A DNA stretch of 31,964 nucleotides from an uncultured Oscillospiraceae bacterium (GTDB lineage: Bacteria > Bacillota > Clostridia > Oscillospirales > Oscillospiraceae). Under the pieces are notes generated by a model. The model worked only from the letters and a program-made list of their open reading frames with translations, made no database searches and was not told the DNA's origin. Below, one piece after another: positions 1-31,964 of the stretch. A program made the translations under genes and the position numbers. Where the stretch lies: positions 1 through 31,964 of the forward strand of contig CAKTOH010000016.1 in assembly GCA_934589705.1 (NCBI GenBank). Reading direction: 5' to 3'. Positions within the stretch are counted from its first letter, which is position 1, and each line of letters starts with the position of its first letter.

Positions 1-73
1 ACACAGAAGTTAAGCTCATGTACGCCGACAATACTTGGCGGGCGACTGCCCGGGAAGATAGGTAATGCCAACA
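1..73 (+). rRNA. rrf: 5S ribosomal RNA, 3' part (5' end outside window)
   Basis: The first ~73 bases match the 3' two thirds of a bacterial 5S rRNA: the conserved loop around ACACAGAAGTTAAGC at the start, then the GGCGACTGCCCGGGAAGATAGG-like domain and the ending GGTAATGCCAAC. The 5' strand of the terminal helix lies upstream of the window, so the gene is partial and its exact 3' end (about 72-74) is estimated. A strong terminator follows within 10 bases, as expected for the last gene of an rRNA operon; 16S and 23S genes probably lie upstream. Confidence 0.93.
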
Positions 74-80
74 CAAACAG

Positions 81-112
81 AGAACCAGTCGAAAGACTGG
101 TTCTTTTCTTTT
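81..112 (+). terminator. Intrinsic terminator of the rRNA operon
   Basis: A perfect 10-bp stem (AGAACCAGTC at 81-90 with GACTGGTTCT at 95-104) closed by a GAAA tetraloop is followed by a T-rich tail (TTTCTTTT). This is a textbook rho-independent terminator directly after the 5S rRNA. Confidence 0.95.
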
Positions 113-203
113 GCTATACATCATCTGGCGTGAGCCTGGTGATTTTTGTTGTTCTAAGATATTGTAATACCCGGTTAGACGCAGTGCTTACGACTATCAT
201 GTC

Positions 204-236
204 ATTGCGAACCAGCGCGCACGCTGGTGTGGCAAT
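204..236. repeat. Palindromic intergenic repeat (ATTGC...GCAAT type), copy 1
   Basis: ATTGC (204-208) and GCAAT (232-236) flank a perfect inner stem ACCAGCG (211-217)/CGCTGGT (222-228) with a CGCA loop. The 5' flank TGTCATTGCGA resembles the second hairpin at 3615-3654, which starts TGTCATCGC and ends GCAATGACA, so the two look like members of one short palindromic repeat family. The rest of 113-337 holds no convincing gene; the space ends in the Shine-Dalgarno site of the broken methyltransferase gene. Confidence 0.6.
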
Positions 237-337
237 CCGTTCATCCTGTTTCCACTTGATCCGTTGATTCCCCACTGGACTTTTCGCCGCGGTTCGGTTA
301 GAATAGGCAGTAATCTTAAATTTCGGGAGGGAATCAT

Positions 338-1096
338 ATGAGGCGGATGGAAAGCGACTGGTACCGTAAAATCTGGAGCCTGGACATCCAGGATCAGTCC
401 TGAGTGGAGGACACGACCCGGCAGGTTGATTTTCTGGTGAAGACATTGGGACTTTCCGGCGGGGAGAGAATTCTGGACTTGGCCTGCGGGTTCGGGCGGC
501 ACAGTCTGGAGCTGGCGCGCCGGGGTTTTTCCGTCATCGGCGTGGATATCACGGCGGAATATGTGAATTTTGCCAATACTCTGGCGGAAAAGGAAGGGCT
601 GAAGGCTCATTTTCTGTGCATGGATATCCGGGAGGTTCCCTTTGAAAAGAAGTTTGATCTGGTGCTGAATATGGCAGACGGGGCTATCGGCTACCTGGAA
701 AACGATAAGGAAAACGAGAAAATCTTCGATGTGGTTTCCCGAGCCTTGAAGCCCGGAGGAAGGCACTTCATGGACATCATGAACGGCGGCTACGCAAGAA
801 CCCACTTCCCCTGCAAGCTCTGGGACGCGGGGAAAAACGGCTTGACCCTGTCCCTGTTCGAATGGGACGAGGAAAGCAAAACTCTGCTCTACGGTTAGCG
901 GGATTATCTCTACGGGGAGCCTCTGACGAAGCCGGAAATTCCGGAGGGAAACCCCATCCGGCTCTACACCCTGGAGGAGCTCCGGGCGCTTCTGGGTGCG
1001 CGGGGAATGGCCGTGGTGGATAGCTTTTCGGATTTTTCGGGGAAGCCATCCTCTGAGAATGCCATCCAGCTGCTGGTGTATTCCCGAAAGAACTAA
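338..1096 (+). pseudogene. Class I SAM-dependent methyltransferase, interrupted by two in-frame stop codons
   Basis: An ATG at 338 preceded by GGGAGG (325-330) opens a 252-codon frame that stays in phase to TAA at 1094-1096 but is broken by TGA at 401-403 and TAG at 896-898. The encoded protein is a class I methyltransferase: a motif I-type SAM loop (ILDLACGFGRH), the acidic end of beta 2 (GVDIT), and a post-I segment (LVLNMADGAIGYLEND) are all intact. From remembered homologues, the residue at the TGA lies in a conserved Ser-Trp-Val-Glu-Asp-Thr stretch, so TGA most likely arose from a TGG tryptophan codon; the TAG falls in a Tyr-Gly-x-x-Asp stretch. Frame and C-terminus (ending QLLVYSRKN) are otherwise preserved, so the decay looks recent. 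A shorter product could start at GTG 404 and end at 895, lacking both ends. Substrate is unknown. Sequencing error or readthrough are alternatives. Confidence 0.8.
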
Positions 1097-1146
1097 GGAA
1101 ACTCTGATTCAATCGGCGAGAGTCGACGGTGAGTGATTTTCCCTAA
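1093..1146 (+). repeat. Fragment of the structured dispersed element (copy 1)
   Basis: Starting with the stop codon of the broken methyltransferase gene, the sequence CTAAGGAAACTCTGA then AATCGGCGAGAG matches the end of the full element at 3671-3824 read on its minus strand (CTAAGGAAGCTCTGA, AATCGGCGAGAG). The next ~20 bases (GACGGTGAGTGATTTT) match the minus-strand reading of the 10623-10791 copy (GACGGCGAGGATTTTT). It then ends in TTTTCCCTAA, similar to the opposite terminus, as if the middle had been deleted. Confidence 0.6.
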
Positions 1147-1150
1147 ATAC

Positions 1151-1186
1151 AGTGCCAGCCTCCCGGTTCCTCGGGAGGCTGGCACT
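1151..1186. terminator. Bidirectional hairpin between convergent transcription units
   Basis: A perfect 15-bp stem (1151-1165 with 1172-1186, sequence AGTGCCAGCCTCCCG) with a 6-base loop lies 10 bases downstream of the anti-sigma stop codon (minus strand) and 54 bases beyond the methyltransferase remnant (plus strand). T-tracts are short on both sides (TTGTGTTTG on plus, TATTTAGGG on minus), but the stem strength and placement fit a shared terminator. Confidence 0.8.
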
Positions 1187-1196
1187 CTTGTGTTTG

Positions 1197-2972
1197 TCAC
1201 TGCTGTGTAAAAAGCTTTGTACCATCTGGCAATAGAACGTAATCCACTTGCTCCAGGTCAATGGGCTCCGTGTTCCGGTCTTCCAGCAGCTGAATCCGGG
1301 AGCCGTCCTTCAGGACTGCGTAGGCGAAGTGATCGCGCCACATGTAAAAGTCCGCGTAGGGCAGGCGGTCACCGGCCTCGGTCTGGGAGGAAGAATCCCA
1401 GGTGACGGTGCTGCTGAATTTTCGCAGCCGGAAGGAGGAAACCGGTAATTCCTCGATCACGTCCGTTCCGTCCGCCAGCCAGCCGGTGGAGGCCTTCAGG
1501 GTGATCGGCTCGGACAGCAGCTCCAGCTCCCGGTAGTCGGTGTTGGTTTCGTCGAAGGTGATGGAAAAATGCCAGTCCCCCTCGGTGAGAATCCGGGCGG
1601 ATTCCGTCCGCCGATCCACATACAGATCGGTAACGTTCAGCTCCCAGGTGGAGCCCAGCTCGTAGGGCCGCTGGCCCTCCTGGAAGGTTACAAAGTATTC
1701 CCCCAGCCAGTCCACGGTGTTGGCAAGGCCGTCGCCGTCCGGAACCACACCGGAAGAACTCCCGCCGCTTTGGAATTGCCGGTTTTGGGCGGTAAAGGAA
1801 TTCCGGTCAAAGCTCAGAGCCAGCCCCTCCAGGTCTACGTCCTCCGGGGCGGTGAGACGGAGCAGGATCCGGGCAACATATCCGTCGGTCTCCACGGACT
1901 TCACGGCCAGGGTGTAGCCGTTCTGGGTGGCACCGGCGGGAATGGCTGCCTGAGCCTCCACGTCCGCCTGGGTGGGGATTCTGGGCTGGATGGCAAAATC
2001 AATGGCATCGGCTACCAGTTCCAGCTGCCGGTCGGTCATGGGTTTTCGCTCCACGGAGACCACCCCGCCGTCTTCACTGTAAAATTCCGGATTCACGTCC
2101 AGCTGGAGGGTCATCAGGGCTTCCCCTCGGTTGCAGAGAATGTAGCCCCGCTCCTGGTTTGGGGAGCGAAGGAGCAGCACCTGACTTCCGGCGGCGGTGG
2201 TGTAGTTCCGCTCCGTCCAGGTTCCGTCATCCACCAGGGTCACGAAGTCCCGGCTGAAGCTGTCCTGCCGGTTCCAGAAAAGCTGGCCCAGGGTGTAGGT
2301 CACTTCATAGCCCTGATCTTCCGGAAAGTGAATTTCCAGATTCAGCCTGAAATTCCCGTTTTCAAAGCAGTGACCCCAGGTAACATCCACGCTGATACCC
2401 GGAACGTCCCGGACGAACCGCTCCACTCCCAGACCGTTACACAGCTTCCGGACGGTGGGGAAATCCAGAACCTGGCCTTCGGGCTTCAGGCCGTACCGCT
2501 CCGCAAGCTCCTGAGCCTTGGCGTCCATTATATCCAGGTAGTTGCCCCAGTAGCCCTCGGGCAGGGTACCGGCCTGGCTCATTTCCTCGCCCCGGGCGGT
2601 ATACTCGGATTCAAAGGCGTAGAAATCCGCGCAGGCTTGGTAGGCTTTGGAGCCTTCCAGCCCTGCCAGGGACAAGGTGGTGGTGCTGACGGTGTGGGGA
2701 TCCTTCACATAGACTCCGTCCACCTCGGAATAGTCCCGGGTCTCGCTGCCGGTGCTGATTTTCACGCTGGACATGCCCAGCACATACACGATGGCACAGC
2801 CCACCAGCAGAAGCATCAGGGCAATCAGCGCGGCGATGAGCAGAGGATATCGGGTCTTTTTGCGCTTGGGAGCCGACTTGGCGGCGGCGGGGGAGAGGGC
2901 AGCGACCTCGGCCTCCTGGATCAGGTCGTCGCCGATGTACTGAAGCCCCAGAAAAATGTCTTTTCCCTTCAT
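1197..2972 (-). CDS. Membrane anti-sigma factor (DUF4179-like) paired with the ECF sigma factor
   Basis: This 591-residue protein has a short cytoplasmic N-terminus (1-42), one transmembrane helix (about 43-66, preceded by the basic stretch KRKKTR) and an extracytoplasmic domain of over 500 residues. That topology, and translational coupling to the upstream sigma gene by a 4-nt ATGA overlap, fit a clostridial anti-sigma factor: the cytoplasmic part (MKGKDIFLGL..IGDDLIQEAE) would bind the sigma factor and the outer part would sense an envelope signal. The opening MKGKD..F.G....DD.I.EAE is, from memory, typical of Firmicute membrane proteins encoded next to ECF sigma factors. The outer domain has no recognised motif; it may carry two beta-rich subdomains split near residue 340 (AIPAGATQNGYTLAVKSVET). 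The start ATG has GGAGGG eight bases upstream. The ligand is unknown. Confidence 0.8.
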   Translation of the reverse strand: MKGKDIFLGLQYIGDDLIQEAEVAALSPAAAKSAPKRKKTRYPLLIAALIALMLLLVGCAIVYVLGMSSVKISTGSETRDYSEVDGVYVKDPHTVSTTTLSLAGLEGSKAYQACADFYAFESEYTARGEEMSQAGTLPEGYWGNYLDIMDAKAQELAERYGLKPEGQVLDFPTVRKLCNGLGVERFVRDVPGISVDVTWGHCFENGNFRLNLEIHFPEDQGYEVTYTLGQLFWNRQDSFSRDFVTLVDDGTWTERNYTTAAGSQVLLLRSPNQERGYILCNRGEALMTLQLDVNPEFYSEDGGVVSVERKPMTDRQLELVADAIDFAIQPRIPTQADVEAQAAIPAGATQNGYTLAVKSVETDGYVARILLRLTAPEDVDLEGLALSFDRNSFTAQNRQFQSGGSSSGVVPDGDGLANTVDWLGEYFVTFQEGQRPYELGSTWELNVTDLYVDRRTESARILTEGDWHFSITFDETNTDYRELELLSEPITLKASTGWLADGTDVIEELPVSSFRLRKFSSTVTWDSSSQTEAGDRLPYADFYMWRDHFAYAVLKDGSRIQLLEDRNTEPIDLEQVDYVLLPDGTKLFTQQ

Positions 2973-3523
2973 ACGAAGATTCCCTCCTTTTCCAGATAAG
3001 TGCTGAGCTTTGCCTTAGTACGGTTTAACCGCATCTGCACGGCCCCATCGCTGAGACCATACCGGGCTGCGATTTCCGCGACGGTATCCGCGAACCAGTA
3101 CCGGCGCAGGAAGATCATCTGATTGTCCCGGGGCAGGGTGCGCAGAAAGGCGTCCAGAATTTTCCCCAACTCTCGGGCGTCCAGTTCCGCCTCCCGGGAA
3201 GCATCCGGAATGCAGCACTCCATTTCCTGGGTCAAGGCTACCACCTCCGCCTTTCGCTTCTGGGCGTTCTTCCAGTCCAGCCGTTTCAGGGCGAAATTCC
3301 GGCAGATTTTCGCAAGATAGGCGAAAAAGTAGGTCGGACGCTGGGGCGGAATGGTGTTCCAGGCCTTGAGATAGGTGTCGCTGACGCTTTCTTCCGAGTC
3401 CTGGTCGTTTTCCAGAATCCGGTCTGCCAGGTGGAAGAGCCGACGTCCATAGGTGTCGTCGGTGTGCCGGATGGCGTCCTGGTCTCTGGCAAAGAATAGC
3501 TCGATGATGTTGTTGTCGTCCAT
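2969..3523 (-). CDS. ECF-type RNA polymerase sigma factor (sigma-70 family)
   Basis: A 184-residue sigma factor with only regions 2 and 4. Region 2 spans about residues 25-85 and contains the family pattern DSEESVSDTYLKAWNTIPP followed by YLAKICRNFALKRL, which binds core polymerase and the -10 element. Region 4 (about 129-181) has the helix-turn-helix TVAEIAARYGLSDGAVQMRLNRTKAKL for the -35 element. Length is typical for ECF factors. The stop overlaps the start of the anti-sigma gene by 4 nt, so the two are made together and sigma activity is presumably held off until the membrane partner receives a signal. A perfect inverted repeat 42 bases upstream of the start lies in the promoter region. 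The regulon cannot be read from this window. ATG start is supported by GAGGTGA upstream. Confidence 0.92.
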   Translation of the reverse strand: MDDNNIIELFFARDQDAIRHTDDTYGRRLFHLADRILENDQDSEESVSDTYLKAWNTIPPQRPTYFFAYLAKICRNFALKRLDWKNAQKRKAEVVALTQEMECCIPDASREAELDARELGKILDAFLRTLPRDNQMIFLRRYWFADTVAEIAARYGLSDGAVQMRLNRTKAKLSTYLEKEGIFV

Positions 3524-3564
3524 GGGAAGTCACCTCACTTTTTTGTTGCTCACCCTAATAGACC

Positions 3565-3582
3565 GGTTTCCTGGGCGAAACC
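3565..3582. promoter_or_regulatory. Inverted repeat upstream of the ECF sigma gene
   Basis: GGTTTC (3565-3570), a six-base spacer CTGGGC, and GAAACC (3577-3582) form a perfect 6+6 palindrome about 42-59 bases upstream of the sigma factor start (minus strand). GGAAACC on the minus strand resembles an ECF -35 element, so this may be an autoregulatory promoter part or a separate operator. I could not place a matching -10 element with confidence. Confidence 0.35.
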
Positions 3583-3614
3583 TAACGGAGAAATACTCAA
3601 AAAATGAAAAAAAC

Positions 3615-3654
3615 TGTCATCGCAAGCCAATGCTGTGCACTGGCCGCAATGACA
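3615..3654. repeat. Palindromic intergenic repeat, copy 2
   Basis: TGTCAT (3615-3620) pairs with ATGACA (3649-3654), and the inner GCAAGCCAaTGC/GTGCAcTGGCCGC continues the imperfect stem. The outer sequence resembles the hairpin at 204-236. It lies in the 298-base space between the ECF sigma gene and trmO, which otherwise holds the large structured element at 3671-3824 and no gene. Confidence 0.55.
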
Positions 3655-3670
3655 GCCGAATTGTTTTGAT

Positions 3671-3824
3671 TAGGGAAACTCTGAATAAATCGTCATCGGC
3701 CGAGCAGCGGATCTTTTTCAATATCCGTGCGGCTTCAAAACCGGGAAATACACAAAGTATTCCTCCGCTTTTGAACCCTTCGGCTAGAGAAAAATCTCTC
3801 GCCGATTTATTCAGAGCTTCCTTA
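3671..3824 (-). repeat. Structured dispersed element, full copy 2 (MITE-like or ncRNA-like)
   Basis: Terminal inverted repeats of 20 bp (GGGAAACTCTGAATAAATCG at 3673-3692, its complement at 3803-3822 with one change) enclose nested hairpins: GCGGAT (3707-3712)/ATCCGT (3723-3728), and a two-part stem TTCAAAA (3734-3740)/TTTTGAA (3769-3775) around GGAAATAC (3744-3751)/GTATTCC (3757-3763). The same plan recurs at 10623-10791 with paired base changes. Read on the minus strand it begins CTAAGGAAGCTCTGA, and its TAA is the stop codon of trmO. It has no coding potential and no transposase; it could be a non-autonomous mobile element, a 3'-UTR RNA structure, or both. Confidence 0.75.
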
Positions 3825-4508
3825 GCTTTCCTTTGCCACATCCACCACGGTCAGGGTGCTATCCTTGACCCGGAACCGCACATTCCAGCCGCCGAAGGTC
3901 AGGCCGTAGACCCGTTCTGGGTCTGCCTGATAGGAGGGGCGGGGGTCGTGGGACAGCACGCCGATGAGCGCGTCCCGCTTGTTTTCCGGTATCCTTTCCA
4001 GAAGGGAAGAGGGAAAGTCAACCGTCAGTAAAAAGTCTCCGGCACCCTGGGTGAAGCCCCCCAGAGCGTCGGGCTTGGCATCGCTGTAGGGAATGTAGGG
4101 CTTGATGTCGAAAATCGGCGTGCCGTCCATCAGATCGGCTCCGCCCACATGGAGCACAGTGCCATACTCCCGGGTTTCCTCCACGCCCAGCAGCCGGACG
4201 CAGGACAGACCCAGATTGTTGGGACGGAAGGGAGAGCGGGTGGCAAAGACTCCCATCCGAACGTTGCCCCCCAGACGAGGAGGGCGGACGGTAGGAGACC
4301 AGCCCTGACGCACAGCCTGGGAGAACTGCCAGATGAGCCACAGATGGGAAAAGCCCTCGATGCCCCGCAAAGCGTCGGTGTTCCGGAATTCCGGCTCAAA
4401 GACAATGGTGGATTCCAGGGCGTCCACCAGGCCGCTTTGTCTGGGAATGCCGAATTTGGTGGGAAAATCGCTTTTCATCCGGGCGATGGCCTGAATACTG
4501 GCTTCCAT
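3822..4508 (-). CDS. trmO: tRNA (adenine(37)-N6)-methyltransferase TrmO (YaeB/TsaA family)
   Basis: A 228-residue protein of the TrmO family, which uses SAM to methylate N6 of threonylcarbamoyladenosine at position 37 of ANN-decoding tRNAs. The family pattern is clear: an N-terminal segment IARMKSDFPTKFGIPRQSG, the conserved GFSHLWLIWQF, and the signature FATRSPFRPNNLGLS (about residues 87-101), followed by GADLMDGTPIFDIKPYIPYSD. The C-terminal domain (YGLTFGGWNVRF) matches the longer bacterial form. The start ATG directly abuts the stop codon of the metal permease gene with no gap, so trmO is the last gene of the znuACB operon. Its own stop codon TAA is contributed by the end of the structured repeat at 3671-3824. 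Why a tRNA modification gene rides with a metal importer is not evident. Confidence 0.92.
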   Translation of the reverse strand: MEASIQAIARMKSDFPTKFGIPRQSGLVDALESTIVFEPEFRNTDALRGIEGFSHLWLIWQFSQAVRQGWSPTVRPPRLGGNVRMGVFATRSPFRPNNLGLSCVRLLGVEETREYGTVLHVGGADLMDGTPIFDIKPYIPYSDAKPDALGGFTQGAGDFLLTVDFPSSLLERIPENKRDALIGVLSHDPRPSYQADPERVYGLTFGGWNVRFRVKDSTLTVVDVAKES

Positions 4509-5348
4509 TTAAGAGAACCTCCTTCGCATGGCAAAGGTAAGGGCGAAGAGAATCGCCAGCAGCAGGCTCACGGCGGCGCCCGCCGAGCAGCCTAAGTAGT
4601 AGGAAACGGTCAGGCCGCCCAGCCCGGCGATCAGGGCGAAGAGCACGGAAAAGCCGTGGTATTGCCGCAGATTCCGGGAAATGTTCCGGGCGGAAGCCCC
4701 GGGCAGCACCATCAGGGAATTGAGAATCAGAAGGCCCACGCTGGAAATGCTGAGCGTCACCACCACCGCAATGGCCACGGTGAAGAGGGTCTGGGATTTT
4801 CCCACGCCGATGCCCCGGGAGGCGGCCAGCTGGGGGTGAATGGCCGTCAGGGTCAGCCGGTTGGCGTAAACCAGCCAGAAAAGAGCCACCGCCAGCAGCA
4901 CCAGAGCCAGCATTCCGATTTCCGCCGGGGTAACGGAGAGTACGTCGCCGATGAGATATTTGTTGTATTTGGTGAAGCTGCCGCCGCCCAGAGTTGCCAC
5001 AAAAATGCCCAGAGCCACCGCCGTGCTGGAAAATACGCCGATGAGGGTGTCTGCCGCCTGATTGGAGCGGCTGCGCACATAGGAAAACACCAGGGCGAAG
5101 CACACGCTGAAGCCCACCGCCGCCCAGGTGGGCGCGCTCAGGCCGCAGATGGCTCCAATGGCAATGCCCGTAAAGGCCGAGTGCCCCAGGGCATCGGAGA
5201 AGAAGCTCATCCGGCCGGTGACGATCATGGTGGACAGGAGGCCGAACAGGGGGGCCATGAGCAGCATGGCGAGAAAGGCGTTTTTCATAAAGTCCCAGTG
5301 GAGCATTTCCAGGGGGAGCAGGTCACAGAGGCTGTACCAAAGGCTCAT
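4509..5348 (-). CDS. znuB: Metal (zinc/manganese) ABC transporter permease
   Basis: A 279-residue very hydrophobic protein of the ABC-3 (ZnuB/MntB/TroC) permease family with about eight predicted membrane helices. The family region GRMSFFSDALGHSAFTGIAIG (about residues 46-66) is the cytoplasmic coupling segment that contacts the ATPase, and SSVGLLILNSLMVLPGASARN (about 200-220) is the second typical conserved stretch. It would form the inner-membrane channel of the importer encoded with the ATPase (4-nt overlap upstream) and the lipoprotein. Zinc is favoured over manganese because the binding protein has a histidine-rich loop, but metal specificity cannot be read from the permease. The stop codon is immediately followed by the trmO start. 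Confidence 0.92.
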   Translation of the reverse strand: MSLWYSLCDLLPLEMLHWDFMKNAFLAMLLMAPLFGLLSTMIVTGRMSFFSDALGHSAFTGIAIGAICGLSAPTWAAVGFSVCFALVFSYVRSRSNQAADTLIGVFSSTAVALGIFVATLGGGSFTKYNKYLIGDVLSVTPAEIGMLALVLLAVALFWLVYANRLTLTAIHPQLAASRGIGVGKSQTLFTVAIAVVVTLSISSVGLLILNSLMVLPGASARNISRNLRQYHGFSVLFALIAGLGGLTVSYYLGCSAGAAVSLLLAILFALTFAMRRRFS

Positions 5349-6097
5349 AAGCTTCCTCCTTTCATGTGGAAGGCCTGGGCGAATTCCGGGGAGTTCAGAA
5401 CCTCCTGGGCAGTGCCCTGAATTTTCACGCCCCGGTCAATGAGCACCACCTGATTGGCGTACCTTGGGAGCATGGAAAAGTCGTGGGTGGTCATAAGAAT
5501 GGACAGGTCATAGGTTCTGCGGATTTCGTCCAGCATGTCCATCAGGGTCTCCATGCCCTCCACATCCACGCCGGAGAGCGGCTCGTCCAGAATCAGAATG
5601 TTCGGCATAGGCTCCAGAGCAAGAGCCAGCAGCACCCGCTGCAATTCGCCGCCGGACAGGGTGCCGATTCGCTTGTCCATTAAATCTTCCCCGTGAACCC
5701 GCTCCAGGCATTCCTTCACCAGAGCGCGCATGGGCTTGCCCAGGCCTAAGAAAGCGGGGCGTTTGCCCAGGCAGCAGGCGAAGAGGTCGGACACGCTCAC
5801 CGGGTCGCTGGGGTCGAAGGCCGGGCTCTGGGGCACATAGCCGATCCGGGGCTTTTTGCTCCGCTGACCCGGCTGGGAGAAGGCAATAACACCCTCGTAT
5901 TCCCGCTGACCCAGAATGGCCTTCAGGAAGGTGGATTTGCCGGCCCCGTTGGGGCCGATCAGAGCCAGAAGTTCCCCGCAGTGGACGTGAAGATTTACGT
6001 CCGACAGAATCGGCTCGTTTCCGATTGTTACCGTTAGATTTTCCACCCGCAGGCAGCAGGAGTGCCCGCAGGAGCCGCCGTGAATGTCCAGATTCAT
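5345..6097 (-). CDS. znuC: Metal (zinc) ABC transporter ATP-binding protein
   Basis: A 250-residue ABC ATPase. Walker A is GPNGAGKST (residues 48-56), the signature is LSGGELQR (147-154), Walker B is ILILDEP (167-173), and the H-loop is in MTTHDFSML. It powers metal uptake with the permease downstream and the lipoprotein upstream, overlapping both genes by 4 nt. An oddity is the N-terminus ahead of the first beta strand: His6, Cys10, His12, Cys14 and Cys15 sit within ten residues (HGGSCGHSCC), a possible metal-binding or sensing site; I recall similar short Cys/His leaders in other gut Clostridia. The protein starts at ATG 6097; no other start would keep this leader. Confidence 0.93.
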   Translation of the reverse strand: MNLDIHGGSCGHSCCLRVENLTVTIGNEPILSDVNLHVHCGELLALIGPNGAGKSTFLKAILGQREYEGVIAFSQPGQRSKKPRIGYVPQSPAFDPSDPVSVSDLFACCLGKRPAFLGLGKPMRALVKECLERVHGEDLMDKRIGTLSGGELQRVLLALALEPMPNILILDEPLSGVDVEGMETLMDMLDEIRRTYDLSILMTTHDFSMLPRYANQVVLIDRGVKIQGTAQEVLNSPEFAQAFHMKGGSL

Positions 6098-6981
6098 CCC
6101 AATGCCTCCCGGATCGTGTCAATGTTGTGATACATGGCCTCAAAATAGCTATCCCCGGACATGGCCATGTCCAGAGCGTAAACCTTACAGCCCGTTTCCC
6201 GGGCGATTACCTGCGCCGCGGAATCGCTGCCGCTGACCTCGGTGAAGATGGCGGGAAGATCGTGCGTTCGCACAAGCTCCGTCAGGTGAATCAGGTCTTT
6301 CGCCGAGGCCTCACTGCCGGATTCCTCTTCGACGGATTCCAGAATGGTCAGATGAAAGGCTTGGGCGAAATAGGAAAAGCCGTCGTGGAAGGGAATCAGC
6401 TCCCGGCATTGCAGGCCGGACAGTTGTTCCTCGCCATAGCTTTGCAGGGCTTCCAGCTGAGAAAGCAGGTCTTCCAGATTGGCTCGGAAGGTATCTTCAT
6501 AGTCCGGATACTGCCGGGAAAGCCCCTCGCAGATATTTTTCGCCATAACCCGGGCGTTTTCCGGGGACAGCCAGATGTGAGGATCCTCCTCGTGATGGTG
6601 GCCGTCCTCCTCATGGTGGTGCTCCTCTTCCTCGTGCCCCTCCTCACTGTGCAGCAGGGAAATTCCCTGGGATGCGTCAATGGTGGGCACGTCCAGGAGC
6701 AAATCGTCCAGAAAGTCCTCAAGCCCTGCCCCGGAGATGACTACCACCTGGGCAGCCTCCGCAGCCTTGACCTGACGGACGTTCAGGGAATAGTCGTGCA
6801 GGCAGCTGACCTGCTCCGTCACCAGCCGGGTTACGGCGAGCGGCGTGTCCTGGCACAGCCGGGAGGTAAAATCCCAGACGGGCAGGGTGGTGGCGGCGAT
6901 GGGGGCGTAGTCCGTTTTCGGGGCGCAGCCGCAAAGCAGCGCCGCCAGAGCCGCTGTCAGTATGATTTTCCAAAACTTCAT
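6094..6981 (-). CDS. znuA: Zinc ABC transporter substrate-binding lipoprotein
   Basis: A 295-residue cluster A-I (ZnuA/TroA) solute-binding protein. A lipoprotein signal peptide (residues 1-18) ends in LLCGC with Cys19 as the lipidated residue. Likely metal ligands are His62 (SCLHDYSLNV), a second histidine in the loop region, His in IPFHDGFSYFA, and an acidic ligand near the C-terminus (DMAMSGDSYFEAMYHNI). Between residues 111 and 135 lies a His/Glu-rich loop (HEEEEHHH, DGHHH), typical of zinc-binding members and used to capture Zn. It would sit on the outer face of the membrane and deliver metal to the permease. It is the first gene of znuA-znuC-znuB-trmO; a promoter with TTGACA lies 30-58 bases upstream. 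A Zur/Fur-type box was not clearly identified. Confidence 0.93.
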   Translation of the reverse strand: MKFWKIILTAALAALLCGCAPKTDYAPIAATTLPVWDFTSRLCQDTPLAVTRLVTEQVSCLHDYSLNVRQVKAAEAAQVVVISGAGLEDFLDDLLLDVPTIDASQGISLLHSEEGHEEEEHHHEEDGHHHEEDPHIWLSPENARVMAKNICEGLSRQYPDYEDTFRANLEDLLSQLEALQSYGEEQLSGLQCRELIPFHDGFSYFAQAFHLTILESVEEESGSEASAKDLIHLTELVRTHDLPAIFTEVSGSDSAAQVIARETGCKVYALDMAMSGDSYFEAMYHNIDTIREALG

Positions 6982-7010
6982 GGGGCAAAAATCCTTTCCG
7001 GATAGGCATA

Positions 7011-7039
7011 TATCATTCTTATTCTACCATAGCTGTCAA
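7011..7039 (-). promoter_or_regulatory. Sigma-A type promoter for znuA operon
   Basis: On the minus strand a perfect TTGACA (7034-7039) is followed after 17 bases by ATGATA (7011-7016), 30 bases before the znuA start. The -35 element lies two bases from the terminator of the upstream minus-strand gene. The AT-rich stretch around the -10 (AAGAATGATATATG) could hold a metalloregulator site, but no clean palindrome is visible. Confidence 0.55.
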
Positions 7040-7040
7040 G

Positions 7041-7071
7041 AAAAAAGGAAGCCTGCTCAGCAGACTTCCTT
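7041..7071 (-). terminator. Intrinsic terminator of the small unknown gene
   Basis: Read on the minus strand, AAGGAAGTCTGCT and AGCAGGCTTCCTT pair (one mismatch) and are followed by TTTTTT. It ends transcription of the gene at 7090-7320 just before the znuA promoter. Confidence 0.8.
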
Positions 7072-7089
7072 CTCGCTATGTATGGAAAC

Positions 7090-7320
7090 TCAGTGGTTCT
7101 CCACCCATTCCTTGACCTTGGTCTTGGCAAGTCTCTGGATATCCTCGGTAGGATACTTGGAGGTCTCGCCGCCGATGCCGTACACAAAGTACAGACCTTC
7201 GGGAGTCTGGAACAGATCCTCCTCATAGCCGGCGGGATCGCCCAGGTTGCCGCTGGTGAACTTATGAACCAGGGTAGCAGTCTCGGTGTCGTACTCCTTC
7301 TTGCAGATGATCTTCTTCAT
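7090..7320 (-). CDS. Small conserved protein of unknown function (76 aa)
   Basis: A 76-residue acidic protein starting MKKIICKKEYDTETATLVHKF, with a central GYEEDLFQTPEGLYFVYGIGG and ending in a charged helix (LAKTKVKEWVENH). It has no signal peptide, membrane helix or cysteine pair. I recall short Firmicute proteins of the same layout (a KxYDTETA opening, a YEE-L---GEYFLYG-GG core, and a C-terminal EW-E helix), often near mobile or regulatory genes, but no function is known to me. The gene has a strong Shine-Dalgarno site (AAAGGAGG), its own promoter (7363-7390) and its own terminator (7041-7071), so it is a self-contained single-gene unit that is probably well expressed. Confidence 0.8.
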   Translation of the reverse strand: MKKIICKKEYDTETATLVHKFTSGNLGDPAGYEEDLFQTPEGLYFVYGIGGETSKYPTEDIQRLAKTKVKEWVENH

Positions 7321-7362
7321 GGAATGAACCTCCTTTCATGAGTAATCATCGGGATAACTGTA

Positions 7363-7390
7363 ATTATACACTAATTTGTCTGGAAATCAA
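7363..7390 (-). promoter_or_regulatory. Promoter of the small unknown gene
   Basis: On the minus strand TTGATT (7385-7390) and a perfect TATAAT (7363-7368) are separated by 16 bases, 43 bases upstream of the start codon at 7320. Confidence 0.6.
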
Positions 7391-7568
7391 TAGCGAAAAA
7401 AGAAAAATCAGAACCTTTTCCTAAAAATTGGTTGATGTCTCAATTGGAAACCCTGACTAAGCCGGGAAAGAGTGTGCAAGATGCACAAAGAAATGAGGTG
7501 GTTTTCTCCCTTTGGCCGTTGTGCTTTGGATAAAAAGATGGTATGATAACAAAAAGGAGGGAATGAAA

Positions 7569-8210
7569 ATGCGGGATTTTCCAGTATTTGACACGGAAAC
7601 CGGGGTATCCAGCCTGATTCTGAAGGAGGTGCCCTATCGGAAAACAGCCTACATTCATATCCGGGATGTGGAGCCTGGGGGAATGGATGCCCATCTTCGG
7701 GAGTGTGTGGCCTTTTGCCGGGCGGTGGGGGCGGAACGGATTTTCGCCGCGGGACATGAGGCACTGACGGCCTATCCCCTGTATACCGCCGTGGTGGAAA
7801 TGACCGGCAGCCCCAGCTTCGAGGAAGGGGAGCTTGCGAGCCTCTTCCCGGTAACGGAGCAGACCGTATCCCGGTGGCGGGAGCTTTACAATCAGCGGAT
7901 GGCAGGCGTAGACAACGCGGGGACGCTGGAGGCTCGGCAGGAGCCGGAAATTCTCTCCGGCGGCACCTATTTTATCCACGACGGCGGGGAGCTGCTGGGC
8001 ATCGGCTGGCTGGAGGAAGGTCTGCTTCGAGCCATGGCCTCGGTAAAGCCCGGGGCAGGGGAGCGGGTAATGCGAACCCTGCTGTCGGCCTGTTCCGGCG
8101 AAACCCTCCGGCTGGAGGTGGCCTCCACCAATGAGAAGGCATTGCGCCTGTACAAGCGGCTGGGTTTTTTCCCCACCCGGGAGATCATCCGCTGGTATCA
8201 GGTAGGATAA
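7569..8210 (+). CDS. GNAT-family N-acetyltransferase
   Basis: A 213-residue protein whose C-terminal third is a GNAT fold: SGETLRLEVASTNEKALRLYKRLGFFPTREIIRWYQV contains the ending pattern (N-x-x-A-x-x-L-Y-x-x-x-G-F) that closes the acetyl-CoA domain. The N-terminal ~120 residues are less typical and may set substrate specificity; the acetyl-CoA phosphate-binding loop is not a clear Q/RxxGxG/A (it reads KPGAGERV), so activity is likely but not certain. Substrate is unknown. I chose ATG 7569 because AAAGGAGGG lies seven bases upstream; the in-frame ATG 7563 is too close to that site, and the upstream extension to 7512 runs through AT-rich non-coding sequence. It is transcribed alone, opposite to the neighbouring small gene. 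Confidence 0.78.
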   Translation: MRDFPVFDTETGVSSLILKEVPYRKTAYIHIRDVEPGGMDAHLRECVAFCRAVGAERIFAAGHEALTAYPLYTAVVEMTGSPSFEEGELASLFPVTEQTVSRWRELYNQRMAGVDNAGTLEARQEPEILSGGTYFIHDGGELLGIGWLEEGLLRAMASVKPGAGERVMRTLLSACSGETLRLEVASTNEKALRLYKRLGFFPTREIIRWYQVG

Positions 8211-8237
8211 AAAAGACCGGGTGTTCCGGAAAAATAC

Positions 8238-8266
8238 TTGACATCCGAAGACGGCTGTGCTATAAT
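8238..8266 (+). promoter_or_regulatory. Consensus sigma-A promoter of the ylxM-ffh-rpsP cluster
   Basis: TTGACA (8238-8243) and TATAAT (8261-8266) are both perfect and are separated by exactly 17 bases. The start of ylxM is 42 bases downstream, so this is the main promoter of the secretion/translation gene cluster. Confidence 0.92.
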
Positions 8267-8307
8267 GCCCAAGGTCAAGGGAAATGCCTTGACACAAGGA
8301 GGTTCCC

Positions 8308-8652
8308 ATGGACGCGCTGGAGATGACGCTGCTGCTGGATTATTACGGCGGTATGCTTACGGACAAGCAGAGAGACTGCTTCGATATGCGTCACAATCAG
8401 GACCTTTCCCTGGGAGAAATCGGGGAGGCGCTGGGTGTCAGCCGCCAGGCGGTGTGCGACAACCTGACCCGGACGGAAGCGTTGCTTCGCCGGATGGAGG
8501 AAAATATCGGCTGTGTCCGCAGAGACAGGGCAGTCCGCAAGGCCGCCCAGGAGATTCTCGCGGCGGCGGAAAAGCTGGAAGCTTCCCAAGAACCCGAGAC
8601 GGTCAGCCTTGCCAGGCAGATTATGGCCGCTGCCCAGACACTGAAGGAGTAA
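8308..8652 (+). CDS. ylxM: YlxM/p13-like helix-turn-helix protein linked to the signal recognition particle
   Basis: A 114-residue protein of the YlxM family, which in Firmicutes is encoded just upstream of ffh and is thought to modulate signal recognition particle function. The N-terminal half is a sigma-region-4-like helix-turn-helix: LLDYYGGMLTDKQRDCFDMRHNQDLSLGEIGEALGVSRQAVCDNLTRTE (about residues 8-57). The C-terminal half is a long charged helix. Length and gene order (ylxM-ffh-rpsP) are those of the family. AAGGAGG lies six bases before the ATG and the stop is 3 bases before the ffh start, so the two are co-translated. Confidence 0.9.
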   Translation: MDALEMTLLLDYYGGMLTDKQRDCFDMRHNQDLSLGEIGEALGVSRQAVCDNLTRTEALLRRMEENIGCVRRDRAVRKAAQEILAAAEKLEASQEPETVSLARQIMAAAQTLKE

Positions 8653-8655
8653 GCT

Positions 8656-10008
8656 ATGGCGTTTGAAGGCTTAACGGAAAAAATCTCAGCCACCTTCAAG
8701 AAGCTTCGCGGCAAGGGCCGCCTGAAGGAAGCGGATGTGAAGGAGGCTATGCGGGAGATCCGCATGGCGCTGCTGGAAGCGGACGTGAGCTATAAGGTAG
8801 TCAAGGACTTCACCAAGACGGTCACGGAACGCTGCGTCGGCACAGACGTGCTGGAATCTCTCACCCCTGCCCAGATGATCGTGAAGATCGTCAACGAGGA
8901 GCTGTGCAAGCTCATGGGCAGCGATACCAAGCATTTGAATATCAATCCCAACGGCCCCACGGTGATTATGCTGGTAGGCCTCCAGGGCGCGGGCAAGACC
9001 ACCAACGGCTCCAAGCTGGCGGGGCTTCAGAAGCGGCAGGGAAGAAACCCGCTGCTCGTCGCCTGCGATATCTACCGTCCCGCGGCTATTCAGCAGCTGA
9101 AGGTCTGCGGCGAGAAGCTGGGCGTTCCCGTTTTCGAGAAGGGCACGCAGGATCCTGTCAAAACCGCGAAGGAAGCGGTGCTCTACGCCCGTCAGCGGGG
9201 CTACGACATGGTGTTTCTGGACACCGCCGGTCGGCTCCATGTGGACGAGGCGCTGATGAATGAGCTGAAAAACATCAAGGCCGCCGTAAAGCCCGACGAA
9301 ATCATGCTGGTTGTGGATGCCATGACCGGTCAGGACGCGGTGAACGCGGCTCAGAGCTTCAACGAGTGGCTGGACATCGATTCCGTCATGCTCTCCAAGC
9401 TGGACGGCGACGCCAGAGGCGGCGCGGCTCTGTCCGTTAAGGCCATTACCGGCAAGCCCATCAAGTTCGCCGGTATCGGCGAAAAGCTGGAGGACATCGA
9501 GCCCTTCCATCCCGACCGGATGGCAAGCCGGATTCTGGGCATGGGCGATATGCTCAGCCTGATTGAGAAGGCGGAAAAGGCCTACGATGCCAAAAAAGCC
9601 GCCGAGATGGAGAAAAAGCTCAAGACCAATAAATTCACCCTCCAGGATTTCTACGACCAGATGGTGCAGATGAAGTCCATGGGCTCCATGGAGGATATCT
9701 TAGCCCAGATGCCCGGCGGGGCCAACCTGAAGGGCGTAAAGCTGGATGAGAAGGCCATGGCTCACACCGAGGCCATCATCCTGTCCATGACCCCCAAGGA
9801 GCGGGAAAAGCCCGAGATCATCGGAGCCAGCCGGAAAAAGCGGATCGCCGCCGGAGCCGGTGTCCGGGTGGAGGATGTGAATAAGCTTCTCAAATCCTTC
9901 GAGCAGATGCGAAAGCTCATCAAGCAGTTCTCCGGCCCCGGCGCCGGAAAGAAGCTCAAGCGCATGGGTCGGTTCGGCGGCCTGGGCGGCGGCTTCCCCG
10001 GGTTCTAA
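8656..10008 (+). CDS. ffh: Signal recognition particle GTPase Ffh (SRP54)
   Basis: A 450-residue SRP54 protein that binds signal sequences of nascent membrane and secreted proteins and docks with FtsY. The N domain (1-90) precedes the G domain with P-loop GLQGAGKTT (108-116), DTAGR, and TKLDG-like SKLDGDARGGAALS; the M domain (about 325-440) contains the Met-rich helices (FYDQMVQMKSMGSMEDILAQM) and the 4.5S RNA-binding motif (EREKPEIIGASRKKRIAAGAG). The C-terminus is Gly-rich (GGLGGGFPGF). Length matches the family. It follows ylxM by three bases and is followed after 79 bases by rpsP. Confidence 0.98.
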   Translation: MAFEGLTEKISATFKKLRGKGRLKEADVKEAMREIRMALLEADVSYKVVKDFTKTVTERCVGTDVLESLTPAQMIVKIVNEELCKLMGSDTKHLNINPNGPTVIMLVGLQGAGKTTNGSKLAGLQKRQGRNPLLVACDIYRPAAIQQLKVCGEKLGVPVFEKGTQDPVKTAKEAVLYARQRGYDMVFLDTAGRLHVDEALMNELKNIKAAVKPDEIMLVVDAMTGQDAVNAAQSFNEWLDIDSVMLSKLDGDARGGAALSVKAITGKPIKFAGIGEKLEDIEPFHPDRMASRILGMGDMLSLIEKAEKAYDAKKAAEMEKKLKTNKFTLQDFYDQMVQMKSMGSMEDILAQMPGGANLKGVKLDEKAMAHTEAIILSMTPKEREKPEIIGASRKKRIAAGAGVRVEDVNKLLKSFEQMRKLIKQFSGPGAGKKLKRMGRFGGLGGGFPGF

Positions 10009-10087
10009 GCCCCGGAATCCTATCGTTCGCTGAAAGCAAATTGCTTTGCGATATATATTTTTACAATCATTTTGGAGGTGAACTCTC

Positions 10088-10327
10088 ATGGTTAAGATCA
10101 GACTGAGAAGAATGGGTGCCAAGAAGGCTCCTTACTACCGTATCGTTGTGGCGGATTCTCGTTCTCCCCGCGATGGCCGCTGCATTGAGGAAATCGGCAC
10201 TTACAATCCCCTGACCCAGCCCGCTACCATCACCGTGGACGCTGAGAAGGCGCAGAACTGGATCAAGAATGGCGCACAGCCCACCGACACCGTCCGTGGC
10301 CTGCTGAAGAGTGCTGGCGTTCTGTAA
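10088..10327 (+). CDS. rpsP: 30S ribosomal protein S16
   Basis: A 79-residue protein beginning [30 protein letters not shown], the S16 signature, and continuing [13 protein letters not shown]. It is full length for the short Firmicute form. The Shine-Dalgarno site GGAGGTGA is very strong. Gene order ffh-rpsP-khpA-rimM-trmD is the usual one in Clostridia. The 79 bases before it contain a short stem (AAAGCA/TGCTTT near 10035-10049), too weak to call a terminator. Confidence 0.98.
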
Positions 10328-10348
10328 GATCCCAAAGGAGAATCCCGA

Positions 10349-10579
10349 ATGAAAGAACTTTTGCTGTACATGGCAAAAAATCTGGTGGATGATCCTGAGG
10401 CAGTCACCGTAACCGAAATCGATGGCGAGGACGGCAAGGTGCTGGAGCTGCGTGTTGCCGAAGGCGACATGGGCAAGGTGATCGGCCGCCAGGGACGGAT
10501 CGCAAAAGAGATCCGTACCATCATTAAGACTGTAGCCCAGCGCACTGGCGAGAAGGTCACGGTCGAAATCGTGGATTAA
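10349..10579 (+). CDS. khpA: RNA-binding KH-domain protein KhpA
   Basis: A 76-residue single KH-domain protein. The RNA-binding GxxG loop is GRQG in GDMGKVIGRQGRIAKEIRTIIK (about residues 41-62). KhpA works with KhpB/EloR in several Firmicutes to bind many transcripts and influence cell elongation and division. Gene position directly after rpsP (21-base gap, AAAGGAGA site) is conserved. A terminator follows 8 bases after the stop, so this gene may end the promoter-proximal half of the cluster. Confidence 0.96.
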   Translation: MKELLLYMAKNLVDDPEAVTVTEIDGEDGKVLELRVAEGDMGKVIGRQGRIAKEIRTIIKTVAQRTGEKVTVEIVD

Positions 10580-10586
10580 AGCGAGG

Positions 10587-10612
10587 ATGCGTGACGTATG
10601 TCACGCATTTTT
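10587..10612 (+). terminator. Intrinsic terminator inside the ribosomal-protein/tRNA-modification cluster
   Basis: ATGCGTGAC (10587-10595) pairs perfectly with GTCACGCAT (10600-10608) around a GTAT loop, followed by TTTTTCG-type tail. It lies between khpA and rimM and would separate rpsP-khpA from rimM-trmD unless read through. Confidence 0.8.
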
Positions 10613-10622
10613 CGTCTCTCTT

Positions 10623-10791
10623 GTTGGGAAAACTCTGATGAAACCGTCTGCGGCTGAGCGGCGGGCCTTTTGCCCCCTGGCGGCGGTACGAAAAATGGGA
10701 AATACATCCAGTATTCCCACATTTTCCGTACCTTGCCAGGAAACAAAAATCCTCGCCGTCAGCTCTTGCCGGTTTCATCAGAGCTTCCCCG
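10623..10791 (-). repeat. Structured dispersed element, full copy 3 (MITE-like or ncRNA-like)
   Basis: Terminal inverted repeats (GGGAAAACTCTGATGAAACCG from 10626 region and its near-complement ending at 10790) enclose nested stems, the clearest being GGTACG (10685-10690)/CGTACC (10727-10732) around GGGAAATAC (10697-10705)/GTATTCCC (10711-10718). Compared with the 3671-3824 copy, the outer stem reads TGAAACC/GGTTTCA where that copy reads ATAAATC/GATTTAT, and the inner stem differs on both arms as well, so pairing is kept while sequence changes. It sits between the khpA terminator and rimM, antisense in orientation to the cluster if the minus-strand reading is taken as the element's own. No ORF within it is credible. 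Confidence 0.75.
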
Positions 10792-10826
10792 AGCGCAAAT
10801 CCAGCTACCTGTTAGGAGAATCGAAC

Positions 10827-11318
10827 ATGAAACTGAAATTTATTGAAGCCGGCGAGATCGTCAACACCCACGGCATCCGTGGAGAGGTGAAGGTGCTGTG
10901 CTGGCTGGATGACCCGGAAATGCTCTGCGAGTTTGACCGCTGCCGCATCGGCGGCCAGGAATATCGCATGGATACCGTCCGGGCACACAAGACCTGCAAC
11001 CTGGTGAAGCTTTCCGGAGTGGATACCCCGGAGGAGGCTATGAAGCTCCGGGGCAAGGTGCTGGAGCTGCACCGGGAGGATATTGATGACGAAGTGATCT
11101 TCGCCGCCGAGCTCATCGGCATGGAGGTTCTGGCCGACGAGGGCTCCATCGGCACCATCCGGGAGGTGCTGGACTACCCGGGCAACAGCGTCTATGTGGT
11201 GCGGGGGGAGCATGAATACCTGATTCCCGCGGTGAAGCAGTTTATTCTCTCCACAGACCTGGAGAAAAACGAAATGCGGGTGCGCCTGCTGGAAGGAATG
11301 CGCAGCGATGAGAATTGA
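10827..11318 (+). CDS. rimM: 16S rRNA processing protein RimM
   Basis: A 163-residue RimM, which helps mature the 3' domain of the 30S subunit by binding S19 near 16S helices 31 and 33b. The N-terminal domain opens with the typical EAGEIVNTHGIRGEVKV and the C-terminal PRC-barrel contains LIGMEVLADEGSIGTIREVLDYPGNSVYVV and EYLIPAVKQFI. ATG 10827 is chosen because AGGAGA lies seven bases upstream and the family start aligns; an open frame continues upstream to 10587 but only through the repeat element. The 3' end overlaps trmD by 11 nt. No promoter was clearly seen between the repeat and the gene. Confidence 0.96.
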   Translation: MKLKFIEAGEIVNTHGIRGEVKVLCWLDDPEMLCEFDRCRIGGQEYRMDTVRAHKTCNLVKLSGVDTPEEAMKLRGKVLELHREDIDDEVIFAAELIGMEVLADEGSIGTIREVLDYPGNSVYVVRGEHEYLIPAVKQFILSTDLEKNEMRVRLLEGMRSDEN

Positions 11319-12060
11319 CATCCTGACCCTGTTTCCGGAGACTCTGGGAGATGTGCTGTCCGAGAGTATCCTGGGGCGCGCCCAGGAGCGGGGCTATATT
11401 TCCATCGATACCCACCAGATTCGGGACTACACGGCAAACAAGCAGAATCAGGTGGACGATTACCCCTACGGCGGCGGTCGGGGAGCCGTCATGGCGGCAG
11501 ATCCCCTCTATCGCTGCTGGGAGGCGGTGTGCGACGAGGCCGGGGGAGCGGTGCACACCGTTTACCTGTCTCCCTGCGGCCATACCTTCCGCCAGGCGGA
11601 TGCCATCCGGCTGAGCAAGCTGGACAACCTGATTCTGGTCTGCGGCCACTATGAGGGCATTGACCAGCGGTTTATCGACGAATGCGTGGACGAGGAAATC
11701 TCCCTGGGGGATTTCGTTCTCACCGGCGGGGAGATCGCCGCCATGGCCGTCACCGACGCGGTGTGCCGGATGGTGCCGGGGGTTCTGGCAGACCCGGAGT
11801 GCTTTGAAGAGGAAAGCCACTTTGGGGGTCTTCTGGAATATCCCCAGTATACCCGCCCGGCGGTGTGGCACGGCAGAGCCATTCCGGAGATTCTCACCTC
11901 TGGCAATCACGAGAAGGTGCGCCAGTGGCGCAGAAAGCAGTCTCTGCGGCGCACACGCAGCCGCAGGCCGGATATGTACGAAAAGCTGGACTTGTCCTCC
12001 AAGCAGGACAAGAAGCTCTTAAAAGAAATGGACGCGGAGGATGCCGCGGATAAGGGGTAG
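11308..12060 (+). CDS. trmD: tRNA (guanine(37)-N1)-methyltransferase TrmD
   Basis: A 250-residue SPOUT-fold enzyme that methylates N1 of G37 in tRNAs to prevent +1 frameshifting. Family motifs are all present: MRIDILTLFPE at the start, DDYPYGGGRGAVM, the SAM-binding trefoil knot region (LVCGHYEGIDQRFID, EISLGDFVLTGGEIAAM), and the catalytic-domain linker VLADPECFEEESHFGGLLEYPQYTRP. It overlaps rimM by 11 nt. The usual next gene rplS (L19) is not here; a transporter gene follows instead after 6 bases. Confidence 0.98.
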   Translation: MRIDILTLFPETLGDVLSESILGRAQERGYISIDTHQIRDYTANKQNQVDDYPYGGGRGAVMAADPLYRCWEAVCDEAGGAVHTVYLSPCGHTFRQADAIRLSKLDNLILVCGHYEGIDQRFIDECVDEEISLGDFVLTGGEIAAMAVTDAVCRMVPGVLADPECFEEESHFGGLLEYPQYTRPAVWHGRAIPEILTSGNHEKVRQWRRKQSLRRTRSRRPDMYEKLDLSSKQDKKLLKEMDAEDAADKG

Positions 12061-12066
12061 AAGAAA

Positions 12067-12996
12067 ATGGAGAAGCTGATTACTGTGGCTCAGGTCATCG
12101 TACCGATTTTCGTGACGGTGCTGCTGGGTGTGCTGGCAAGGCGGAAGGGCACGTTTTCTCAGGAACAGGTGGACGGCCTGAATCGGTTCGTGGTGAAATA
12201 CGGGATGCCCTGCATCGTATTTCGCTCCTGCCTGACAGCGGACATGGGAGCGGAGTCCCTGAGCAGCATGGCAATGGTTCTTGTCGCCGGCCTGATTTCC
12301 ACGGCGGCTGCCATGACGGTGCTGAAAAAGCGGTATCCCTATCATAACCTTCCTATGCTCTTTGTAGCAAAGGAAAGCGGAATGCTGGGCATTCCCTTGT
12401 ACATGATTTTGTTCGGCGCGGATCAGGCCTTCCGGATGGGAGTGCTTGACCTTGCCCAGGCGCCTACTGCCTATGCGGTCATTGCCCTGCTGACTGCCGA
12501 CACCGGGGAGAATCCCACCCCGGGGCGTATCCTCAAGAGTATTTCTGCCTCACCCATGGTGAAGATGAGCCTTTTGGGTCTGTTCATGAATCTGTCCGGG
12601 GCAGGCCGGTGGCTGGACAGCCTGGGTGTTCTGGGAATTCTTACGGAAACCACGGGCTTTCTCATCCAGCCGGTAAGCGCGCTGATCATCTTCTATGTGG
12701 GCTACAATTTCTCCCTGGATTCCCAGAACTGCAAGGGGGTGCTGGAGGTTACGGGCATTCTGCTGGGGCTGTATGTCCTGTTCGGCATTGTCATGCAGGG
12801 GGTGCTGACCCTGGTTCCCAATGTGGACGCGGCCACCCGCTGGGCGGCTGTGCTGTACTGCGTGCTGCCTGCCAGCTACCTGGCTCCCGGCATGGGCAGA
12901 AATCCCAGGGACTACACCCTGGCCTCCGGGGTCTGCTCGGTGATGACGGTGGTGTGCCTGGCGGCATTCTGCGTCATGGCTGCCATCGTGGCCTGA
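12067..12996 (+). CDS. AEC-family transporter (auxin efflux carrier type permease)
   Basis: A 309-residue integral membrane protein with about ten predicted helices, beginning LITVAQVIVPIFVTVLLGVLARRKGTFS and continuing with NRFVVKYGMPCIVFRS, a typical AEC opening. A central break (about residues 135-160) separates two five-helix halves, and the second half includes the SASPMVKMSLLGLFMNLSG repeat start. Bacterial AEC members export or exchange small organic acids such as malate or malonate, but the substrate cannot be inferred. It begins 6 bases after trmD and is probably cotranscribed, a combination I do not regard as usual. A hairpin terminator follows at 13018. Confidence 0.85.
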   Translation: MEKLITVAQVIVPIFVTVLLGVLARRKGTFSQEQVDGLNRFVVKYGMPCIVFRSCLTADMGAESLSSMAMVLVAGLISTAAAMTVLKKRYPYHNLPMLFVAKESGMLGIPLYMILFGADQAFRMGVLDLAQAPTAYAVIALLTADTGENPTPGRILKSISASPMVKMSLLGLFMNLSGAGRWLDSLGVLGILTETTGFLIQPVSALIIFYVGYNFSLDSQNCKGVLEVTGILLGLYVLFGIVMQGVLTLVPNVDAATRWAAVLYCVLPASYLAPGMGRNPRDYTLASGVCSVMTVVCLAAFCVMAAIVA

Positions 12997-13017
12997 GTGG
13001 CTCTGTTTTCAAAGATC

Positions 13018-13059
13018 ATCCCGCACAATTTGGCAGATGCCTGCCGGATTGTGCGGGAT
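13018..13059 (+). terminator. Terminator after the AEC permease
   Basis: ATCCCGCACAAT (13018-13029) pairs perfectly with ATTGTGCGGGAT (13048-13059), with an inner GGCAG/CTGCC stem and small loop, followed by the T-rich stretch GTTTCGTATTTTC. It closes the upstream cluster. Confidence 0.8.
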
Positions 13060-13153
13060 GTTTCGTATTTTCGTTGACGAATTGGCTTTTTCGCAAATCT
13101 GCACGATTCCGGACGTGCGATTTTCCTGAAATTTGTCTTGAAAAAGCCGGGGA

Positions 13154-13187
13154 GTTAGTTGACGCTAACTGCGAAATATGATATACT
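13154..13187 (+). promoter_or_regulatory. Promoter with overlapping palindrome, ABC/FtsX operon
   Basis: TTGACG (13159-13164) and TATACT (13182-13187) are spaced by 17 bases. The inverted repeat GTTAG (13154-13158)/CTAAC (13165-13169) exactly brackets the -35 hexamer, which would let a bound regulator block polymerase. No regulator gene is adjacent, so the regulator, if any, is encoded elsewhere. Confidence 0.65.
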
Positions 13188-13217
13188 CGCATTATGCAAA
13201 GGAGAAGAGGCGATAGC

Positions 13218-13916
13218 ATGTTTTTGCAGATACGGGATATCCAGAAGAGCTTCGGACAGAACGACAGCCGGGTTCAGGTGCTCAAGGGCGTGAATATGCA
13301 GGTGGACAAGGGGGATTTCTGCGTGCTGCTGGGCCCCAGCGGCAGCGGCAAAAGCACCCTGCTGAATATCATCGGCGGCATCGATACGGCGGATGCCGGG
13401 GAAATCACCATCGGCAGCACCAAGCTGGGAAAAATGAACCCAAAGAAGCTGGTTTCCTACCGGCGGAACCACCTGGGCTATGTGTTCCAGATGTACAATC
13501 TGATTCCCAATCTGACGGTTCGGGAGAACATCGAGGTGGGAGCCTACCTGAGCAAGAAGCCTTTGGATGTGGACGAGCTGCTGCATACCCTGGGTCTGTG
13601 GGAGCATCGGAACAAGCTGCCCAATCAGCTCTCCGGCGGCCAGCAGCAGCGCACCGCCATCGGCCGGGCCATCGTGAAAAATCCGGATATTCTCCTATGT
13701 GATGAGCCTACCGGTGCTTTGGACTACCAGACCAGCAAAGAAATCCTGAAGCTCATCGAAACCGTGAATCACAAATACGGCAGCACGGTCATCATGGTGA
13801 CCCACAACGACGCCATCCGGCTGATGGCCACTCTGGTGGTGAAATTCCGGGACGGAGTGGTGCGCAAGGCCTACCGCAACGAGACCCCTGTGGGCGCGGA
13901 GGAACTGGAATGGTAA
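13218..13916 (+). CDS. ABC transporter ATP-binding protein, MacB/LolD type
   Basis: A 232-residue ABC ATPase of the class paired with FtsX-type permeases. Walker A is GPSGSGKST (residues 39-47), Q-loop in [16 protein letters not shown], signature LSGGQQQR (138-145), Walker [13 protein letters not shown] (158-169), and the H-loop is MVTHND. Such ATPases drive mechanotransmission complexes that move peptides, lipids or cell-wall regulators across the envelope instead of ordinary import. I chose ATG 13218 because [13 protein letters not shown] is the usual opening and because GAGG/AGGAG sites lie upstream; the ATG at 13194 would add eight residues across those sites. The last codons overlap the permease start by 7 nt. 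Confidence 0.93.
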
Positions 13917-16231
13917 AGAATCCTCTTCGCAAGCGGATTTTCCGGGAGCTGCGCGGCGAGGCGGGAAAATACATCGTGATTTTTCTGCTGCTTGCCATGA
14001 CCATCTCTTTGGTCTCCGGCTTTCTGGTGGCCGACGGCAGCATGATCGCCGCCTACAACGAAAGCTTCGAAAAATACCATGTGGAATCCGGCAATTTCCG
14101 GGTGGAAAAGAAGCTGAACAAGGCCCAGATGAAGTATATCAGCCAGGTGGGCATTTCCCTGTACGATAATTTCTATGTGGAGGAGCCCCTGGACAACGGC
14201 ACGACTGTGCGGATTTTTCAGAACCGGCAGCAGGTGAACCTTCCCTGCCTCATGTCCGGCAGTCTGCCCCAGGGCAGGGGAGAGATCGCCATCGACCGGA
14301 TGTACGCGGAAAACAATCATCTGGCCGTTGGCGACCGGCTGACCAGCGGTGATCGAAGCTGGACCGTTTCCGGCCTCATTGCCCTGCCGGACTACAGCGC
14401 CCTGTTCCAGGACAACAACGACACCATGTTCGACTCTCTCCTGTTCGGCGTTGCCCTTGTGTCCCAGGAGGACTTTGCCGATTTTGGCAAGGACACGCTT
14501 TTCTATTGCTACAGCTGGCTCTATGACACCCCGCCGGCAGACGAAAAGCAGGAAAAGGACATGGCCGAGGACGTGATGAACGAAGTGAACCAGGAGGCGT
14601 CTCTGGAAAGCTTCGTGCCCCGGTATCTGAACCAGGCCATCCGCTTTACCGGCGACGACATGGGCGGCGACAGAGCCATGATTATCATGTTCCTGTACAT
14701 CGTCATTGCAATCATGGCCTTCGTGTTCTCCGTGACCATCGGGGCCACCATTACCAAGGAGGCCAACGTCATCGGCACGCTCCTTGCCAGCGGCTATACG
14801 AAAAGCGAGCTGGTTCGCCACTATATGACCACCCCCATTCTGGTGTGCCTTATCAGCGCACTGGTGGGCAACGTCCTGGGCTATACGGTTCTGAAAAATG
14901 TCTGCGCCGGAATGTACTACGGCAGCTACAGCCTGCCTACCTATGTGACCATCTGGAACGGGGAGGCGTTTCTGCTGACCACCGTGGTGCCGGTGCTGAT
15001 GATGACCGCCATCACCTGGTGGACACTGCGGAAAAAGCTCAGTCTGTCGCCTCTCAAATTTCTTCGGCGGGATCTGCGGAAGAATCCGAGAAGCCGGGTG
15101 TTCCCCCTGCCGAAGGCACTAACCTTTCTGGCAAGGTTCCAGCTGCGGGTGATTTTTCAGAATCTGGGCAGCTATGTGATTTTGTTCGTGGGCATTCTGT
15201 TTGCCAATCTTCTTCTCATGTTCGGCCTGCTGTTTCCCAGTGCCATGCAGCACTATCAGGACACCATGCCGGATAACATGCTCTCCCAATACACCACCAT
15301 GCTCTCCGTTCCGGCCAACGCCGTCAACGAGAAGCGAAAGCTCCAGAGCCTCATCCACATGATGGAGTTTCAGAACGATGTGCAGACGGAGCAGGCCGGG
15401 GCGGAAAAATTCAGTGCCTACAGTCTCATGACCCTGCCCGGAAAATACAAAAGCGAAAGCGTTACCCTCTACGGCGTGGAGCCGGACAGTGCCTATATCA
15501 AGGGGGACTTTTCCAAAGACACGGTGCTGATGTCCACCGCCTACCGGGAGAAATTTGGAATTCAGGTAGGGGACAGGGTGACTTTGAAAGAGGAATATGA
15601 AGATACCACCTATTCCTTCACGGTGACCGGGGAGTACGATTACGTCGGAGCCGTGGCGCTGTTCCTGCCCCGGCAGACCCTGAACGAGACCTTTGACCTG
15701 GGAAAGAGCTACTTCTGCGGCTATTTTTCCGATGAACCTATCGAGGATATCGACGAAAAATACATCGGCAACGTCCTGGACGTGACGGCCATGACCAAGG
15801 TCAGCCGCCAGCTCATGCGCTCCATGGGGGATATGATGGACCTGGTGAACCTGTTCTCTGTGGGACTGTTCTTCGTGCTGGTGTACCTGCTCAGCAAGAT
15901 GATTATCGAGAAAAACGCGGTGTCCATTTCCATGGTGAAAATCCTGGGCTATACCCGGCGGGAGATTTTCCTGCTGTATGTCCTGCCCACCACCCTGGTC
16001 ACCGTTGGTTTTATCCTGCTGAGCCTGCCCATTGAGGGAAAGATCATGGACGTGCTGTTCCGGGAGGTCATGCTCACCTCCATGAGCGGCTGGATTCCTA
16101 TGTATATCGAGCCGGGGCTTTATGAAAAAATGGCGGTGTACGGCTTTGCAACCTATGCCATGGTGGCGCTGATGGAGCTGCGGCGGATTGGAAAAATACC
16201 GGAATCGGAGGCGTTGAAATGCGTAGAGTAA
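13910..16231 (+). CDS. Large FtsX-domain ABC transporter permease
   Basis: A 773-residue permease with an N-terminal membrane helix (about residues 20-41), an extracytoplasmic domain (about 42-255), an FtsX-type block of three helices (about 258-385, including GATITKEANVIGTLLASGYTK), a further helix (about 415-440, NLGSYVILFVGILFANLLLMF), a second extracytoplasmic domain (about 445-640), and a C-terminal FtsX block (about 645-765, with EKNAVSISMVKILGYTRREIF). The duplicated layout is typical of large Firmicute permeases that work with the upstream ATPase. The end overlaps the next gene by 13 nt, so the secreted coiled-coil protein is probably a partner. Cargo is unknown. Confidence 0.88.
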   Translation: MVKNPLRKRIFRELRGEAGKYIVIFLLLAMTISLVSGFLVADGSMIAAYNESFEKYHVESGNFRVEKKLNKAQMKYISQVGISLYDNFYVEEPLDNGTTVRIFQNRQQVNLPCLMSGSLPQGRGEIAIDRMYAENNHLAVGDRLTSGDRSWTVSGLIALPDYSALFQDNNDTMFDSLLFGVALVSQEDFADFGKDTLFYCYSWLYDTPPADEKQEKDMAEDVMNEVNQEASLESFVPRYLNQAIRFTGDDMGGDRAMIIMFLYIVIAIMAFVFSVTIGATITKEANVIGTLLASGYTKSELVRHYMTTPILVCLISALVGNVLGYTVLKNVCAGMYYGSYSLPTYVTIWNGEAFLLTTVVPVLMMTAITWWTLRKKLSLSPLKFLRRDLRKNPRSRVFPLPKALTFLARFQLRVIFQNLGSYVILFVGILFANLLLMFGLLFPSAMQHYQDTMPDNMLSQYTTMLSVPANAVNEKRKLQSLIHMMEFQNDVQTEQAGAEKFSAYSLMTLPGKYKSESVTLYGVEPDSAYIKGDFSKDTVLMSTAYREKFGIQVGDRVTLKEEYEDTTYSFTVTGEYDYVGAVALFLPRQTLNETFDLGKSYFCGYFSDEPIEDIDEKYIGNVLDVTAMTKVSRQLMRSMGDMMDLVNLFSVGLFFVLVYLLSKMIIEKNAVSISMVKILGYTRREIFLLYVLPTTLVTVGFILLSLPIEGKIMDVLFREVMLTSMSGWIPMYIEPGLYEKMAVYGFATYAMVALMELRRIGKIPESEALKCVE

Positions 16232-17688
16232 GCGTGATGGCGGCATTCCTTGCCGGGACATTGATAATCGGAAGCCTGACCCTTCCCGCCGGAGCGGAGA
16301 CCCTTTCCCAGGAGGACTGGGACAAGCGGGAGAGCGTCCATGTGACGGTGGCTCCCACGGGCAAGGCCAGGGAGGTGGAGGTGGAGGTTGTTCTCCGCCG
16401 GGATGGCACGGCTCCCATCCGGGATAAATCCACTCTGACGGACATCCGCAACACCGAGGGTGACGAGGAATATACCAAGCTCCCCGACGGCACCCTGTCC
16501 TGGGACAACCAGGGAGAGGACATCCATTATAAGGGCAACGCCGCGCCCGAAACCCTGCCCATGGAGATCACCGTCACCTATACCCTGGACGGGACGGAGA
16601 TTGCGCCGGAGGCGCTGGCGGGGAAGTCCGGCCACCTTACCATGCGCTTTGACTGCAAGAACCGGCTGGCTCGTACCGTGGAGGTGGACAAGAAGTCCTA
16701 CACGGTGCCCGTGCCCCTGATGGCCATGACCCTGGTGCCCCTGGACGAGGATGTGTTCTCCAATGTGAAGGTGACCAACGGAAAAATCCTCAGCCTGGAC
16801 GACGGCGGCATGGCTCTGGGCATGGTGCTGCCAGGCTTCGGAAAAGTGCTGGATCTCAAATCCCTGAGCTATACCGAGGATGTGGACATTCCGGAATATT
16901 TCGAGATTTCCGCGGACGTGAGGGATTTTACCCTGGATTTCACGGCGACCATGGTGGCTCCCGGATTGCTGGACGAGCTGGATGAGGAAGACCTGGATAA
17001 GAACGAGGAAATCAGCGGCACCAGTGATGACATTGACCGGGCTATCGATGCCATGTTCGATGGGGTGGACACCCTGAAAAGTGCGGTAGATCAGCTGGAT
17101 CAAGGCATCGGCTCCATGGTGGCGGCTCTGAATACCGGCGTGGAGACCCTGTCCGCCCAGAGCGGGAATCTGAGCCGGCTTTATACCCAGTTCCTGGTGC
17201 TTCCGGACAATCCCGCCACGGAGGCGGACGAGTCCCTGTCCACGCTGGCCGGACGGGTGCAGGCAGCCCTGGACGCGGCGGTGGCGGCCGGGGATACGGA
17301 GGCTCAGACCCATCTGGAGGAAGTTCAGAAAATGATTGCTCAGATTCTGGATTCCAACGGCGGACTGCTGGCCAAGATCATCGAGGAAAATCAGGTGGCC
17401 TCGGCCTACGTTTCCGGCGGCGCCAAGGGCGGCACGCAATTAAAGGAAGCCATGCAGGAAATGCGCAAGGGCGTGGAGAAATTCCGCAGCGGCATTTCGG
17501 ACTTCCGGGACAACGGCTCCGGAGACTTGAAGAAGCTGTCCAAGGACGCGGATAAGCTCCAGGAGATCATGGACACCCTGAAAGCCATGAAGCGGGCAGG
17601 GGAGGACTACACCAGCTTTTCCGGCCTGGCCGATGGCACCAAGGGCACCGTGTCCTTCCTGTACGAGACGGAAGAAATTAAAGACTAA
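16219..17688 (+). CDS. Secreted coiled-coil protein coupled to the FtsX permease (YhgE/Pip-like)
   Basis: A 489-residue exported protein with a signal peptide (1-26, cleavage near PAGAET). The N-terminal ~240 residues look beta-rich (SVHVTVAPTGKAREVEVEVVLRRDG, LPMEITVTYTLDGTEI). The C-terminal half is helical with heptad-like stretches (ISGTSDDIDRAIDAMFDGVDTLKSAVDQLDQGIGSM is part of one; another lies near residues 400-460), resembling the periplasmic coiled coils of YhgE/Pip-type proteins. There is no membrane anchor or cell-wall sorting signal. The short C-terminal strand (GTKGTVSFLYETEEI) is, from memory, shared by homologues. Coupling to the permease suggests it is an extracytoplasmic partner of the ABC complex, like other FtsX-associated coiled-coil proteins, but no function is established. 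Confidence 0.75.
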   Translation: MRRVSVMAAFLAGTLIIGSLTLPAGAETLSQEDWDKRESVHVTVAPTGKAREVEVEVVLRRDGTAPIRDKSTLTDIRNTEGDEEYTKLPDGTLSWDNQGEDIHYKGNAAPETLPMEITVTYTLDGTEIAPEALAGKSGHLTMRFDCKNRLARTVEVDKKSYTVPVPLMAMTLVPLDEDVFSNVKVTNGKILSLDDGGMALGMVLPGFGKVLDLKSLSYTEDVDIPEYFEISADVRDFTLDFTATMVAPGLLDELDEEDLDKNEEISGTSDDIDRAIDAMFDGVDTLKSAVDQLDQGIGSMVAALNTGVETLSAQSGNLSRLYTQFLVLPDNPATEADESLSTLAGRVQAALDAAVAAGDTEAQTHLEEVQKMIAQILDSNGGLLAKIIEENQVASAYVSGGAKGGTQLKEAMQEMRKGVEKFRSGISDFRDNGSGDLKKLSKDADKLQEIMDTLKAMKRAGEDYTSFSGLADGTKGTVSFLYETEEIKD

Positions 17689-17690
17689 AA

Positions 17691-17728
17691 TTTGGAGGCT
17701 GCTGCAAATATTTGCAACAGCCTCCAAA
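17691..17728. terminator. Long hairpin after the ABC/FtsX operon
   Basis: TTTGGAGGCTG (17691-17701) pairs with CAGCCTCCAAA (17718-17728) and the stem continues inward as TGCAAAT/ATTTGCA with one mismatch. It starts two bases after the stop codon. T-tracts are weak, but A/T-rich flanks on both sides suit a bidirectional terminator between two convergent operons. Confidence 0.7.
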
Positions 17729-17746
17729 TATGCGAAATTTCAAGTT

Positions 17747-17820
17747 TATAGGGTGTGGGGGCGGCCATTGGCCGCCCGTTTTCTTTGTAAAATGTTCCGT
17801 AAAAGGCGGGCGTCCCTACA
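17747..17820. repeat. GC-rich intergenic repeat with embedded terminator hairpin
   Basis: TATAGGG (17747-17753) and CCCTACA (17814-17820) form imperfect ends, and between them GGGCGGCCA (17759-17767)/TGGCCGCCC (17769-17777) makes a strong hairpin followed by GTTTTCTTT. I recall GTAGGGGCGGCC...GGCCGCCC sequences as frequent intergenic repeats in Oscillospirales genomes. It probably adds to termination between the convergent operons. Confidence 0.5.
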
Positions 17821-17841
17821 GATTCTATGGAAGGATTTTCT

Positions 17842-19059
17842 TTATTTTGCGGATAAATCCACGCTCCTGCGAAGGAGCGACATAGGCGGCACAGCCTTCG
17901 GCAGCCGGAGGGTGAACCGGGACTGGGGGGTTCTGACCTCGTCCAGAGGCATTCCGTCCGCATCCCGCATTCCCTGGGCGGTGACGGCAAAGGGCCGCAG
18001 GTTCGGCCCAACCACTTCCAGAGCGTCTCCGGCGGAGAACTTGTTGTTCAGGCTGCAAAGAGCCAGTCCGTCTTCGCCGCATTCTTCCACACGAGCCACG
18101 ATCTGCCAATGACGGATATACCGGGAATTTTCCACATACTGGCCGGGCTGACCGTAGTAGAAGCCGGTGGAGTAAATCCGGTGGGACACATGCTCCACCT
18201 CGTCCCGCCAGATGGGGTCTATCTCCCGGCCGGCGGCCACATCGTCGATACAGTGGCGGTAGGCTCCGGTGACGATGGCGGCATAGTAGGCCGACTTTGC
18301 CCGTCCCTCAATCTTGATGCAGTCAATGCCCGCGTCCATCAGGTCTTTCAGATGGTCAATAGTGCACATATCCCGGGAATTGAGAATGTAGGTGCCCTTT
18401 TCGTCCTCGAAAACCGGGAAGTATTCTCCGGGGCGCTTTTCCTCCATCAGGGCGTACTGATACCGGCAGGGCTGGGCGCAGGCTCCCCGGTTGGAGTCCC
18501 GGCCGGTCATGTAATTGCTCAGCAGACACCGGCCGGAGTAGCTGACGCACATGGCCCCGTGACCGAAGGTTTCGATTTCCAGCTTCGGATCCACCTTCTG
18601 CCGGATGGTGCGAATTTCGTCCAGGGAGCATTCTCTGGCCAGCACCACCCGCTTTGCCCCCAGGTCAAACCAGCTCTGGGCGCAGGCGTAGTTGGCAATG
18701 GACTGCTGGGTGGAAATGTGACGCTCACAGTGGGGCGCGTATTTTCCCGCCAGCATAAAAGCCCCTAAGTCCGCCACAATCAGGGCATCCACCCCGGCGC
18801 TGTCCAGCTGCTCCAAGTAAGCGGGCAGCCGGGCGACTTCGTCGTTGCGGGGCATGGTGTTTACGGTGACGTGGCACTTGACCCCATGGTCATGGGCGTA
18901 GCGCACCGCCTGGGGCAGCTCCTCCGGGGAAAAATTCCCCGCGAAGGAGCGCATTCCAAAGCTGGTACCTGCCAGATACACCGCATCCGCGCCGTAGAGA
19001 ACGGACATTTTCAGCCGTTCCATATCCCCGGCGGGGCTGAGCAGCTCTAATTTCCTCAT
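17842..19059 (-). CDS. U32-family protein, TrhP-like tRNA uridine hydroxylation enzyme
   Basis: A 405-residue member of the U32 'peptidase' family. The family signature is present at residues 163-182 (ETFGHGAMCVSYSGRCLLSN), with conserved Cys171, Cys178, Cys194 and Cys198 in the same area and an N-terminal TIM-barrel part (ELLSPAGDMERLKMSVLYGADAVYLAG). In Bacillus and E. coli, members of this type (TrhP/YegQ, YrrN/YrrO) are needed for prephenate-dependent hydroxylation of U34 in tRNAs, so a tRNA-modification role is more likely than proteolysis. The gene overlaps mltG by 4 nt; linkage of yrrL(mltG) with yrrN-yrrO also occurs in Bacillus, which supports orthology. Only one U32 gene is present here. 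Confidence 0.88.
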   Translation of the reverse strand: MRKLELLSPAGDMERLKMSVLYGADAVYLAGTSFGMRSFAGNFSPEELPQAVRYAHDHGVKCHVTVNTMPRNDEVARLPAYLEQLDSAGVDALIVADLGAFMLAGKYAPHCERHISTQQSIANYACAQSWFDLGAKRVVLARECSLDEIRTIRQKVDPKLEIETFGHGAMCVSYSGRCLLSNYMTGRDSNRGACAQPCRYQYALMEEKRPGEYFPVFEDEKGTYILNSRDMCTIDHLKDLMDAGIDCIKIEGRAKSAYYAAIVTGAYRHCIDDVAAGREIDPIWRDEVEHVSHRIYSTGFYYGQPGQYVENSRYIRHWQIVARVEECGEDGLALCSLNNKFSAGDALEVVGPNLRPFAVTAQGMRDADGMPLDEVRTPQSRFTLRLPKAVPPMSLLRRSVDLSAK

Positions 19060-20738
19060 TGACCCTCCGCATAGGTTGCCACATAACCGGAGTGCTCCTC
19101 GTAGGTGGTGGAGAAGGTGTGCATACCGGTACTGGGATTCAGCACATAGTAGTAATAGTTGTGGGAGGCGGGGTTCAGAGCCGCCTGCAGGCTGGAAAGA
19201 CCCGGATTGGAGATGGGCGTGGGGGTCAGACCAACATTTGTATAGGTGTTATAGGGGCTGTCGATCTGCAAATCCTCCCGGGTCAGTTCGTTCTTGCCGT
19301 CCAGAGCGTAGACGATGGAAGCGTCAATGTTCAGGTAGGCGGGATTGTTGCCCCAGCGGAACAGACGGTTGTAGATAACGCCCGCAATGTTGGGAGCTTC
19401 GGCAGGCGCCGCCGCTTCCTTTTCAATCATGGAGGCGATGATGGTGATTTCCTTGACGGTGTAGCCGCCGCCGGTGACCACGGTGGTATTCAGCTTTTCC
19501 AGCTGAGCCTTCATATCGTCGTCAAAGCGGGTGTTGAAGTTGTCCAGCAGCTTTTCCAGCACCTCCCGGGGGGTGGAATTCCGGTAGAAATCGTAGGTAT
19601 CCGGGAACAGATACCCTTCCAGGCAGTATTTCGTGCCCCGGTCTACATTTTCCAGGAACCAGTAGTCGTTCAGCTCTCCGCTGGCGGCGTAGTCCTCCAA
19701 ATCCTGGGCAGTGCAGATTCGCTTTTCCTCCAGCAGATTGAAAATCTGGCGGCAGGTGTAGCCTTCGGGAATCAGCACACCCTTCACAACCGTTCGGGTG
19801 GAGCTGGCGGACATCATTTTCACCAGTGCGTGATAGTCGTACTTGGCGTTCAGGTCGTAAATGCCAGGGTCAATATCTTCCTCCGCGTGGGAAATCCCGG
19901 CGTAGAGCCGGAACAGGCTCCGGTAGCGGATAAGACCGTTGCTGTAGAGCTTTTCCACGATGGAGTCCAGGTCATCTGACTCATAGACGGTGAGGGTCAC
20001 CGGACGGTCTTCCCGTCCGAAGGCCAGCACATCGGCGGCGCAGACCCAGAGCATCCGTCCGGTGGTAATGCCGATGGCGAGAATCAGACCCAGCCACACA
20101 ACCGTTGCCAGCATATTGGGAATGCCCAGCAATCCTTCGCCCCGGCGCCGCTTGGGACGACCCTTCTTGGGTTCGTGCGCCTTGGGCGGCTCGTCCTTCT
20201 TGGCTTCCTCCGGGTCGGGAGCGTCCAGCATCCGGGCGAAATCCTCGTCTTCCTCCCGGAAGTCCAGGTCGTGGGGAGGTTCCTCTTCGTTTTCTTCTTT
20301 GTCTTCCGCAAGCTCCGGGACAACCGGTTTTTCGGAAGGTTCCGAAGGAATTTCAGGCTTTTCTTCCGGGGCTTCCGGGTTTTCCGGCAAGGCCTCTTCG
20401 GGCTTAGAAACTTCTGCTTTGGGTTCCTCGACGGTCACCACCGGGGATTCTGCTTCCGGAGAGATTTCGGGGGCCTTCGGCTCTGTGGGTGTTTCCGTTT
20501 CCTCGGAAACGGGGGATACTTCTTCCGCCGGTTCCACGGGCTCAGCCTCCGGTTCTTCCGGTGCCTGGAAATCCAGGGGAATTTCCTCCGGTGCCGGTTC
20601 GGGGGGCTCCGGAGTTTTCTCCGGCGTTTCGCCGGAGAAGCTCAGCGCCTCAAACAGGGGAATTTCCTCCGCTTCCGGCTCCTGAGCGGGAATGCCGCCT
20701 TCCAGAAAGGCGGGCTTTTTTTCACGTTTTTCTTCCAT
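19056..20738 (-). CDS. mltG: Endolytic murein transglycosylase MltG with long acidic N-terminal extension
   Basis: A 560-residue MltG/YceG protein that cuts nascent glycan strands at the membrane. Residues 1-190 are a low-complexity Glu/Pro/Ala-rich cytoplasmic region, then a basic stretch (KKGRPKRRRG, 191-200), one membrane helix (about 207-236), a LysM-like segment (about 246-282, VTLTVYESDDLDSIVEKLYSNG) and the catalytic domain. The expected catalytic Glu is Glu439 in IIASMIEKEAA, and GVIYNRLFRWGNNPAYLNIDAS and DSPYNTYTNVGLTPTPISNPG match the family. The core is normal length; the extension makes it about 200 residues longer than common forms. It sits between DJ-1/PfpI (17-base gap) and the U32 gene (4-nt overlap). 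Confidence 0.93.
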   Translation of the reverse strand: MEEKREKKPAFLEGGIPAQEPEAEEIPLFEALSFSGETPEKTPEPPEPAPEEIPLDFQAPEEPEAEPVEPAEEVSPVSEETETPTEPKAPEISPEAESPVVTVEEPKAEVSKPEEALPENPEAPEEKPEIPSEPSEKPVVPELAEDKEENEEEPPHDLDFREEDEDFARMLDAPDPEEAKKDEPPKAHEPKKGRPKRRRGEGLLGIPNMLATVVWLGLILAIGITTGRMLWVCAADVLAFGREDRPVTLTVYESDDLDSIVEKLYSNGLIRYRSLFRLYAGISHAEEDIDPGIYDLNAKYDYHALVKMMSASSTRTVVKGVLIPEGYTCRQIFNLLEEKRICTAQDLEDYAASGELNDYWFLENVDRGTKYCLEGYLFPDTYDFYRNSTPREVLEKLLDNFNTRFDDDMKAQLEKLNTTVVTGGGYTVKEITIIASMIEKEAAAPAEAPNIAGVIYNRLFRWGNNPAYLNIDASIVYALDGKNELTREDLQIDSPYNTYTNVGLTPTPISNPGLSSLQAALNPASHNYYYYVLNPSTGMHTFSTTYEEHSGYVATYAEGQ

Positions 20739-20755
20739 TTTCTCCTCCGGGGATT

Positions 20756-21298
20756 TCAGCGGATTACGACCTGCCGGGCGATCTCCTGGGCGGTCTCCAG
20801 CCCCCGCAGGGCGGTGATCAGCTCTAGGGCGAAGGGAACGGCGCAGCCGGCGGACGTGCCGGTGATCACATTACCGTCCACCACAGCGGCGGCATCCGGC
20901 ACCATCACTGCGCTTCCCATCTGTTCTTCACAGCCGGGATAGCAGGTGGCCTTCTTGCCGTCGGTGATGTGCAGCATGGCCAGCACCGTAGGCGCGGCGC
21001 AGATGGCCGCCACCAGCTTGCCGTTTTCCCAGGCGAAGCGGACGGCATCCAGTGCAGGCTGGCTTGCCTTGATGGAGGCCACGCCCCCCAGACCGCCGGG
21101 AAGCACAATGCCCTCCAGGTTGGTCAGATCCATTTCCTCAATGGTGATGTCGGCAACAACAGGAATGTCCCGGCTGCCGACTACCGTCTTTCCGTTGATG
21201 CCAACGGTGCACACGTCGATTCCCGCCCGGCGCATCATCACCAGGGGAACCATAGCCTCCGTTACCTCAAAGCCCGTACCAAGCAGCAGATAAATCAT
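20756..21298 (-). CDS. DJ-1/PfpI-family protein
   Basis: A 180-residue protein of the DJ-1/ThiJ/PfpI superfamily. It has the opening beta strand and conserved acidic residue (LLGTGFEVTEAM), the strand-loop IVLPGGLGG, and the nucleophile elbow with a cysteine in LVAAICAAPTVL (Cys near residue 100). C-terminal DGNVITGTSAGCAVPFALELI completes the fold. Members include protein/nucleotide deglycases, chaperones and redox sensors; I recall that the clostridial subgroup near this length is usually named DJ-1 family glyoxalase III, but the activity here is not proven. It lies 3 bases downstream of tmk and is cotranscribed with it. Confidence 0.9.
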   Translation of the reverse strand: MIYLLLGTGFEVTEAMVPLVMMRRAGIDVCTVGINGKTVVGSRDIPVVADITIEEMDLTNLEGIVLPGGLGGVASIKASQPALDAVRFAWENGKLVAAICAAPTVLAMLHITDGKKATCYPGCEEQMGSAVMVPDAAAVVDGNVITGTSAGCAVPFALELITALRGLETAQEIARQVVIR

Positions 21299-21301
21299 AA
21301 T

Positions 21302-21970
21302 TCAGTCCTCCAGACAGGCCGCCACATGGCGGTAAATTTCTTCGTGAATGTCTTCCATGGAGCGCATGGCTCCGTCCCGGACGCACCGGATCACCGTCCA
21401 GCCGTAGTGCGCTGCCGCGGCGCGCCCCATCCGGCGGCAGGTGGCAAGGTACTGCGTGTCCTGCTCGTGTATATCCGCCTGGGTGTGAGTTTCGGTTTCC
21501 CGGTGGCGGAGCATTTTTTCGGTGAAATCCGTGGGTACATCCAGGTAGATTACCAGGTCAGGCCGGGGCAGCCCTAGCTTGTCATACTCAAAATCATAGA
21601 GCCAGTTGAGAAAATCCTCCCGCTTGTCCTCCGGCTCCTTGGAGGCCTGGTGGACGGCGTTGGAGGTGGTGTACCGGTCGGAAACCACCAGACCGCCCGC
21701 TTCGTACCATTTTCCCCAGACCTTCCGATAGGAGGCGTAGCGGTCCACGGAATAGAAGGCGGAGGCGGCGTAGGCGTTCACGTCCGAAGGGCTTTTCCCG
21801 AATTCGCCGCCCAGATACATCCGGATCAGGGCGGAGCTGGGCTCGGAATACTGGGGAAATACCAGCTTCTGAAATTTCACCTGTTCGGACTCCAAGCGAC
21901 CCGTGAGCAGACGGAACTGGGTGGATTTTCCGGAGCCATCCGTTCCCTCGATTACAATCAGTTTACCCAT
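21302..21970 (-). CDS. tmk: Thymidylate kinase (dTMP kinase)-like protein
   Basis: A 222-residue P-loop kinase that would phosphorylate dTMP to dTDP. The P-loop is GTDGSGKST (residues 9-17), the DRY-type motif is SDRYTTSNAVHQ, and a LID-like region is present near RHRETETHTQADIHEQD. The protein resembles the Firmicute second type of thymidylate kinase-like proteins, with a long insertion around FGKSPSDVNAYAASAFYSVDRYASYRKVW. It is the first gene of tmk-DJ1-mltG-U32 on the minus strand. The start at ATG 21970 has AAGGAGAG upstream and a good promoter at 22012-22040. Confidence 0.88.
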   Translation of the reverse strand: MGKLIVIEGTDGSGKSTQFRLLTGRLESEQVKFQKLVFPQYSEPSSALIRMYLGGEFGKSPSDVNAYAASAFYSVDRYASYRKVWGKWYEAGGLVVSDRYTTSNAVHQASKEPEDKREDFLNWLYDFEYDKLGLPRPDLVIYLDVPTDFTEKMLRHRETETHTQADIHEQDTQYLATCRRMGRAAAAHYGWTVIRCVRDGAMRSMEDIHEEIYRHVAACLED

Positions 21971-22011
21971 ATTGTCTCTCCTTATGGCATAGACATAATC
22001 CTGTAGTCTAC

Positions 22012-22040
22012 ACTATATCATAGTTTGCGCCCTTTGTCCA
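22012..22040 (-). promoter_or_regulatory. Promoter of the tmk-DJ1-mltG-U32 operon
   Basis: On the minus strand TGGACA (22035-22040) and TATAGT (22012-22017) are spaced by 17 bases, about 42 bases upstream of the tmk start. It is divergent from, and does not overlap, the helicase promoter. Confidence 0.65.
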
Positions 22041-22096
22041 CCGGTTCCCCCCAAGGCAAATCTGAATTTTCCGTGAAACTTCTGGCCAGCTGCCTG

Positions 22097-22125
22097 TTGC
22101 AAACCATGGGAAAAGGTGATACAAT
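22097..22125 (+). promoter_or_regulatory. Promoter of the DEAD-box helicase-dprA unit
   Basis: TTGCAA (22097-22102) and TACAAT (22120-22125) are separated by 17 bases and lie 34 bases before the helicase ATG. Confidence 0.6.
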
Positions 22126-22158
22126 GAATAAAACTATGTACAAAAAGGAACGAGAAAA

Positions 22159-23346
22159 ATGGAAGCAACATTTGAAAGCCTGGGTCTGAGCCAGGCAATG
22201 CTGAAGGCCCTGGAAGCCAAGGGCTACGGCTACCCCACCACCATCCAGGCCGAGGCCATCCCGCATTTTATGCAGTGGAAGGACGTCATTGCCAAGGCTC
22301 CCACCGGTACCGGCAAGACCTTCGCCTTCGGCATTCCCATGATCGAGCACATCGACACGGAGAGTGAAGGCGTGCAGGGTCTGATCCTGGCGCCGACCCG
22401 GGAGCTGGCAATTCAGATCGGCGATGAGCTGCGGGGCTTACTCACCTATTATCAGGGCATCCGGGTGGCGGTGCTCTACGGCGGCGCTGGCATCGGCGGT
22501 CAGATCAAGCAGCTGGAGCGCAAGCCCCAGATCGTGGTGGCAACCCCCGGTCGATTGATGGATCACTACAACCGGAAGACCATCCGCCTGGATAAAATTC
22601 AGACCGTGGTGCTGGACGAGGCTGACCGGATGCTGGATATGGGCTTTTTCAAGGACGTGACCCGGATTCTGGATAAGATCAAGAACCGCCGGAACCTGGG
22701 ACTGTTCTCCGCCACCATTTCCCAGGAGGTCATGACCGTGTCCTGGATGTACCAGCGGGACGAGGTGGAGATCACCGTAGAGCCCAAGCAGGAGGATCGT
22801 CCGGATATCGACCAGTACAGCCTCAGCTGCACCCCCCTGGAAAAGGCGGAGACTACCCTGCGGCTCATCCGCAGTCAGGGCTATGAGCGGGTGATGATTT
22901 TCTGCAATACCAAGCATATGTGCCAGCGGGTCAGCGACGAATTCCAGCGGGCAGGCCTGGACTGTGACTGCATCCACGGCGATATTCGTCAAAGCCAGCG
23001 GGAGAAGACCATGCAGCGCTACCGGGAGGGAAAGCTGTCCATTCTGATTGCCACGGACGTGGCCTCCCGGGGTATTGACGTGGAGGATGTGGACTGCGTC
23101 ATCAACTACGACATTCCGGAGGAAAACGAGTATTACGTCCACCGGATCGGCCGTACCGGCAGAGCCCGGCGGAAGGGCGTGGCCTGGAGCCTGGTGAGCA
23201 ATTTCCCGGAGCAGGCCCGGCTGGACGATATCTGCAAATACTGCCAGTTTACCGTCAGACCCATGGTGCTGGATGCCCAGGGCAATTTGTCCGAGGCGGA
23301 AGTGAAAGTACCGGCTGCCCCTTCCTCCCGGAGGAGACTGCGTTGA
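22159..23346 (+). CDS. DEAD-box ATP-dependent RNA helicase
   Basis: A 395-residue helicase core. Q-motif region (FESLGLSQAMLKALEAKGYGYPTTIQ), motif I APTGTGKT (47-54), Ia PTRELAIQ, Ib TPGR, II DEAD (153-156), III SAT (184-186), IV-V (VMIFCNTK, ATDVASRGIDV) and VI HRIGRTGR (328-335) are all present, so ATP-dependent RNA unwinding is expected. Unlike larger CshA/DbpA types it has almost no C-terminal extension beyond the second RecA domain, so specificity for a particular RNA cannot be assigned. The stop codon overlaps the TTG start of the dprA-like gene. Confidence 0.95.
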   Translation: MEATFESLGLSQAMLKALEAKGYGYPTTIQAEAIPHFMQWKDVIAKAPTGTGKTFAFGIPMIEHIDTESEGVQGLILAPTRELAIQIGDELRGLLTYYQGIRVAVLYGGAGIGGQIKQLERKPQIVVATPGRLMDHYNRKTIRLDKIQTVVLDEADRMLDMGFFKDVTRILDKIKNRRNLGLFSATISQEVMTVSWMYQRDEVEITVEPKQEDRPDIDQYSLSCTPLEKAETTLRLIRSQGYERVMIFCNTKHMCQRVSDEFQRAGLDCDCIHGDIRQSQREKTMQRYREGKLSILIATDVASRGIDVEDVDCVINYDIPEENEYYVHRIGRTGRARRKGVAWSLVSNFPEQARLDDICKYCQFTVRPMVLDAQGNLSEAEVKVPAAPSSRRRLR

Positions 23347-24206
23347 ACGACCGGGAGCGGGGGTTCCTGCTGCTGACCAGTCACCTGGGCGACCCGGAGC
23401 GGAAGGTGCTCACCGCCGCTCAGCTTCGGGCGCTGGCGCTTCGGGTGCGGGAGCGGAGGCCGGAGGCGGAAGGCCGGGAGCTGACCGAGAAAGACCTGAC
23501 AGAATTGGATTACTCCGAGGAAGCCGCCCGGCAGATCGTCACCCTTCTGAGTCAGGAGCTGCTGCTGGACGATTATCTTGCCCGGGGAGAAGCCTGGGGC
23601 TGCGTACCGCTGACCCGGGTAAGTCCCGGATATCCGCTCCTTCTGCGCCAGCGGCTGGGTCTGGACAGTCCCGGCTGCCTGTGGGCAAAAGGCGACCTGT
23701 CCATTCTGAATACCCCGACCCTTTCCCTGGTGGGCAGCCGGGAGCTGCGTGAGCCGAACCGAGCCTTTGCCCGGCGGGTAGGGGAGCTTGCGGCGGAGCG
23801 GGGGATCACCCTGGTCTCCGGCAACGCCAGAGGCGCTGATCGGGAGGCTCAGGACGCCTGCCGGAATGCGGGAGGCCGGGTCATCAGCATTGTGGCGGAT
23901 TCTCTGGACAAATATCCGGAAAGGAACCGGCTTTTCCTCAGCGAGGAGGACTTTGACGAGCCTTTCTCCGCGCAGCGGGCATTGAGCCGGAACCGGTGTA
24001 TCCACGCTCTGGGCACCATGGTGCTTGTGGCGCAGGCCGATTTGCACAAGGGCGGCACCTGGAGCGGCACGGTGAAGAATCTGCGCTTCGGCTGGAGCCC
24101 GGTGGTGTGCTTTGACGACGGCAGCCAGGCCTGCCGGGAGCTTCAGCAAATGGGGGCCTATACCCTGAAAACCACAGATCTGGAAAGCTATCTGCAAAAG
24201 TCCTGA
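23343..24206 (+). CDS. DprA/Smf-like DNA-processing protein
   Basis: A 287-residue protein with a DprA-type Rossmann fold: SLVGSRELREPNRAFARRVGELAAERGITLVSGNARGADREAQ, then RVISIVADSLDKYPERNRLF and SRNRCIHALGTMVLVAQADLHKGGTW. DprA loads RecA on incoming single-stranded DNA during transformation; related proteins exist in non-competent bacteria. The N-terminal ~90 residues are charged and not a clear SAM domain, and there is no C-terminal winged helix, so this is a shortened or divergent relative, less certain than canonical DprA. The start is TTG 23343, overlapping the helicase TGA, with GGAGGAGA upstream. A terminator covers the stop codon. Confidence 0.78.
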   Translation: MNDRERGFLLLTSHLGDPERKVLTAAQLRALALRVRERRPEAEGRELTEKDLTELDYSEEAARQIVTLLSQELLLDDYLARGEAWGCVPLTRVSPGYPLLLRQRLGLDSPGCLWAKGDLSILNTPTLSLVGSRELREPNRAFARRVGELAAERGITLVSGNARGADREAQDACRNAGGRVISIVADSLDKYPERNRLFLSEEDFDEPFSAQRALSRNRCIHALGTMVLVAQADLHKGGTWSGTVKNLRFGWSPVVCFDDGSQACRELQQMGAYTLKTTDLESYLQKS

Positions 24207-24227
24207 GCAAACGCTTGGGACTTTTTT
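24196..24227 (+). terminator. Intrinsic terminator overlapping the dprA-like stop codon
   Basis: AAAAGTCC (24196-24203) pairs with GGACTTTT (24218-24225), with an inner AGC/GCT pair, and runs into TTTTTT (24222-24227). The stem begins in the last codons of the gene. Confidence 0.75.
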
Positions 24228-24725
24228 ACATATCAAGGATTCCCTCCGGCCACAATCCGTATCCCCTGCCTTCCTTTGGGGTGGTGCTCCGCGCAGCGAA
24301 TTCAAATCCAACAATTGCCGGTGGCAATTGCTCCATAATGTAGAGGTGGCTCGCGCGTCTCCCGCAAGCGCGAGACGGATGAGGGCAAAAAGCTCAGTGT
24401 GAAAACCTGCACATATGCACATACCCTCCATAAATGTTTCGGCTCAGATCCCTCCGGAGGCAATTTTCTTGTCCCGGCAAGAAAATTGATAAGTAAGCGG
24501 GCTTAAGGGGCGCTGCCGAAAAGCCGCCCCCTTAAGAATCCCCCGGCCGCTCCGCCGGAAGCGCATCAAAATCTATCGGGTTGCTATGGACGGTTTATTT
24601 GGAAGTCCGCAGATTGACGAGGGTCTTTGCGTGACGTTTTTCCTGAATTTTACAAAAGAACGCTATCTCTTTTTGCACGGATGCGGCATAATAAAGCGGT
24701 ATGAAAAGGAGATGGAGAAAGAAAA
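24228..24725. other. Gene-free 500-base stretch with several strong hairpins
   Basis: No credible coding region lies between the dprA-like gene and the HD gene. Instead there are consecutive palindromes: CAATTGCC/GGCAATTG (24312-24330), CGTCTC..GAGACG with inner CGC/GCG (24356-24377), CAATTTTCTTG/CAAGAAAATTG (24461-24488, perfect 11 bp), CTTAAGGGG/CCCCTTAAG (24502-24536) and CCGGC/GCCGG (24543-24558). The short direct repeat GCACATATGCACATA is at about 24413-24424. It may be a decayed mobile element, repeat cluster or structured RNA. The last ~100 bases are AT-richer and should hold the promoter of the HD gene, but I could not place one firmly. Confidence 0.5.
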
Positions 24726-25382
24726 ATGACATTTGAAGAAGTCCGCCGGGATCCGGCGGTTCGGGTATATATTACCCAGGCCGATGCCTCCATGCAGGCT
24801 CTGGGCTTTACGGAGCACAGCTTTGCCCACGTTTCCCGGGTGGCCCAGGTGGCGGGGGACATTCTCAAAACCCTTGGCTATCCCGAGCGGACGGTGGAGC
24901 TGGCCAGAATTGCCGGGTATCTGCATGACATCGGCAATATTGTCAATCGGGTGGATCACAGCCAGAGCGGCGCGGTAATGGCGTTCCGAATCCTGGATAG
25001 AATGAATTTCCCGCCGGAAGAGATCGCCGCCATCGTCACTGCCATCGGCAACCACGATGAGGGCAACGGCACCCCGGTAAACGCCGTGGCGGCGGCCCTG
25101 TTCCTGGCGGACAAGTCCGATGTCCGCCGGTCCCGTGTGCGGAAAACCGCGGATATCTCCCAGGATATCCATGACCGGGTAAACTACTCCGTTACCAAAT
25201 CCGAGCTGAGTGTGGATCTGGAAAGACACACCGTGACATTGGAGCTGGTGGTGGACACCACCGTCAGCTCGGTGATGGAGTATTTCGAGATTTTCATGAA
25301 GCGGATGGTGCTGTGCCGGAAGGCGGCGGAGCGGTTGGGCTTACAGTTCCAATTAACAATCAACGGACAACCCCTGATTTGA
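24726..25382 (+). CDS. HD-domain metal-dependent phosphohydrolase
   Basis: A 218-residue HD-domain protein. Metal ligands expected for the fold are visible: His31/His35 (EHSFAHVSRV), the His67-Asp68 pair (GYLHDIGN), His78 (VDHSQSG), His110 (AIGNHDEG) and Asp129 (FLADKSD). Such proteins hydrolyse nucleotides, (p)ppGpp or cyclic dinucleotides; the sequence lacks a RelA/SpoT or HD-GYP pattern, so the substrate is open. The last ~70 residues (after KTADISQDIHDRVNYSVTKSELSVD) form an alpha/beta tail that may be regulatory. A GGAG site precedes the ATG and a very strong terminator follows 11 bases after the stop. Confidence 0.87.
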   Translation: MTFEEVRRDPAVRVYITQADASMQALGFTEHSFAHVSRVAQVAGDILKTLGYPERTVELARIAGYLHDIGNIVNRVDHSQSGAVMAFRILDRMNFPPEEIAAIVTAIGNHDEGNGTPVNAVAAALFLADKSDVRRSRVRKTADISQDIHDRVNYSVTKSELSVDLERHTVTLELVVDTTVSSVMEYFEIFMKRMVLCRKAAERLGLQFQLTINGQPLI

Positions 25383-25393
25383 GAGAATATAAG

Positions 25394-25437
25394 CGCCCCC
25401 TTGCCGCATAGAGTTGCGGCAAGGGGGCGTTTTCTTT
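25394..25437 (+). terminator. Strong intrinsic terminator after the HD gene
   Basis: CGCCCCCTTGCCGC (25394-25407) pairs perfectly over 14 bp with GCGGCAAGGGGGCG (25416-25429), followed by TTTTCTTT. Confidence 0.93.
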
Positions 25438-25876
25438 GGTTGGAGATTACGATGTGTACTTTGGTCATCGGCAGTCCGGCCGGGTGCAGGTGCAGCGGCA
25501 GGGGCTTTACTACCGGTTCCAGTGCCGGTGTCGGCTGACCGGAGACGTGGTGTGCCGTCTGTACGTCCTCTGCGGCGGCAGGCGGGAGAATCTGGGAGTG
25601 GTGGTTCCCATGGACGGGGGCTTCGGGCTGGATACCCGGGTGCCCGTCAAGCACTTTCTGGAAGGACAGCCGGAATTTTCTCTGGAGCCCCGGCAGGAAA
25701 CGGACGGGGGAACCTTTGCGCCCATTGTCCCGGAGGAGCCTTTTTCCTACATAGAACGGCTGAAAACCGGCTTTTTAGTCAGAAAATACGGCGAAATCGG
25801 AGTGCTATTTCCGGAAACTCACAGCGACAGCTCCAATCCCACCGGGCAGTGGTCAGAGCCCAAAATGTCGGAATAA
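25436..25876 (+). CDS. Conserved protein of unknown function (about 140-146 aa)
   Basis: A 146-residue protein if started at TTG 25436, or 140 if started at GTG 25454, which has GGAG eight bases upstream. It opens YDVYFGHRQSGRVQVQRQGLYYRF and has a Cys-containing RCRLTGDVVCRLYVLCGG, then LGVVVPMDGGFGLDTRVPVK and a late FLVRKYGEIGVLF strand; it looks like a compact beta-rich intracellular protein without signal or membrane segments. I recall similar proteins in gut Clostridia but know no function. The first codons fall in the T-tract of the preceding terminator, so it is either read through from the HD gene or has an unseen promoter. Its last 58 bases overlap the 3' end of the convergent exonuclease III gene. 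Confidence 0.65.
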   Translation: MVGDYDVYFGHRQSGRVQVQRQGLYYRFQCRCRLTGDVVCRLYVLCGGRRENLGVVVPMDGGFGLDTRVPVKHFLEGQPEFSLEPRQETDGGTFAPIVPEEPFSYIERLKTGFLVRKYGEIGVLFPETHSDSSNPTGQWSEPKMSE

Positions 25877-26574
25877 ATGGGTGCGGCCTGGATTTTGTCC
25901 GCGATCCGGTCGGAGACCAGGAAGTAGTCAATGCGCCAGCCCGCGTTATTTTTCCGGGCCTGGAAGCGATAGCTCCACCAGCTGTAGATGCCGGTGGCAT
26001 CGGGGTTCAGATATCGGAAGGTGTCCGTAAAGCCCGCATCCAGCAGCCGGGAGAAGCTTTCCCGCTCTTCATCGGAAAAACCGGCGTTTCCCCGGTTGGG
26101 GCCGGGATTTTTCAAATCGATCTCCTGATGGGCAACGTTTAAGTCCCCGCAGGCGATGACGGGCTTCCGGACGTCCAGTTCCCGCAGATAGTTCCGGAAA
26201 GCTTCATCCCATTTTAGCCGGTGCTCGATCCGGGCAAGCCCCTGCTGAGCGTTGGGGGTGTAGCAGGTGACGAGAAAAAAGTCCGGGTATTCCAGGGTGA
26301 TGAGCCGGCCTTCCGTGTCCAGCTCCGGCACACCCACGCCGTACCGAACAGAAAGCGGTTCGGTTTTGGCGAAAATGGCGGTGCCGGAGTAGCCCTTTTT
26401 CTCGGCATAGTTCCAGAAGTCCATATAGCCCGGCAGAGGATGATCGATCTGTCCCGCCTGAAGCTTGGTCTCCTGCAAACAGAGAAAATCCGGATCCAGG
26501 GCATTCACGGCTTCTCCAAAGCCCTTGCCCACGCAGGCGCGCAGGCCGTTTACATTCCAGGAAATGAATTTCAT
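25819..26574 (-). CDS. exoA: Exodeoxyribonuclease III / AP endonuclease
   Basis: A 251-residue ExoIII-family enzyme of base excision repair that cuts 5' to abasic sites and removes 3'-blocking groups. Catalytic residues are visible: WNVNGLRA (Asn8 region), Glu35 in LQETK, Asp144 and Asn146 in GDLNVAH, and Asp241-His242 in SDHCPV. Length and start (MKFISWNVNG) are typical. It is the last gene of the comEA-RR-HK-gerMN operon, starting within the stop region of the GerMN gene (4-nt overlap). Its 3' end overlaps a convergent gene by 58 bp, and no terminator separates them. Confidence 0.96.
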   Translation of the reverse strand: MKFISWNVNGLRACVGKGFGEAVNALDPDFLCLQETKLQAGQIDHPLPGYMDFWNYAEKKGYSGTAIFAKTEPLSVRYGVGVPELDTEGRLITLEYPDFFLVTCYTPNAQQGLARIEHRLKWDEAFRNYLRELDVRKPVIACGDLNVAHQEIDLKNPGPNRGNAGFSDEERESFSRLLDAGFTDTFRYLNPDATGIYSWWSYRFQARKNNAGWRIDYFLVSDRIADKIQAAPIYSDILGSDHCPVGLELSL

Positions 26575-27056
26575 GCTTCCTCCTTCTGGGGTATCAGGGT
26601 GTCCGTCAGAATCAGGCTGTCCCGGCGGATGGTGGTGTTCCGGCTGCCGCTGACCACGGTGATCTCCTTCACCGGCAGCAGCTCCATGCAGGTCATGGAC
26701 AGGCAGGCGCAGGCCAGGGAAAACCCGCTGTCGCTCAAGGCTTCCGAGGTGTCTGAAATGCCGATGGTGACGGCGTCAGCCGTCTGTTCCAGCTGATAGA
26801 GCGTGGTGCCCCGGGGCAGGGGAGAGGTCAGCTCCTTGTCCGCCGGTCCCATCAGATAGAAGGCCAGCAGGTAGCGCAGATTGTCCCGGTGACCGGAGCC
26901 CTCCCGAATTTCGCCGACGATTTCCGGCCCCAGACCCCGGCTGGAATTTTCCCGGAGGTAGTAGAAGGTCACCGGCTCCTTTGCCCGCTCGGCGCAGCCG
27001 GGCAGCAGGCATAGAAGCATGGCGGCGATGAGAATCAGGCAAAGCGATCGTTTCAT
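26571..27056 (-). CDS. GerMN-domain lipoprotein encoded with a two-component system
   Basis: A 161-residue lipoprotein: signal peptide 1-20 ending LLPGC with Cys21 as the lipidated residue, then a single GerMN domain. GerMN traits include VTFYYLRENSS at the start, the helix LRYLLAFYLMGPADKELTSPLPRGTTL and the following strands (VTIGISDTSEAL, ACLSMTCMELLPVKEITVV). GerMN domains occur in spore germination GerM and in the actinobacterial LpqB lipoprotein that modulates the MtrB sensor kinase. Because this gene directly follows the kinase (4-nt overlap), a role as an outer-surface partner or sensor of that kinase is a reasonable inference. A sporulation/germination role cannot be excluded. Confidence 0.88.
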   Translation of the reverse strand: MKRSLCLILIAAMLLCLLPGCAERAKEPVTFYYLRENSSRGLGPEIVGEIREGSGHRDNLRYLLAFYLMGPADKELTSPLPRGTTLYQLEQTADAVTIGISDTSEALSDSGFSLACACLSMTCMELLPVKEITVVSGSRNTTIRRDSLILTDTLIPQKEEA

Positions 27057-28492
27057 TCCGCATCCACCTCCGCATCAAAGGCAGGGAAGGTCACCCGGAA
27101 GGTAGTACCCTTTCCCAGCTGACTTGTCAGGGTGATTTCTCCCCGGTTACGATGGACGATGCCCCGAACGATGGCCAGCCCCAGTCCGCTGCCGCCGCTC
27201 TGGCGGGAGCGGGCCTTGTCCACCCGGTAGAATCGCTCAAACACATGGTCGATGGCATCGGCGGGAATGCCCATGCCCGTATCGCTGACCTCCAGCACCA
27301 CATTGTCCTCCTGGCGGTGGAGCGTAACGGTGAGACTGCCTCCGGGCTGGTTGTATTTAATGCCGTTTTCCATCAGATTGAAGACGATCTGGTAAAGATC
27401 GTCCTCCAGAATCAGAATGGTGCTGTCCTGTTCCAGTTCCAGACGGATGGTAACGCCTGCCTGCCGGGCGTTGCTTTTCAGCATTCTTGCCACCCGCCGG
27501 ACGGTGGGAGCCAGATAGATGATTTCCAGCTCCTGACCGGAGGCTCCCTCGGAGCGGGTCAGCGTCAGCAGCTTTTCCGTCATCCGGTTCAGCCGCTCGG
27601 CCTCACTGCCGATGTCGCCCACAAATTCCCGGATGGTTTCCGGATCCATGTCATACTGCAAAATGGAGTCTGTCAGCAGTTTTATGGAGGCCAGGGGGGT
27701 TTTCAGCTCATGGGAGGCATCGGAGACAAACCGACTGCGCTTCTGTTCGGAATTTTGCAGCTTTTCCGCCAGCTCATTGAATTCGTTGCCCAGAATGGTA
27801 AGCTCATCGTTGCCTCCCAGATCTACCTTGTGGGAGTAGTCGCCCTCCCGGATGACCCGCATGGAGGCCATGATCCGGTTCAGCCGCCGGGAATAGGTGT
27901 TGGCAAAGGCCACGGAAAACAGCAGAACGGCCGCTTCCAGCAGAAAGGTGATGAAGAAAATCGTCCGCTGCAAGGACTGAATCAGCTTTCCCTGGGTGGT
28001 ATCCAGATCGGTCATGTAGACGCAGCCTACAATGGTGCCGTAGTAGAATACCGGGGTGGCGGCGCGGCAGTCGATGGTTCCGCTTTGATATTTCCAGGAG
28101 CACACGTCGTTGCCCTCCAAAGCGGTGAGGATCTCCGGAAGCAGGGCATAGGAACCCAGCTGAGCGCCGCCGCTGTCATACAGGGTGCAGCCGGCCTGAT
28201 CGGTGACCAGCAGCCGGGAAACCTTCAGGCTTTCGATCTGCCCCACCACGGCGGAAACCGTGGAACTGTTCATGACCTCCAATGTGGAAACCTCGTCGGA
28301 GGCCAGCAGGCATTTTTCAATCATGCTGGATTTTTTGCTCTCGTAGAACAGATTCTGACAGGCGATGGAGCAATAAATGTTCAGAATCAGCAGCACCACG
28401 AAGGTGACCACCGCATAGGTCATGGCATAGCGGTACTGGGATTTTCGGAAGCCGCGGATGGCGGCGCCTTTATTTTCGGAAGTAATAGCCAA
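27053..28492 (-). CDS. Membrane sensor histidine kinase
   Basis: A 479-residue kinase: TM1 about 24-44, an extracytoplasmic sensor domain of about 130 residues (45-175), TM2 about 177-199, HAMP (about 200-252), HisKA with the phospho-accepting His261 in SDASHELKTPLAS, and a HATPase with N box Asn376 (NLMENGIKYN), G1 DTGMGIP (404-410) and G2 GGSGLGLA (433-440). It should phosphorylate the response regulator encoded just upstream (23-nt overlap). The start is uncertain: the frame opens at TTG 28492 inside the regulator gene, without a clear ribosome site, and the first ATG is codon 24, which would cut into TM1. The signal is unknown; the downstream GerMN lipoprotein may feed into it. Confidence 0.93.
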   Translation of the reverse strand: MAITSENKGAAIRGFRKSQYRYAMTYAVVTFVVLLILNIYCSIACQNLFYESKKSSMIEKCLLASDEVSTLEVMNSSTVSAVVGQIESLKVSRLLVTDQAGCTLYDSGGAQLGSYALLPEILTALEGNDVCSWKYQSGTIDCRAATPVFYYGTIVGCVYMTDLDTTQGKLIQSLQRTIFFITFLLEAAVLLFSVAFANTYSRRLNRIMASMRVIREGDYSHKVDLGGNDELTILGNEFNELAEKLQNSEQKRSRFVSDASHELKTPLASIKLLTDSILQYDMDPETIREFVGDIGSEAERLNRMTEKLLTLTRSEGASGQELEIIYLAPTVRRVARMLKSNARQAGVTIRLELEQDSTILILEDDLYQIVFNLMENGIKYNQPGGSLTVTLHRQEDNVVLEVSDTGMGIPADAIDHVFERFYRVDKARSRQSGGSGLGLAIVRGIVHRNRGEITLTSQLGKGTTFRVTFPAFDAEVDAE

Positions 28493-29150
28493 CGCCCCAT
28501 TTCGTCAGAATATATTTGGGCTCCGCGGGATTTTCCTCCAGCTTCTCCCGAAGCCGGCGGATGTGCACATCCACGGTGCGGATATCGCTGCGGTATTCGT
28601 AGGCCCAGATGGTGTCCAGCAGCGCCTCCCGGGAATAGACCCGGTTGGGGTTGCGCATCAAGAATTCGATGACATCGAATTCCTTGGCGGTCAGGTCTGC
28701 CAGCTCTCCGTTCCGGTAGGCGTTCCGGGCGTCCAAGTCCAAAGTGATGGTGCCGATGGTCAGGGTGTTCCCCGGAGCCTTTTTTTCTGCCGAGCCTGCC
28801 CGGCGGAGCAGTGCCCGGATCCGAGCCTTCAGTTCCAGAATGTTGAAGGGCTTGGTCAGGTAGTCGTCGGCCCCGTGCTCGAAGCCCATGAGCTTGTCCA
28901 TGTCGTCGGTCTTCGCCGTGAGCATGATGATGGGAATGTCCGAAAACTCCCGAATCTTGGCACAGGCGGTAAGCCCGTCCATATTGGGCATCATCACGTC
29001 CAGCACCACCAGGTCGGGATTCTGCTCCCGGACGGCCTGGACGGCTTCCAGTCCGTCGCTGCCGGTGATGACCTCATAGCCCTCATTTTGAAGATTGAAG
29101 CGGGTGCCCTTGACCAGCAGCGCCTCATCGTCCACAACCAGTATTTTCAT
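28470..29150 (-). CDS. OmpR/PhoB-family response regulator
   Basis: A 226-residue regulator. The receiver domain (1-118) has the acidic pair VVDDEA, phospho-acceptor Asp51 (LVVLDVMMPNMDG), Thr in MLTAK and Lys in TKPF. The C-terminal winged helix (about 130-224) contains LTAKEFDVIEFLMRNPNRVYSREALLDTIW and RTVDVHIRRLREKL, the DNA-recognition helix region. It acts with the downstream histidine kinase. AGGAGG in the last codons of the comEA-like gene serves as its ribosome site (1 base between the genes). Target genes may include its own operon or the divergent S11 gene, but no direct repeats were assigned. Confidence 0.95.
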   Translation of the reverse strand: MKILVVDDEALLVKGTRFNLQNEGYEVITGSDGLEAVQAVREQNPDLVVLDVMMPNMDGLTACAKIREFSDIPIIMLTAKTDDMDKLMGFEHGADDYLTKPFNILELKARIRALLRRAGSAEKKAPGNTLTIGTITLDLDARNAYRNGELADLTAKEFDVIEFLMRNPNRVYSREALLDTIWAYEYRSDIRTVDVHIRRLREKLEENPAEPKYILTKWGVGYYFRK

Positions 29151-29151
29151 C

Positions 29152-29538
29152 TTAACCTCCTACTGTGATCAGCTCCAGAATGGCCTCCGCCTTCTTTTCA
29201 CCGATGCCCTCTACGTTGGTAATTTCTTCCACCGCCCGGAAGGAGCCGTTCTGCTGCCGATAGGCCAGAATCCGCTTCGCCAGCACCTGACCAATCCCGG
29301 GAAGGGCAGCGAGGGTGTCCGCGTCCGCGGTGTTGATGTTTACGGGAAAAGAAACCGTCTCCTCCGGCACCGTCTGCGCCGGAGCGGTGGCGGCAGCGGT
29401 GGGCGCGGTCTGCATTTGCGCCGGAACCGCCAGGGTAACGGTGCCGGAGCCGGAATTGCGCCCGACAAACAGTCCCAGGGTAAAGCCCACAAACAGGACT
29501 GTAACCGCCGCCAGCAGGATGGAAACCTTATTTTTCAT
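29152..29538 (-). CDS. ComEA-like helix-hairpin-helix membrane protein
   Basis: A 128-residue protein with an N-terminal membrane anchor (about residues 5-26), a Pro/Ala/Thr-rich linker (about 35-62) and a ComEA-type double helix-hairpin-helix domain (NINTADADTLAALPGIGQVLAKRI, then VEEITNVEGIGEKKAEAIL), which binds double-stranded DNA. In transformable bacteria ComEA receives DNA at the cell surface; many Clostridia keep such a gene without known competence. It lacks the SLBB domain of full ComEA, so it is a short form. ATG 29538 is preferred because GGGAGGG lies about nine bases upstream and the anchor starts there; the frame reaches 29592 only through the promoter. It is first in the operon with the two-component genes. 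Confidence 0.88.
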   Translation of the reverse strand: MKNKVSILLAAVTVLFVGFTLGLFVGRNSGSGTVTLAVPAQMQTAPTAAATAPAQTVPEETVSFPVNINTADADTLAALPGIGQVLAKRILAYRQQNGSFRAVEEITNVEGIGEKKAEAILELITVGG

Positions 29539-29557
29539 GGGGAACAACCCTCCCGCA

Positions 29558-29586
29558 TTGACTAGATTCCAAAAAGCTGTTATAAT
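29558..29586 (+). promoter_or_regulatory. Promoter of the S11-udg unit
   Basis: TTGACT (29558-29563) and a perfect TATAAT (29581-29586) are separated by 17 bases, 67 bases before the start codon at 29653. The -10 hexamer is one arm of the palindrome described for 29581-29600. A hairpin CGCCGGA/TCCGGCG (29614-29631) lies in the leader. Confidence 0.8.
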
Positions 29587-29623
29587 ATGCACATATTATA
29601 CACGATTTTTTTTCGCCGGACAA
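29581..29623 (-). promoter_or_regulatory. Palindrome shared by divergent -10 elements, and weak minus-strand promoter
   Basis: TATAATATG (29581-29589) and CATATTATA (29592-29600) form a perfect 9-bp inverted repeat around CA. It gives a TATAAT on each strand. On the minus strand the -10 (29595-29600) is preceded after 17 bases by TTGTCC (29618-29623), a poor -35, and could drive the comEA-like/two-component operon. The arrangement suggests face-to-face promoters that cannot both be occupied at once. Confidence 0.55.
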
Positions 29624-29652
29624 GTCCGGCGAGGGCTTCTTGAGGGATATTT

Positions 29653-31158
29653 ATGAAAAAAATCAGATGTCTTGCCCTGCTGCTGTCCTGCCTGCTGGCG
29701 GTGCAGTGCTTTTTCCTTCCCGCCTCGGCTCAGATGGAGACCACCGAGACCCTGGAAACCCTGCCCACGGAGTCGGCGGATATGACCGCCCAGACCGCGG
29801 ATATTCCCTTCGGCCAGGTGTGTATCCAGAAGGGCTGCCGCACCATCAACAGCATGTCCCCTCTGGCAGGCAGTGAGCGGAAGCTGGATACCGCCCTGTC
29901 CGCGTTTCTCTATGAGACCACCACCGACACGGTGGTCTATGCCTACAATCCGGATATGAAGGTGCACCCCGGTACGCTGGCCAAGATCGTCATGGCCCTG
30001 ATCGTCATCGAAAACTGCAATATGGACGATGTGGTCACGGTCACGGAAGGTATTCAGTCCTATGTGCCCATGGGCGTTAACAAGGTTCAGTCGGAAAGCC
30101 TGAAAAGTAACGAGCAGCTGAAGGTCAAGGACTTGCTGTACGCCCTGCTTCTGATCAACGCCAACGATGCCGCCGTGGCACTGGCGCACCACGTTTCCGG
30201 CACCACCGATGCCTTCCTGGAGCTGATGAACGCCCGGGTCAAGCAGATGGGCTGCGCCAATACCCAGTTCGGCAACGTCTCCGGTCTGTACACCGCGGAA
30301 TCTTCCAGCACCGCCCGGGATATGGCCATCATCGTCAAGACCGCCATCCAGAACGAGAATTTCAAGGAAATCTTCGGGGCCAAGAGCTATACCATCCCCG
30401 ATACCAACTTGGTTCAGGGTCGTAAGGAATTCAAGACCCAGAACTATATGATCGACGACAGCACCCTGCAAACCTTCTACGATGATCGGGTCACCGGCGG
30501 CTTTGCCTCTTACTATGAATCCTACGGCGCGTCCATTGCCTGTACCGCGGAATCCAAGAATATGAACTACGTTGCCGTCATTCTGGGAGCCACCCGTACC
30601 TTTGCGGAAAACGGCTGGCAGCCGGATATTTACGGTAACTTTGAAGAAATGTCCGATTTGCTGGACTATGCCTTCAGCTCCTTCAAGGTCAACCGGATTA
30701 TCTACGACGGCATGGCGCTCAGCTCCTTCAAGGTGAACGGCGGCGAGTGCAACGTGGTGGGCGAGGCCAAGGTGAACGTGGACAGCGTGGTGCCGGCAAA
30801 GGCTCAGATGAAGAACATCCAGATGAACTATACCGCCGTAGGCGGCGGCCTGTCCGCCCCCATCCAGAAGGATCAGCTCATTGCCACGCTGGAGGTGGTG
30901 TACCGGAACTCGGTGCTCACCGAGGTGGAGGTTTACGCCATGTGCGATGTGAAGCCCGCCGATCAGAACGGCGTGGTCATCCACTCGGTGGTAAAGCGGA
31001 GTTCCGGCGGAGGTTCAGGCTTCCTGTCGGTGGTGGGCACCATTTGCGTCATTGTCCTGGGGGCGGCCATTGTGTATCTGGCCTTTAACGCCTATATGCG
31101 CACCCGGATCCGAGCCCGGCGGCGGAAACGCCGCGCCCAGCGCAGGAGGAACGGCTGA
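29653..31158 (+). CDS. S11 (DacF-like) D,D-carboxypeptidase homologue with altered catalytic motifs
   Basis: A 501-residue exported protein with signal peptide (1-26, SASAQ-type end), a peptidase S11 domain (about 65-315), a C-terminal beta domain as in DacF/PBP5 (about 340-440), one membrane helix (about 453-476) and an Arg-rich tail. The fold is clear from HPGTLAKIVMALIVIENCNMDDVVTV, LLYALLLINANDAAVALAHHV and MNYVAVILGA. However the SxxK motif reads Thr108-Leu-Ala-Lys111, the SxN motif reads Asn169-Ala-Asn171, and the KTG motif reads Val280-Thr-Gly282. Loss of the nucleophile serine and the other two motif residues suggests no ordinary carboxypeptidase activity. It may bind peptidoglycan as a pseudoenzyme, or Thr108 may serve as an unusual nucleophile. 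The stop overlaps the uracil-DNA glycosylase start. Confidence 0.85.
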   Translation: MKKIRCLALLLSCLLAVQCFFLPASAQMETTETLETLPTESADMTAQTADIPFGQVCIQKGCRTINSMSPLAGSERKLDTALSAFLYETTTDTVVYAYNPDMKVHPGTLAKIVMALIVIENCNMDDVVTVTEGIQSYVPMGVNKVQSESLKSNEQLKVKDLLYALLLINANDAAVALAHHVSGTTDAFLELMNARVKQMGCANTQFGNVSGLYTAESSSTARDMAIIVKTAIQNENFKEIFGAKSYTIPDTNLVQGRKEFKTQNYMIDDSTLQTFYDDRVTGGFASYYESYGASIACTAESKNMNYVAVILGATRTFAENGWQPDIYGNFEEMSDLLDYAFSSFKVNRIIYDGMALSSFKVNGGECNVVGEAKVNVDSVVPAKAQMKNIQMNYTAVGGGLSAPIQKDQLIATLEVVYRNSVLTEVEVYAMCDVKPADQNGVVIHSVVKRSSGGGSGFLSVVGTICVIVLGAAIVYLAFNAYMRTRIRARRRKRRAQRRRNG

Positions 31159-31736
31159 TGTTAAACTGGGAACAGCTGGAGACCCAGTGCGATGCCTGTA
31201 CCCGGTGCGGCCTGTGCGAGACCCGGCACAACGTGGTGTTCGGGGCAGGAAACCGGCAGGCGGACATCCTATTCGTAGGGGAGGGACCCGGGGAGCAGGA
31301 GGATTTGCAGGGAGAACCCTTCGTAGGCCCGGCGGGGAAGCTATTGGATGATATGCTGTCCATTATCGACCTGTACCGGCAGGAGAATTGCTATATCTGC
31401 AACATTGTCAAGTGCCGCCCGCCCCGCAACCGGGATCCTCTGGAAACGGAGCAGGACGCCTGCATCGGCTTTTTGCGCAATCAGGTGGCCCTGGTCAGAC
31501 CCCGGATCATTGTCTGCCTGGGTCGGATCGCCGCCAAGCGGCTCATTGACCCGGAGTACCGGATCACCCGGCAGCATGGCCAGTGGGTGCGCAAGGGAGA
31601 TTTCTGGATGACGGCCATTTATCATCCTTCCGCCCTCCTGCGGGATGTGACCAAGCGGCCGGAGACCTTCGAGGATTTGCTGTCCATCCGGGCGAAAATC
31701 CGGGAACTGGGTCTTTGCGGCGCGAAGACGGACTGA
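31158..31736 (+). CDS. Uracil-DNA glycosylase, family 4 (iron-sulfur)
   Basis: A 192-residue family 4 uracil-DNA glycosylase that removes uracil from DNA. The four iron-sulfur cysteines expected from Thermus UDGA are in place: Cys14 and Cys17 (CDACTRCGLC) and Cys86 and Cys102 (IVKCRPPRNRDP and EQDACIGFL). Motif 1 is GEGPGEQEDLQGEPFVGPAG (about 41-60) and motif 2 is HPSALLRD (156-163). Length is typical. The ATG overlaps the stop of the S11 gene by one base (ATGA arrangement), with AGGAGGA upstream. An annotation as phage DNA polymerase-related protein would be the same family. Confidence 0.95.
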   Translation: MLNWEQLETQCDACTRCGLCETRHNVVFGAGNRQADILFVGEGPGEQEDLQGEPFVGPAGKLLDDMLSIIDLYRQENCYICNIVKCRPPRNRDPLETEQDACIGFLRNQVALVRPRIIVCLGRIAAKRLIDPEYRITRQHGQWVRKGDFWMTAIYHPSALLRDVTKRPETFEDLLSIRAKIRELGLCGAKTD

Positions 31737-31840
31737 GCGCACTGTGCTTCCTGCTTGAATGTGCCTCGCGTTCAAAGGGAAAGAGCGTTGGAAGTACCGG
31801 CACCGGAGGCAGCTTTGCCCGGGAAACGCGGAAATAACAG

Positions 31841-31869
31841 TTGACAATTCCGCAGTCGTCCGTTATAAT
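31841..31869 (+). promoter_or_regulatory. Perfect sigma-A promoter of tRNA-Thr
   Basis: TTGACA (31841-31846) and TATAAT (31864-31869) match the consensus exactly with a 17-base spacer, 19 bases before the tRNA. The 104 bases between the glycosylase stop and this promoter show nothing else clear. Confidence 0.95.
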
Positions 31870-31888
31870 AATCAGGCTGAATCGCCCT

Positions 31889-31964
31889 GCTAGTGTAGCA
31901 CAGTCGGTAGTGCATCTCACTCGTAATGAGAAGGTCGCCTGTTCGAGTCAGGTCACTAGCTCCA
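31889..31964 (+). tRNA. tRNA-Thr (anticodon CGT)
   Basis: A complete 76-base tRNA: acceptor stem GCTAGTG (31889-31895)/CACTAGC, D-arm GCAC..GTGC, anticodon stem TCTCA/TGAGA with loop CTCGTAA giving anticodon CGT (reads ACG, Thr), T-arm GCCTG-TTCGAGT-CAGGT, discriminator T and encoded CCA. It ends at the last base of the window, so any downstream terminator or tandem tRNA is not visible. Confidence 0.96.

What the first reader, a model, noticed from the sequence alone, without database searches (positions are those of the whole stretch)
3671..10791. Dispersed 150-170 bp element whose nested stems are kept by paired base changes
Seen directly: the copies at 3671-3824 and 10623-10791 share ends (GGRAAACTCTGA / TCAGAGCTTCC), a core GGGAAATAC..GTATTCC hairpin, a CGGCYGAGCRGCGG block and overall size. 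Where they differ, both arms differ together: the outer stem is ATAAATCG/CGATTTAT in one and TGAAACCG/CGGTTTCA in the other; the mid stem is TTCAAAA/TTTTGAA in one and GGTACG/CGTACC in the other. That covariation argues for selection on structure, as RNA or as a DNA cruciform, more than for simple transposon terminal repeats. No transposase or ORF is present. I know no described family with this layout.
Basis: partly seen in the sequence, partly recalled or inferred. Interest (0 to 1): 0.78.

Follow-up and report, generated by a model that had tools for sequence, protein, structure and literature searches.

The report
Hairpin-shaped jumping element of gut Clostridia
The two repeats are copies of a small, gene-less jumping DNA element, apparently spread by an IS5-type transposase, whose two arms have changed together through evolution; whether that pairing matters as DNA or as a single strand is still open.

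Summary
In detail: window 3674-3821 (148 bp) and 10628-10788 (161 bp) are copies of one nested palindrome, with a truncated end at 1097-1122. The element is a non-autonomous transposon (MITE). Copy 1 has a 4-bp duplication, TTAG/TTAG; 61 of 119 copies have a perfect one, and three G007 insertions have empty sites in G006 without a gap at the junction. Full-length IS5-family elements with the same ends and duplications occur in other relatives. It is abundant: matches in 129 of 300 genomes of one bacterial family. The covariation is real: among 68 lineages variable interior pairs are Watson-Crick in 82% of cells against 47% shuffled. It is not that of a plus-strand RNA (interior G.U 63, A.C 87; RNase P control 36 and 10); a moderate minus-strand wobble bias leaves that strand open, as RNA or single-stranded DNA. 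Copies decay after insertion; compensation appears between lineages. Unrelated MITEs with the same ends in other phyla are also palindromic. Best reading: IS5-type MITE whose palindrome is kept in transposing lineages. New member of a known kind.

The parts
3674..3821 (+). MITE copy 1 (148 bp; 13 bp shorter than copy 2)
   Evidence: 116.8 bits, E 2.4e-25
3670..3673 (.). left target-site duplication TTAG
3822..3825 (.). right target-site duplication TTAG; bases 3822-3824 are the stop codon of the TrmO gene on the minus strand
3743..3763 (+). conserved central hairpin GGGAAATAC..GTATTCC of copy 1
10628..10788 (+). MITE copy 2 (161 bp), between the small gene 10349-10579 (KH-type by recall) and rimM; flanks TTGG/CCGA, so no intact target duplication
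   Evidence: (162.7 bits, E 8.6e-36)
10697..10717 (+). conserved central hairpin of copy 2
1097..1122 (-). truncated copy: right-hand terminal repeat only, preceded by CTAA at 1093-1096
   Evidence: (I2: 90% over 30 nt, 1093-1122 against 3796-3825); only E 0.11 with R1

Best explanation
A MITE: a gene-less element of about 160 bp moved in trans by an IS5-family DDE transposase (NF033581; DUF772 + DDE_Tnp_1) that uses GGAAnCTCTGAA-type ends and YTAR-like targets with 4-bp duplication. Shown: ends, duplications, empty sites, many copies, autonomous IS with matching ends in relatives. Inferred: trans-mobilisation. Copies decay after insertion mainly by single, uncompensated changes, while the lineages that go on transposing keep both arms complementary along the whole length. 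So the palindrome most likely serves the element's own spread or tolerance rather than a host function at each site (inferred). Whether it acts as duplex/cruciform DNA or through one single strand (the minus strand) is not settled; I lean to DNA.
For: Perfect 4-bp duplications at the exact ends: 62 of 116 copies (ends fixed by the search pattern), 61 of 119, 20 of 60 in distant relatives. Empty sites in G006 for three G007 insertions, one exact over the 60 bases shown (CTAA-161 bp-CTAA against CTAA), two with substitutions but no gap at the junction. Autonomous 1217-bp IS: L282 with TTAG/TTAG, L280 with CTAT/CTAT, L284 with such ends but unequal flanks; transposases 300-314 bits against cut-off 140. 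IS5 target motif YTAR: PMC10359306, passages. Covariation. Compensated share of changed pairs: 1% below 3% divergence, about 60% at 18-30%. Consensi of 8 subfamilies: 473 of 488 pairs Watson-Crick, 4 G.U, 7 A.C, 4 other.
Against: Among transposase loci of 14 MITE-carrying genomes (12 of them Clostridia; PF01609, PF05598) none is an IS with GGAAnCTCTGA ends except a deleted remnant in a planctomycete. G202 and G223, which hold the matching IS, have no R1 match, and G169 has one. G007's own IS has the sibling ends GGCAGCACCGCACAAT. About half of copies lack a perfect duplication, and most other comparisons are not clean empty sites. Private changes are rarer at paired than at unpaired interior sites (0.0096 against 0.0161 per base, p 0.009) and 7 of 58 classified ones are compensated in the same copy, so decay is not fully neutral, or some arm-to-arm copying occurs. 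The minus-strand wobble bias speaks against a purely duplex explanation.
Confidence: 0.85

Rival explanations
1. The fold is selected on one single strand, the minus strand, as an RNA (regulatory, or making the insert harmless in transcripts) or as single-stranded DNA; the element is still mobile.
For: Minus strands of four subfamily consensi fold 14-22 kcal/mol better than plus strands. Over 68 lineages minus-strand G.U exceeds A.C 129 to 75 in paired columns (p 0.0002 by cell; 28 against 12 columns, p 0.017); with the symmetric mismatch positions 229 to 84, those positions alone 100 to 9, mainly three columns. RNAalifold on 112 copies: minus strand 370 to 49.
Against: Interior paired columns: 87 to 63, 16 against 10 columns, p 0.33 (by cell 0.002-0.06 by threshold). 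In consensi of clusters of 2 or more copies, where private decay is averaged out, interior paired columns show none: 9 to 9 and 11 to 10. Private changes none: 23 and 18, p 0.53. RNAalifold itself favours G.U on either strand: on the wrong strand of RNase P it gives 106 to 26. Alternative pairs are as often transversion- as transition-type (239, 224). Gammaproteobacterial family: 54 and 47. No clear orientation rule to genes (41, 27, 21, 18 of 107; crude ORF calls). No Rfam match.
Confidence: 0.18
2. Arms are kept alike by copying, that is template switching or gene conversion between the arms (quasipalindrome correction), with no selection.
For: Near-perfect Watson-Crick consensi; mid-stem pairs differ between subfamilies in neighbouring blocks (by eye); 7 of 58 private paired changes compensated in the same copy.
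Against: Below 3% divergence 1 compensated against 101 one-sided changes, so copying is not frequent on that time scale; some conserved mismatches persist between lineages.
Confidence: 0.2
3. Terminal inverted repeats only, with a chance or compositional interior.
For: Terminal repeats covary trivially because one transposase binds both ends.
Against: Interior pairs (beyond column 18) are Watson-Crick in 87% of cells against 64% shuffled (max 65%) and 24-34% when slid; the structure was derived from these lineages, which favours it over the slid versions.
Confidence: 0.02

Closest known systems
IS5-family insertion sequences, NF033581 (transpos_IS5_4) group
   Same: Ends GGAAnCTCTGA and a 4-bp duplication in L282 (TTAG) and L280 (CTAT); similar ends GGAAACTCTGCACAAG with CTAG in a Granulicella plasmid IS, L275
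   Different: The element has no transposase and, by eye on L282, shares only the ends with the IS
Long-stem bacterial MITEs (Correia/NEMIS, ERIC, RUP)
   Same: About 100-200 bp, multicopy; a review says transcripts of all such repeats are highly base-paired long stem-loops (PMC2229807, passages)
   Different: Different ends and target duplications (recalled); no sequence relation tested
Borrelia plasmid intergenic repeats with compensatory transversions
   Same: Compensatory changes including transversions, read there as RNA structure (PMC2674063, passages)
   Different: In the passages seen the stem-loops are shorter, and no target duplication or wobble control is mentioned
REP/REPIN elements of TnpA_REP
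   Same: Dispersed palindromes, high copy
   Different: 20-40 bp (PMC3733652, start of abstract in listing); no 4-bp duplication (recalled)

Membership tests
MITE of IS5-type transposase | Short terminal inverted repeats at both ends | tested here: met
MITE of IS5-type transposase | Target-site duplication of the transposase's type (4 bp, YTAR) | tested here: met
   Copy 1 TTAG/TTAG; 61 of 119 copies perfect; 43 of the 62 perfect ones are CTAA, TTAA, TTAG or CTAG; copy 2 of the window has none
MITE of IS5-type transposase | Precise presence/absence at orthologous sites | tested here: met
   Three G007 sites empty in G006. Window site 1: no element in the 260 bp printed after TrmO in five relatives (L266-L269, L271; L270 and L272 were cut at the wrong place), but G001 has a copy there. 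Site 2: none between KH gene and rimM in L149
MITE of IS5-type transposase | No transposase gene inside, multicopy | tested here: met
   20-142 R1 matches in each of 14 Clostridia genomes (may count both strands of one copy)
MITE of IS5-type transposase | Autonomous IS with the same ends in the same genome | tested here: inconclusive
   Found in relatives G202, G223, G169 (one R1 match in G169), not in 14 searched MITE-carrying genomes; the window's genome is not held
MITE of IS5-type transposase | Mobilised in trans | not testable with these tools
   needs a transposition assay
Structured RNA family | Helices kept by compensatory change | tested here: met
Structured RNA family | Wobble pairs preferred on the functional strand (G.U well above A.C) | tested here: inconclusive
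   Plus strand not met: 94 and 151, 60 and 116, interior 63 and 87. Minus strand: moderate bias in all columns, none in interior columns of subfamily consensi. RNase P, 13 sequences: 36 and 10 (54 and 30 to 17 and 8 by threshold), RNAalifold 95 and 9
Structured RNA family | Conserved transcription or genomic context | tested here: inconclusive
   No clear orientation rule (crude); transcription not testable here

The most novel reading that the evidence does not exclude
Short elements moved by this IS5 group need, or strongly profit from, a full-length palindrome: in at least three unrelated interiors with the same ends (Clostridia, Gammaproteobacteria, a largely planctomycete set) the arms pair, with compensated changes and no plus-strand wobble preference. 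That would mean a hairpin or cruciform step, perhaps on one strand, in the mobility of small IS5 derivatives, or selection for a folded, harmless insert.
Probability: 0.25. Interest if true: 0.65.

Novelty: new member of a known kind. Interest (0 to 1): 0.4.

Why it matters
It explains a very common repeat of gut Clostridia (matches in 129 of 300 genomes of one family) as a transposon and ties it to a transposase group. It is also a caution: strong covariation in a dispersed repeat is not by itself evidence of a functional RNA. Comparing G.U with A.C on each strand, and asking at what divergence compensation appears, helps to tell the readings apart from sequence, though here it leaves the minus strand open. 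If the palindrome is needed for movement, that is a testable requirement for small IS5 derivatives.

Tried and rejected
RNA-family search: only a tRNA in the window; sub-threshold microRNA matches at copy 2 were rejected as a generic long-hairpin effect. Phage and plasmid records: no blastn match to copy 2. L030 looked like a 1312-bp IS flanked by CTAA, but is three MITEs around a gene resembling ribF (recalled). End-repeat scans of most other transposase loci gave nothing. Insertion at stop codons: 11 of 54 sites with a perfect duplication against 37 of 295 YTAR sites nearby, from crude ORF calls that also put 22 of 54 inside a frame; not pursued. Rows dropped: the 112-copy alignment holds 113 sequences of 150-165 bp with standard ends, less one duplicate; shorter, longer and GGC-ended copies and window copy 1 (148 bp) are not in it.

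Controls found faulty on checking: the RNase P controls assumed that loci from the genome search are turned to the match; they are not, so several sequences were on the wrong strand or mis-cut. redoes it with 13 sequences on the right strand and replaces them (L265, partial, left out).

Literature: no paper held both 'Oscillospiraceae' and 'miniature inverted'. The other searches showed 25 of 100, 12 of 443, 15 of 51, 12 of 12 and 5 of 5 papers; none of those listed describes this family by title or the abstract start shown.
Full report
OBSERVATION. The two copies lie at 3674-3821 and 10628-10788. Both fold as one long hairpin-rich structure, much better than dinucleotide shuffles (z -6.6 and -10.1). 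A truncated right-hand end, preceded by CTAA, lies at 1097-1122. Copy 1 sits at the stop codon of a TrmO gene (Pfam TrmO_N, TrmO_C); copy 2 sits between a small gene (10349-10579, KH-type by recall) and rimM, upstream of trmD.

IT IS MOBILE DNA. The ends there are fixed by the pattern, the flanks are not: 62 of 116 copies have a perfect 4-bp direct repeat exactly at the ends, none a 5-bp one; 43 of the 62 are CTAA, TTAA, TTAG or CTAG. A covariance model from 29 copies has 20-142 matches in each of 14 Clostridia genomes (both strands of a palindrome can score, so copies may be fewer). Of 121 copies extracted, 61 of the 119 with flanks on both sides have the perfect repeat. Three G007 insertions meet empty sites in G006...CTCTAA-element-CTAAAGC... 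against ...CTCTAAAGC... exactly, and a 124-bp copy and a TTAT site with substitutions but no gap at the junction; other comparisons are less clean. The window's site 1 has no element in the 260 bp after TrmO in five relatives (L266-L269, L271), but G001 carries a copy at the same gene end; site 2 has none in L149.

WHICH TRANSPOSASE. In a planctomycete genome the ends GGAAGCTCTGATT flank a deleted IS5-family transposase (L238, 680 bp). A Granulicella plasmid IS has ends GGAAACTCTGCACAAG/GGAGCCTCTGCGCAGG and CTAG duplications. Of 300 genomes of the bacterial family of G004, 15 have an NF033581 transposase over cut-off. L282 and L280 are complete 1217-bp elements with GGAAnCTCTGA ends, TTAG/TTAG and CTAT/CTAT, and 344- and 330-aa transposases; L284 is like them with unequal flanks. 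YTAR is the published duplication of IS5 (PMC10359306, passages). A sibling MITE of the same length with ends GGCAACACCGCACAAT matches an IS in G007 with ends GGCAGCACCGCACAATTG/GGCAATACCGCACAGAAA and CTAA duplications. An IS with the GGAAnCTCTGA ends was not found in 14 searched MITE-carrying genomes, G202 and G223 lack R1 matches, and the window's genome is not held.

THE COVARIATION IS REAL. In 29 copies 30 of 53 pairs change on both sides. In 60 copies from 43 genomes (mean identity 62%) 43 of 55 pairs have two or more Watson-Crick states, each in at least 2 copies. Combining sets into 68 lineages, variable interior pairs are Watson-Crick in 82% of cells against 47% (max 50%) with partners shuffled; interior pairs overall 87% against 64%, and 24-34% when slid.

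WHICH STRAND, IF ANY. In duplex DNA a G.T on one strand is an A.C on the other, so only selection on one single strand makes G.U exceed A.C. The plus strand shows no such excess: 94 G.U and 151 A.C in 112 copies, 60 and 116 in the 60 distant copies, interior by lineage 63 and 87. RNase P of the same genomes, 13 sequences on the right strand: 36 and 10 on a Watson-Crick-only structure (54 and 30 to 17 and 8 by threshold), 95 and 9 on RNAalifold pairs. Told against my reading: read on the minus strand, the element has G.U 129 to A.C 75 over all paired columns (p 0.0002 by cell, 28 to 12 columns, p 0.017) and 229 to 84 with the symmetric mismatch positions; minus strands fold 14-22 kcal/mol better. 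For it: in interior columns the bias is 87 to 63 (16 to 10 columns, p 0.33; by cell 0.002-0.06 by threshold); in consensi of clusters of two or more copies it vanishes in interior paired columns (9 to 9 and 11 to 10), remaining only in the few conserved mismatch columns (18 to 2 and 23 to 0); private changes show none (23 and 18, p 0.53). So a plus-strand RNA is out; a minus-strand contribution is possible. My first RNase P control was partly on the wrong strand; after mending it the contrast is smaller, and I raised the single-strand rival from 0.08 to 0.18 and lowered the best explanation from 0.88 to 0.85.

WHEN COMPENSATION APPEARS. Among pairs of copies, compensated changes are 1% of the classified changed pairs below 3% divergence, 13% at 3-6%, 22% at 6-9%, 59-64% at 18-30% and 31-58% beyond (pairs of copies are not independent). 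Consensi of eight subfamilies are Watson-Crick in 473 of 488 pairs. So copies decay mainly one side at a time after insertion, and complementarity is kept or restored in the lineages that go on transposing. That points to selection on the element's spread or tolerance, not on each host site (inferred). Arm-to-arm copying at a low rate is a live rival.

GENERALITY. The 116 copies of the first scan free of N fall into several unrelated interiors. Of 41 interiors folded without their ends, 30 have z below -2.5 (range +0.6 to -11.1); six singletons with z between -1.1 and +0.6 lack duplications and may be chance pattern matches. Six families analysed: Clostridia 26 copies, 52 pairs, 22 with compensation, G.U 18, A.C 29; Gammaproteobacteria 26 copies, a chain of hairpins, 58 pairs, 23, 54 and 47; a largely planctomycete set (one Thiotrichales copy among those seen) 18 copies, 37 pairs, 8, 7 and 23; three small ones of 9, 5 and 4 copies with 1, 0 and 1 compensated pairs, 1 and 8, 2 and 7, 2 and 2.

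KNOWN OR NEW. Bacterial MITEs with long stems are well known (PMC2229807 and PMC10969869, passages), and compensatory transversions were reported for Borrelia repeats (PMC2674063, passages). I found no paper on this family in the rows shown by the searches named. I file it as a new member of a known kind.

Noticed in passing
window 203-235; also L268, L271, L073, L200, L223, L226: A second dispersed palindrome, CATTGCGAACCAG..CTGGTGTGGCAA, occurs once in the window and in six other fetched loci; a palindrome of similar look lies at 3614-3655 just left of copy 1.
   Followed up: partly
L224 5292-5452, L188 2285-2445, L192 1667-1827; L315, L316, L318, L319 and others: Sibling MITE of the same length with a different end type (GGCAACACCGCACAAT), matching a different IS5 element: both ends switched together, as if the mobilising transposase had changed.
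   Followed up: partly
L195 7727-7887 (G001:C25): G001 carries a copy (CTAA/CTAA) at the 3' end of its TrmO gene, in the same arrangement as window copy 1 (TTAG/TTAG); independent insertion into the same gene end or a shared old one was not resolved.
   Followed up: no
L162 7786-8104; L188 2285-2610; L030 1780-2103: Adjacent insertions sharing one target copy (TTAG-element-TTAG-element-TTAG and alike); G006 has a single element at the orthologous L162 site.
   Followed up: partly
L110 3250-3410: A copy whose interior is reversed relative to the A/G difference between left and right ends, so that difference is not a fixed polarity.
   Followed up: no
window 1-70 and 31889-31961: The window starts in what looks like the end of a 5S rRNA gene (recalled; not an Rfam match) and ends with a tRNA gene.
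   Followed up: no
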